A stretch of DNA of 64,000 bases from Mytilus galloprovincialis (taxonomy: Eukaryota; Mollusca; Bivalvia; Mytilida; Mytilidae). This document shows positions 1-64,000 of the stretch, piece after piece. Location of the stretch: NCBI RefSeq assembly GCF_965363235.1, contig NC_134850.1, forward strand, positions 31,460,102 to 31,524,101. Direction: 5' to 3'. The notes under the pieces were generated by a model. It saw only the letters and a program-made list of their open reading frames with translations, did no database searches and was not told where the DNA came from. Positions within the stretch are counted from its first letter, which is position 1; the number at the start of each line of letters is the position of its first letter. Both the position numbers and the translations under genes were made by a program.

Positions 1-99
1 AGAAATACTGAAGTGCAACAAAAGCAAAACGACATGCAAAAAGTAAAATCACAAAAATACTGAACTTAGAGGAAAATCTAATCTGAAAGTCCATTATCA

Positions 100-800
100 C
101 ATGGCAAAATCAATTAACAAAATACAGCAAAAACGAATGGACAAGAACTGTCCATATTCCTGACTTGGTACATGCATTTTCAAATGTAGAAAATGGTGGA
201 TTAAACCTGGTTTTATAGCGCCAACCCTCTCACTTTGATGACAGTCTCATCAAACTCCGTTATATTTACAATGATGGGTGAACTAAACAGACATAATAAA
301 TAAAATAGTCAAAATACAGCAGTCATCATCGTGTTATAATTTAACAGAACACAAAAAGATCTATCTACAAACACATTCATTGATTTGCGTGTCTGACGTG
401 AGAAAATTTTAAACGTCACATATATTTGTCGTTCAATGTTTTTATAAACAATTTTAAAATTTCACATAAGCAATGTTAAAATTTTTCGAAAAACTATGGA
501 TTTTCTTATCCCAGGCATAGATTACCTTAGTCGTATTTGGCACAACTTTTTGGAATTTTGGATCCTCAATGCTCTTCCTTTGTACTTGTTTGTGGCTTTA
601 TAAATATTTTGATATGAGCGTCACTGATGAGTCTTGTGTAGACGAAACGCGCGTCTGGCGTACTAAATTATAATCCTGGTACCTTTGATAAATAATTATA
701 GCATATAGAAACACACACAGAAACGAACTATAAGATAACAACTGCCATTTCTGACTTGGTACTGGACAGGGACATTTACATTTGTATTAGAAACATTAAG
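100..800. repeat. Composite dispersed mussel repeat
   Basis: No coding exon is seen here. The segment from about 120 to 470 reads like a repeat I know from many mussel loci (words such as GACAAGAACTGTCCATATTC and CCTGACTTGGTACATGC). It passes into a second repeat at about 475-695 that holds the words CGTCACTGATGAGTC, TAGACGAAACGCGCGTCTGG and ATAATCCTGGTACC. Part of this second block recurs in the opposite orientation at 4207-4290, on the other side of the satellite array. The family assignment is from memory; the inverted second copy is seen directly. Confidence 0.6.
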
Positions 801-904
801 CTGGCATGGGGTAATAATTTGAATAGTTGACTCTCTGTGGAACGCACAAACACACATATATTTTTAAGAATTCATTGTTCATTCTTAAGATAATTCGTTT
901 AATA

Positions 905-3900
905 GTTACGTCATACCACCACATTATTGTTGGCTGTTTGTTGCCATATTGTAGACAATTAGTTACCATATTTCTGGCCGTTTATAACCAGATTGTTGGC
1001 CGTTTGTAAACACATTATTGGCTGTTCGTTTCCATACCGTTGGCTGTTTGTTACTTCAATGTTGTTGGATGTTTATTACTTCATTATTGGGTATGTGTTA
1101 TCTGGTTGTTTGTTAGTACATTGCTGGTTGTTTGTTACGTATACGACGTTCTTATCGGTAAGTTACCACATTGTTGGCTGTTTTTTAAAATACATTGTTG
1201 ACTGTTTGTTACCACATTGTTGACTGTGTAATCCCATTGTTGATTGTGTGTTACCACATTGTTGATTGTGTGTTACCACATTGTTGGCTTTTGTAACTAC
1301 ATCATTGACTGTTTTACCCCATTGTTGGTTGTGTGTTACCATATCGTTGACTGTTTTACCCATTGTTGGTTGTGCTACCACATTGGTGACTGTTTGTTAC
1401 CAGATTGTTGACTTTTTTACCCCATTGTTGGTTGTGTTACCATATTGTTGACTGTTTGTTACCACATTGTTGACTGTTTTACCCCATTGTTGGTTGTTTG
1501 TTAACACATTGTTGACTGTTTTACCCCATTGTTGGTTGTGTGTTACCACATTGGGGACTGTTTGTTACCACATTGTTGACTGTTTTACCCCATTGTTGGT
1601 TGTGTTACCATATTGTTGACTGTTTGTTACTAAATTGTTGATTGTGTTACCCCATTGTTGGTTGTTTGTTACCACATTGTTGACTATTTTACCGTATTGT
1701 TGGTTGTGTGTTACCACATTGTTGACTGTTTGTTACCACATTGTTGACTGTTTTACCCCACTGTTGGTTGTGTGTTACCACATTGGTGACTGTTTGTTAC
1801 CACATTGTTGACCGTTTTACCCCATTGTTGGTTGTGTTACCATATTGTTGACTGTTTGTTACCACATTTTTGACTGTGTTACCCCATTGTTGTTTTTTTT
1901 TACCACATTGTTGACTGTTTTACCCCATTGTTGGTTGTGTGTTACCACATTGTTGACTGTTTGTTACCACATTGTTGACTGTGTTACCCCATTGTTGGTT
2001 GTTTGTTACCACATTGTTGACTGTTTTACCCCATTGTTGGTTGTGTGTTACCACATTGTTGGCTGTTTGTTACCACATTGTTGATTGTTTGTTACCACAT
2101 TGTTGATTGTTTTTTACCACATTGTTGACTGTTTGTTACCACATTGTTGATTGTTTGTTACCACATTGCTGACTTTTTTGCCACACTGTTGGTTGTGTGT
2201 TACCACATTGTTGGCTGTTTGTTACCACATTGTTGATTGTTTGTTACCACATTGTTGATTGTGTGTTACCACATTGTTGACTGTTTGTTACCACATTGTT
2301 GACTGTGTTACCCCATTGTTGGTTGTTTGTTACCACATTGTTGACTGTTTTACCCCATTGTTGGTTGTGTGTTACCACATTGTTGACTGTTTGTTACCAC
2401 ATTGTTGGCTGTTTGTTACCACATTGTTGATTGTTTGTTACCACATTGTTGACTGTGTTACCACATTGTTGGCTGTTTGTTACCACATTGTTGATTGTTT
2501 GTTACCACATTGTTGATTGTTTGTTACCACATTGTTGACTGTTTGTTACCACATTGTTGACTGTGTTACCCCATTGTTGGTTGTTTGTTACCACATTGTT
2601 GACTGTTTTACCCCATTGTTGGTTGTGTGTTACCACATTGTTGACTGTTTGTTACCCCATTGTTGGTTGTGTGTTACCACATTGTTTGCTGTTTGTTACC
2701 ACATTGTTGATTGTTTGTTACCACATTGTTGATTGTTTGTTACCACATTGTTGACTGTTTGTTACCACATTGTTGATTGTTTGTTACCACATTGCTGACT
2801 TTTTTGCCACACTGTTGGTTGTGTGTTACCACATTGTTGGCTGTTTGTTACCACATTGTTGATTGTTTGTTACCACATTGTTGATTGTTTGTTACCACAT
2901 TGTTGACTGTTTGTTACCACATTGTTGACTGTGTTACCCATTGTTGGTTGTTTGTTACCACATTGTTGACTGTTTTACCCCATTGTTGGTTGTGTGTTAC
3001 CACATTGTTGACTGTTTGTTACCACATTGTTGGCTGTTTGTTACCACATTGTTGTTTGTTACCACATTGTTGACTGTGTTACCCCATTGTTGGTTGTTTG
3101 TTACCACATTGTTGACTGTTTTACCCCATTGTTGGTTGTGTGTTACCACATTGTTGGCTGTTTGTTACCACATTGTTGATTGTTTGTTACCACATTGTTG
3201 ATTGTTTGTTACCACATTGTTGACTGTTTGTTACCACATTGTTGATTGTTTGTTACCACATTGCTGACTTTTTTGCCACACTGTTGGGTGTGTGTTACCA
3301 CATTGTTGGCTGTTTGTTACCACATTGTTGATTGTTTGTTACCACATTGTTGATTGTGTGTTACCACATTGTTGACTGTTTGTTACCACATTGTTGACTG
3401 TGTTACCCCATTGTTGGTTGTTTGTTACCACATTGTTGACTGTTTTACCCCATTGTTGGTTGTGTGTTACCACATTGTTGACTGTTTGTTACCACATTGT
3501 TGGCTGTTTGTTACCACATTGTTGATTGTTTGTTACCACATTGCTGACTTTTTTGCCACACTGTTGGTTGTTTGTTGGCAGGTTCTATTTTGGACTTTGT
3601 TTTATCGGCAAAAATAAGCAAAAATTAAAACCCTATGATAACCCGCTATACGGTAGTTTTTTTTTTGTTACCACATTGTTTGTTGTTCGTTTACACATTG
3701 CTGGTAATTTGTTACCATATAGATTGCTGCTTGTTACCACATTGTTGGTTGTTTGTAACTACATCATTGTTGACTGTTTAACCCAATTGTTTGTTGTTCG
3801 TTACACATTGCTGGCCGTTTGTTACCATATAGATTTCTGATTGTTACCACATTGTTGGTTGTTTGTAACTACATCATTGTTGACTGTTTAACCCAATTGT

Positions 3901-4040
3901 TTGTTGTTCGTTTACACATTGCTGGCCGTTTGTTACCATATAGATTGCTGATTGTTGCCACATTGTTGGCTGTTCGTTTCGACCTTGTTGGTTGTTTGTT
4001 ATCACATTGAAAGCGTTTTTTACCACATTCAATTTGTTGG
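905..4040. repeat. Satellite array of about 22-bp units with higher-order structure
   Basis: About 3.1 kb of head-to-tail units of 20-22 bp, with consensus close to TTGTTACCACATTGTTGACT plus GT. Unit types alternate (CCACATTGTTGACTG, CCCCATTGTTGGTTG, CCACATTGTTGGCTG), giving longer repeating blocks. A marker variant, TTGCTGACTTTTTTGCCACA, recurs at about 2167, 2792, 3261 and 3541. Units are most uniform from 1.5 to 3.5 kb and decay at both edges (905-1200 and 3660-4040). The right edge has its own tandem repeat of about 111 bp (3681, 3793, 3904). All long open frames here are products of the repeat, not genes. Confidence 0.95.
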
Positions 4041-4080
4041 TTTTTAATTATCACATGATTAAACGTTTTTTTGTGTTATA

Positions 4081-4799
4081 GGTGTCAGACCTCCAATTGA
4101 AAATCTATATCTGTTCAACCAAATTTTGCAATTTTCACATCCTTCTTAATATTTTACCTCAAGTTTAACCCCATAGAAACCATGTATATCCTGAATCTTA
4201 CAATAGTTATCAAAGGTACCAGGATTATAATTTAGTACGCCAGACGCACGTTTCGTCTACATAAGACTCATCAGTGACGCCCTATCTTTAAAGTCTTATA
4301 AGAAAAACCTTAACTTTAGAACAAAGGTACTACTAAAAATAACCACTGGTTTTCTGGAAATCTTAAATAAGTATACTATGAATTCAGAAATTATTGCATG
4401 CATTTAATATTGTGATGTCATCATTTTAGACTAAAATGCGATTTTATTTTTTTCTATATCGCAAAAGATCCTGTTTAATTTATATAAAAACATTTAAAAT
4501 GCTAGTTTAAATCATTGAAATTATAACCCTCTCATATTTTCCGCAATAATAAAAACATCGCAATAATTTCTGAATTTACAGTACCATGAATCCATTAATC
4601 CTCAGTTTTTAATGCAAACTCATAGACAAGTAAATTTTGGTTAAAAATGGTATTAATATATTTCTCTTTCACCAAAAGTTTTATTTTTGCAAATTTGTTG
4701 GTTATTTTAAGTAAATAATGACATCAAAAGCACTATTTTTTGTCTGAGTAGGGCTACTTTTACACTTATACATAAGTTCTTAATTGGAGGTTTGACACC
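4081..4799. mobile_element. Non-autonomous DNA transposon with 18-bp TIRs, 719 bp
   Basis: The ends are GGTGTCAGACCTCCAATT (4081-4098) and its inverted partner at 4782-4799, differing at one base. TATA lies directly outside both ends (4077-4080 and 4800-4803), consistent with a short target duplication. There is no transposase frame inside. The element hosts two other repeats: an inverted piece of the 475-695 repeat at 4207-4290, and a complete 206-bp MITE at 4376-4581. It is therefore a nest of at least three insertions. Superfamily not assigned. Confidence 0.7.
4376..4581. mobile_element. 206-bp TA-target MITE, copy 1
   Basis: The TIRs begin CTGTAAATTCAG (left end reads CTATGAATTCAG) and run into ATTATTGC on both sides. 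TA flanks each end (4374-4375 and 4582-4583), the target preference of Tc1/mariner-type elements. A second copy of exactly the same length lies at 52968-53173 in an MTHFR intron. A half copy ends near 35698. Confidence 0.75.
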
Positions 4800-5133
4800 T
4801 ATAATTCGTCTAAACAAATCTAAATTGAAAACATTGTTCAAACCTTTGATTGCATTGGATGAAAAACGTAATTTTTATATGTGTGCATGTAAAATAAATT
4901 TTGTTGTAGAAGAGTCTCAATACAGCACAAACAACATTTTCCAAAAGATCAAAAAAGTGAAAAAGTATATTACAACAAACTGCATTTGACTAACAGGTCA
5001 AACGATTGATGTTCTTAAACCCTGCTGACTGCCATTGAAGATTGCCAAATAAATTGATCACAAGATGTAACCAAATGGATCTTAATATTAATTTACAACC
5101 AATCAGAAAACAATAAACATGCGGTAAAGATGT

Positions 5134-5370
5134 TATATATATATATATATATATATATATAAGTACGTCTGAGTCAGTGACAACCCTACAACAGATGTAT
5201 CCATCGGATCACCATCAATGATGGTGATACATGGCTGTGTACATAATGTATATACAACTCGTCTAAACATCAACCCAACAATGTTAGATCTGTAAATTTG
5301 AAAGCAAATTTACAGATCTAACATTGTTGGGTTGATGTTTAGACGAGTTGTATATATATATATATATATG
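5134..5370. repeat. TA microsatellite and perfect palindrome (Pearl/HINE-like organisation)
   Basis: A (TA)n tract at about 5134-5161 is followed by about 90 bp of unique-looking sequence and then a perfect palindrome. Its arms are 5249-5300 and 5305-5356 (52 bp each, no mismatch) with a 4-nt centre, AAAG. A second (TA)n tract follows. The same palindrome arm next to a TA tract recurs at 63226-63258, and the sequence AAGTACGTCTGAGTCAGTGAC beside the first tract recurs inverted at 63089-63113, so this is a dispersed element. Microsatellite-bearing elements with palindromic ends are known in bivalves (Pearl, Helentron-associated); assignment to that class is inference. Confidence 0.75.
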
Positions 5371-6650
5371 TAGACCGGACAAGTTCTGTATGAAAACATT
5401 CAAAACAAATATAATAATTAACTTTATTTTCCTAACAATAAAACTTAAACAAATTACTATACAAAAGAAATGCTTATGCCATAACATATATTCAATAATG
5501 AAATGTATGAAAATCAAATTATAAAGGATAACTAAATAGCTTAGTCCATACATATATGTATTACAGTTACATTCATAATGATACAGTTCTCACTGTATAA
5601 AAACATAGAGACTAATTTATTAAAATAACATTCAGGATGTTTGCTTCTCTATTTTAAAATTATAAAAGTCTGGCAAGAATTGTACCCATGAGAGTGCTAT
5701 TTGGGCTAATTTTCATAAATTTAATATTTCCAAGGGGCATAACTCTTTTATAAAAGTTGATCGTCCACAATTATAGAATATGTCTAAGATATTGTTGATA
5801 TTAACCTATAGTATAAGTTTAAAAAAAAAAAACTGGCAAGAATTGTAACGTGAGAGTGCTAACAAGACTGAAAGGACAGATAACAGGCTATTATTTAAAC
5901 TAGGAATTATTTTTAATTATGGAATTTGTATAATTTCTTGTGTTTGAAATTTTTTTAAAATTCATGTTTATTCTGTATTATAATGTTTTGAGGGGTGCAA
6001 AACACTTTCCAAACAATACATTTTTTACATGTTGTATTCTAAATAGTGTTGTGCGCGGCACAGTTCATTCTATTGAAAATGTGCTATCATCTTTGTAATA
6101 GGTAGTGATGTGCGGCGCACAGAACAATTTTAAATATCATTGAATTAATTAAAAATTTCAAGCACAAAAAAATTGAGGGAGGCATGAGCATCTCACATAA
6201 ATCTTTTGATAGATATTCAGTTGGATTTAAAAAACACACACAATTCATACTTTAAAGTCTTGTATTCATCACTACCCATGAACATACTGTATTTCATTGC
6301 AAAAATCATAACCCATTTAGATAGATCAATAAAAACAACTTTTAAATCTGAATTGCTCAAGATTTGACATATAAATATTGTACAAAGGGAAGTAATCAGG
6401 TTCTATAAAATACTGTCTAATTTTTCTCTCATGTTCATGCACAGACCATTAATCATATGCCTTCAACCCCTAGGGGTATAAATGTGCATTTCATTAATAA
6501 ATTCATCTATTACAGTTGTTTTCCATTCAGTAGATGTTTTTGAGCTTTTGATTTTGCTATTTTATAAAGGACTTTCTGAATTGAATTTCCCTTGGAGGTC
6601 AGTATTTTCTGTCATTAATCTATAAAGTCTGTTTTTTATCTTTCCTTTTG
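5371..6650. other. No gene seen
   Basis: AT-rich DNA with no convincing exon. Two small internal duplications are visible: GGCAAGAATTGTA...GAGAGTGCTA at about 5672 and 5834, and TGTGCG(C)GGC(G)CACAG near 6050 and 6108. Confidence 0.5.
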
Positions 6651-7061
6651 AGGATGTACTTAGGTGAGGTTTTGGAATTTGTGTCAAATGTTCGGACTCC
6701 TTGGTGTTTTTCCATTCAATACAATGTAAAATATTTTGCCCCATAACACCCATTTATTTTTTCATATCAGACATGTAAGACTTAATGGCTCATAAAAGGT
6801 CATTTACCAAAATTTTAGAAGATTCTTGATTTTCTTTCTTTTGTTTTGAGACCCAAATAATACAAATGCAAATATAAGGTAAAAGTGTGAGTCCGCCTTT
6901 TCTCGCCATATTTTAAATCTCAAATATCTCGAAAAAGAGGTCCATGACCTATCAATATTTTTAGCTTATCTTTATCCTTAATTGATGCTCTACCAGCTTA
7001 TAGTATGAATTTTAATCTCTTAATTTATTATTTTTTACCTAACCTCACCTAAGTACATCCT
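6651..7061. mobile_element. 411-bp MITE with 21-bp TIRs
   Basis: It begins AGGATGTACTTAGGTGAGG and ends with the perfect inverse (7041-7061). No transposase frame is present. The left 330 bp or so recur at 32421-32760 with about the same order of words, so this is a family and not a chance inverted repeat. Confidence 0.75.
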
Positions 7062-7329
7062 TAATGTCATCACAATCATTGTGTAAAATTTCAAACCTGC
7101 AAAGGTTCATGATTGGTTAATAAAGAATTTTTATTTCTAATAATAAGTATTCCTATTTCTAAACGATAATGATTTCATTTTGAGCAACAATCTTAAGTAA
7201 AATACAAATATGCAAATGAAATTAATCATTAATGTTCTAAAAAAAGCTACTAGACATATATCTTAATAATTTGTTCCTTCAATATTCTTTGTATTTGATT
7301 AGCATGATTAATTTCACATTCACTAATAT

Positions 7330-7610
7330 TTAAGGTGGTACCCAACACTTTCACTAAAATTAATTTGGCTCGTTTAATTTTCATAAAATTTTGTTAAAGT
7401 ATTTACTTTGACACTTTAACAAAAATATAAAAATTTTAAAAATTTTGAACCAACAGTTTTGTCAGAAAAATTACACTGGTTATATAGCAATTTGACAACC
7501 ACCAATTTTGATCATTGAGAAGCTTAATATTCCTTTTACAACACAACGTAATTAAAACGTTTAGCTGACTTTACAGAGTTATCTCCCTGTAGTGTTAGGT
7601 ACCACCTTAA
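7330..7610. mobile_element. TTAA-flanked MITE, 281 bp, copy 1
   Basis: The ends TTAAGGTGGTACCCAACACT and the near-perfect inverse are bounded by TTAA on both sides. TTAA targets are the hallmark of piggyBac elements, so a piggyBac-derived MITE is the best guess. An equally long copy lies in reverse orientation at 42135-42415. Confidence 0.8.
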
Positions 7611-7972
7611 TAATGAACTACATTTAACTACATGTAACCCTCCTTAGCCATCTGATCATGCCTAATCCTATTAAGTTTGGTTAGTTTTCATCATACATAA
7701 TGATATCTTATCAATTTTCCAGAATTCAATATTATCACATATTTGAATAATTACTTGTTTGTCCAGGTGTTTTATTACTGCAGATTCATTTTATTTTGAC
7801 AGGTACCATTGAATTAACTTAGATCATGGAAAATTCATATTTTCATGGATATTTAATTTCATGGTTTTGTAGATGTCTTCACATAAACCTATTGCAAAAA
7901 TTGTGTTGTTTTTGAACATTTAAATTTGTGATTTACCTATACCCACAGAATCAACAAAAATTAGTATTATGC

Positions 7973-8225
7973 AAGGCCACAATTAAAAATATTTTGGTTT
8001 GCCCAAACCCTACCCAAGGTTGAGAAAGTGGGTAGGTAGGTAGGCATTTTCTGTTTTTTTTTTTTTTTTTTAAGAAATTTACTAATCGGATGTTTATTAG
8101 TCTTCATGCCTATCTGATTAAAAAAAAACTTCTTCAAATCAGGACAATAAAAGAATTTGAGTAGGCAGCTTTTTTCTGGGTAGGTAGCGTTTGGGCAATC
8201 AAACCTATTCATTTTTATGGCCCAA
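7973..8225. mobile_element. MITE with GGCCA...CCAAACCCTACC termini, copy 1
   Basis: The left end reads AGGCCACAATTAAAAATATT followed by GGTTTGCCCAAACCCTACCC. The right end is an imperfect inverse ending TTTTTATGGCCC. The centre holds GGTAGGTAGGTAGGC and a T-run. A related copy in the other orientation lies at 12895-13168. Confidence 0.65.
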
Positions 8226-8352
8226 ATAATAATGAATCCACAGTAGCTAGTTCAACAACTTTCTCAAAACTGTTTTACATCAATGTACTTATAAAAGTAT
8301 ATACAATTTTTGATTATTTGAATCATGATTGAAAACTTCTTCTTTAACATAT

Positions 8353-11145
8353 TTATGGAATTTGAACAAGTCTAGTTCTTTCTATATAATCTGTTGTAAC
8401 ATTATGTGAAACATACATTTGATAATTTTCTGTATTTTGCGGCACAACTATTTTCGGTACACCAAATACTCTTTCTTCTACAGCATATTCTTGTGAATGC
8501 TTAAATATTTTACCTAAAATCACATCAAATGCTGACATATCATATTTATGACACCCTGAATATTTAAATAACGGCTTTCGTTCATAATTGCATGCAGTGT
8601 TTTGTGCTCCTGTGGGGCTTATACATTCTTCAACAAGGGCGCACTTTACCCATGGTAACATTAATTCCTTGTGAATTTTTTCTGTATCGAACACAATTAA
8701 TTGACTAGTCTTTGCTGACTCCTTGAAGTAATAATCCTCTATTTTAACCTTGAAATGTTTTAACATTTTTGTATATGTGAGCGATGAGACAGGATCCTTA
8801 ATCGTCCAGGCTACAAGTCCTAACGTCTGTGCCTTTTTTATTAAATGATTGATTTGACCGGTCAGTAACACTTCTGGTGGTTCTGCCCATAAAACCATTC
8901 CATAATCTCTTAAAATTTCCTAAAATTAAACAGAATAGTATGTTATCATTTCAAAGTAAGATACTTATATTATTACATGTAATAGCACACTTTAAAATCA
9001 AAATCTCTCAAAACATAATTTATTTTCGTGGGTACCTATTTTCGTGGATTGCAGAAATTTAGCTGTTTTATGCATATGTGATTTCGTGGTTATGCCAAAG
9101 TCTGCATACAACTTAATAGAAAATTTGTTCTCCCTAAAACTTTTAAACTGTTAGTTCACCTAGCCTGTAACCACGAAAATTATGAAAATTGGTATCCACC
9201 GAATTAGAATTAATCTACAGTATATTGGGTTTCTTTAAATCATATTTTAAACAAAGCTACTGTATGTGGGTACAAATTTTCATGAACTGAATAATAAGTT
9301 TCATGGATATTTGATTTCAAGGTTTTGTTTATGTCTCTAGACAAGCCCATAGAAAATTTAAATGTGTGGTCCACCTACAAATGTATATCAACGAAATCCC
9401 CAACAGTTATTCCACAAATGATAATTAATCAATAAATGTACATCCATAAGATGGCAACATAATGACACAAAAAGTAAATGTAAAGTTCAAAAGACATATG
9501 GTAGTTAACACTAGGTTCATTATTCAGAAATTAATTCTCTATAAGAATACAAACTTTTACCTATTAAAACATTTAAACCTGCTGCATTTGTTTGTACTTG
9601 TCCTAAATCAGGTATCAAATGTTCAATGTGGCTCATAAGTGTTTCTCGTTCTTTTTTTTTTAATATAGGTTAGATCGTTGGTTTTCCCTCTTTCAATGGT
9701 TTTACACTTGTCATTTTTTAGACCCTTTATAGCTTGTTGTTTTGTGTGAGCCAAGGCTCTGTGTTAAAGAAGGTACTTTGACTAAATGGTTTACTTTTAA
9801 AAATTGTGACTTACATGGATAGTTGTCTAATTTGCACTTATACCACATCTTCTTACGAGGGGCCTGATGGGTTATTTTTTGTTCTTCGTGATTGGCGCAT
9901 TTTTCGCTATCATGATCCGTTTTTCTAGATTTTTTTTATATATTTTCATGATCTGTGATCATGGAAATTTATTTTCTGTGAATTGTGAATGACAACAAAA
10001 AAAAACTCGTGAATCGTGATGAAACCCCCCCCCAATCTGGCACCTCTCTTATGTCATTTCTATATTTAAAAGTCTCACCTGTATAATTATTGGTCTATAA
10101 CTCTTTATTTCTAAATCTTTTACATGTGAGGGATATTGTTCATATTCAAACTTCTTTAATATGCATTTCCTAATTGTCTCATTGCAGTACATTTTCACCT
10201 GAAATATAATGTCGAATCATTGCAATTGGTTATGGCACTTGAATTATTGCAGTACGTTTTCACTGGAAAATAATGTGGAATCAATGGTTATGGCCCTTGA
10301 TTTCAGTACAAAAAACAAATAGTAAACAAAGAACATTTCTGTAGTGCATTGGTTCCGCTGTTCCAGATTAAAATGCATGGGGAAGGGGATGCACTCATAT
10401 GAATAGATTGTGAAGATTGTAGTTTCTAAAGAATTTAGCATTTAGAAATAAAAGAAAATTAAAGAATTTAAAATTAAAATTAAAGAATTTAAAATTAAAA
10501 CTAAATGGGAGTTTAGGGTCTAAAAATAATTTCTCCCATCCCCCATGCATTTAAATCTAGAACAGTCCTAATTTAAAGTATGATCCTGATTTTAATAGTC
10601 CAATTTTAAAACTCATTGAAAAGGGAGACAACTCCTATGCAGAACAGACTTACCAATAGACGTTGATGGTAATTTATTCCAAGGTCATAAATCAAGATCA
10701 TCTTTGATGGTAAATGTTTATGGCAAGATTTAATTAAGCGCATGCTTTCATCATAAAGCCCAGGCTTGATTGCAGTTCCGATCGGCAAATTTTCAATATC
10801 TTTGTGTAAATTATTATATGAAATAGAATGAGTTTCATGAAAACCTAATTCTTCTAGCACATTAGGATCAATTTTGTACTCTTCATTATGGGAGGTCCTT
10901 ATATTCTCTGGAATATTCTTGATATTGTTGATTTGAATATGGGTTTGCGTTACGATAGTGTGAAGATGTGGTGATGGATTGCTTAGCAACCAAAGTGACA
11001 ATGTTGAAGCTCCAAGAAAAAGGACAAGAATATAGAAGTTTTTTGTCTTCATTTTATCTTGTATTTTACAATTTCTTCCAAAAGATTGAAGTTTTTGTTT
11101 TAAACTAGATTTCATATGGAAATCTTTTTCTTCGTCCTCGGTCAT
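8353..11145 (-). CDS. DUF1647-type glycosyltransferase-like type II membrane protein
   Basis: Three exons, all phase 0: 11145-10654, 10198-10079 and 8919-8353, with GT-AG junctions (CTATTG|gtaagt; ttcag|GTGAAA; ATACAG|gtgaga; ttttag|GAAATT). The product is 392 aa. A basic cytoplasmic tail is followed by one membrane segment (about residues 37-55) and a lumenal domain, a type II Golgi-like layout. Family marks are LIKSCHKHLPSK...YDLG (about 138-156), a Cys and the YPSHV...YRPIIIQ block (169-204), WAEPP (215-219), PWVKCAL...CISPTGAQ (293-310) and GCHKYDMSA (326-334). This order matches the DUF1647 family, common in nematodes and molluscs and thought to be nucleotide-sugar transferase-like. No catalytic activity can be proved from sequence. 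The start is the first in-frame ATG after a splice acceptor at about 11266. The gene looks whole. Confidence 0.82.
9015..9420. repeat. TTCGTGG-type dispersed repeat in DUF1647 intron 2
   Basis: Two runs of words such as TTTTCGTGG, TTCATGGATATTTGATTT and ACCACGAAAATTATG. Similar words occur at about 7790-7960, 28830-28905, 30810-31030, 42420-42500 and 51170-51240. It is a very common mussel repeat, often preceded by ACTGTGGATTCAT. No coding content. Confidence 0.6.
9655..10050. repeat. Minus-strand copy of GTGGTATGATTGCC repeat plus a second repeat
   Basis: 9659-9852 is a diverged reverse copy of the dispersed family whose forward end reads GTGGTATGATTGCCAATGAG. 9853-10050 is another common mussel repeat with words ATGATCCGTTTTTCTAGA and TGAATCGTGATGAAACCCCC. 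Both lie inside the second intron of the DUF1647 gene. Confidence 0.6.
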
Positions 11146-11192
11146 CTGTGTTTTAGATATTGTTGAAGATCATCATCGTCTGTTCTCCTCAT
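11142..11192 (-). promoter_or_regulatory. Upstream ORF overlapping the DUF1647 start codon
   Basis: In the 5' untranslated part of the first exon (which begins near 11265 after the acceptor ttttacattttcag), an ATG at 11192-11190 opens a 16-codon frame. Its TGA overlaps the main ATG as ATGA. A second, two-codon ORF (ATG GCT TGA) lies just upstream. Such overlap is the classic layout for termination-reinitiation. The frame is seen; a regulatory role is inference. Confidence 0.45.
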
Positions 11193-11265
11193 CTTGATGT
11201 TACAAACAAATTTATAAGCCAATGCAAACTGTTTTGCTTCCTCAAGCCATTTTCTAATTTTTTAT

Positions 11266-12890
11266 CTGAAAATGTAAAAATAAATACATGTAGTGACTAT
11301 CATATATATATACATATATGATTCAGTATTTTCTTAAAATCAAAGTGATGGAAATCACTCATGGAAAGATTAGAAGAGTAGTTTGAATTATTGGTAAGGT
11401 GGGGAAAAATGAACATTTATAAAGTACTATATTCCTGAAAATTGCATTAACAGCAGGTCTTTAGAAGGAAACTTGCTTTATTTCAGTATGAGGATAAAAT
11501 GAGGATAAAATTAAATAATATGGGTCTCTTAATTTGCACAATTTTATTTAAACTGCAGTTTATATCTTATCGAAATTATGTTGCCTGTTCTGAACATGTT
11601 TCAAAAAAAAAAAGGCAAACTAAAAATTCTTCTAGTAAATGTTACCAGCTACCCTTGTTAGACATAAATCCAGACCAACAGCTAAAAACTTTAAAGTGTC
11701 AACAAAAATAATCTAAAAATGTTGTTTTGTAAGTTGAAACAGAGGTTATATGACATTGAAGATAAAAGTTTTAGAGTGCCTTTTGATCAATTTTTAAAGT
11801 ATTTTTCAACATAGGGCATTTGAAAATGTACTTTTTCAACGTAAACCAATTAAAAAACTAATTTTATTGAAATGTGGATTCTTTCTTGATTGCAAAAATA
11901 TATATTCACTTCTAACATGTCTAATGAAAATTCAAATGACTAAAATAGACATAATGATTGATGGAAAATAAACTAATAAAAAAAAGGTTTGTTATAATTA
12001 AAAGTTTAAAAAATTTTAAAACTGTTTCAAGCCAATTCCTGATAAAACAAGTGAACTAATCTAAATTGTTGATTAATTACAGATGATTATTGGAAATTTA
12101 TCAAGTAAATTATAGGCCTTACTTGGATACCTTTTATATATTCATATTTATATTCATATTTCATTTCTTAAAGATCTTGTTAATCCATTAATTATTTATC
12201 TTTCAGATATAATTTACAGAATCACTTTATGTAATGTAGATCAAAAGTAATTGGCAATAAATAAATCTATCATCCTTATAAATATCAAACATCTAATATA
12301 CACATTTGTGTATTCAATTATGAGGTCAAATACTTGTGTATAAAGAATTAGATGTATATTGAGTGGTCTGTATTATATGTTATGTAAGACTGAGGTTGAT
12401 AGGTGATGTGGTCAATTTGATTGGCAGTTTAGGAGGTGGGGCATTGTTATTAAAGGTACACCTTTTCTCTGATTGTTTAGAGATAATGACAGTTGTCAAT
12501 CATACTAGTATTGAATCAATACCCACTTTTCTAAACAAAATGTTTTTAAAAAAGCCTGCACATCAGCACACCTTAATGGCATATATTCTTGAATGAACTG
12601 CTCCAATAATATACTAATTTTTCCAGTTTATATGTGTATTATGTGTACATACATAATAACCATAGGGAACTATATTTCAGTGTGAATACATTTAGTAACA
12701 GTAGCTAACCTGTCCTGTTGTTAGGGAGGTCGTGCCTAAGTAAAGATTTAGAACAAGTTCTAATCTTTCCAAAAAATGTATAAAACATTAAAACTCTAAT
12801 ACATGTATATACACTGTAATGTGGATTCATAATCATTTATCACACCACTGGGAAATCATCATGTTGTGATTGGTTTAACGCTGTCACATG
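11266..12890. other. No gene seen upstream of the DUF1647 gene
   Basis: AT-rich DNA. The 5' noncoding exon(s) and promoter of the DUF1647 gene must lie in or beyond this stretch, because the coding exon is preceded by a splice acceptor, but I cannot place them. No repeat family is recognised with confidence. Confidence 0.5.
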
Positions 12891-12894
12891 ATGA

Positions 12895-13168
12895 AGGCCA
12901 CAAAAAAGAATAGGTATGTTTGCCCTAACCCTACCTACCCAGAAAATAGCTGCCTAGTCAAAAAATTTTATTGCCTTGATTTGAAAAAATGTTTTTTTTA
13001 ATAATCAGATCAGCATCACTCCCAAAGTCATGACAGACTAAAAAAACATCTGACACTTCATCTTCTTTTTGTTGAAATAAAAGGAGAAAAATGCCTACCT
13101 ACCTACCTATTGTCTCAACCTTTGGGCAGGGTTTGGGTAAACCAAAGTATTTTTAAGTGTGGCCTGAC
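12895..13168. mobile_element. MITE with GGCCA...CCAAACCCTACC termini, copy 2
   Basis: Reverse-oriented relative of the element at 7973-8225. It starts near AGGCCACAAAAAAGAATAGG, contains GCCTACCTACCTACCTA and ends GGGTTTGGGTAAACCAAAG...GTGGCCTG. The two copies share termini and the poly-pyrimidine centre. Confidence 0.6.
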
Positions 13169-13835
13169 CCCCTATCATATGGATTTAAAGGGGGTTAGTA
13201 AATTGCATAGGTGGTTCATAACATCATGTCGAATGTTAATGGTGACGTCATCCATTAATGTTTCATTGTTTATTTTTCTACAAATTAAAACGCAGCAGAA
13301 AAGTCTGTTGTGCGATAAATTCGTAAAACAGTTCACTTCTGACCCCTATGGATATTACTAACCCTGTAGGAATCCGTAGGGGGTCAGTAGCTGTCCATAT
13401 AACTTTTAATGTTGGATACCAATTAAATGTATTATGGATTTTTTAAACATAGGTGAACCACAAATTAATTTATCTAAGAAAGTACAGATTTTCTTGAAGC
13501 TCCTATGCATAACTGCAATGTTTTTTCTAAATCAAAAAGTCAAAACATAATCACAAAATTGCATTTTTTTTAAATCAATATACACAAAAATAATCCATAA
13601 CATTTACTTTCATGACTAATACTTGACCTAATGAGCAAATGGTAAAAACATCATACATGTATATCACTTATCAAAGCACTTGAATCACAGACATTCTAAT
13701 AAAATTGTGGATGTCAAAAGTGGATGTCAAATGTGGATGTCAAAAGTGAACATTTTATATGCCACAGCACAAAAATTATTTTTTTATCACATAAAAAGGT
13801 CAAGTGTCACAAAATCTTCAAAAAAAGATAAATAG

Positions 13836-13955
13836 TCATGATTAGTTTGAACGATTCTAATCGTAATCATGATTAGTTTGAATGATTCTAATGGTAATCA
13901 TGGTTAGTTTGAACGATTCTAATGGTAATCATGATTAGTTTGAACTATTCTTATC
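13836..13955. repeat. 36-bp minisatellite, about 3.5 copies
   Basis: Head-to-tail copies of a unit of about 36 bp built from ATGATTAGTTTGAACGATTC and TAATGGTAATC. The copies differ at only a few bases. Confidence 0.85.
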
Positions 13956-13956
13956 T

Positions 13957-14720
13957 ATACTATTAAACGAGAAGACCTCATATTGTGTGTCGCTTCTCTT
14001 CCTTCCATGATAAATTAATCATCATGCCTCTGTGTTCTATAGGTAACATGCATAGTCGCATTTGTCATCCATTCTTATGCTTTTTCAGATTGAGTTATAT
14101 TTGGAGAAAAACGACAAAAAAGGAGTCCGGATATTAATTCCGTCATCAGACTGACTTTTAGTCATAGATAGATGTAATACTTCTGGTTTAAAACATGCAC
14201 AAGTACAACCAATCGTATGATAGATAACAAAAATAAAAAAATAAATAAGCCAATCAGAAGGTTCTCAATATCATGGTGTTTAGATCGCAAGAACCACAAC
14301 TATTATACCTCCTTAGGACAATTTTTTTCGCGTTTATCTACATGTACACTACGACTATACTACTTTAATATATAGAAATTCTCGGTATTTTGTCTACTGT
14401 TTTCTTTGAAATGTTTACTTTTTAAGGGGTGTCATACCAGTTGCTTATATATATTAAAATAAGTAAAACATGTGACACAAGTACAACCAATCGTATGATA
14501 GATAACAAAAATGAAAAATAAATAAGCCAATCAGAGCATTCTCCGTATCATGGTGGAAAATTATTTTTCGCGTTTATCTACATGTATACACTACGACCAT
14601 ACTACTTTAATATATAGAAACTATTCTGTCTACTTTTTTTTTTTGAAATATTTACTTTTTAAGGGGTCATACATTGTACCTGTTGCATATATATCAAAAT
14701 TATTAAAACATGTGGAAACA
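13957..14720. repeat. Tandemly duplicated dispersed repeat (possibly Helitron-related)
   Basis: Starts near CTATACTATTAAACGAGAAG, a sequence I associate with mussel Helitron-like ends, but not certainly. A block of about 280 bp is present twice in tandem: 14195-14474 and 14478-14715 both carry AGTACAACCAATCGTATGAT, GCGTTTATCTACATGTA and TACTACTTTAATATATAG. No coding exon. Confidence 0.55.
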
Positions 14721-14965
14721 AGAATGTGTCCATAGTACACAGATGTCACATCGGCACTATATTTACTAAGTTTCGAGTTGATTGGACTTCAACTTCATCA
14801 AAAACTACCTTGACCAAAAACTTTAACCAACCTGAAGTGGGACAGATGGACGGACGAACGAACGCACGGATGCACAGACTAGAAAACATAATGCTCATAA
14901 ATGGGGCATACAAATTTATTGTTGAAAGTGAAAGTAGTGATTTGGAAAAAATGAAAGTAGGGTAG
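14718..14965. repeat. AAGAATGTGTCCA-type dispersed repeat
   Basis: Words AAGAATGTGTCCATAGTACA, TTGATTGGACTTCAACTTC and ATAATGC...AAATGGGGCAT. Other copies: 27225-27500 (reverse), 46630-46760 (partial) and 51680-51935. The open frame across it is a by-product. Confidence 0.7.
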
Positions 14966-15176
14966 AGATTAGAGGGAGGCAGGACCTTTTTCGGGACGTC
15001 GGGATCAGGAGTTTTTGAGCTCGGGATTTGGGGATTGATCCTTACGGGATCCGGGAATATATTTTTCGATTTCGAGATTTCGGGATATGAATTTCATTAA
15101 ATTCTGCATTTCGGGATTTCATGGTTTTAAGCCCGGAATTTTGGGATCAGGACCCCTCCGACCACCCCTCAAATTA
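14966..15176. repeat. CGGGAT-rich dispersed repeat
   Basis: A GC-richer island with CGGGAT, TTCGGGATTTC and GGGATCAGGA repeated many times at irregular spacing. It is a known-looking mussel repeat without coding potential. Confidence 0.6.
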
Positions 15177-15186
15177 GCCTTATATA

Positions 15187-15372
15187 AAAAAAGAAGATGT
15201 GGTATGATTGCCAATGAGACAACTATCCACAAAAGACCATAATGACACAGACATTAACAACTATAGGTCACCGTACGGCCTTCAACAATGAGCAAAGCCC
15301 ATACCGCATATTAATAGGCCCGATAAGACAATGTAAAACAATTCAAACGAGAAAACTCATGAAATATTGAAA
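15187..15372 (+). repeat. GTGGTATGATTGCCAATGAG repeat, full-looking copy
   Basis: Carries the word series GTGGTATGATTGCCAATGAG, ACAACTATAGGTCACCGTAC, GGCCTTCAACAATGAGCAAA and GACAATGTAAAACAATTCAA. Further copies: 34128-34305, 40806-40945, 29435-29600 (diverged), 26648-26960 (longer), 37105-37205 (short), and reverse copies at 9659, 46945, 52740, 61555 and 63930. Class uncertain (SINE- or MITE-like). Confidence 0.8.
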
Positions 15373-17100
15373 TATTTATATAAAAAAAAAGAACGAAAAA
15401 CAAATATGTAAGGTCTTAGTCATTTATACAAGATTCATATCCTACCATTGGCATGTTAATAAGGCTCTCAAAAGAAAAGCACTGATGGATTGTCCTAGAA
15501 GCATATTCTATTAGACTAATAATGTTCTACAGATATATAAGCAGTTACATTTATTTCATGTTTGAAGCGGTGCAAATTTTTAATTGAATTTGACTTTTAC
15601 CAAAAGATGCATTGCAGCAAAGGAGAAGAATAATTTTGGTCTGAGGCCAGAAACACGAAAATAATTGAATTTAACAGAAAGGAATCATATATCAAATGGA
15701 AAAAGGGAGAGGGCTTTTGATACCTTTAATTTTATGAAATTCTCCATACATATTATCTTTTACAAAAATCATCCTACAACAGTTAACACACTGTATATTC
15801 CCGCGATTTCGAGGGTGTGTTCTAGTGGTATTTAAACCATGTAAACTGGTTATAATTTATTATAGTTTTTAAGATATTAGGTCAAAAAATCTTTGTAAGA
15901 ATAACCAATTTAAGGCATTAAGGTTTACTCTTCATGTCTTGTAAGGAATTGACTGACAATTCAGACAATGCTAATCTAATTTTAGAACTTGTCCTGATGA
16001 CAAAGTTTTGCTATTAATTTTTTTTTAAAGTTTTCGCACCCTACACTTTCACATCCTTTTTTAAGATTTTGTTTTAATAATTTTTTAATTGCATGTCTCC
16101 GAATGCAGGGAGGTGTAGCCAAATTTGCCTTTGTAGGCTATGGGTTACTGCCTCCAGGTTTCTAATCTAATGTCATAGGATAGGGAATAAAATGTGGAAG
16201 AAACCCAGAAATTATAACAATTAGCGAAAAAAAATGTTTACTCAGACTTGTCAGAGAGATCTGAAGATTTGAAATGTCAAAATATTTATTATTTTAGATG
16301 ATAACCAAATTAAAAAGGCATTACAAACAAGTAAGAAAAATAGTAACAAAATTAGCACAGTAGTTCTTAAAATAAATGTAGAAGTAGCAAAGGATAAATC
16401 TCTGAATGGATATATAATTATCAAATGCATCTACTAAGCTATAGACATATGGAAATTTATCTTATTACACTAAATTGTGTATAAGCTCAAACTTTATTTT
16501 TAGTTGTTTTAAATATTTTGAAATGTTTGTTTCTGTTTTGAATATTATGCATGTTATCATGGTTATTATAAATAACTTTCACACTCTAGTCTTTTTAACA
16601 TATTCAAATTCAGTATAATTATTCTTTAAATATGCATTTACATAAAATTTCTATTTTCCTAACTGATAAATTAAATACAAATTAAAAAAATATCATTTGC
16701 CATTCTTTTCACTGAATTCACAAAATCAAGAAATAACCGATAGTTTTCGTGTATCTTTCACATTTCATTCCCAATTGTATGAATGATATATGTTTAATTA
16801 TTATAAAATCAGTAGCTGGTACATGTAGCTTACAAAGGTCAATTTGGCTGTGACACCCTCATGCAGGAAAGCACAGATGATGCCTATTTCATTTTGTCTT
16901 TTAATCATGTTTAATTTAAAATATTGGTATCAAAGTATTCCAGCTACCATCAGCCTCCAGTAATTATCCAATACACTCTTTCTCCAAAAGAACCATCCGA
17001 GATTCTAACACTCTTCCTCTTGGGTTTGTATCAGAACTGACAGTCGATGCTTTAATATCCTTGAAGATGCTGTATTAAAGTCAAATATTTTAATTTTTTT
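15373..17100. other. No firm gene; possible orphan exon at 16945-17062
   Basis: Mostly AT-rich DNA. A GC-richer block at about 16945-17062 is open in several frames. On the minus strand it could be a last exon after the acceptor-like ttaatacag, reading about 35 residues to a TAA (fragment SSDTNPRGRVLESRMVLLEK). I do not recognise the protein and found no partner exon, so it is not called a gene. Confidence 0.35.
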
Positions 17101-17104
17101 TAAA

Positions 17105-17440
17105 GGGGGGATTTGGTTAGTTTTGTATGAGGGTAGTAATGCCCTTTAACGTCAGGGCATCAAACAGTCATTTCCGGCTACAGTTAGCATCAAATTGGTT
17201 AAAATTTTACCGTGTTTCAAAATATCCTTATCGTGATTTGTCAGAGGTCTCAAATAGAGCGTTACCGTCATTTTTGGAGAAAACAAATATGTGATACGTC
17301 AAAATCGGTCTAAGTTTCTGTTGACTAAAAGAAAGAGTACATTTTATCGTCATAATTAAAAAAACTACCATTAACGTCATTTGGCAAGAATTTTTACAGT
17401 TATTCGTCATGAAAGTACCCCTATTACGACCCTCCTGTAT
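17105..17440. repeat. Dispersed repeat with GTCATTTGGCAAGAATTTTT
   Basis: I recognise this block from many mussel loci: words TACGTCAAAATCGGTCTAAG, GTACATTTTATCGTCATAAT and TTATTCGTCATGAAAGTACC. The minus-strand open frame over it is a shadow. Confidence 0.6.
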
Positions 17441-18136
17441 ACATGTTCCAGACCATTTGAGTATTTGGACTGTACGCCTACGGTCTGGACCGTATAGGTA
17501 TACTCGTGCAGTCGGACAGTATGAGTATACGCATATGGTGCAGTTGCAGTAGGAGCTGACCATACATTTTATTGGATCAAATTGATTAAATTTAAATAAA
17601 CATTTATCACAATCTTTAGTTTTAGTTTTACAAATTGTTATTATTACAATTACATGGATAAAACATGTAAAATGAACACTTGAAATTAAATACTTGTTTA
17701 ATTGTATATCTGAATCCTATTTTGGTACTCTCGCCCAAGGTGACACTAAATTGCTACATGTATCACAAAATTTTTTTTTTTTTTTTTTTACATTTACATG
17801 TTTACAGTTAATTCATGCATGTTCCTTTGCATTTGCATTTTTGGTAAAGTTGCTAAATATTTTAAAACAATTGTCCTCCCTCATTATGTTTACTTCCGAT
17901 ATCTTCAATTTCACTGATCATAATTCAATTAATGTATTACTGATTGACATGCTAAATACAAGAGATTAACATATTTTATCAACATGATTTTTTTGAATAG
18001 TTAAAATAATTATATTAATTTGAGAGTTTTGTTGATCTGTTATATGCATTTGTATCTAATAAAACTTGAACAACTTCTTAATATTAGTCAGACCGTACGT
18101 GTACGGTCCAAATACTCATACCTGCTGGAACATACA
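17441..18136. mobile_element. TIR element of about 690 bp
   Basis: The left end (17443-17487) and right end (18088-18132) are inverted copies about 45 bp long with few differences, sharing ATGTTCCAG, GAGTATTTGGAC and GTACGGTCTG-like words. There is no transposase frame between them. Target duplication not clear. Superfamily not assigned. Confidence 0.6.
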
Positions 18137-18739
18137 CACTACTCACTAGTCCAAATATTTATGAGGTCTTGAATAGCTAAAATATTTTTTTGTTTGACAC
18201 CTACATTTGTAACTTCGCTGTATGTTGTCAAAGCAAAAAATAAAATAGCCTTTCAAGACCATAATATTTATTTGGACTATACTATATGTTGGAGAAGTGA
18301 AGGGTGGTCACTCACACTGGTCACTGCAAACACCTATGACTATGTTCATACAGAGGATGGATCATGCTTGCTGTTATGTCATGTATAGACTGGCTTGACC
18401 CCGTCCTGAGAATAAGAGTTGAATAAACTTACTAAAGATCTTCTTCTTTGCTAAAAAGTCTTTAGCCGATGTCCGCTAGATGATCACAGATCAGTATACA
18501 TCGCCGATGACAGATGACATCTGACCTAACAAGGGAGATAACTGATGTGGCCGGAAGTGAAGTTTGTTCGGAAGTTCGGGAAATGTTCTTCGGGACAAGA
18601 GGAAAATCCGTCTGCTCAGAGTTCACACTTGCATTTCTCTCTGAATTTTCAAGTTTTTCATTGAAGTATTGATCATTTTAAATCTGATTTGTTCTTCTGC
18701 AGTCTCTAGAATTTAAGAGGTCATTTGTCATCTAAAAAA

Positions 18740-20130
18740 TTCTTTAAAAGAGGTCATGGGACGAAAGATACCAAAGGGACAGTCAAACTCATAAATCTAA
18801 AACAAACTGACAACGCCATGGCTAAAAATGAAAAGTACAAACAAACAACAGCACACACGACACAACATAGAAAACTAAAGAATAAACAACACGAACCCCA
18901 CCAAAAAACTAGGGGTGATCTCAGGTGCTCCGGAAGGGTAAGCAGATCCTGATCCACATGTGGCACCCGTCGTGTTGCTTCGGCAGCAACCATTTATTTT
19001 CTAGGGGGGGGGGGGCTATGGATTTTTTTGGAAAAAAAAGTTTGTTTCCAGTTTTTGGAGAAAAAAATAATTTGTTTTTGACCCTGAGGAAAAATAATTG
19101 TTTGTTTGACCCGCAGCTGCCACAATATGTAATGCTAAAATTGAAAGAAAAAAATTGTTTTCGACTTGTCGCCAAAAAAATGGAAAAAAATCCATAGCCC
19201 CCCCCCCCACCCCCCGAAAATCAAATGGTTGCTGCCTAATATGTGATAACAAATCCGGTAAATAGTCTAATTCGATAGGTCACATTCATGAAAAGGAAGG
19301 GGATTTTAGTTACGACTTAAGGAACATATCCAATATCATTTGTGAAACAGTTATTCCATAACGGTCAACCAACTCGTGATGGCGTCCGTAAAATTTACGA
19401 AGGGATGATTTCAACTTCACCATTTGGAACTCTTGGTTTAATAGCTTCCTTGTGAGCAGCAACCCTCTATCAAGAAAATTATGATAGGAAATGCAAGCAC
19501 AGAGAATATTGTATCAATTGGGAGATATATACCCCGTATGCAGGTGCTGCTGGAATGTTGCTACTTAGAAATGGAAAGTTCACAATTGGAAAGCTGAAAT
19601 CATCTCTTTTGTCGTAAAGTTTTGTTTTCAACCAACCCTCATTGTCAATTTCTAGATGTAAGTCAAGATATGAGGCTGATTTAACTGTATCTGTTACGTG
19701 AGTATCCTTTATCTCTAGCTCGATTGGATAGATGCGTTCCACAGTCACCAAATTTTGAATTATTTAGTGAAAGAACATCACCTATATAGCGAAAAGTAGA
19801 GTTAAAGGATATTGCTAACTTCTTATCTTTCTTCCTAAGAAGTTCCTGCATTAAGTCAGCCTCATAATAATAAAGAAACAAGTCGGCAAGTAGAGGGGCA
19901 CAGTTTGTTCCCATTGGAATGCCAACAGTCTGTTGAAAAACATGTCCTCCGAACGTAACAAATATGTTGTCAATCAAGAAATCAAGCATCTTGATAATAT
20001 CAGTTTCAGAGAATTTTTTGTTCGAATCAGAGTGATCTTTTACAAAGTAGGATTTATCCCTCCCTAAGATACTTGTATCTACGTTGGCCATTCTTTTTAC
20101 GAAGCAAAGCAATACCAACTCTTTCAATTT
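18740..20130 (-). mobile_element. Penelope-like retroelement fragment, degenerate
   Basis: On the minus strand, 20127-19480 reads the central part of a reverse transcriptase (VGIPMGTNCAPLLADLFLYY, then FRYI and LSLNN) and the following conserved block (SASYLDLHLEID, LYDKRDDFSFPIVNFPF). This is a combination I know from Penelope-like elements of invertebrates. The 3' part continues to about 18740 (TLPEHLRSP) and is split by a MITE at 18982-19235. The upstream part and an endonuclease domain are not seen. It is broken and incomplete. A second short piece of the same element lies at 21150-21335. The Penelope assignment is from family memory. Confidence 0.7.
18982..19235. mobile_element. MITE with G-rich TIRs inserted in the retroelement
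   Basis: The ends GGCAGCAACCAT...G-run...CTATGGA and TCCATAG...C-run...ATGGTTGCTGCC are inverted copies. The flanks (CGTGTTGCTT on the left, GATAACAAATCCGG on the right) are continuous in the copy at 21240, which lacks the insert. Element boundaries are therefore supported by an empty site in the same window. Confidence 0.8.
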
Positions 20131-20352
20131 GTCTTTTAGTTTAACTTACACTGAGTTACAGTTACACACAAAAAACATAAAGTAAGCACTTTTCACAGGC
20201 ACTCGTCTCAGAAAAAAAATTTCCTATATACCTTTATATAACACAAGGTACTTAACTCGCGATTTAGAAAAATGTCAGGCGGTGACGAGATTCCGTTATA
20301 TGCAGATTTCTCGGCTGTCAACCTCACTAAAACTTGTTATGTCGTAAATCTT

Positions 20353-20922
20353 AATTTATTTATCTTCACAAAATACCATGGTGTATAACATGCCTACTTT
20401 TGTTGTCGGAATCATCCGTAACAGTCCTACCCAAGTATGTCAATCGTATTTATTTCGTCTACCTACACGGCAATAAAAGTCTCGCAGTAAATGATTAATT
20501 ATAAAAACTGTTACAGAAAAAAACTGTTATTTCTTGTCTGAATAGAACTTTTGCCCATGAGTTAGTAAAATTGTATAAGATACCTTGAAAAAAAACCTCC
20601 CAAGTGTTATTTGTGGTATGTCTAATAAGTTACGAGTTTCCTTTTTTGGATACAAATTTTCCCATGACGTCAATGTCATTCAGACTCTCTTTTGATTTTA
20701 TGTATGAAAATTAAACTAGATCAGATAACTCCGATAATCATTTAGACTTTCCCATAAAATTGACTAATCAGAAACCGAGATATATAAGGAGACATGACTC
20801 GTTTATTGCCAATTCTTTAGCGGTTGGCAAAATTATAACGATTGGCATACTTTGGTAGGATTGCTTCGGATGATTCCGACAACAAATGTAGGCATGTTAT
20901 ACACAATTGTAAAGATAAATCA
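20353..20922. mobile_element. Inverted-repeat element with arms of about 85 bp
   Basis: 20353-20449 and 20836-20922 are inverted copies carrying TATAACATGCCTAC, TGTTGTCGGAATCATCCG and GTATG(T/C)CAATCG. The spacer of about 385 bp has no exon. Probably a non-autonomous DNA transposon; ends and target duplication are not resolved. Confidence 0.55.
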
Positions 20923-20953
20923 ATTTAGATTTACAATATTTAGACAATATATG

Positions 20954-21090
20954 TATAGTGTCTTGAAATATGAAATTTATTTGTATTCGGCACTAAACGG
21001 GAAAATGCTCGGTTTGTCGAGCATTTTCCCTTTTCGTGCCAAATACAAATAAATTTCATATTTCAAGACACTATATATATATATATATAT
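20954..21090. repeat. 58-bp-arm palindrome next to a TA tract
   Basis: Arms 20954-21011 and 21018-21075 match at 55 of 58 positions around the 6-nt centre GTTTGT, and a (TA)n tract follows directly. The architecture is the same as at 5249-5370 but the arm sequence is unrelated. Confidence 0.85.
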
Positions 21091-21149
21091 TGTTTTTATA
21101 CTGAAATCGATAAAAGAATTAAAAAAAAAAATGTAATAAATATTGTTAA

Positions 21150-21335
21150 AAAATAAACAACAGGAACCCCACCAAAAACTAGGGGTGATCTCAGGTGCTC
21201 CCGAAGGGTAAGCAGATCCTGATCCACATGTGGCACCCATCGTGTTGCTTATGAGATAACAAATCCGGTAAATAGTCTAATTCGGTAGGTCACATTTATG
21301 AAAGGGAAGGGGACTAGTTACGATGTAAGGATTTT
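21150..21335. mobile_element. Second fragment of the same retroelement (empty MITE site)
   Basis: Matches 18885-18980 joined to 19240-19320: CCCACCAAAAACTAGGGGTG, GTAAGCAGATCCTGATCCAC, CGTGTTGCTT and AACAAATCCGGTAAATAGTC. It lacks the 254-bp MITE present in the first fragment. Confidence 0.8.
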
Positions 21336-22193
21336 TTTAAAACAGTGCTAATAAATCTAAAAATGTCATTAAAATGTGCTGGGGTATAGGTTTTGTAAAT
21401 TTATGATAGATGGGGAGGCTGGACACAGATTTAATTTTTTGTCAAAAAGAATTTAAAAGGTGAAGCCTAAATTATTTTGCAAATGAACCATGGCAACCTA
21501 CATTGATGACAAAATTAGATCATCAAGACTCTTTTTTACAGTTATAATTTATAACAGTCAAATCAAAATAATTTTATCATTTTAAATGTATTTTAGGTTT
21601 GAAAGGTTGAATATAATTTAGTTGCAATTTGATGAACAGACCCAATAACCACATCTTTGAATAATTGATATAGATCATAGTGACTTCACTGTATCGAAAA
21701 GTGCTTTCAAAGCCTGAGGTATGTGATAAGAAATTCAAGAAACACTTCACTGACAGTTATCTACAAATACTTTATATTCAGTTCAAGTCAGGTTAGAAAG
21801 TAACCTGGATAACAGACACCTTCTTTGATATTAAGAAATTTTGAAAATTTGAAAAAATAATATACTCATGAAATGGATGTTTTAATGATCATGAGCAATG
21901 AAGGGATGCATAACATCCAGGTGAGTGATTCAATCTCCTTGGAGCCTCTAGTTATGATTTTGTTCATAGATTGAACACAGTTATAAACCGACTAAGTTTT
22001 ATGAGCTAATTATTTGTGTGTAGTTTTGGAGTAGAAAAATAATTTGAATATAAATTGTGAACTTTTAGACATTAAGAAAATTAAAATAAATCAGCTGGAA
22101 ATAAGTAAAAGTGCAATAAAGTATCCATGAAAAATAAGTTGTTTACAGTTTCTCATTAACATATAACTTTCAATGCAAGTTATCTTATTTCAG
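21336..22193. other. No gene seen upstream of CNTD1 coding exon 1
   Basis: AT-rich. The CNTD1 start exon is preceded by an acceptor (cttatttcag, ending 22193), so a noncoding first exon should lie here or further left. I cannot place it. Confidence 0.5.
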
Positions 22194-22232
22194 AAAATCG
22201 GTAGAACTTCTGTGTAACTAAGCAAAAATTGT

Positions 22233-25200
22233 ATGGACAAAATATTTGGTACTCCAACAGAACCACTTTTTAATGAAAAAAGTAATGGTATTTCACCTGA
22301 TATTTTACAAGAATGGCTAACTTCTCTTGCTGTTTTGAATTCAAAGCATGTGGATGTATCGTTAAAGCATGAGGTAAGATTTTATCAATGGGGAATACAA
22401 CTGTTTTGTTTCTCAACACATTTTGATTGATTTTTGGTGTTTTACTGCCCCTTTTAGGGGTCACTTTTGGGCTGTTTCATGGCTTCTAGTTTTTATTAGT
22501 GGAGGAAGCCGAAGTGCTCAGAAATTCACCATCTCAACACTTTTAAATTAATCACTGAATTATTAATGAAAGAGTACAAAATTTGTTTATAAATTAAAAG
22601 AGAAGATAAATTTTGATGACTGTCTGATTTGATATTACGGAAAAAGTGGGAAAATGGAATATGAAACTAAAGCAGGTATAACTGTGCCTTCTTCAAACGT
22701 AGAACGAGTGTGGAGAAAGAGATTCTTTTCTGAAGTACAAAGCATTTAAAAGAAGAAGTTGACCCCAAGGTATGAATATAAATTCAGGTGGTCAATAAAA
22801 TGTGAAATAGAATAGAGTATGGAAAAATGAATATGTGTAAAAGTGTTAGCAACCCAACCAAAGAGCAGAAAACACTATAACAGATCAAGGCCACCTGTGG
22901 GTCTCCAGCTGGCCCCTATACAAAAATGTACCTGACACTAAATCACCATTGTGGACAGAATGTAACAGAAAATACACATATTATTTTATTTGTTCTACAG
23001 AAGTTATTCTCTGTCATGGTGAGTTATGGGGTATTCATAGAAAACTTTTAAACTTACATAAAATCGTGAAATTGAGATATGAAATATTTAACGTTGTAAA
23101 TAAACTGAATATTCCTAGTACTGTTCACCAACGATAACTTCTCTTTCAGGGTCTGTTCAAAGCAGGCAAATCAGCTGAATTTGTTTTCCTTACATGTGAA
23201 AGACTCAAGCTGTCTGCTGATGCTAAGTATTGTGCAGTTGAATTGTTTGACAGGTTTGTTTTAGTATGAAAAGTAATGTAACTGTATTATCTCAAACAAA
23301 GGACAAAAATGAAAGATTAACAAGGCCAAGTAAAAAAAATTGTGTGTTTCCTATTTGCCTACCTACCCTATATCTTTAGCTTACCTTAAAGGTTTTTTTG
23401 TCATTTTTCAATAAGCACTGTGAAAGTCAGACTCAATGTAAAAAAAAATGTAAAATTAAATATAAAAAAATACATACCAACCTACCCTAATTTTTTTAAC
23501 GATGTAATGGGAAACACACTTATTATTTTATTTGGCCTAATTGTGTTTTCAGGAAATTCTGCATACAGAAACATGTATCAGCTGTAAGAATGAGAGTTCT
23601 AATATGGCAATATTCACTTAAAATCTGAAAAAATGGATGTGGTATGATTGTAAATGAGACAATTATCCATCAAAGTTCAAATAAAGTGGATGTAAGCAGT
23701 TAATACCTACTAATAAAAAGCAAGAAACTTTAAATGATTCAAAGATTGATTTATGGGTGTTTTATGGTCAAGAGCAAACATCAAATAAAATTGAGAATGG
23801 AAATGGGGACTGTGTCAAAAAGACAACAACCCACCACAGTCAAGATCAGACAACAGCCGAAGGCCACCAAGGGGTCTTCAATGCACTCCCGCACCAGGAG
23901 GAGTCCTTCAGCTGGCCCCTAAATAAATATATAAATACTAGTTCAGTGATAATGGATGTCATACTAAACTCGAAATTACACACAAGAAACTAGAATTAAA
24001 AAAATTATACAAGACTTACAAAGGCCAGAGACTCCTGACTTGGGATAGGCACAAAAATGTGGCGGGGTTGCATATTTATACAGAACACTATGGTTGTTAT
24101 CCTAAATTATCTTTGTTGCCAATAACATGACATGTTTTGTAGTCACATGACATGAAATAAGGTTTATAAAAGAATAAACTAATTATTCAACAACTTATTC
24201 TGAATATAGTTTCATAATAAAATTTATGTTCTCTATTTTTCAGGTTTATGTTAAAGCATGTGAATGATTTATATTCGCATGTTCTCAAAACAAACAGTAA
24301 GAAACGGAAAAAAGACTGGAATCTTATTCTAGATAGAATCAAAAATCAAGTCACATTAAGACTGGTGTCATGTTGTCAAATTGCCAGTAAGCTCACATCA
24401 CATTACAAGGTATTTACCAGTATTAAGTTAATTAGGTATTTACCGGTACTAAGTTAATTTACAGCTGATTTCAATGAGTGTGCAAGCAAAGGTAATATCT
24501 TTGGTTAGCTTGCTTGCTAGGTGAACTGTTACGTCATTGTTAGGTTAGGTAAACTACCCTTCTTTAAGAGTAGACTAGTCTGACAGAAAACCAACCTATC
24601 TGTCTATAGGATTAAAATTGAGAAAGGAAATGGGGAATGTGTCAAAGCGACAACAGGCTTCTTCAAAAGGAGGGTAATATACCTTACCTAAAAAGGACTT
24701 CACGGTTCAGCTAGCAAGCAAGCTTACCAAAGATATTACCTTTAGCTATACACTCAATGAAATCGGCTGTAAATAACTAGAGTGAATTTATATATTTGTG
24801 TGCATAGTTAAATAGTAGAAATGTAAGGGAAATTCTGATATTTTAATTTTAATTTTTTAATTTCATCTACGTGTGGTTGTCTCTTTTTCCAAATGCTTTC
24901 TCTGGGTACCATGTATGTTTTTAATGGAACAGCTCTTTGACACATTCCCAATTTCCATTCTCAATTTTATTTAAAACTCAATTCAACTAACACATTATTC
25001 TATTGTTCTACTGTGTGTTCAGCTTATACCTCAGAAGGTAATTGCTGAATAATAAAAAAAAAAACACAAATTCATTTATGCAACTATGTATGGTAAATTT
25101 CATTGGTATAGCTTATGATTGAATTCTGTGAGTTATATGTACAATAAATTCCTATATAGTACTATTTTGTTTAAATGAAGACATGATTACAATTTTATCT

Positions 25201-28200
25201 TATGTTTATAGTTGCATTTTACGCTTTAGGCCAAACAAATAAGTATGTGTGTTTACTGTTACATGCTAAATGAATAGGGTAGGTAAGTAGGAAATATATT
25301 GTTTTATTTATATTTATTACATTAAGACTTTAACAGTGCTTAATTAAAAATGGTTTAAAAAAAAATTAGGGTAGGTAGCTATAGGGGTATGGAAAACACA
25401 TTCTTTTTTGATTGGCCTTAAAATTTGAAATCTTCTTATGCTCTGTCAGGTTGTCACTGCTTCAAAAGCAAGAAGATTTCTAAATGAAGGAGGACACAGA
25501 TACACTCAAGAGAGTATATTGCAGTCAGAATTAAGAATATTGAAAACTTTGGACTTTCATGTAACAATACCTTCAACACTTGTATACATAGAAACAATTT
25601 TAGAGATACTTGGTAAGAATTATTTATTTAATTTGAGTGATTTTGTTTGAACAGAAAACACTGAATTTTTGTTTCAATTTTAAGGTGGAATCCATAAAAT
25701 ATTGAGGTGTAAAATGTGAAACAAAATAAAGAATAGCTTTTAAATATGAAAGAAAACATTGAATAGCTTTGAAATGTGACACAAAATATTGAATAGCTTT
25801 AAATTTAAATTTGAACTAAATTATTGAATAGATTTTAAATGTTAAAGAAACTATTAAATAGCTTTTAAATGTTAAAGAAAATATTAAATAGCTTTGAAAT
25901 GTTAAATAAAATATAGAAAAGCAGTTTTTAAGCTTCAAAATGTGATGCAAAAAATAAATTTGAGGTGACATTACTTGCTCCAATATCAGATTATATTTCT
26001 TATGATTAGGAGTTCAAATAACAAAAAATAAACATATTTGTCCAAGAAATTTTTAAGTTAGAAACTTTTGATGAAATATTTGTTCTTATTGAAGTATTCA
26101 CTCAGTGATGGGAGAGTGGTCATGGTGGTTATCTACAGGTGCCAAAAATAACGGTTCAGTTTCAGTCAAATATTTTCTATATTCAAGCTACTAGCTCAAA
26201 CTCCAAAATTAAGCAACTGAATAAAAAGAGATGTTGGGTATATGAAAATAGAACGCAACCCAACAACAAAAGTTACCAAAGACATCAGGGGCCAACATAC
26301 ACAAACAAACAAACGAAATAAAAAATGGGAGATAACTTTAAGGCAACATCTTTTTCTTTAAAGGGAAGTAATTCTGCTTTATTGATGAATTTAACTTCAC
26401 TTTAAAGCAATATGGTTTTCGAAAATAATATCTGTTTAAAGCATTTAAAAAAGAATGATCTAGAGATTTACATAATCTTTAACACTAAGAAGATGTTAGC
26501 AGCTTCTCTAGAAGATGTCAAAACCTAAATTGGCCAGTGTTTAAAAAAATTGTAAATGGATTAATCAGTTTTTAGCTTAACTTTGATATTTTTGAAGATT
26601 TTATTAGGAAAACCATGGTTCTTTTTTTATAACAGATTAGTTATAATAATAGCAAGATATGGTGTGATTGTTAACAAGATCAAATGTTGTAGAAGTAACA
26701 ACTATAGGTCACTGTTTTGCCTTCATCCATGAGAAAAGTAAATATCATATATATAAAAGACAAGAAATGACAAAAAAAACAAGAAAACTAACAGCCCGAT
26801 TTCGAATCAATAAACAAAAAAAAATATGATATAAAGCTTCAAAGCACAAACACTGAATTGCAGGCTCCTGACTTGGGACAGGGGCGGGTTAAACATGTTT
26901 GCTGAAGCGAAACGCTCCCTCTGGTATAGGACAGTGGTGTAACAACATATGAACAACCTATAAAAATCAGTTGAGAGGGGCTTAACTTATAAAATTTACT
27001 ACAAGCATACAAAAACAATTTTTAGGAATTCTGCATGAAAATGATTGTGAATGGTCCATTGACTACACCCTTAAAATTCCAAGAAAAATACATGCATTTA
27101 AAAATGGAATTGAAAAATTATATAGATGTATGATGAATATATAATCATTATAAAAATTCATGCATTTTCTTGTTTTAGTTGCAAATGCTTATAAACTGTA
27201 AATTGTGAAATTTTTGTGTTGTTTTTATGCTCCACCTAGGGGCATTATGTTTTTCAATCTGTGCTTCCATTCATTTGTCCATTTGTCTGTCCCACTTCAG
27301 GTTCAAGTGGTAAAGTCAGTTTAAAGTTTTGGTCAAGGTACTTTTTGCTGAAGTTGAAGTCCAATCAACTTAAAACATAATACCCATGATTCCCATATGA
27401 TCTTTTGACCCCCAATTCACAGTACCATGGTCCACTGAACATAGTAAATGCTAGTGTGAGTGGAGCATCCATGTACCATGAGCACATTCTTGTCATAACT
27501 ATGAAAATAGCATTGCTATTGGGTTTCAAAATGTTAAAACTAACATCTAAATGTTGCTCGCATTAATTGTCATTTGCATTTCCTAATATTTAAACTAATT
27601 TGATTTAAAGCAATTGAATTTACAGATCACTTTAAAACCAAAAAGCTGAATATTATTTTTTTAACAGATTTTAAAATTGAAATAAATGGGTAAGACAAAA
27701 TGATAATATTTAAATGTAAAGTCATATTTATTTTTCTTTCATAATAATAATTCCTTTCGCATGTTGTATTTTAATTATCAGCTTTTGACAATGTTGCTGT
27801 AATAACCCTTTAATATTTAACTTATTGATCAATATTTATTTTGCATTTAAGTTAAAATATTAATTTTGATTCATACTTACTTTTTCACAGGTTACAATGA
27901 ACCAGACACAGAAATTAAAGTATACTATGAAATTTCCCTCAAAGTATTGGAAATAGTCTACTTAAAGTTCTCTAATATCTATAACAGCTTGTTCCAGATA
28001 ATAGTACAGCATCAGACACCTTCGCAGGACGAAGTGTAAGTTTAGATGTCCAATTTATGTTAATGATTGTTTGAGCTTTTGTCCAAATTTATGTCAGAAT
28101 TCATTTATCTTTTCACACTGTCATTGTCTCCCCTGACAAACTCCCACAAAATTGGCAGAAAAACTAATATGTCATATGCCGTATAGCTGGTTATTTTTTG

Positions 28201-31200
28201 TGAGTGTAAAATTTCGGGATTTTCATTGAATAAGGTATACGAAATATTTTGGCGGTTATTATTTTGGATTTTTCAAAAATTTTATGAATACCTTTGTATG
28301 TGCACTTTTAAGTTGGCCAAATTTATTTTGGTGATTTTGTTATATCTACGAAAATAAGCGAAAATTTACAACCCCTGGAAATAACTCTCTACATGGTATA
28401 TTACAATGGTCCATCTTCTTTGGATCACTGAATGTTTCCATTGACAGAATCTACTTGGATTATGTCTATCCAAATGTAGGAACTTCCTATATGTCTCATT
28501 TCACAACAATTTTCAGGGGCGGATCCAGCCATTTTTGAAAGGGGGTTCCACCTATATGTCCCCATTCAAATGCATTGATTGTCATAAAATGGGGGTTCCA
28601 ACCAGTTATCCTAGAACACTCCTCACAACTTGGATTGGCCAATTGTTTGATCTCGCTTAACCATCAATGGGGTAACTAACTTAAAAGCACATTTTTTTCA
28701 AAAGGGAAAATATTTCTTTTCATTTGAAAGTTATGGTGTTTTTTTTTTCAAGTTATGAAATTTTCTGAGTTTGTGAAGATACATTTTCCTTTGATGTCTA
28801 AATTTCAATTAAAAATGGATATACTGTAGATTCAATCATTTTCATCTGTACATATTTTCATGGATTTAAGAAAAAATGTAATTTTGTGAATATTTGAATT
28901 CACGGATGGCAAAAGCAGCCAACAGTTTACGTTTAGAATCCTCAGTATCAAGTACCTCTTCTGTATCCTTTAGAGCTAATTGGCCGTTTCAGAATCTAAT
29001 GCATCCTGGGTAATATTTTCAAAAGCGTACACCAAAGCGTTTTGATTGGTTTAAAACGTTATAAACAATGGAAATTCAACCAATGACATAACGTTATTTT
29101 CACTTTGGGGTACGAACAATGAAATTACCCATGATGCTTTAGATTCTGAAACGGCCAATTTCATAATGCATGTATAAATCAAGAATTTGGTTAGCTTGCT
29201 TGCTGTCTTTGTATATTGTGCAATTGTTATGGGGATAATGTCCAAACAAATTTAAATATAATAATCAGGTTTTATTATGCCTACATATATCATTTGAAGA
29301 TCTCAATCTTACATACAAATCTTTAGTAAACATTTATGCAAACAATGCAAGCAAGCCAACCAACCAAAGTCTTACTTTACAAGCAGTAGGAAATTAGCTT
29401 TAATACTTATTTCATATTTTGTTATATAAATAAAGAGATGTGGTAGGATTGCCAAAGAGACAACTATCCACCAAAGTTCATATGAAGAGGATTTATGTAA
29501 GCAATTATAGGCAACTGTACAACATTCAACAATGAGAAAAATCCATACTGTATATAGTAAGCTACAAAATGCCCTGACATGAAAAATATGAAACAATTTA
29601 ATTGAGAAAAACTACTGCCTTATTTATAACAAAACAATTTACCAAAAACTGTTGTCTGCTCTTTGGTTGGGTTGTTGTCTCTTTGACACATTTCCCATTT
29701 CCATTCTCAATTTTATTTTTATATAATATTTTTTCACATAAAGAATGTGGGGGGGGGGGGGGAGTTAAAGTTGTTGTTATTTGTATTTCACATCACTGAA
29801 TAGATATTTGTATTTTAGTAGGTCATTATGTCAAGTCAAATCAGATAAATTACTGCTGGCAGTGTCTGTGATAGCAGCAGCTGTGTATGTTACAGGGTTC
29901 AAGTCTGATAAGGTAGTATTATGAGTTTTTGTTGCAAAATATGTAGTTGGCCATAAAACATAAAAAATGTAGAACATAACTGAAGCGGATCAGAAGCCCG
30001 AAGAACCTGACAAAACTGAAACTTTCATACACCAACAAAACTAGCCTAAAATACGCTTTTATATTCAAGAAGGAATATTAATACACCAACAAACAAACAA
30101 GCCAAATAATTAAAAATTACCCTAAATTTTTATTGCATTGATAGGAAAATGAATATTGTTTTTTTGTTGAGCCTTTGACTTTTGTCGAAAAAGCGAGACA
30201 TAGCGATCCTATATTCCATTGTCTGCAGTGTCCACAAACATTCACTCTATGGTTTAAAGTTTTTAAAATTTTAATAACTTTTTTAAACATTCCCGGATTT
30301 ATATCAAAACATGGACAGAAGCTTGTTTATGATCAAAAGCTAGTATCTAGAAAGAAATTTTGTTAAAATTTTGTTCTTGTTTTTTCAATATTTTACTTAT
30401 AAATGGTTTTTCTTCGCAAGTTAACATTACATACAGTCTGCAGCTAAAGTTTTTAAAACATTTATTAGATTCATAAACTGTCCTGGATTTTTACCAAACT
30501 TGGACATTCAAAAGATATTATAGAGAGGAATATTTTTATTCATTTTTTTGCTCATTTTTGTTGAGCCTGCTTTTAACAACAAATGTAGGCGAGACACTGG
30601 GTTCCACGGAACCCTTACAATTTTTTTATCATTAGTTACCACTATCTTCTCAAATCAATTTCTGTGTGGAAGGATGCTCTAAATTACAAAGTGATTATAT
30701 ATGTATAGACATTCTACCAAAGATACACAAGTTTTATACTTTTACAAATTGGGCAAGAAAATTACATGTGTTTACCAGTATATGTTATTAATTTGGTTTT
30801 AACTTCTATGGTTTTCCTAATGTGCTGTGGATTCATTAATATTGTTGGTATACCAATTTTCCTGAGTTTTATAGGTATCCACAATTTTGAATATTCAAAA
30901 ACGTACAAATTTCCATAGGCTTGCAATCCAGACTTTGGCACAACCATGCTATCAAATATGAAAGAAAAACAATTTTTCCTCGTTTCAAGAAAACTGGTCC
31001 CATGAAAATGAATGATTCCACAGTACTCCCAAAATGAACTATACAAATCAATAGTAACTTCTTGAAGGGTATGCAGCAATTGCCACTCATGTGCCATCTT
31101 TTTATGTTGATTAAACACATTTTATATATGTTCTCTCTTGTGTTGTAGATGATTGAATGTTTACATCTAATAACCAAGATACCATTGGAGGATATTGTTG

Positions 31201-31259
31201 ACTTTGCTACAATCATTATACAAACGATAATTCCAAATGAACCTCTACCAGAGAGCTAA
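22233..31259 (+). CDS. CNTD1: Cyclin N-terminal domain-containing protein 1 (CNTD1)
   Basis: Seven coding exons: 22233-22373, 23150-23253, 24244-24409, 25450-25612, 27891-28035, 29822-29912 and 31149-31259. Junctions are GT-AG, phases close exactly, and the product is 306 aa (human about 330). Key blocks are EFVFLTCERLKLSADAKYCA (exon 2), RFMLKHV...TLRLVSCCQIASKL (82-132, cyclin-box core), SELRILKTLDFHV...YIETILEILGYN (163-194) and LLLAVSVIAAAVY (exon 6). These align with vertebrate CNTD1, relative of C. elegans COSA-1, which marks and matures meiotic crossover sites; a nuclear germline role is inferred from the family. An in-frame TAA lies 15 nt before the ATG, fixing the start. Introns carry several MITEs. 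Exon 6 has a tandem TAGTAG acceptor and the exon 3 donor sits in a 26-bp duplication. It looks intact. Confidence 0.95.
22815..22935 (+). repeat. Partial copy of AATGGGGAATGTGTCAAA-type repeat
   Basis: CNTD1 intron 1. It contains AACCCAACCAAAGAGCAGAA and CTCCAGCTGGCCCC. Longer copy at 23785-24080; fragments at 24610-24665, and reverse at 24880-24970, 29655-29715 and 35240-35310. Confidence 0.6.
23319..23542 (-). mobile_element. AGGCCAAA-type MITE in CNTD1 intron 2
   Basis: The ends read AAGGCCAAGTAAAAAAAATT and TTATTTGGCCTAA. The centre holds AATAAGCACTGTGAAAGTC and GCCTACCTACCCTA. It is in the opposite orientation to the copies at 25228-25421 (intron 3) and 34570-34814. Confidence 0.7.
23785..24080 (+). 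repeat. AATGGGGACTGTGTCAAA-type dispersed repeat
   Basis: CNTD1 intron 2. Words TGAGAATGGAAATGGGGACT, CCTTCAGCTGGCCCCTAAAT and ACACAAGAAACTAGAATT, then CTCCTGACTTGGGATAGG. A common mussel repeat; the overlapping open frames are shadows. Confidence 0.7.
24408..24459 (+). repeat. 26-bp tandem duplication spanning the exon 3 donor
   Basis: AGGTATTTACC(A/G)GTA(T/C)TAAG... occurs at 24408-24433 and again at 24434-24459. The first copy contains the CNTD1 exon 3 donor (AAG|gtattt). The second offers an identical AG|gtattt 26 nt downstream, whose use would shift the frame. Confidence 0.9.
24458..24773. mobile_element. MITE with TTAGCTTGCTTGC termini in CNTD1 intron 3
   Basis: The inverted ends of about 65 bp share TTTACAGC(T/C)GATTTCA, GGTAATATCTTTGG and GCTTGCTTGCTAG. 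A fragment of the AATGGGGAATGTGTCAAA repeat sits inside. A relative with the same terminal word lies at 29184-29369. Confidence 0.7.
25228..25421 (+). mobile_element. AGGCCAAA-type MITE in CNTD1 intron 3
   Basis: It begins TTAGGCCAAACAAATAAGTA and ends with the inverse TTTTGATTGGCCTTA. It contains GACTTTAACAGTGCTTAA and GGGTAGGTAG. Opposite orientation to the intron 2 copy, so exon 3 lies between inverted copies. Confidence 0.7.
25680..25935. repeat. Degenerate tandem repeat of about 35 bp in CNTD1 intron 4
   Basis: About seven units built around GAATAGCTTT(T/G)AAAT and GAAAATATT, diverged from one another. No coding meaning. Confidence 0.75.
26648..26960 (+). repeat. Long composite copy of the GTGGTATGATTGCC repeat
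   Basis: CNTD1 intron 4. A diverged head (ATATGGTGTGATTGTTAAC) continues through AACTATAGGTCACTG to CTCCTGACTTGGGACAGG and GGGACAGTGGTGTAAC-like words. It shows that these blocks belong to one longer family. Confidence 0.6.
27225..27500 (-). repeat. AAGAATGTGTCCA-type repeat, reverse copy
   Basis: CNTD1 intron 4. Reads TTATGCTCCACCTAGGGGCA on the plus strand and ends near GAGCACATTCTTG. Same family as 14718-14965 and 51680-51935. Confidence 0.6.
28516..28612. mobile_element. Partial hAT-like MITE
   Basis: Begins GGGGCGGATCCAGCC and carries GGGGGTTCCA twice. Same family as the complete copy at 60731-60896. In CNTD1 intron 5. Confidence 0.6.
28978..29160. mobile_element. 183-bp foldback MITE in CNTD1 intron 5
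   Basis: Starts AATTGGCCGTTTCAGAATCT and ends with its perfect inverse. Inner blocks (CCTGGGTAAT / ATTACCCATG; CCAAAGCG / ACTTTGGGG) also pair, so the whole element folds on itself. Confidence 0.8.
29184..29369. mobile_element. Second MITE with TTAGCTTGCTTGC termini
   Basis: Begins AATTTGGTTAGCTTGCTTGC and ends GCAAGCAAGCCAACCAACCA. Short TIRs, about 186 bp, directly after the 28978-29160 element in CNTD1 intron 5. Confidence 0.6.
29816..29822 (+). promoter_or_regulatory. Tandem TAGTAG splice acceptor of CNTD1 exon 6
   Basis: Reads tttTAGTAGG. Splicing at 29818 or at 29821 both keep the frame and differ by one residue (V-R-S versus V-S). It is a standard NAGNAG site; which AG is used cannot be read from DNA alone. 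Confidence 0.7.
30165..30625 (+). repeat. TTGTTGAGCCTTTGACTTTT-type dispersed repeat
   Basis: CNTD1 intron 6. Starts TTTTGTTGAGCC, includes AAAGCGAGACATAGCGATCC and CAAATGTAGGCGAGACACTG, and ends at GGAACCCTTACAA. A familiar molluscan repeat; open frames across it are shadows. Confidence 0.65.
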
Positions 31260-31324
31260 CAACACAGTCTATAAACAAGGAACCAGATGCAGCCAGGAAA
31301 ATCAACTTGATAAGCTATGACTAT

Positions 31325-31850
31325 GAATTTTGTGAGAATTTTCTGAATTCACTTCTGATTGTTTTACAGATGAAATTTTACTAAGGGGGGGGGGGGGCTT
31401 TAATGAAATATGTAGGACACTAAATCAAGTCCTTATAAATATACTTTTATAAAAAAAAAATGGTTGGTGAGAATTTTCTGAAAATTCACTTCTGATTGTT
31501 TTACAGATGAAATTTTACTAAGGGGAGCTTTAATGAAATATGTAGGACACTAAATCAAGTCCTTATAAGTATACTTTTATAAAAAGAAACTGGTTTGTGA
31601 GAATTTTCTGAATTCACTTCTGATTGTTTTACAGATGAAATTTTACTAAGGGGAGCTTTAATGAAATATGTAGGACATTAAATTAATTCCTTATAAATAT
31701 ACTTTTATAAAAAAAAACTGGTTAGTGAGAATTTTCTGAATTCACTTCTGATTTTTTACAGATGAAATTTTACTAAGGGGAGCTTTAATTAAAATATGAA
31801 GGACACTAACTCAAGTCCTTTTAAATATCCTTTTATAAAAAAAAAATGGG
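31325..31850 (+). repeat. Four tandem units of about 130 bp just after the CNTD1 stop
   Basis: Units begin near 31331, 31467, 31594 and 31724 with TGAGAATTTTCTGAATTCAC (some AAAATTC). Each contains TTTTACAGATGAAATTTTAC and AGTCCTTATAAATATAC. They start about 70 nt after the stop codon and therefore probably lie in the 3' UTR. A G-run of varying length distinguishes unit 1. Confidence 0.9.
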
Positions 31851-32420
31851 TTTCATATTTTTCATGGATTTTGGAAAATGTGTATTTATAGATTAGACCA
31901 AATCATATATTAACTTCTTTTCTTACAATGTCTACATAAAAAGAGGTGGTTACGGGTAAGTATCATATCTTTAGATTTCCTATACCGCTATATTCTGTGT
32001 CGTGTGCAAATATGTAACTGTCAAAATTTTAAAATTGTTTTTGTTTCATCATGAATTCCTTCTTTCATTAAATATCCTTCCATGAACTTAATCTCCCTTA
32101 TTGACTCTCTAAGGCTGTTTGATGTGATCAAGTAAACCTATATTTTATTTAAAAGTTAAAGCCAAATTTAAATTGATAATAGAAACTTTTAACCATTATA
32201 TAATAGCCAATAAGAGTTGATCTGATCTGAAAGTCCCAATTGTTATTATTGAATAAGAGCTGAGATGACCTGAAAGTAAACTTAGTTGCCATGAGTATTT
32301 ATAATTGTTGTTTCTCACCGTATTTTTCTATAGCTTACATAGCTCAATTTAGCTTTATTTTGCCTCTTCTTGATGTAAATAATTATCTCCCTTTGTCCTT
32401 AAGAAAGAACTCAGTATCAA
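31851..32420. other. No gene seen
   Basis: AT-rich intergenic DNA downstream of CNTD1. No clear repeat family beyond short words. Confidence 0.45.
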
Positions 32421-32760
32421 GGATGTACTAAGGTGAGGTTTAGGAATATTTGTCAAATGTTTAGACTCTTGGCTTTTTTTCCTACAATACAGAGTAAAAT
32501 ATTTTGCCCCATAACACCATTTTCTCTTTTCATATAAGACTTCAATAGCTGATAAAAGGTTATTTTCCAAAATTTATGTAGATTCTTGATTTCTTTTCTT
32601 TTTATTTGAGACTGAAATAATACCAGTGCAAATATAAGTAAAAAGTCTAGATCCGTTTTTTCCCAGACATTTTTTTTAATGAAATGTCTCCTAAAGGAGC
32701 TCCATAACCCTATTAATATTTGTTTAACTTATTTTTTCCTTAACTTATGCTGAAAATTCT
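32421..32760. mobile_element. Truncated second copy of the 411-bp MITE
   Basis: Begins AAGGATGTACTAAGGTGAGG and follows the order of 6651-6990 (GTCAAATGTTTAGACTC, ATATTTTGCCCCATAACACC). The matching right end is not found. Confidence 0.65.
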
Positions 32761-32938
32761 GATTATTAAACAGGGGTATCATACATTTTTAATTTGTAGT
32801 GAATTAAAAGTTCTGTTTAAAGTACATGTATCATAGGGTTTTGCTGTGAAATAAATGTAAAATTATCTTAAATGTCCTTTAATACATTATCCTTAGGTCT
32901 CAGTAGAAGTGTTATGAGCAGACTAGGAGGAGTAAATA

Positions 32939-33897
32939 CAGTCGACTCTCGTTATGTCGAAGTCAGCCGGACCAGAGAAATATTTCGAGATACACGTAGT
33001 TGACTCAAACGAACACCGGAAGTTTGACAATCTAAGGGACACAACTCTTGCTTAGCTTGGTAATGCTAAAATAAATCCGGGTGAATATGGCAAGGGGATC
33101 GATATTCTAGTATCAGATCGATGTATTTGTATGTCACTGTCTTTCATTATTATAATGACATATTTCTATTATTCAATTGTTGCAATTAAAAAAAATCCTA
33201 TGGCTTTTCCAGGAGAGTAATTTCCAATCGACAGTTTCGTAATTCAGGTTGCTAATAGCTGACAAAATTGTTGATTCTCGGATACAAGAGATTTAAGAAA
33301 ATTTTGATTTCTATTCATTTTGTTTCATCTCACTCTTTCTTTTTAAAACAAAATATAACAAGATTAAAGATGCCGTTTGAGTAGTTTTTAGGTGATCTTC
33401 AATGGAAGCCATAATCCTCACTTTATACACACCCAAGCTCATTAGTGTAAATCACAAATTAATTGCCTTGTAAACAATTTAAATACTTTTTCATGAACAT
33501 TAACAATGTATCACTAATTATTTATAAAAATTCTGTAAAAGATAATCTTAGGTAAACACTCATGGAAATAGCATGTCATAAATCAATACAGTGGTCAGTG
33601 ACCGGAAATTTAATTACACGTGTATTGTCAGATTAACTCTTCAATCCATTTAAATCCCGGAGGTCATGTTTTGACATGTGTATTAGTTTGAGATAAAAAA
33701 AATGAATTTTGAATGCTTTTGTTAACCTTGGGACCGTAAATTTAGTTCGACTCAACCGAAATTTCGACTCATCCAATTTCGACTCATCAGGAGTCGAATT
33801 ACATACTTTTGTATGGAATAAAGTTCGGGACCATGTGAAAACTTCGACTCATCCGAAATTTCGAGTCAACTGAGTTCGAGACAACGAGAGTTAACTG
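32939..33897. mobile_element. pogo/Tigger-like non-autonomous element, 959 bp
   Basis: The ends CAGTCGACTCTCGTTATGTC and the inverse (GACAACGAGAGTTAACTG) form imperfect TIRs of about 23 bp. TA flanks both ends (32937-32938 and 33898-33899). CAG(T)-starting TIRs with TA targets fit the pogo branch of Tc1/mariner. The right part repeats TTTCGACTCATCC-like words. No transposase frame is visible. Confidence 0.7.
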
Positions 33898-34127
33898 TAT
33901 AGTTTTATCAATATGATAGTGTACTGTAGGCTTTTGATAATTGTATTGATAGACTTGTATTTTATTTTTAAAGTTTGAAACTTATTTTAATAGGACTTTT
34001 ACAATGTTTGGTATTTCAATGTCATCAATATTATATTGTTTTATTGAAAAGATGTGTTAAGGGCTGTTCCAGAAATAAAAGCATGTTGGAATGTTTTAAG
34101 ACCCCTGACCACATATAAAATATAAAA

Positions 34128-34310
34128 AAGAAAATGTGGTATGATTGCCAATGAGACAACTCTCCACAAGAGACCAAAATGACACAGAAATTAACAACTA
34201 TAGGTCACCGTACGGCCTTCAACAATGAGCAAAGCCCATACCACATAGTCAGCTATAAAAGGCCCAGAAATGACAATGTAAAACAATTCAAACAAGAAAC
34301 TAACTAAATT
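34128..34310 (+). repeat. GTGGTATGATTGCCAATGAG repeat
   Basis: Well-conserved copy: GTGGTATGATTGCCAATGAG, ACAACTATAGGTCACCGTAC, GACAATGTAAAACAATTC. Confidence 0.8.
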
Positions 34311-34569
34311 TTCTTTTATTTCATCCAAATATAATTTTACAAATTCAAAGGTAAATGTAACTTCACATAATTTAATTAATTTTAGTGCCTCCTATCCCCC
34401 ACCCAATAAGTTTTTGAACAGCCCAAATTTAGATGTAAGCTTATATAGTAGAGTTTAGATTGCTGTGCATCTAAAAAGTGTCATTATTGAAATTATTTTG
34501 ATTTAAATATGATAATTTGTAGATATATTGAATGAACTATTGTTTGTTCACTAATTTTTTTATTTTGCA

Positions 34570-34814
34570 TTAGGCCAAAGAAAATAGTATGTGTCGTTCC
34601 AGTTACATCTGATAAAAAGTTAGGGTAGGTAGGTAGGGATTTTTTTTATTTTATGTTTTTTTTTTACATTGAGTCTATGGGAGCATCATTCTGACTTTAA
34701 CAGTGCTTAATGAAAAATGACAATAAAATCTTTAGGGTAGGCTAATTTCAAGACGAAAAGGTAGGGAAGGTAGGGTCACTGGAACCACACATATATTTTT
34801 ATTTTGCCTTAGAA
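34570..34814 (+). mobile_element. AGGCCAAA-type MITE, copy 3
   Basis: Starts ATTAGGCCAAAGAAAATAG, ends TTTTATTTTGCCTTAG, and contains GACTTTAACAGTGCTTAATG and GGGTAGGTAGGTAGGG. Same orientation as the intron 3 copy. Confidence 0.65.
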
Positions 34815-35764
34815 TTGTAAAAAATGGATTGTTACATGTTTATATATTCGTATTACAGAAACAATATGTTCTTTTATCTGTCATTGTTATTATATTGTAA
34901 AGACTGAAGTTTAGAGGTGATTCTTATACATTATTGATTGTATCAATTATTGCAAAAGAAATTAAAATCTTTCCCCAGAATTAGTACCTTTTTGTCGGGC
35001 TTTTTAAATGTTTTCAAATAAACCTGGCCCTTTTTATAAATACAATACCAATTGTTCTCTGTGGATTTTTAATATTTCTCTTTGAAGAGTCAATCAATCA
35101 TTGATAAGTTTACCGTATTTGGTCATTTATAATCCGCACTGTACACCCAAAATATAAAGTTGGTACAAGGGGATGAAAAGGAGAGCATACTATACAATAA
35201 TGTGGGATATACACGGCCCAAATATGGTAAACTTAAGCTGTTGTCTGCTCTATGGTTGGGTTGTTGTCGCTTTGACACATTCCCCATTTCCTTTCTCAAT
35301 TTTAGTTTGACAAAATATTTTACCCTTAAAGATAATATTACAATGAGACAAATGAACTTGCAATAATTTAAATAGCCTGACAAAGAGATATTCATTCTTT
35401 GGAAAGATTTCATTTCTTTTTCAATGATTTTAACTTTAAGAATCTTATATTTGGTTATTATATTTAATCAAATATATTAAGATATAAATCTCATCTTGCT
35501 GTCGGTAAAAAATTTAACAGAAAAACTCCCATTAATGATTTATTTTTCTTTGAAGGATTTGGAGGTTTAAATGTTGATATCTAGATTAATTGACATATTG
35601 TATGCAAATATTGAAATACAAGCTTTCTAACAAAGCTATAAATAATGAATCAAAAATTTAAACGGAAAACCATTGCGATACTTTCTGAATTTACAGTAGC
35701 TATTTCAAGATAACCCTATAGTTAGTATTTTTTCCCTATAATTTTTGGGGAGAGAGGTTTTTTA
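34815..35764. other. No gene; fragments of dispersed repeats
   Basis: Contains a reverse fragment of the AATGGGGAATGTGTCAAA repeat (35240-35310) and a half copy of the 206-bp MITE ending near 35698. Nothing else recognised. Confidence 0.5.
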
Positions 35765-36017
35765 ATGTTTCATGGCATATGCACTAATTTAACCATTTCA
35801 TGACATATGCACTAATTTAACCATTTCATGACATATGCAATGATTTAATCATTTCATGGGATATGCACTAATTTAACCATTTCATGACATGCACTAATTT
35901 AACCATTTCATGACATATGCAATGATTTAACCATTTCATGGCATATGCACTAATTTAACCATTTCTTGACATATGCACTAGTTTAACCATTTCATCACAA
36001 TTGCAATAATTTAACCA
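35765..36017. repeat. 28-bp minisatellite, nine copies
   Basis: Nine head-to-tail units built from ATTTCATGACATATGCA and CTAATTTAACC. Variants GGCATATG, GCAATGATTT and a 2-bp deletion mark single units. Confidence 0.95.
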
Positions 36018-36271
36018 TTCCTTTGTGCATGGTTTGTTATGCTAAAATCTTATGTTGTTAATGTAAATCATTCTATTCTGATTGCTGTGATACAGTTTAT
36101 ATATTAGTTTTTGGATATTATAGTGGAGGGAACTTATATCCTTTTACTGTGTCAATCTGTGATTAAAACAATGTGATATTTTAATTATTTGTTATGTTAC
36201 AAAATAAATTTTTGAAAAAGGTAGAAAATTTTCATCATTAGGCATCATAATTAAATACTATATATAAAAAC

Positions 36272-37102
36272 TAGATGTGTCAAAGTGACACCAATGGCCC
36301 CGTCTCAAAAAGTTGAAAAATCTGCAATTTCAATAACACATGTGGACACATGATGGTAGTTTCACATATCTAAAATCAGCTCAAAATGTGGAGGTGTTGT
36401 ATAACTGTGATTTTCAACAATTTTACAAGTTTAAAAGGTGGCAAAATTTAATTGAGGGGAACAAAACTTAAACTTGATCTATAACTCATCATGAGTAACT
36501 CACATACCAAAAATCAGCGCCATATCTGAAAGCCTTTAGAAAAAAAATCTGTATAACTGTGATTTTCAACAATTTATCAAAGTCCATAGCCTTTAATTTA
36601 GGCGAAAAATTATCCGAGCAGAACAAAACTGCAACTTGATCTGTAACTAATCTTTGTTTTAACTCACATGCCAAAAATCATTCCAATATTTGAAAGAGTT
36701 TAGAAAAAAAGTCTATAACTGATTTTCAACAATTTATCAAAGACCATAGTCCGTATTTTCAGCAAAAAATTATCCGAGCTTAAACTTGATCTGTAACTCA
36801 TCTTTGTACTCACATGCCAAAAATCATCCCAATATCTGAAAGAGTTAAGAAAACAACTCCGTATAACTGTGATTTTCAACAATTTATCAGTTTAAAGCCC
36901 GTAATTTCGTCAAAATTTAGCGGAATAAAACAAAACTTAACTTGATCTGTAACTTATCATGGTTAACTCTCATAGCAAAAATCAGCCCAATATTTGAAGG
37001 GGTTTAGAAAAAAAGTCTGTATAATGGTTTGTTGCAGAATAACGGAATTTCGGACAAGGGTAAAACTGTGTGGCACCGACAACTTAGTTGTGGGGCAATA
37101 AA
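36272..37102 (+). repeat. Dispersed element with four internal tandem units of about 155 bp
   Basis: Starts GATGTGTCAAAGTGACACCA. The internal units share TGTGATTTTCAACAATTT (36407, 36558, 36718, 36867) and CTTGATCTGTAACTCATC. It ends after AACGGAATTTCGGACAAGGG and GTGGCACCGACAACTTAG. The minus-strand open frames are shadows. Confidence 0.75.
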
Positions 37103-37104
37103 AA

Positions 37105-37600
37105 GAAGATGTGTTGTGATTGCCAATGAGATAACTCTCCACAAGAGACCAAATGACCAAGCGGAATCCCAACCCTCCTCTAACCTGAGACAGTAGTGTA
37201 ACATTTCACAAGAAGGAATAAATAAGGATTGTGTCCATTGGACACAGATGATGCCCCTGCTTGCATATCAAAAGAACTTATAAAGGGACATAACTGAAGA
37301 ACGGTAAAAGTAAAAAAAAAGTACATGACCTGAGTTTTGTGGTAATAAGTATTGTGTATAAGTCTCATAATATTTGGTTGAGGAAAACTTCAGTTGGAGA
37401 ACAGAAACAAATTATTCAGCAATTTTTCCATTTGTAAACAGGCATTCTCCGTTTGCGGTTTCGAGAGTTATCGTTCGTTGTCGGAGTTGTCTTTCTTGTT
37501 ATAAGGTGTCAAACCATTTCCGGTAGAATAAGAAAATGGGGAAACCTAACTATTGTGCCATCAAAGACTGTCACAATAAGTCTAGAACAGTAAAAGTGAC
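37105..37600. other. Short repeat copy and unassigned DNA
   Basis: 37105-37205 is a short, internally deleted copy of the GTGATTGCCAATGAG repeat ending AACCTGAGACAGTAGTGTAA. The remainder to 37600 has no clear exon. At 37536-37590 a short plus-strand frame (MGKPNYCAIKDCHNKSRTVK) follows an ATG; it resembles the start of a THAP-type zinc finger but stops within about 30 codons. Confidence 0.4.
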
Positions 37601-37605
37601 ACTAC

Positions 37606-38700
37606 TGCGGGGCATTACTATAACAAGAGTGCACACGCTGAAATGTCTCGCCTTCTATACTAATCATTGATATTATGTTGATAATCCTAAGTATAAAGCT
37701 AAGCTTTATTACAACTGTCACATAAACTTAACATTAACAAAGATAACTAAACAAAGACCAATGAACCTTGAAAATGAGGTCACGGTCAGATGAACCATGC
37801 CAGGCCGACATGTACAGCTAACAATGCTTCTATACAACATATATAGTTGACCCATTACTTATAGTTTAAGAAAAATAGACCAAAACACAAAAACTTAACA
37901 CTGTGCAATGAACCATGAAAATGAGGTCATGTGTGACTGACATAAAGATCATAAAATATTTTCATACACCAAATATAGTTGACCTATGGCATATAGTATT
38001 AGATAAAATGACCAAAACTCAAAAACTTAACTTGACCACTGAACCATGAAAATGAGGTCAAGGTCACATGACATCTGCCCGCTAGACATGTACACCTTAC
38101 AATCATTCCATACAACAAATATAGTAGACCTATTGCATATAGTATGAAAAAAACTGACCAAAACACAAAAAATTAACTATAACCACTGAACCATGAAAAT
38201 GAGGTCAAGGTCAAATGACACCTGCCAGTTGGACATGTACACCTTACAGTCCTTCCATACACTGAATATACTAGCCCTATTGCTTATAGTATCTGAGATA
38301 TGGACTTGACCACCAAAACTTAACCTTGTTCACTGATCCATTAAATGAGGTAGAGGTCAAGTGAAAACTGTCTGACAGACATGAGGACCTTGCAAGGTAC
38401 GCACATATCAAATATAGTTATCCTATTACTTATAATAAGAGAGAATTCAACATTACAAAAAATTTGAACTTTTTTTTCAAGTGGTCACTGAACCATGAAA
38501 ATGAGGTCAAGGACATTGGACATGTAACTGACAGAAACTTCGTAACATGAAGCATCTATATACAAAGTATGAAGCATCCAGGTCTTCCACCTTCTAAAAT
38601 ATAAAGCTTTTAAGAATTGAGCTAACGCTGCTGCCGCCATAGCCACCGGATCACTATCCCTATCTCGAGCTTTCTGCAACAAAAGTTGCAGGCTCGACAA
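37606..38700 (+). repeat. 1.1-kb dispersed element with 3' hairpin, copy A
   Basis: Begins GAGTGCACACGCTGAAATGT. Internal units of about 150-180 bp carry GAACCATGAAAATGAGGTCA and ACATGTACACCTTACA. It ends at a stem-loop, CGAGC-ttt-CTGCAAC-aaaa-GTTGCAG-g-CTCG (38666-38696). A colinear copy, same orientation, is at 45088-46146. A Helitron-like 3' hairpin is possible but no canonical end was seen. Confidence 0.8.
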
Positions 38701-38777
38701 AAATCATTCGAAAAAAGGCGTAACTCATCAGATGGATACAAATAGAAATACATATAACAAAATCATAGAGTGGACCC

Positions 38778-40730
38778 GACCAGGTACTTGTACATTCCAA
38801 CAACAACCAGATGCTCCGCAGGGAACCCTGAACGGTTGGGGCAAGTATGGACACAACATTCAAGCTGGATTCAGCTCTAAATTTGGATTGTGATTAAATA
38901 GTTGATACAGCATAGGTTTCTGACACAGAATGAATGTGGTCTAATGAACTTAAAATATTTTTTTTGCCTTTGAGCAATTCACTATGCTGTTGAATATTAA
39001 TCCTCTCAAAAAAATGTTTGAAGAAATTTTCTTTTTATTTATGAAATCTGAAATGAGAAAAATTTAACCCCCCACCCCCATTTGTTTTCACATCCCCCTT
39101 TCCCTTTTTCCAAAACTGATCTCAATTCAAATTTCTAATGGAGTTTGCAACAATAACTACTCATTTAAATACATCATAAAATATTAAAATGTAAAATAAA
39201 GTGCTTGTTATCACTGAATGGTAAAGATTGTTTTAATTTATCAGTTGGTAGAAAAAGTGAATATACATTGTATATTGTATAAAACAATGATTTAAGTTGA
39301 TTCAACTACTATTCTGGACAAAGAAAGATAACTCCAATTGAAATATTAATTATATATCTGTATTGTATAAAACAAAGATTTAAGTTGATTCAACTACTAT
39401 TCTGGACAAAGAAAGATAACTCCAATTGAAATTGCAATTAGATATTTCTTGCTATTGCGCAATACTGAGTATTTGAAAATATTTGCTATTGCACAATACT
39501 GTGCAATTAAAGATTTCTTGCTATTGCGCAATACTGTGCAATTGAAAATTTCTTGCTATTGCACAATACTATGCAATTGAAGATTTCTTGCTATTGGTGA
39601 ATACTGTGCAATTGAAAATTTCTTGCTATTGCACAAAACTTAATATAATAATTTGGATCCTGATTTGAACCAACTTGAAAACTGGGCCCATAATCAAAAA
39701 TCTAAGTACATGTTTAGATTCAGCATATCAAAAAAACCCAAGAATTCAATTTTTGTTAAAATCAAACTTAGTTTAATTTTGGACCCTTTGGACTTTAATG
39801 TAGACCAATTTGATAACGGGACCAAAAATTAAGAATCTACATACACAGTTAGATTTGGCATATCAAAGAACCCCAATTATTCAATTTTTGATGAAATCAA
39901 ACAAAGTTTAATTTTGGACCCCAATTTGGACCAACTTGAAAACTGGGCCAATAATCGAAAATCTGAGTACATTTTTAGATTCAGCATATCAAAGAACCCC
40001 AAGGATTCAATTTTTGTTAAAATCAAACTAAGTTTAATTTTGGACCCTTTGGACGTTAATGTAGACCAATTTGAAAACGGGACCAAAAATTAAGAATCTA
40101 CATACACAGTTAGATTCGGCATATCAAAGAACCCCAATTATTCAATTTTTGATGAAATCAAACAAAGTTCAATTTTGGACCCTTTGGGCCCCTTATTCCT
40201 AAACTGTTGGGACCAAAACTCCCAAAATCAAACCCAACCTTCCCTTTATGGTCATAAACCTTGTGTTTAAATTTCATAGATTGCTATTTACTTATACTAA
40301 AGTTATTGTGCGAAAACCAAGAATAATGCTTATTTGAGCCCTTTTTTGGCCCCTAATTCCTAAACTGTAGGAACCAAAACTCCCCAAATCAATCCCAACC
40401 TTCCTTTTGTGGTCGTAAACCTTGTGTCAAAATTTCATAGATTTCTATTCACTTAAACTAAAGTTATAGTGCGAAAACCAAGAAAATGCTTATTTGGGCC
40501 CTTTTTGGCCCCTAAAATATTGGGACCAAAACTACCAAAATCAATCCCAACCTTCCTTTTGTGGTCATAAACCTTGTGTTAAAATTTCATTCATTTCTAT
40601 TCACTTTTACTAAAGTTAGAGTGCGAAAACTAAAAGTATTCGGACGACGACGACGACGCAGACGACGACGACGACGCCAACGTGATAGCAATATACGACG
40701 AAAAATTAAAATTTTTGCGGTCGTATAAAA
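38778..40730 (+). mobile_element. 2-kb dispersed element ending TGCGGTCGTATAAA, copy A
   Basis: Colinear with 54890-56977. Landmarks: AGATGCTCCGCAGGG, GAATGAATGTGGTCTAATGA, a minisatellite of TTGCTATTGCACAATACT units (39440-39640), repeated GGACCCTTTGGAC and CAAATCAATCCCAACCTTCC blocks, an ACGACG run (40645-40680), and TGCGGTCGTATAAA at the end. Copy A lacks about 130 bp and the left terminal word that copy B retains. Confidence 0.8.
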
Positions 40731-40805
40731 AGGCACTCAGTACAGATCTGAGTGTACATGCAGTTACTGATAGCTAGTTTAAAGCCAATAACAACAATAT
40801 AAAAA

Positions 40806-40945
40806 AGAAGATGTGGTATGATTGCCAATGAGTCAACTATCCACACAAGACCAAAATGAAAGACATTAACAACTATAGGTCACCGTACGGCCTTCAACAA
40901 TGAGCAAAGCCCATACTGCATAGTCAGCTATAAAAGGCCAAAACT
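40806..40945 (+). repeat. GTGGTATGATTGCCAATGAG repeat
   Basis: Clear copy; contains ACAACTATAGGTCACCGTAC and GCAAAGCCCATACTGCATAG. Confidence 0.8.
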
Positions 40946-40986
40946 GTTTTATCTTTTTGTAATATTGACAGTAGAATGTATATTTT

Positions 40987-41220
40987 AAAATTAAAATGGC
41001 AAAACTCTAACATGTAAAATTAAAATGGCAAAACTCCGACATGTAAAATTAAAATGGCAAAACTCTGACATGTAAAATTAAAATGGCAAAACTCTGACAT
41101 GTAAAATTAAAATGGACAAACTCTGACATGTAAAATTAAAATGGTCAAACTCTGACATGTAAAATTAAAATGGCAAAACTCTTGACATGTAAAATTAAAA
41201 TGGCAAAACTCTGACATGTA
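40987..41220. repeat. 29-bp minisatellite, eight copies
   Basis: Units made of AAAATTAAAATGGCAAAAC and TCTGACATGT, nearly identical; one unit has an extra T and two carry GGACAAAC or GGTCAAAC. Confidence 0.95.
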
Positions 41221-41224
41221 AACT

Positions 41225-41530
41225 ATGCAAGACATTCAGAGCCAAATTATCACCATGGAAAAGAGATGTGCCAATGCTAATACATCTGCATACCAAATAC
41301 AATTGACACACCACTAGTCGTTTCAATTAAATTGACCTGATCACAAACTATAAGTGTAAACTGCAAAAGTTTCAAAGTCATTAGACCATGACTAAAGTGG
41401 TGAGTTCAAATAATCTCTATGCAAATGAGATGTGCCAATACTAATGCAATTACAAATCAAATACATTGAACTGCCAGAAGTAACTGACCGAAACACAAAT
41501 TAAAACATTGTGGGTGCCTTCGCCAGAAAC
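41225..41530 (+). repeat. Dispersed repeat with two internal units
   Basis: Units start near AGAGATGTGCCAATGCTAAT (41264) and GAGATGTGCCAATACTAATG (41427). The end reads GGTGCCTTCGCCAGAAACAG. No exon. Confidence 0.55.
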
Positions 41531-42134
41531 AGCACTCCTTAGTCTTGCTTTTTCGACTTTAAGGGGAGACAAAAACGTTTCTTCAAGTTCATCGTTTCAG
41601 ATTTAACACTTGCATGACCTTCATTCTATATCAATGTTTTGCACTATTTTTGCTGAATTAACAGGACCAAAAAAAATGCCTCAAAAATGAACCTTGTCCT
41701 TTAGGCTTTGAAGTCATATGTAACTCAAGAACAATTTGTCCATCTTTAAATGTCGTTTTATCCTTGAAATACTTGATGAGAATGGGACATAGGTACTTTT
41801 TACAAAAAAAATGTTGGATCAAAGGCTAGATGGACAAAGGGATTGCAACATAGCCCTTTCCTAAGAGTTGGTATTAAAATAAGCAGACATACTGTAATTA
41901 TAACATTTATTTCATCAACAAATAATACACACAAAATAAAAAGTGGTAAAAGAAATCTTCTATATAAATATATCATTAACATTTTTAAAGCCATTTTTAA
42001 CAAACATTGTAAGCCATAAAACCTTGTATCTATCCTTATGTCTGCTAATCATTTTATTTTTAATAAAAAAAATCATAATAAATAGATTCTTAAAATTTTT
42101 AGAAAGCATAATCACCTACTGTGGATTCATTTAT

Positions 42135-42415
42135 TTAAGGTGGTACCCAACACTACAGGGAGATAACTCTGTAATATCAGCTAAACGTTTTAATTACATT
42201 GCGTTGTGAAGGCAATATTAAGCTTCTCAATGATCAATATTAGTGTTTTTCAATCTGCTATATAACCAGTGTAATTTTTCTGATAAAACGCTTGGTTCAA
42301 ATTATTTTAATTTTTTAAATTTTTGTAAAAGGGTCAAAGTAAATACTTTGTCAAAATTTTATGAAAATTAAACGAGCCAAATTAATTTTAGTGAAAGTGT
42401 TGGGTACCACCTTAA
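42135..42415. mobile_element. TTAA-flanked MITE, 281 bp, copy 2
   Basis: Same element as 7330-7610 in reverse orientation and of identical length: TTAAGGTGGTACCCAACACT at the left, GTTGGGTACCACCTTAA at the right. Confidence 0.85.
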
Positions 42416-42419
42416 GTGT

Positions 42420-44950
42420 TTTCCAATTTTCGTGGATTGAGGAAAATTTGCATATTTATGGATATTTGATTTCGTGGTTTTCAAAAAATCTGCAAATTTC
42501 CTCAGATGGATAAAAAAAATTGTGGCTTTTTAATTGTTAATTTTTAATACTATTATTTTGAAAATACACATGGATTTTTTCAGATTTAAAACTATATTTT
42601 CAAATTATTTTCCATCTCAAAAATATCTTTATCAAATTACTGGGCTGACGCCAGCAAGTATGAACAATATTTTTATCTATTGTCTATAAACTCATAGGAA
42701 TGTCACCAAATTTTAAGCAGCATGTAAAGGTATTCCATAAAAACAAATATACTGCAAACTTATAAATACAAGGCAAGAACAAAGTGTTTGCTTTATAATA
42801 AAATCCCCTTATTTACAACTTATTTTTCATTCTGAAAGTACAATATCATATTAACATAAAGAGTATACAGGTTTCATAATTTACCATTAATATCACTTTT
42901 GTCAAAATACTGATTAATTTTATATTTTGATCTATTTTTTACAAATTTCACAATGTTATTTCCATCAAATCTTTTTAACTTTAAGTCTGGCAATTTCGTT
43001 CATTTTATAAGTCTGTTCAGTTTGTTTATATAACATTTTATGAACCACAACAATGAATTACAATTTCGCATTGTAACCATGAAAATAAGACTCAAACAAA
43101 CCATGCAATTTGTATTCTTGCCCTAAAATAAATTTTGATTTAAGTGAGTATGTATTTATTAATCTTTACCCAATACAGGTAAAATCTCGAATGTGCATTT
43201 TCAAATATTCATAAGTTACAAACACCCATAAAAAAACATACACAAAAACACAATACAATAATAAACATGTGTAACCACACTATAGTCTAGAGATCTTTTA
43301 ATGAAATGTAAAACATTTATTATGTAAAACTTAATAGATCTTATAATACAAACAATGTAATTAAAATAAAACCTAGGCACTTGCTCATTTTTTTATGCTT
43401 GGAAGCTGTGTGGGCGACCAAGCAAAAAAAAATTGAAGAGAGCAGAGATTTAAAATTAATTAGATTGAAATACAAAGTACTGCACAAATAATCATTACTG
43501 CATCTATTTCAGCTAGTAAGTCATTGTTTAACAACATTGAATTTATTTAATCGTTACATAATCAAGTTATATCAAATTCTAATCATTTAATTATTATCAT
43601 CATGCAACATTTTACCAACCTAACAACTACTTCCGAGTTGCTTAGTGACAGATAGACGGTGTGGAGGTTGTAGGCCCCACACCCCTTTTTAATAAACAAA
43701 ATTGAGACATTTTTTAAAAGAGCAATGAACAAATATAACTTCCAATTTCATGTTGATCAAAATACATGTTGGATACTCAAGATGTTGAAAACTTGTGACA
43801 TATTTTTCTTTGTCATAGTTCTAAATATGATAGTTACAAATGTAATTCACTGGTATCATTTGGTTGATAAAATTTTGATTAAAAGTCGTCTCGTGGAACC
43901 TATGGCACTAGAAGGGAACCCAATGCATTGTATGATTAATATGAAAGCACCCAACAAAACATGAATTTAACAACATCTGTGATTTATCTTTCATCATGAA
44001 AAAATAAAAACACTACAATAATTATAACATTCTAAGAATGAACCCCACAGCATGAAAACACTGAAAAAATTTGAACCCCACATGTACATTGAATTTTTTT
44101 TTTTCACAAAAGATTTGCTACAAATGTCAAAACAAGTCTTCCAAGACCACTAATTACATAATACTGAACAAGTTTTCTGTATATCACTTATATCTTGTCA
44201 TTTTTAATTAATTTTGAAGTCTTAACACAATTTTTAAACAAATTCTGACAAATAAGGCCTTGTAAAAAAGTTCTTTGTAACCTCGAAATATAGATACAAA
44301 TCCTACTGAAAGTTTGATGTTCTGATCATTAAAAACACTAAATTTTATCATCAATGACCCCAAATTGTAAAATTTTGTTCCAGATTCATTTTTAATTTAA
44401 CATGAATACATAGGTTATCCTAAAAACTTCTGTAGGGATCTGGAGAAAGCAAAACCATAATTATTCTTTTAAACATTATGTCTCTTTCTCATATAAATTT
44501 TAAAATATATTTGAATGCTGATGTTTATATTCACATGTTTAAGTAAATATATACTATATAACTGATGTTTACATGAATATTCAGATGTTTTAGTAAATAT
44601 ATACAATACAACTATCAAGTATCTGTATACAAGTCAATAAAAACTTTACAGAAAGGTATAAAAAGTTTATCACTATCACAATCACTTGTAAATTAAAAAC
44701 CCACAATATTAGAAAATGTCTGGTCTCTCTCATTTTTTTCTCAAATTCCTCCATCAATCATCAACATCTACAATGGACAAAATATAAATTAAATATAGAT
44801 TGTATACGATTGAAAAAAGTAAGCTTAATTATCAAATTGGATAGATAAACCTACTAAAATATCATTTATGATACACAACATTTTAGGAGACAGAATAATT
44901 GTTAGTCACTTAGTATCTTAGATATGAACTGAAACTTAAAACTGAGTTTT
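42420..44950. other. No gene seen
   Basis: AT-rich intergenic DNA between the CNTD1 and MTHFR 3' ends. A TTTTCGTGG-type repeat fragment opens it (42420-42500). A near-repeat at about 44520-44610 (CTGATGTTTA...TTCA(C/G)ATGTTT(A/T)AGTAAA) is the only other structure noticed. 44960-45070 resembles a reverse end of the CCTGACTTGGGACAGG repeat. Confidence 0.45.
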
Positions 44951-45087
44951 ACTGCACTTTTTATACATTGGCTAGATGTATAGGGGGAGGGTTGAAATCT
45001 CACTAAATATGTTTTAACCCCGAAACTTTTTTGCGCCTGTCCCAAGTCATGAGCCTTTGTCATTTTTAAACATAGAAAAAGTAAAAA

Positions 45088-46146
45088 ACAAGAGTGCACA
45101 CGCTGAAATGTATCGCCTTCTTTACTAATCATTGATATCATGTTGATAGTCCTAAATATATGCTTTATTGCAACTGTTACATAAACTAATCATTAACCAA
45201 GAAATTTAAACATTGTCCAATGAACTAGGAAAATGAGGTAAAGGTCAGATGAACCATGCCAGACAGGCATGTACAGTTAATAATTCTTCCATACAATAAA
45301 TAAAGTTGACCTATTGCTTATAGTTTAAGAAAAACAGACTACAAACAAAAAAATAACACTGAGCAATGAACCGTGAAAATGAGGTCAAGGTCAAATAAAA
45401 TCTATGTGACTGACAGATTGATCATAAAATATATCCATACACCAAATATAGTTAACCTATTGCATATAGTATTAGAAAAAAGACCCAAACTCAAAAAATC
45501 AGGTCAAGGTCAGATGACATCTATCAGTTAGACATGTACACCTTACAATCATTCAATACAACAAATATAGTAGACCTATTGCAAACAGTATCAGAAAAAC
45601 TGACCAAAACACAAAAACTTAATTATAACCACTGAACCATGAAAAAGAGGTCAAGGTCAGATGACACCTGCCAGTTGGACATATACACCTTACAGTCCTT
45701 CCATACACCGAATATACTAGACTTATTGCTTATAGTATCTGAGATATGGACTTGACCACCAAAACTTATCCTTGTTCACTGATTCATGAAATGAGGTGGA
45801 GGTCAAGTGAAAACTGTCTGACGGGCATAAGGACCTTGCAAGGTACGCACATACCAAATATAGTTATCCTATTACTTATAATAAGAGAGAATTTAACATT
45901 ACAAAAAATCTTAACTTTTTTTTCAAGTAGTCACTGAACAAGTTAAAAATGGGGCAAGAACATTGGATATGTGACTGGCGAAAACTTCATAACATGAGGC
46001 ATCTATATACAAAGTATGAAGCATCCAGGTCTTCCACCTTCTAAAATATAAACTTTTAAGAAGTAAGCTAATACCGCCGCTGCCGTAGCCGAGGGATCAC
46101 TATTCCTATGTCGAGCTTTCTGCGACAAAAGTCGCAGGCTGGACAA
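45088..46146 (+). repeat. 1.1-kb dispersed element with 3' hairpin, copy B
   Basis: Colinear with 37606-38700 over its whole length, starting GAGTGCACACGCTGAAATGT. Hairpin CTGCGAC-aaaa-GTCGCAG at 46120-46137. It ends about 35 bp beyond the MTHFR stop codon, so it probably forms part of the MTHFR 3' flank. Confidence 0.8.
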
Positions 46147-46182
46147 TAATGTACAGAATTTTTTCTATATTAATACAAACCT

Positions 46183-49100
46183 TTAGTTAATTGCTATTTC
46201 TGTCGTGTCCATTTTACTTCCTGCTTGTTCTAACATTCTCTCCACAATCTCCCAAAGACATGATTCCTTGGGGAAGTCATTATCGACTAGATTAACAAGG
46301 TAGTGGCTATCATGTATGCGATTAATCATCTTTCGGGAGTCAGAATCCTCTGGGTATAACCGTCCCCATGTTTCTTTCCAAAGTCCAAATGCTTCATCCT
46401 GCAAAAAACGTGAAAATTGAACAGAGTGTTCAAACATTGATTGCATGGCATAGAAGGTGTCCAACATAATTGTGTTGTCAAATCAGCTGTGTCAAATCAT
46501 AGTTTCTATATGAAATAAAGGATTTTTTCTTTAAAGATTTCATTTTATTTCTTCAAATTCATATTCAAAACTCAATGATATTTGGGTTTTTTTCTACTTC
46601 CATAATAAAGATATAACTGCTACACTGCAGCAACAAGAATGTGTCCATAGTAAATGGATACCCTACACAAACTATCATTTTCTATGTTCAGAATACTGTG
46701 AAATTAAGAGTAAAAAAAAAAATTGGACAAATGAACGAATGAATGGACATTTTTTAATTGCAAGTCAAGGACCACCAATTCTTTACCATGAGGTTTTGTC
46801 TTCCTTTGCTTCAAATTTCATATGATCCTCGACTTTCCATCATTTAAAGCAAAATTTTAACCCAATAATACTCAATGATTACAAAAACATAACATGCAAT
46901 GCATATTATGAACTTTATATAGATCAGACCATTGTTTTTCCTGTTTAATTGTTTTACACTAGTCATTTTTAGGCCCCTTTATAGCTTGCTGTTCTGTGAG
47001 AGCCAAGTCTCTGTGTTAAAGTTACGTTGACCTACAATTGTTATTCTTTTATACATTGTGACTTGGTTGGAGAGTTGTCTCATTGGCACTCATACCATAG
47101 CTTCTTATTTAATTCCATATTCTTACCTTCCACGTCTGAAATGCAATTGGATCAACCACTGTTGGCTGAACAATCTCCTTTCCAGGGAACACACCCCAAG
47201 TAACAGCTATTGGACAAGATCTGTCACAATTAGTGTCAACATCCTGGCCCTAAAACAGAACATTTTGTATTATTAATAAAATTACTTGTTGCATTATAAA
47301 ACGCTATTTCTATTGGCTAAAAGCAATTTCGTGTCAGTCTGAAATTAACAATCAATTCAAAATGAACTGTAACATTCATGATGACACAAGATTCTTAATA
47401 AAGTCCACAGATAAATAATAGAATTGAATGATTCCTTTTGTATACAATTCTATTATTTAAATTTAAAGGATGGTAAAAGCATCGACGATGAGCACGTTTT
47501 TAGAATGAAGAGCAATCGTACTTCATACAAAATGTACTCAGTCAATGCTTTTTCACCCAAATAAATTTACAAAAAGAATCATTCAATTCTTAAATAATAG
47601 AATATTCAACTAATACAAAGTGACAGAAGAATTTGAAATATTGACAAACTATTGAAATTGGTATTGTAATAATTGAGTTGCAAGTGTAAATTGACATTCT
47701 TAGATGAAGGTTTTTATAGGTGTATTCCACCATCTTGGACGACACATGACTGCAAATAATTGGTAGATATTTTTTTGAATTTTAAAATTGTACAGTCAAA
47801 AGGTGTTTTATAAAGCAAAAACATGTGAAAGAGACGCAATTATTTTTTATGAATGGTAAGGAATGCTATGAAAGGCCCAAAATCAACAGCGATTTTTTCC
47901 CCGATCTTGACAAAAAGAAAACTTACGTTGTGGTTTATAATGTGATAGTTGACATATGGATAGTCTTCCAGGATCTTCTTTAGCTCTGCTACATTCTCAG
48001 CTGATGTGAAGAATTCTAAATATGCCTGCAATGAAAAAGGGTGTGTATAGAACATATCATGATACTTAAAATACAGTAAACTCTTATAAATATTAGCATT
48101 ATGAAGATATGTATTATAAAACAAATTGAAATATTTTCCAGTAATACAATGAACTGCAATTTTTCTTTCTCTTAGTATAGGTATGCAATACTTTCAAGTG
48201 AAATGAGTTTAAATTCAGTACTAATCATTACATAGGCTACAAAAATAAAGTTGGTTTCATTAAATGATAATTCTGTCAACTTTTCTAAATTCTCAACCTT
48301 ATGCTCCTTTTATATTGTCATAAGTGTTCCTAATCTACTACTATTTGTTTGAACTAGTGTGTATGTGCTTAAATACCCAAAAAGTTCATTGAAAGCTTGT
48401 TTGAATTGAGATGTTCAATTACATGATAAGAATTTTGGTCAACACCTTTTACGGGGGAAACCCTAATAATCGTGATGGTTGGCATGTCTGCCATTACAGG
48501 GTAAAACAGATCACCACTTCATGCATACCTTCTGGAAAATATATCCTCCTGGACTACCCCATCCAACATTAGGGTCTGTGGAGGGCGCTGCGTTAATATT
48601 AGGCTGAGAATTTATAGTCATCACACCCCGTTTATTTACAGCTGCTAGCTTTTCTTGAATTAAAGAAGTTTCTGGATTAAGCTCTTCATCTACCCATGGG
48701 ATATTTTTCACCTGTTCAAAAGGAAATGTACATTATTATATAAAACAGAAGCATTGGAAAATTCTAATGTAATAATTTTCTACAATGTTAATTTTAATAG
48801 ATGCAACAAATATACTAATGTATGAATATGAATGTTCCTGTGGTGGTTTGAAAAATAATTACAGAAAAAAGAATGGTTTTATCTGTCATTTTTATAAGCA
48901 TCAAAGCCAGATAAAACATAATGTAAGCAATATTGTTTTGGTTTGTTTTAAATCAATATAATTTTATTTCAGTGATCTGTAGTTTAATTTCCACATGGCA
49001 CAAAAATATCCTCAAGCATTCAATGACTAAAATTATGATTACTGTTTTTAAAGTTTGAATGAATAATGTTGTAGGATGAATGTTGGAGCTTTGCATTAAT

Positions 49101-52100
49101 TATGTACCCTCTATGTGTTTTGAACGGACAGACATGGTTGAGTGGTTACTAGACCAGGCCTCACCTCTGGTATTGCAGGTAAATATGCCAAACTTATAGT
49201 CACACATCTGCTCATGAAAATTAAAGTAAATAAACCATTAAATAAGCATGATAAAGGCTTATGTATGTGCAAACATATATTGACCCATTCATATCCATTT
49301 TTTTTTGCACTGTGCAAGGAATGTTAGTCAACTGAACAATAAAATTTAGACTGTTTGATGTTGTTTTTATACCCAACTCTAAAATAGTGTACCCAAAACA
49401 ATTCCTGACACAAATCATTTCAAATTTTTTCTCAAGATTTTCCCTTATCATTTTTTTGTCAAAAACATTTAACATGTAAAAAAATCCCTCCCTACCTACC
49501 AAAAACTAACAAGGCATGAATAGGCAACAAAGAATTTGTCAAGGGTGGAATAAAGACTTACATATGTGCATTCATATATTGACCCATTTATATCAATTTT
49601 AGATTGCACCCTGCAAGGGATATATATAATTCTCTTATAAATTTAAATCCTTTAATTCTTTTCAAAGATTTGCAGAAAGTTGTGTTCTGAATATGTGAAG
49701 TCATCAGAAAAAGGTCCCCTTTTTTCATGATGTCACAACAGGAAATTCAAAAGAAACCAACAAAATTTGACTTTTTACTTTCTCTATGTATATATATTCC
49801 AAAATTCTGACCCTCATTATTTCCCTTTTAAATGGAAACATCTTTTTTTGCTTACTAAAATAATTTAAGGTTTTAAAATTTAAAAAGAGTGGGAATCAGA
49901 TATCATTTGATAGCAACTGAATTTATCCAATTTCAATATACATTTGTTGTATATTCAAAGAGCCTATGGCTAAATATCTGTTATAGGGAAAAAAAGATAA
50001 CTGTCTATTAACCCCAAAAGAATGTTCATTGCTCTACCACTGTGTATTCAAAGACTCCATTTACCTTTACTCCTTCTGAGTTGGGCTCTCCTGTAATATA
50101 TGAGTAAAATACTCTCCAAACGTCTTCTTCACTTTTAAGCTCTGACCCCCACATTTTAAGCATGTCCTCTTTTGGCGATTTATGTTTCAAGTAAAACAAA
50201 TAATAGTCTGATATATCACCAAATGATGCAGCCGAGGAATTACCCCATCGCCCGTTTGGAAATTCATCCCAGTTAGACGTCCGATGAACGTAACTATTGG
50301 GTCTCATTCTCCAAAATATTGGTCGAACATCTTCCTTGGTCCTGTTATAATGGGCCGAGAGTTTAAATGGTAAAGGTTTTGCAGGTTCTTCAAGCCACAT
50401 ACCAAGTCTTTTGAGAATTTCTATTGTAGCAACTTCTCGATTTAGTGTGTAGAAATGTAAGCCATGAATTTTATCACTGTTCAATAATTCTTTACAAATT
50501 GTTGTGGCCTGATCTATTCCATAATTTCTTATGGCTTCGTCATTGTCTTTGATTGGATTGATAGCATCTATTATCTCTTGCGGTACCTCTAAACGAGACA
50601 GTTTCACAATGTGTCGCAATGACTGGTATGCCTAGAAATAAAATCATATCAAATTTTTATAAAATATTTATTTAAATTATTTCGAAATATAAATGACTAC
50701 TGTAGATAGTCATTAGATGTATGAAATTTAAACATCCACTGGCAAAAATTACAGACATTTTCAGGATGAATTATACATTTATATGATATAAAAATAAAAC
50801 CCGCTTTGTATTTGACTTAAAATCTAAGACCTGTTAGTTTTGAAATATGTTACTTCATTAAGAAACAGACATCAAGAAACATTCACCACTCCTGAAGACA
50901 TGTTTCCAACTCGAAGGTGATCAGAGTTTGATCTTACTAAATTATCCTGCATGTTAAGTAGCAGAAAATTAAGAACTAAAAGTCTAATATTTAAACAAAC
51001 CATGGACTGAACTTAAGACCACCTACACTTGAGAAAAACATGCTACTGCAAGACCATGAAGGCAGTTGACAACAGAGAACTGTGGACCATTTCAATTTTG
51101 CCAATTCTTATATCAGTAGTTATGAAGAGCATTTAGTAAGGAGGCAATCTTGTTTACTGCAGATTCTTTAAATTCAGACAGTTTCAATTTTCAAAGATTA
51201 AAGAAAAATTGTATATTCTTGGATATTTGATTTTTTACTTAAATTCTACATACATGCTGGTCTTTTAGAAAATTGTTTGTCGAACACTAATTTAGTTTAA
51301 ACATATTTATTTATAGTGGATTGGGAAACAAGTTTTGCAACTAATATTAATCCCTTTCCACTCTGCGGGTGCGAGTGCTGCCTTGTAGCGGCATTAGCCT
51401 ACTCTTTTTCTAAATCTACAAGGGTGTCTTTAACGTGCAAGAGATATGGCTCTCTCTTAAGTAAACAACAAAATAAAATTATACTTCAATACATGGCAAG
51501 ATATAATTGATTTCTAAGCCCATCAACCATTGAGATGCAGTTCCTTTTTTTAGCAATCTATTTATTTACCTGATTTTCATATTATTTTCTTGATACCAAA
51601 CTGATCTATTTATAAAATCACATTTACATGTAAGTTTTAGTTGTTGTCAGTGGAGGCTAAGATCATTCTTATGTGAAATATAAAACAAGAATGTGTCCCA
51701 AGCGCATGGATGCCCGATCTGCATTATCATTTTCTATGTTCAGTGGACCGTGAAAAAGGGGTTAAAACTCTAATTTGGCATATCATATCATAAGGAACAT
51801 GTATACTAAGTTTCAAGTTGTCTGGACTTTACTTCATCAAAAACTACCTCGACCAAAAACTTTAACCTGAAGCGGAACGAACAGACGCACAGATCAGAAA
51901 ACATAATGCCAATAAATGGGGCATAAAAATTTGTGAAGGTTATAAGGAACTTGTGTCTCCCCTACTTTTGCTGTTAGTCACAGGCCCAACAAAAAAGGGT
52001 AGTTAAGAAAGTAATCAAAATTTTAAAAACTTCAACCACAGGGTAAGTTTAATGTTAACTGGCATTACAGCTGATCCAATTTGATTTATTGATGTTGCTT

Positions 52101-55100
52101 AAAGTTCAGTGGCAAATATTTCATGCTTGTTCAGATTGGTCTGCAGATCTTCATTCTGCTAAGCTAAACTAGTATGTTATACCAAATAAAGCCATAAAAA
52201 AATAATTTCAAACTGTCAAAATATTGTGAATCAAAACAATTTTAAATGATTGGTAATAGATGCACACTGAAAAAAGACCCATGACCCACATCCAATAATC
52301 AAACCACCCTTCCTACCCTCCCACATACATTTAAATGGAATAGCCATTAAGAATTCAACCTACCTGTATTGGCAAAATTCCTGGAATGATAGGACAATTT
52401 ATGCCAATTTTTCGACAATCGTCAACATATTTCAGAAAAGTTTCAGATTTGAAAAACAACTGAGTAATAATGAAATCAGCACCAGCATCAACTTTTTCCT
52501 TTAAATATTTCAAGTCCAACTCATAGCTGGTACATTCAGGGTGCCCTGTGGGATATCCTGAAATCAACAAAAAACAAATCTTTTTATTATCTTCTTCATA
52601 GAAAAACTCTTCATATAGGCATTTGGCCTGTAATTCAGCAGTTGTCGTTAGTTGCTGTATATTACACTTATTTTTGTCATCTGGTATGGGTTTTGATCAT
52701 TGTTAAAGGCCAAATCATGATCTAGAGTTTCTAACATCCACATCATTTGCTCTCTCATGGATGGTTGTCTCATTGGCAATCATACCACATCTTCATAGTT
52801 TTATATTGCATGGTCCGAACCCAGTCATTAATCTCCAAAACATAGTGGTAAAATCCATCTTATCATGTTATAAATCTTGACCAAACAAAGTTAGAAAGTA
52901 TAAAATACATATGTCTGCTTTTCTCTAACAATGTTAACTTTTTTATGACTATCCTGATGAAATACTACTGTAAATTCAATAATTATTCCCTGCATTTATT
53001 ATTGCAATTTTTCAAGAACGGACAAAAATGTGTGTTTAATTATCCCGATTTTGAAAAAAAGGGATACAGATCTATGTTTCAGTCATCAGGATGTGAGTTC
53101 TTTTTACTGTGAAACCCAACCAGTCGCATATTGTGCAATAATAAAAACCTAGCAATAATGTTTGAATTTACAGTATGTAATTGTATCAATTCAATTAAGG
53201 GGAGGTAACTGTCAACCAACTGTTTCAATTTTTTTAATTATGACAATGAGTTACATAAATTTAAGAATGAGAAAAACTCTGAAATTGAATGAATTATCTC
53301 CCCTTTAATGGCTGTATATTTTTTTTAAACTACTAATTTTTCTACATTACCTGCTATACAAATCACAAAGTAATCTCCATGCTCTTGTCTTACAAGTTTC
53401 ACCAAGTCAGTGGCATAGTTCAATCGTCCTTTTTGGAATGTCCATGATTCACCACCATCTGGGGGATCTAAGAAAAATAGAGTTATTTCCCTTTAACAAA
53501 TTTCAATAATCTTAGAAAAAGTCACTCTTTATCCAAATAGGTTACGTATAACCTCAATATTTCTCTTAGTGAATATCAAATTAATGTAATGATTGTTCAA
53601 TGCTAAGGTTTATCATTTGTATTGTATTATTTTTAAATGTATCAACTAAAGATGGATGATCTGATATGATTTAACTTTTTAAGGCTTTTTCAATATTGGT
53701 GCTATCAAATATCTTAAATACTTTTTCCTTTTGGAATTGTTTATAAATCACCTTCTTTAAGAAAGTGTGCAACATATTTATTTACATCAGAAAATGTAAT
53801 GTGCAAAGATAATAGGAGTTATTGAAAACTTAAGTCTAAGAAATAATTACTTTTTTTAGGGACAAGTTGAGACGATATTTCCAGAGAAACTCTCCACTAA
53901 ACTGACATGGTGTTTTTTTTTTTTTGTGTAAGCTGTACAATAACAAAAATCTTTCAGGATCAGCAATCAAACTTATTATCTTTTGAGATGCAAGAAAAAA
54001 AAATGAACAGTACCTCCTCTAAGAACCAGTAAATTTCTGATTCCCAGATCCTTGGCTTTGTTCAGGTTCTCTTTAATATCTTCGATGTCTTGATTCCCAC
54101 ATGTAATATGAAGCATGGTATCTACACCACAGTAATTTAACATTGTACCAGCCATACATGTTGAACTTGTTGGCTTTTCTGTGTTTCCTGGGTCACCTGC
54201 TGGATGCCAAGTAATGTCACAAAAAAGTGGTCCTCCACGATTCATTCTTTCAATCCTGTATTAACAAATTTCATGATAAGCGTACATGTATAAAATGTTA
54301 CTAGCAGCAGTGATAATAACAACTTGTGATAATGATTATAACATTGTGATTTTTTTTTTTAAATAAGAAACCTTTTGTGGTATTTTTAACATTGCAAAGT
54401 ACACTTCTCTTCAGTAGTTGCAAAGCTACATTATTTCTGTGGGGTGATAACCCTTTCCTCCATAATGACGCTTTTTGATGCCACCCCTTTACTCCATAGA
54501 CACCTTTCGACGCCTGTGTAGTACCTCAGTTGAAACAAAATGTCTGCATCAGACTTAATAAAACTTGTATCCAATATGAAATTGATATTCACTAGAATAT
54601 CTGACTTATATTTATTTGATGAAAAAATTTTCACAATGCATTTCAACACTTTCAAGCATATTTCAGCATTTTATTGAAAATTCCTACGCTAATCAAGTAT
54701 GCAAAAAAAATATTTCCATTGAGGAAAGGGTCAAGAGACAAAAGAATGATATGATTATAAGTTATCAAAGGTCCACAACACACTTCTTATTGCTATAGAT
54801 TTTTTTTATACGTTTGTACGTGTCTGTGTGCAAATTTAGTTTATTTCTAATTGATTATAGCACAAGTTGAAATTTGTTTAATAATAACCAGGTGCTCCGC
54901 AGGGCGCAGCTTTATACGACCGCAGAGGTCGAACCCTGAACAGTTGGGGCAAGTATGGACAAAACATTCAAGCGTGATACAGCTCTGAATTTGGATTGTG
55001 ATCAAATTTTAGACATTACATGGGTTTTTTTTACACAAAACAAATGTCAAGATTTTACAAATCAATTAAAGATTTCTTCTTCAAACTTTTTAAATCTAAA

Positions 55101-57364
55101 ATTAAATAGTTGACACAGCATAGGTTTCTGACACAGAATGAATGTGGTCTAATGAACTTAAAAGTTTTTTTTTGCCTTTGAGCAATTCACTATGCTGTTG
55201 AATATTAATCCTCTCAAAAAAATGTTTGAAGAAATTTTCTTTTTATTTATGAAATCTGAAATGAGAAAAATTTAACCCCCCCCTTTTTTTCACATCCCTG
55301 TTTCCCTTTTTCCAAAACTGATATCAATTCAAATTTCTAATGGAGTTTGCAACAATAACTACTCTTTTAAATACATCATAAAATATTAAAATGTAAAATA
55401 AAGTGCTTGTTATCACTGAATGGTAAAGATTGGTTGGTAGTAAAAGTGAATATACATTGTTTATTGTATAAAACAATAAAAAAAACTTCATCTGCAACAT
55501 TTTATATTGGCAAATTTCCAATGAAGTTATTTACATAAAGTTATTGGCAAATAAAAATAGAAAATGACATCATAGTCATGTCTGGCAAATGTCCAACATA
55601 CATTATCTAAAAACATTTTAGATAAGATAAGGAAAAAAAGCTTCATCAGCAACATTTTATATTGGCAAATTTCCAATGAAGTTATTTACATAAAGTTATT
55701 GGCAAATACAAATAGAAAATGACATCATAGTCATGTCTGGCAAATTTCCAACATATATTATCAACTACTATTATATACAAAGAAAGATAACTCCAATTGA
55801 AAATTAATTGCTATTGCACAATATTGTGCAATTAGATATTTCTTGCTATTGTGCAATACTGTGCAATTGAAAATTTCTTGCTATTGCACAATACTTGATA
55901 TGGAATCCTGATTTGGACCAACTTGAACACTGGGCCCATAATCAAAAATCAAAGTACATATTTAGATAAAGCATATCAAATAAGCCCAAGAATTCAATTT
56001 TTGTTAAAATCAAACTTAGTTTCATTTTGGACCCTTTGGACCTTAATGTAGACCAATTTGAAAACTGGACCAAAAATCAAGAATCTACATACACAGTTAG
56101 ATTTGGCATATCAAAGAACCCATTTATTCAATTTTTGATGAAATCAAACAAAGTTTAATTTTGGACCCCCATTTGGACCAACTTGAAAACTAGGCCAATA
56201 ATTAAAAATCTAAGTACATTTTTAAATTCAGCATATCAAAGAACCCCAAGGATTCAATTTTTGTTAAAATCAAACTAAGTTTTATTTTGGACCCTTTGGA
56301 CCTTTATGTAGACCAATTTGAAAACGGGATCAAAAATTAAGAATCTACATACATAGTTAGATTCGGCATATCAAAGAACCCCAATTATTCAATTTTTGAT
56401 GAAATCACACAAAGTTCAATTTTGGACCCTTTGGGCCCCTTATTCCTAAACTGTTAGGACCAAAACTCCCAAAATCAAACCCAACCTTCCTTTTATGGTC
56501 ATAAACCTTGTGTTTAAATTTCATAGATTTCTATTTACTTATACTAAAGTTATGGTGCAAAAACCAAAAATAATGCTTATTTGGGTCCCTTTTTGGCCCC
56601 TAATTCATAAACTGTTGTGACCTCAACTCCAAAAATCAATCTCAACCTTCCTTTTGTGGTCATAAACCTTGTGTCAAAATTTCATAGATTTCTATTCACT
56701 TAAACTAAAGTTATAGTGCGAAAACCAAGAAAATGCTTATTTGGGCCCTTTTTGGCCCCTAATTCCTAAAATGTTGGGACCAAAACTCCCAAAATCAATC
56801 CCAACCTTCCTTTTGTGGTCATAAACCTTGTGTTAAAATTTCATTGATTTCTATTCACTTTTACTAAAGTTAGAGTGCGAAAACTAAAAGTATTCGGACG
56901 ACGACGACGACGACGACGACGCCAACGTGATAGCAATATACGACCAAAAAATTTAAATTTTTGCGGTCGTATAAAAACTTATTCAGCTGCTGTAAACCTT
57001 CAGATCTGTTCTAATGCAATGGAAATATAAAGTAAGAGATGAAATTATTCTCAAAGACTTGCTCCTGTGATGCGATCAAACTTAACTACGAATGCATATG
57101 TCCTGTTTCTGCAATGGAAACCTTAAGACTTCGGAAACCTTATGAATTTATTTCTTACCGTCCAATCAAATTAATAGCCCCATTTTCTGTTCTTGGTGGA
57201 AAAAATTCCAGGGAATACCATGGATCCTTAGACTCAATGCGTTTGAGCACCCTTTCATTCAAAGGTACATAGTCTGTCAGAGTAGGTGAATGTGCTCGAC
57301 AAATTTGCTGCTGCTTAGAACAGGAGCCATTTTCATGATTCCCGTTCTGAAGAAGTTCTGGCAT
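46183..57364 (-). CDS. MTHFR: 5,10-methylenetetrahydrofolate reductase (MTHFR)
   Basis: Nine coding exons, minus strand: 57364-57159, 54255-54014, 53467-53351, 52557-52364, 50631-50065, 48711-48529, 48025-47927, 47249-47127 and 46398-46183. The phases close to 648 aa (human 656). The enzyme reduces 5,10-methylene- to 5-methyl-THF with NADPH and FAD in the cytosol, feeding methionine synthesis. The catalytic barrel (about 45-340) shows [12 protein letters not shown] with the catalytic Glu at 53, TWHPAGDPG (84-92), LRGDPP (147-152), [11 protein letters not shown] and [11 protein letters not shown]. The linker EDVRPIFW...[13 protein letters not shown] (353-386) leads into the S-adenosylmethionine-binding regulatory domain ([42 protein letters not shown]). 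Ala215 matches human Ala222. The N-terminus lacks the long Ser-rich phosphorylation tract of vertebrates. Intron 1 contains a 2.1-kb repeat. It looks intact. Confidence 0.97.
46630..46760 (+). repeat. Partial AAGAATGTGTCCA repeat in MTHFR intron 8
   Basis: Starts AACAAGAATGTGTCCATAGT and degrades after GTTCAGAATACTGTGAA. It is followed at 46945-47105 by a reverse GTGGTATGATTGCC-type repeat that abuts exon 8. Confidence 0.55.
51330..51500. repeat. Conserved repeat fragment in MTHFR intron 4
   Basis: GC-richer block with CCACTCTGCGGGTGCGAGTG, CCTTGTAGCGGCATTAGCC and AAGGGTGTCTTTAACGTGCA. I associate these words with a repeat spread across molluscs but cannot name the class. It is unlikely to be an exon of MTHFR, since exons 4 and 5 join in frame. 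Confidence 0.45.
51680..51935 (+). repeat. AAGAATGTGTCCA-type repeat in MTHFR intron 4
   Basis: AACAAGAATGTGTCCCAAGC, TTCTATGTTCAGTGGACC, GACCAAAAACTTTAACCTG, ending CAATAAATGGGGCATAAAAA. The most complete copy in the window. Confidence 0.65.
52968..53173. mobile_element. 206-bp TA-target MITE, copy 2, in MTHFR intron 3
   Basis: Starts CTGTAAATTCAATAATTATT, ends GTTTGAATTTACAG, with TA flanks at 52966-52967 and 53174-53175. Same length as the copy at 4376-4581. Confidence 0.8.
54890..56977 (+). mobile_element. 2.1-kb element with TTTATACGACCGCA termini, copy B, in MTHFR intron 1
   Basis: Near its left end it carries TTTATACGACCGCA (54911-54924) and near its right end the inverse TGCGGTCGTATAAA, a 14-bp inverted pair. 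The body is colinear with 38778-40730. It carries an extra tandem pair of about 145 bp (55488-55622 and 55636-55770, GCAACATTTTATATTGGCAA) where copy A has a different 70-bp tandem pair (39290-39430). It lies in an intron, antisense to MTHFR. Confidence 0.8.
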
Positions 57365-57384
57365 GTTTTAATCCTTTTTTTCCT
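57365..57384 (-). promoter_or_regulatory. Splice acceptor in front of the MTHFR start exon
   Basis: On the minus strand, a T-rich tract ending ttttttag (AG at 57384-57383) precedes GAAAAAAAGGATTAAAAC and the ATG. The start codon therefore lies 18 nt into an internal exon, and a noncoding first exon must lie upstream. Confidence 0.7.
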
Positions 57385-58003
57385 AAAAAAAATTAAATTA
57401 AATGAATTAGTACTTTCAAATCAAATGAAGCAATCTACACAACCATGTGCAAATCTACCAAGTTCAGCTGTCCTATTTATATTTATGTTGGGTATACATC
57501 AATAAGACAACAATGCAACTACAACTACCCTCATAGTGGACTAATACACCCTTACCAGCATTTTAATGGCTGCTATGAAATTCAGTATTGAGATTTCTGG
57601 TTTTCAACCATTCCTTTTATTTATTATTTATAATATTATTGGAAAAATAGTTATCTAATAGTTACCTCCCATGTAACTATCATTTGCCCTTAAACTAAGG
57701 TTATTGTTCAGAAACCAAATGTGTCATCGGGCTACGATGCAGACGACAACGAAATCATAGCGTTATACAAACCCAAAAAAATTTGTGCGGTCCGACTTTA
57801 ATCTAAATACATTGTTAAGATTCAACATATTGAAGAATTACAAGAATTCTTTTTTTATTAAAATCAAAATTAAGTTACTATTAGACACTTTGGACCTTAA
57901 TATGGAACAAAATGACAACTCTGCCCAAAATCAGAAATCTAAATACCACTAGATTAAACTAACAGGGAATCAATTTTGAATGGAATTTATACAAGTGCAT
58001 TGT

Positions 58004-58626
58004 GGTATCAGGTCCGTTCGCGCCCAATACACTTTCAAACCCTACATGTTCGCACCTTGCACGTTTGCACCCAAGGTCCGTTCGCATCCAATTTAAAATC
58101 AAGTTCCAGTTGAATAATTAGAAAATCATGATTGTTGTTATAAATTGCCTTGATGTAAATACTGCATGTATTTAGCTTGTATGAGTAAAACATTGAAAAT
58201 TTTAAATGAAAAACACAAAAGATAATTGTTTTTTTAACAGATTGGCCCCTTTGATCTGAAACAATTAAATAAAAATTATAGCAATACACTAACCAAAATT
58301 TTAAAAAAATTTAAGATTTATTCCACCCAAAAATCCCGATCGTCAGAATCTCACATTATTTAGAAACAATGATTAAAAATATTTTAACAATACACTATCC
58401 AAAACATGATTAAGATTTATTCAACACAAAAAACATGTTGTCTCACTTTATTTTGAGACAATGATCACAACAAATATACTAATAGGAATACACTTGCCAA
58501 TAATTGGTTATAAATTTATGAAACACAAAACCAATAAAATTTGGGCGCGAACGTGTAGGGTGCAAAAGTAAAAGGGTGCGAACGTGATTGGGTGCGAACT
58601 GAATGGGCGCGAACGGACCCGGATTC
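58004..58626. mobile_element. 623-bp MITE with perfect 9-bp target duplication (MULE-like)
   Basis: GTGCATTGT stands directly outside both ends (57995-58003 and 58627-58635). The ends share the perfect inverted word GGTCCGTTCGCGCCCA, followed on both sides by TTCGCACC-type words. A 9-bp duplication with long GC-rich ends fits Mutator-like elements. There is no transposase. It lies between the first coding exon and the likely promoter of MTHFR. Confidence 0.8.
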
Positions 58627-59409
58627 GTGCATTGTATATCTATATATTGATTAAGATTTTAATTGAAATCGAATAAATCAATCCTTTCTCAATTTCAGCA
58701 AAAAACTAAAATACCTTTTGACAAAAAAATAGTGATTAACAGTTTTAACACACAAAATCAATTTGAATTTTTTTTTTTTGGGGGGGGGGGGGGGGGGACA
58801 AACTGACAACTGTTGCTAAAAGGCTACAAGGTTGAAAACTGACAAGTTTGAACGTCCGATTTCCTGCACTGGTCAGATTAAATAATATAGCAAGGATTAA
58901 AAAAAAAATCCTTAATTAAATTGTATTGTGCTAAATTTGTTTAATTAATTTTGACAAACAATTTCCTTACCTTGGAAATTTATAAAAATACCCATTACAA
59001 AATATTTTCTTCAAAAAAGCATAAAAATAACATTTGTTTTCTATTACAAAATCTATTTTAATAACATCCTGTTTCTCTCGAGTTCCTTGTATTGATTTGA
59101 TAGCGGCGATTTGAATTCAACAAAGGCAACACATAAATTTCTTTTTAACATTCATTTTTTATACACTTTAGAAAATATATAGCATGCATTTTACTGCTGA
59201 TCCGTTACCGTGGTGACTAATTATAAACATCGCATCTTATTGCATAATTGCAATTTTCCGTTTGTAAAAAAAAAAAAAAAAACGGATACTGTGGCTGAAG
59301 GAAAAAACAATAATAAAATAATATTATACTGATGCTAGTGTTTAATTAAAGCTTAAGTTAATTTAGGATACCGTTACAAGTGTTTCTTTTATTCAATTCA
59401 TAAAATTAC

Positions 59410-59520
59410 CTCAACAATAAACCTTTCTGTCATCAAATTTTCTAAATTATTCCTTCATGCAATCACCACGAACGTTTAAACTAGAAGAGAATGCAAATTT
59501 GTAGAATTAGGTATTTATAC
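59410..59520 (-). promoter_or_regulatory. Candidate MTHFR core promoter and noncoding first exon
   Basis: On the minus strand, TATAAAT at 59519-59513 is followed after about 100 nt by a donor, GTTGAG|gtaatt (exon end 59410). A CCAAT box (ACCAATCAG on the plus strand, about 59530-59538) lies just upstream. A second donor, CCAAG|gtaagg, is at 58971. The motifs are seen; their assignment to MTHFR is inferred from strand and from the acceptor before the start exon. Confidence 0.45.
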
Positions 59521-60730
59521 GAATTGTCAACCAATCAGAATTAATGTGCGATCATGCATGACAATGTTATGTTTTACAATCGTCTCCATTTTTAAATGTC
59601 TTCGGACTTTTCGGATTTTATCGGCTTGGTTTTTAACAGTGTTTGTTAACATTTGAATCTGATTTCAATTTCGAAAATGCTTTAACTTTGAAACTTTTAT
59701 TATAAATGCGTAATTTATTTACATAAACATGAAACTAATGCGCAAACACGCTTCTTTGCAAGTAGATTTCACATCATCTAGAGAACACCCGAACATATAA
59801 ACTTTTAAGCGGGAAATTTTCAAACCAGATGTCAACCATTTCTTGGGGTTATAAAATTTGCAAAAGAAATAGAAATAGTGGTCGATAGTTCTTTTAAATG
59901 TTAAAACTTATTTTTCCTTATTTAATTTGGTTTTACTCGTACGATTTTTTTCAATAGCAGCATTTACTACAGTGACATATAATACATATTATCCTTTTTT
60001 TTCAATATATAAGTATTTTTCTTTGTGTCATATTTATTCTTGTGAATCTTTTTCAACATTTCCACTAATTTTATGCGTTCATAATTGCTCTTAACAGAAT
60101 TGCATGGGTATTATGAGTCTCTCATGTAAGATCATATAAATCAAACATGATTATAAATAATCATTCCGGTCGAGACTATGGAACGCCATGACTGCCTTAT
60201 GTTAATAATCAACATTATATGCAGTGGTCACACCATTATATGAAGTGGTCATAACATTATATGAAGTGCTCATAACATTATATGCAGTGCTCACAACATT
60301 GTATGCAGTGCTCACAGCATTATGTACAGTGCTCACAACATTATATGCAGTGCTCACAACTTTATATGAAGTGCTCACAATATTATACGCAGTGGTCAAA
60401 ACATTATATGCAGTGGTCGCAACATTATACGTTTTTTGTTGATGAAGGTGATGATCAGTGATGGTGATGATGATGTTTGATGGTGATGATAATGTTTGAT
60501 GGTGAATGATGATGTTGGATGTATGTGATGGTGGTGGCTCAGATTCGGTAAACCTCGGGTTTTATCAGCGGAAATTACCGAATCCATAATTGGTAATGCA
60601 CCCAGCAAACAAATTGAAACCAAGTTATCAAAAACATGTCATTATTAAGGCAGTATACATTAATATTTAAAACTTATTGAAATAAGGAAATTAAGAAGTA
60701 TGATCTATTTACCACAAGTTTATTCCACAC

Positions 60731-60896
60731 CAGTGGCGGATCCAGGGGGGGGGGGGGGGGTTCCGGGGGTTGGAACCCCCCTTTTTTTTTGCCGATCAAT
60801 GCATTTGAATGGGAGCATATAGTTGGAACCCCACCCCCCCCCCCTTTTACTCTGGGTTGGGAACTCCCCCTTTTAAAATGGCTGGATCCGCCACTG
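60731..60896. mobile_element. hAT-like MITE with CAGTGGCGGATCC ends
   Basis: CAGTGGCGGATCCAG at the left and CTGGATCCGCCACTG at the right form perfect 15-bp TIRs typical of hAT MITEs in many animals. CACAC repeats directly outside both ends. Long G, C and T runs lie inside. A partial relative is at 28516-28612. Confidence 0.85.
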
Positions 60897-61554
60897 CACA
60901 CCAGGGTATTTTAATGATCAGTTTCATCATATTCACAACATATATTAACCGTGCAGACTGATGAACAAACGTAGCAAACGTTTTCATTCACATCCACGAT
61001 CTTAGTTTTCATAAGAGATGATAACTATAAATGAAAATGTTAAAATGGGTCTTGAAAAGGTATTTTTTCTAATGAAAGTTTATATCTCTATATAAGGCTG
61101 CTTCTTATATTTATAAGACAAACTGTTTGACGTGCCAAAAGCTGGCAAAAAATGGTACACTTAATACTTATTCATGTAAAAATGCAAAATTCTGAAAATC
61201 GATGCCATATAATGACTCTATCATGACATATATACGCAACATTAATATGGCACTTAGGTCTTATAAAAAACTGAATATTTTATTTAAACTGAGTACTGAC
61301 TATAAAGTCGCGATCCCACCTTGCTGAAGTTCTTCAGTAGGAAATGAACTCGAGGCATATATATCGTACAAAGTTTCCTTCGATATTTCATCAACTAAAA
61401 TCTTTATTTTTAACTAATTATGCCATGCGTATAATTTCTTACGACGAACAGAACTAGTTCATTCATTTCAGGAATCTAATGTACAGTGGTTGTCGTTTGT
61501 TTATGTAATTTATACGTGTTTCGCGTTTATCGTTTTTTTTTTTTTTTTTTTTGT

Positions 61555-61718
61555 ATAGATTAGACCGTTGGTTTCCCCGTTTGAATGGTTTTACACAAGT
61601 AATTTTGGGGCCCTTTATAGCTTGTTGTTCGGTCTTAAAGGCAGTACATTGACCTATAATGGTTTACTTGTGACTTGGATGGAGAGTTGTCTCATTGGCA
61701 CTCATACCACATCTTCCT
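61555..61718 (-). repeat. GTGGTATGATTGCC repeat, reverse copy inside the foldback spacer
   Basis: Reads TAGACCGTTGGTTTCCCCGT ... CCCTTTATAGCTTGTTGTTC ... GAGTTGTCTCATTGGCACTC ... ATACCACATCTTCC. Confidence 0.75.
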
Positions 61719-61841
61719 TTAGTTTCATCTTTTCCTCAGAATGAATTTCCAATAAATTAATAAAATTATGGCTGTCCAATTGCAGACAAACGCAGGCGTT
61801 ATTTTTTCTGATATAGTTTTCAATCGAATTGCCTTGATAAC

Positions 61842-61880
61842 ATCAAGGAATTGTATATTTGAAATATACAATTCCTTGAT
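61842..61880. repeat. 39-bp perfect palindrome
   Basis: ATCAAGGAATTGTATATTT, one G, then its exact inverse. It lies inside the spacer of the foldback element. Confidence 0.9.
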
Positions 61881-62326
61881 AACATGACTTCAACAACTGT
61901 TTCTATTTGTTTGCGGTGCACTATCAATTATGACTGTATTCGGTAATTTCCGATAAAAAAAAAATCCGAAGTTTACCGAATGAACCACCACCATCACATA
62001 CATCAATCATCGTCATCAACATCACTGATCATCACCTTCATCAACAAAAAAGTATAATGTTGTGATCACTTCATGTAATGTTGTGAGCACTTCATATAAT
62101 GTTGTGAGCACTTCATATAATGTTGTGAGCACTTCATATAATGTTGTGAGTACTTCATATAATATTTGGACCACTGCGTATAATGTTGTAAGCACTTCAA
62201 ATAATGTCGTGAGCACTGCATATAATGTTGTGAGCATTGCATATAATGGTGTGACAACTGCATACAATGGTGTGAGCACAGCATATAATGCTGATTATTA
62301 ACATAAGGCAGTCATTGCGTTCCATA

Positions 62327-63085
62327 GAGAAGCATCCTGGTGTCTCATAACTAGGCTATTATTGTATATACATGTATAGATTAAATTATATCGGATAAAA
62401 TTGATTTGCTTTACGCCGCGTGATGGGAATTTTATTTTATGACTGAATTATTTAGAAAACTTTAAAATATCATATACCAAAAGATTAAACAATGAATTAT
62501 ATTTCTACGAACCGTGTCAAACGCCTTTCTAGTTTCTCATACCAATGAAAGCAAAATATTAATGCGGTATGAATAGTTTTTAAGTTATCTGATATATATG
62601 GTCTATAGGAAAATATTTGGTTGTGAAATGCTATGATTTGGGATGTGGAAAATCAATTTCTTCAAAAGAAGGGTCCTCTTGGACAATGGAATTAAGACAC
62701 TTAATTGAAAGCAGGGGTGATAGATGAGTACAATAGTTGACGTCTTGGCTAATTTGTGAAATTTGTTTATGAACCGCGGATTATGCGCTCAATTAATTTC
62801 TATTTTTTTCAGTGCTATTCATGTTGACTCTTCTTGTACACTCTATTTTCATTGTGTCACAGAATTGTGAATTTTGTGTATTATATGTCGACCATACTAT
62901 CCTAAACTTTGCTGAAAGGTAAGAATCTAGGAAGCAAATAATGTTTATGAAATTGAAATGTGAGAGAGAGAGAGATATTGTCCTGTTTTGTATTTGAAGT
63001 GCAAACGTGTAAAGATCCGTAATCTTATCACTGTTCGCTATAGTATCAAAAAAGTTAATATGCTTAGTATAGATATCATATATAT
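62327..63085. other. No gene seen
   Basis: AT-rich DNA, with a short GA run at 62960-62975. No exon or known repeat recognised. Confidence 0.45.
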
Positions 63086-63108
63086 ATATTGTCACTGGCT
63101 CAGACGTA

Positions 63109-63196
<88 letters not shown>

Positions 63197-63275
63197 TCCC
63201 GCCGAGGGAACAACAAAAAATTTGCGAAAGCAAATTTACAGATCTAACATTGTTGGGTTGATATATATATAAATA
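63086..63275. repeat. TA-microsatellite element, copy 2
   Basis: TTGTCACTGGCTCAGACGTA, then a (TA)n tract of about 85 bp (63107-63193), then AATCCCGCCGAGGGAACAAC, then one arm of the 5-kb palindrome (GCAAATTTACAGATCTAACA..., 63226-63258) and a short TA tract. The long Ile-Tyr open frames on both strands come from the TA tract. Confidence 0.85.
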
Positions 63276-63850
63276 CGTAATGCGTAAGTTGATTTTAATG
63301 ATGGGGAAAATACAGCTTTTAAGAAATTCGTTAAGTTGTATTTGTTATTTGGGTTTTGTTTTTGTTTTTTGATCTTGTTCTTTTGGTTTTGGTTTTGTTC
63401 TTGTTCTTTGGGTTTTGTTTTTGTCAGATTGATTTTTTTATGGGGGTTTATTAGTCAGTCAGGGACCAAATATGGCTGAAGAGTCAACATATGTCTGCGT
63501 CAGTAGCTAGGGAGTTAAATTAAATATGTAGACACGGTGGTTGTATTTTGATGGCACTTGCTGTATATCTTATTTGTTTCTCACTAGTGCATGTTTTGTT
63601 TTGAACATAAATCAGATTTACATAGTTTTCTGGATTGAAAAAAATAAAATTTGTCACATTCGAGACCATTTATAAACTTGAGTTTATCTGTTGTGTTATG
63701 TGTTTAGTATTTTGGTTCAAAGATGAAACTGTAAATGTCGCTCATCATAATATTGTTGTAAATGACAATTAATTGTTATGCCATTGACCCTCTCATGGGT
63801 GTAATTTGTGCTTAATAAAGTTATTATAAGTTACCATATGGCTTGCTATA
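63276..63850 (+). repeat. GTTTTG-rich tract and probable retroelement 3' tail
   Basis: 63335-63425 is a low-complexity run of GTTTTG/TTCTTG words. The stretch to about 63835 ends CTCATGGGTGTAATTTGTGC then TTAATAAAGTTATT. This resembles the 3' end, with polyadenylation signal, of a LINE-type repeat seen in mussels. Class from memory; no protein frame. Confidence 0.45.
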
Positions 63851-63990
63851 TGCGGTATTGGTTTTGTTCGTTGTTGCCGGAAGGCCTGGTTGCTAACTTT
63901 TGAGTTGCTAACTTGTACATCATTTCGTTTCTGGTGTAGAGTTGTCTTATTGGCATTCATACCACTTCTTCTCGTTTTCTTACACGGTTG
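63851..63990 (-). repeat. Edge copy of the GTGGTATGA(T)TGCC family
   Basis: Reverse copy ending GAGTTGTCTTATTGGCATTC and ATACCACTTCTTCT, preceded by GTTGCCGGAAGGCCTGG and duplicated GTTGCTAACTT words. Confidence 0.55.
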
Positions 63991-64000
63991 AAAAATGCCA

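Follow-up and report, generated by a model that had tools for sequence, protein, structure and literature searches.

A mussel foldback element with arms of 21-bp tandem repeats, very likely derived from an IS3EU/GingerRoot-type DNA transposon

Foldback elements are a structural class, and the enzymes which mobilise them are often unknown. One such element resides in the window analysed in this work, a stretch of 64,000 nucleotides of the mussel Mytilus galloprovincialis, and raises the question of which transposon it comes from, and what its repetitive arms are for. The element is very likely a non-autonomous, internally deleted derivative of an IS3EU/GingerRoot-type DNA transposon, in which the terminal inverted repeats have expanded into arms of the foldback type. 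The placement is based on the TATGG..CCATA ends, the 6-bp target site duplications (TSDs), and the presence of a transposase gene behind identical arms. IS3EU/GingerRoot transposons have TA..TA termini and usually 6-bp TSDs (available part of PMC10045372), and fungal IS3EU elements TAYGG..CCRTA ends and 6-bp TSDs (available part of PMC12730594).

The element spans 2,150 bp between the ends TATGGAAC and GTTCCATA (Table 1). The initial annotation had correctly set its end, but placed the start at 60173, and the actual one lies four bases inside. An inverted-repeat search detected two pairs. The outer, ungapped one (60176-60427 / 62076-62327) has arms of 252 nt, 86% complementary and separated by 1,648 nt; the inner one (60432-60482 / 62001-62051) has arms of 51 nt, 94% complementary. 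TRF assigned 10.5 repeat copies to the left and 11.3 to the right 21-bp array, and a TGATGGTGATGATGATGTT tract to 60459-60521. Both analyses bear out the layered organisation previously described, as the two arms carry, in the same inverted sequence, a 33-bp outer block, a 21-bp array, a GATGAT tract and an inner block. The unit counts do differ between arms, as annotated, and cutting into 21-mers sets the difference at one full unit. The inverted match ends at 60176/62327 and neither arm continues past these points, in line with the view that the arms are not part of a larger inverted duplication. Aligned over 266 columns, the arms share 85.7% identity, whereas the left part of the element reaches 95.2% against a related copy, L044, over 524 bp. 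The divergence between the arms is thus older than that between the two copies, and the arms drifted separately in the window copy, as had been proposed. The proposal does not extend to the whole family, as the arms of the C11 element described below are 99.6% identical over 539 columns. Both strands of the arrays had also been reported as open. This is true, since four of the six frames of the consensus unit lack stops, but trivial: open frames follow from the unit length, 21 being equal to 3 x 7, and the source arrays lie upstream of an ATG. Folded as a single strand, the left arm is no more stable than shuffled sequences (z +1.21; 89 of 100 shuffles give an equally good or better fold). The flanks of the window copy, CGAGAC and GAGAAG, form no 6-bp target duplication. 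Elsewhere in the window, positions 1162-3576 host a 2.4-kb array made of about 113 copies of a 22-bp unit, GTTACCACATTGTTGACTGTTT.

Table 1. Features of the foldback element, in window coordinates
Feature	Position	Strand	Basis or remark
Whole element, non-autonomous	60177..62326	.	End sequences, inverted arms
Left outer block (terminal inverted repeat tip)	60177..60209	+	Arm match, genome-wide end pattern
Left 21-bp array, 10 full units, consensus ACATTATATGCAGTGCTCACA	60210..60429	+	TRF, 21-mer cutting
Left GATGAT tract	60432..60537	+	TRF, inner inverted pair; C11 counterpart upstream of the ATG of the SAM-like exon
Left inner block (TTCGGTAAAC...)	60540..60612	+	Limits by eye
Nested hAT-type MITE, CAGTGGCGGATCC ends, 8-bp duplication CACACCAG	60734..60896	.	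Judged against uninterrupted L044
Dispersed repeat, ~240 bp, recurring in the flank of the C11 element	~61480..61720	.	Limits and recurrence by eye
Decayed remnant, SAM-like first exon of the transposase gene	61717..61842	-	tblastn, DNA alignment
Small perfect hairpin, flanked by repeated CCTTGATAACAT	61843..61885 (about)	.	Missing from L044
Right inner block	61900..61985	-	Limits by eye
Right GATGAT tract	61986..62051	-	Inner inverted pair
Right 21-bp array, 11 full units	62053..62290	-	TRF, 21-mer cutting
Right outer block	62294..62326	-	Arm match

The element is one of many. Genome-wide searches covered 1.385 Gb in 331 contigs. A 30-base end pattern, with up to 3 mismatches allowed, was found at 467 places (229 on the plus and 238 on the minus strand), and its reversed control at none. 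Family ends read TATGG..CCATA. The pairing of ends was analysed on the complete list of 87 places carrying the exact 35-mer end: 36 of the 38 adjacent pairs no more than 30 kb apart face inward, with spans of 3.04-27.4 kb, one is ++ and one --. Both the 467 ends, set against the empty control, and the inward pairing exclude chance. Target duplications were searched in 20 copies, which are 19 of the 20 fetched end pairs and the window copy, L044 being excluded for an indel at the left end. Exact 6-bp duplications flank 12 copies, and four more (L040, L047, L051, L057) have one mismatch; none was found in L041, L043, L048 and the window copy. A duplication of 3 bp, the first guess, was discarded in favour of the 6 bp found. 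The host sequence of L051 is a reverse-transcriptase gene present in repeated copies. When joined, the flanks of L051 match at least 40 places, and 22 of those listed do so over all 240 bases, at 93-99%. One locus, L083, is the empty site, in which GAAAAA is unfilled, and thus confirms one insertion. The initial annotation, which envisaged a dispersed family sharing the arm ends, and proposed to look in aligned copies for target duplications and a transposase-bearing member, is supported on all these points, the last by the C11 element.

Two subfamilies were recognised from the interiors of the fetched copies, A with 10 members of ~3.7 kb and B with 8 of ~4.6 kb; L043 and L058 stand apart. The longest interior block is 98.25% identical in A and 92.7% in B (7 copies each, 21 pairs), and no long frame outside the arrays was seen in the interiors of either. 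Of the 17 fetched copies with measurable arms, 13 show a length difference between arms that is an exact multiple of 21 bp; three copies gave no array end on one side. Non-autonomous copies retain 4 to 30 units per arm.

A candidate source of the family was identified on C11. At the C1 end L023, five units are followed by an ATG frame resembling a SAM domain (Pfam SAM_1 E 2.8e-4, 21.6 bits, cut-off 23). A genome search with this frame detected 23 places, one on C11; Pfam rva_4 (PF24764) matches at least 154 places, one of which is 23 kb from the C11 SAM exon, on the opposite strand. The two C11 matches led to predict a plus-strand end left of 24131500, and exact 35-mer ends were indeed found at C11:24130456(+) and C11:24157894(-). 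The ends are 27,439 bp apart, and the sequence read covers this 27.4-kb element except for about 20 kb of its interior. The 1.3 kb read from the left end (L081) include the arm with 24 full units, the GATGAT tract, the inner block, and the SAM-like exon with its gtgagt donor, and helix-turn-helix (HTH) and integrase exons are found 2.8 kb further inside. The left arm is directly upstream of a gene with SAM-like, HTH and rva_4 integrase-core exons, and its array precedes the ATG. The rva_4 profile matches the C11 exon with E 1.5e-75, and the HTH_23 match has E 1.3e-3; the NCBIfam models of the IS481 (E 2.4e-12) and IS3 (E 1.7e-8) families match below their cut-offs. For the transposase itself, the SAM assignment, made on sequence similarity, is weak: SAM_1 matches the C11 exon at E 0.071, below cut-off, and an unrelated MptE-like Pfam match is better, at 0.0057; it is supported by the SAM of CNK2, at E 0.003, and by similarity to that of the second gene described next (37.5% over 40 aa). 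The first catalytic Asp of the C11 transposase is replaced by Ala, and the next-best genome match to the exon is 59% identical (147 scored of 361 candidates). The flanks of the C11 element, GAAAAT and AGATAT, form no target duplication. As neither the window copy nor the C11 element has one, either may be a rearranged copy.

The right arm of the C11 element leads into another SAM-like exon, read in the opposite direction and ending TCAG|GTAAAT. SAM-like exons inside both arms, in opposite directions, denote two convergent genes, each starting just inside an arm. Calling F1 the family of the window and C11 elements, and F2 and F3 two sister families, the match of the second gene to SAM_1 scores 35 bits in F3 (cut-off 23, E 1.8e-8), a good assignment as judged from sequence, and falls just under the cut-off, at 18.5-22.2 bits, in F1 and F2. 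At C1:99082167-99086286 (L022-L024, L059-L062) family ends, a short array and the SAM exon of the second gene are repeated head-to-tail as tandem units of about 1.03 kb. Here, the end of a transposon has become a small satellite.

Traces of the transposase gene survive in the window. The translated SAM-like exon of C11 matches 61842-61717 at 40% identity over 43 aa in tblastn searches (E 1.7e-4 when all loci are searched together with the window, E 4e-6 in a set of 7 sequences, in which L044 gives a better match, 44% over 54 aa). At the DNA level, the right arm runs on into a stretch which is 72.7% identical, over 600 columns, to the C11 left arm and exon, and the alignment reaches ~61720. No comparable match was obtained with A and B arms (best E 0.78), and the SAM of the second gene has no match in either the window copy or L044. 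The right arm of the window element thus corresponds to the transposase-gene side. The hAT MITE, dispersed repeat and perfect hairpin annotated in the spacer are all there. Being absent from L044, the hairpin was inserted after the split from this copy; template switching, rather than a transposon, may have produced it. The window copy is an internally deleted element, further broken by the hAT-type MITE and the hairpin.

The sister families extend the association. The F3 element at C7:55003935-55022858 is flanked by an exact TSD, CTTATG. The first 13 bases are identical to those of F1 ends, but the unit, TTTTCTATTATAAGATGGTGG, is different. In the left arm, 19.1 copies of the 21-bp unit, upstream of the ATG as in the C11 element, are followed by a 390-aa open frame with SAM-like, HTH and DDE parts, D-56-D-32-E spacing, and an rva_4 match of E 5.5e-60; SAM is not among the Pfam matches listed for the protein. 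The frame shifts near the C-terminal end. In a second F3 copy, at C2, the ends are 3,105 bp apart, and 15.1 units precede the transposase gene found in C7, which has here a stop in the SAM-like part. An endonuclease-reverse transcriptase gene was at first considered as a component of the C7 element. It was dismissed as a nested non-LTR retrotransposon, being 91-98% identical to 16 copies among the best matches listed. Given the Asp to Ala change in C11, the frameshift in C7 and the stop in C2, no intact transposase source was seen among these three copies. In this individual the family may lie dormant, or depend for its movement on an enzyme encoded outside this assembly.

F2 repeats are more degenerate (TRF 4.3 copies, 68% matches). 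At some places, both arms of F2 copies, such as that at C10:52450142-52456360, contain a SAM frame of 60 aa that is open. Analysis of 9 copies revealed no sign of constraint on this frame (pN/pS 0.93 versus the consensus, 1.05 pairwise): among 25 distinct changes 4 are synonymous, versus ~5 predicted from the fraction of sites. Genome-wide, 11 of the 72 rva_4 matches at least 38% identical to the C11 exon have an F2/F3-type end within 20 kb, versus 0.19 expected. All 16 of these ends face inward, and 7 upstream ends are 753-950 bp from the match. Among 35 more distant rva_4 matches, one has an F2/F3-type end, at 13 kb. The 107 matches come from 150 listed, the other 43 adding only second fragments of genes already counted. 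At C10, an end pair encloses a transposase within ~3.35 kb. The units do not appear to be homologous: F1 and F3 share at best 9 of 21 positions, a value reached by 4,918 of 5,000 shuffles, whilst the 12 of 21 shared by F1 and F2 are attained in 731 of 5,000. Only the period is thus shared between families. Other rva_4 frames, mostly of 436 aa, form nine convergent pairs ~13.0-13.7 kb apart (C1:105984419/105997985 and eight more places), which suggests that a further family has transposase genes in both arms. Neither a SAM-like frame nor a 21-bp array was found in 2.4 kb read for this lineage at C10.

Other origins have been considered for the window element. The possibility that it is a segmental inverted duplication, or a hairpin derived from a satellite, itself immobile, deserves hardly any credit. 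It would fit the absence of a target duplication at the window copy, and the tandem units formed by similar ends at C1:99.08 Mb, but at the family level dispersed ends, inward pairing, 6-bp duplications and the empty site contradict this notion. Polinton/Maverick elements, which are self-synthesising, generate 6-bp duplications and can be ~20 kb long. A relationship to them could account for the duplications, the integrase core and the length of the 27.4-kb and 18.9-kb elements. On the sequence read it is very improbable, as ends pair round the transposase at a distance of only 3,105 bp at C2 and ~3.35 kb at C10, the nested retrotransposon accounts for part of the C7 length, and the best prokaryotic matches are IS481 and IS3. 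The initial annotation likened the arms to those of fly FB elements. The arms are of the foldback type, and a true Foldback of the mussel, FB/Galileo-like and belonging to the P or Mutator superfamily, would likewise have a dispensable interior between long arms composed of short tandem repeats. Yet, kinship with the FB family was not upheld, and is highly unlikely. FB elements of Drosophila produce 9-bp, Galileo 7-bp and sea-urchin TU elements 8-bp duplications, versus the 6 bp found here; ends are of the IS3EU type, and the transposase behind the window family's own arms is not a P-type THAP enzyme, but an rva_4 protein of the IS481/IS3 type.

The role of the arrays leaves more room for doubt. 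The element may be an IS3EU-type derivative in which arrays are passive, and simply represent the slippage-prone promoter or leader sequence of the two convergent genes, taking no part in the binding of transposase. Both C11 arms lie upstream of an ATG exon, the unit sequence is not common to families, and binding is a prediction. Still, we regard this as a minority option, since 21-bp arrays occur in all three families examined, though weakly in F2, non-autonomous copies retain their units with no coding need, and the Galileo transposase binds sites in the tandem repeats of the terminal inverted repeats (TIRs). In Galileo binding is carried out by the THAP domain, and multiple sites have been proposed to give specificity (available part of PMC3688188). 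By analogy, the 21-bp arrays of the mussel element probably are ends bound by the parent's transposase. According to this reading, the window element would have been moved in trans by cut-and-paste. The HTH of the transposase would read the 21-bp units, which, set about two helical turns apart, would lie on one DNA face; SAM-like domains could promote the assembly of many transposase molecules on the array, and slippage or unequal exchange would add or remove whole units. In a bolder and rather doubtful extension, the array would serve as an assembly track with helical phasing. The SAM-like/HTH transposase, perhaps as a co-polymer with the second gene's SAM protein, would coat units two turns apart, and read the ends by filament length rather than by one strong site; selection would fix the period, and the unit sequence would drift between families. 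Two families sharing the end tips and differing in the units, along with a third, degenerate one, make recognition by spacing or by sequence testable.

No description of this mussel family was found in a limited literature search, restricted to listings, as the initial annotation had assumed. The mussel element shares with IS3EU/GingerRoot transposons TA..TA termini, 6-bp TSDs at the family level, and a DDE core related to IS3/IS481. It differs in the foldback arms made of 21-bp arrays, and in the SAM-like N-terminal domain of the transposase. As in fungal IS3EU elements, the transposase is opposite in orientation to a second gene, but the latter encodes an alpha-kinase in fungi (available part of PMC12730594), and starts with a SAM domain in the mussel. 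The available parts of PMC10045372 and PMC12730594 mention neither SAM nor sterile alpha domains, and foldback arms are unmentioned for IS3EU in the literature searched, as far as the accessible text goes. A foldback family is now tied to an IS3EU-type transposase. In oyster, the satellites CgiSat35 and CgiSat47 are annotated as DNA/IS3EU, and CgiSat43 has an unannotated 21-bp monomer (table of PMC8268682); these are a possible parallel to the mussel arrays. KolobokP, composite-like transposons of bivalves found also in Mytilus, similarly have long repeats at both ends (available part of PMC9587614), but these are direct terminal repeats, and the transposase is of the Kolobok type. Galileo, a Drosophila element of the P superfamily, has long, internally repetitive TIRs resembling Foldback (PMC3688188, same part), and differs in the THAP transposase, in having few long direct repeats in place of 21-bp arrays, and in ends and TSD. 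Drosophila FB and sea-urchin TU elements likewise have inverted arms of short tandem repeats, but of other sequence, with other TSD length and mobilising transposase. Their occurrence on an IS3EU-type transposon makes foldback arms appear as structures which arise convergently in unrelated superfamilies.
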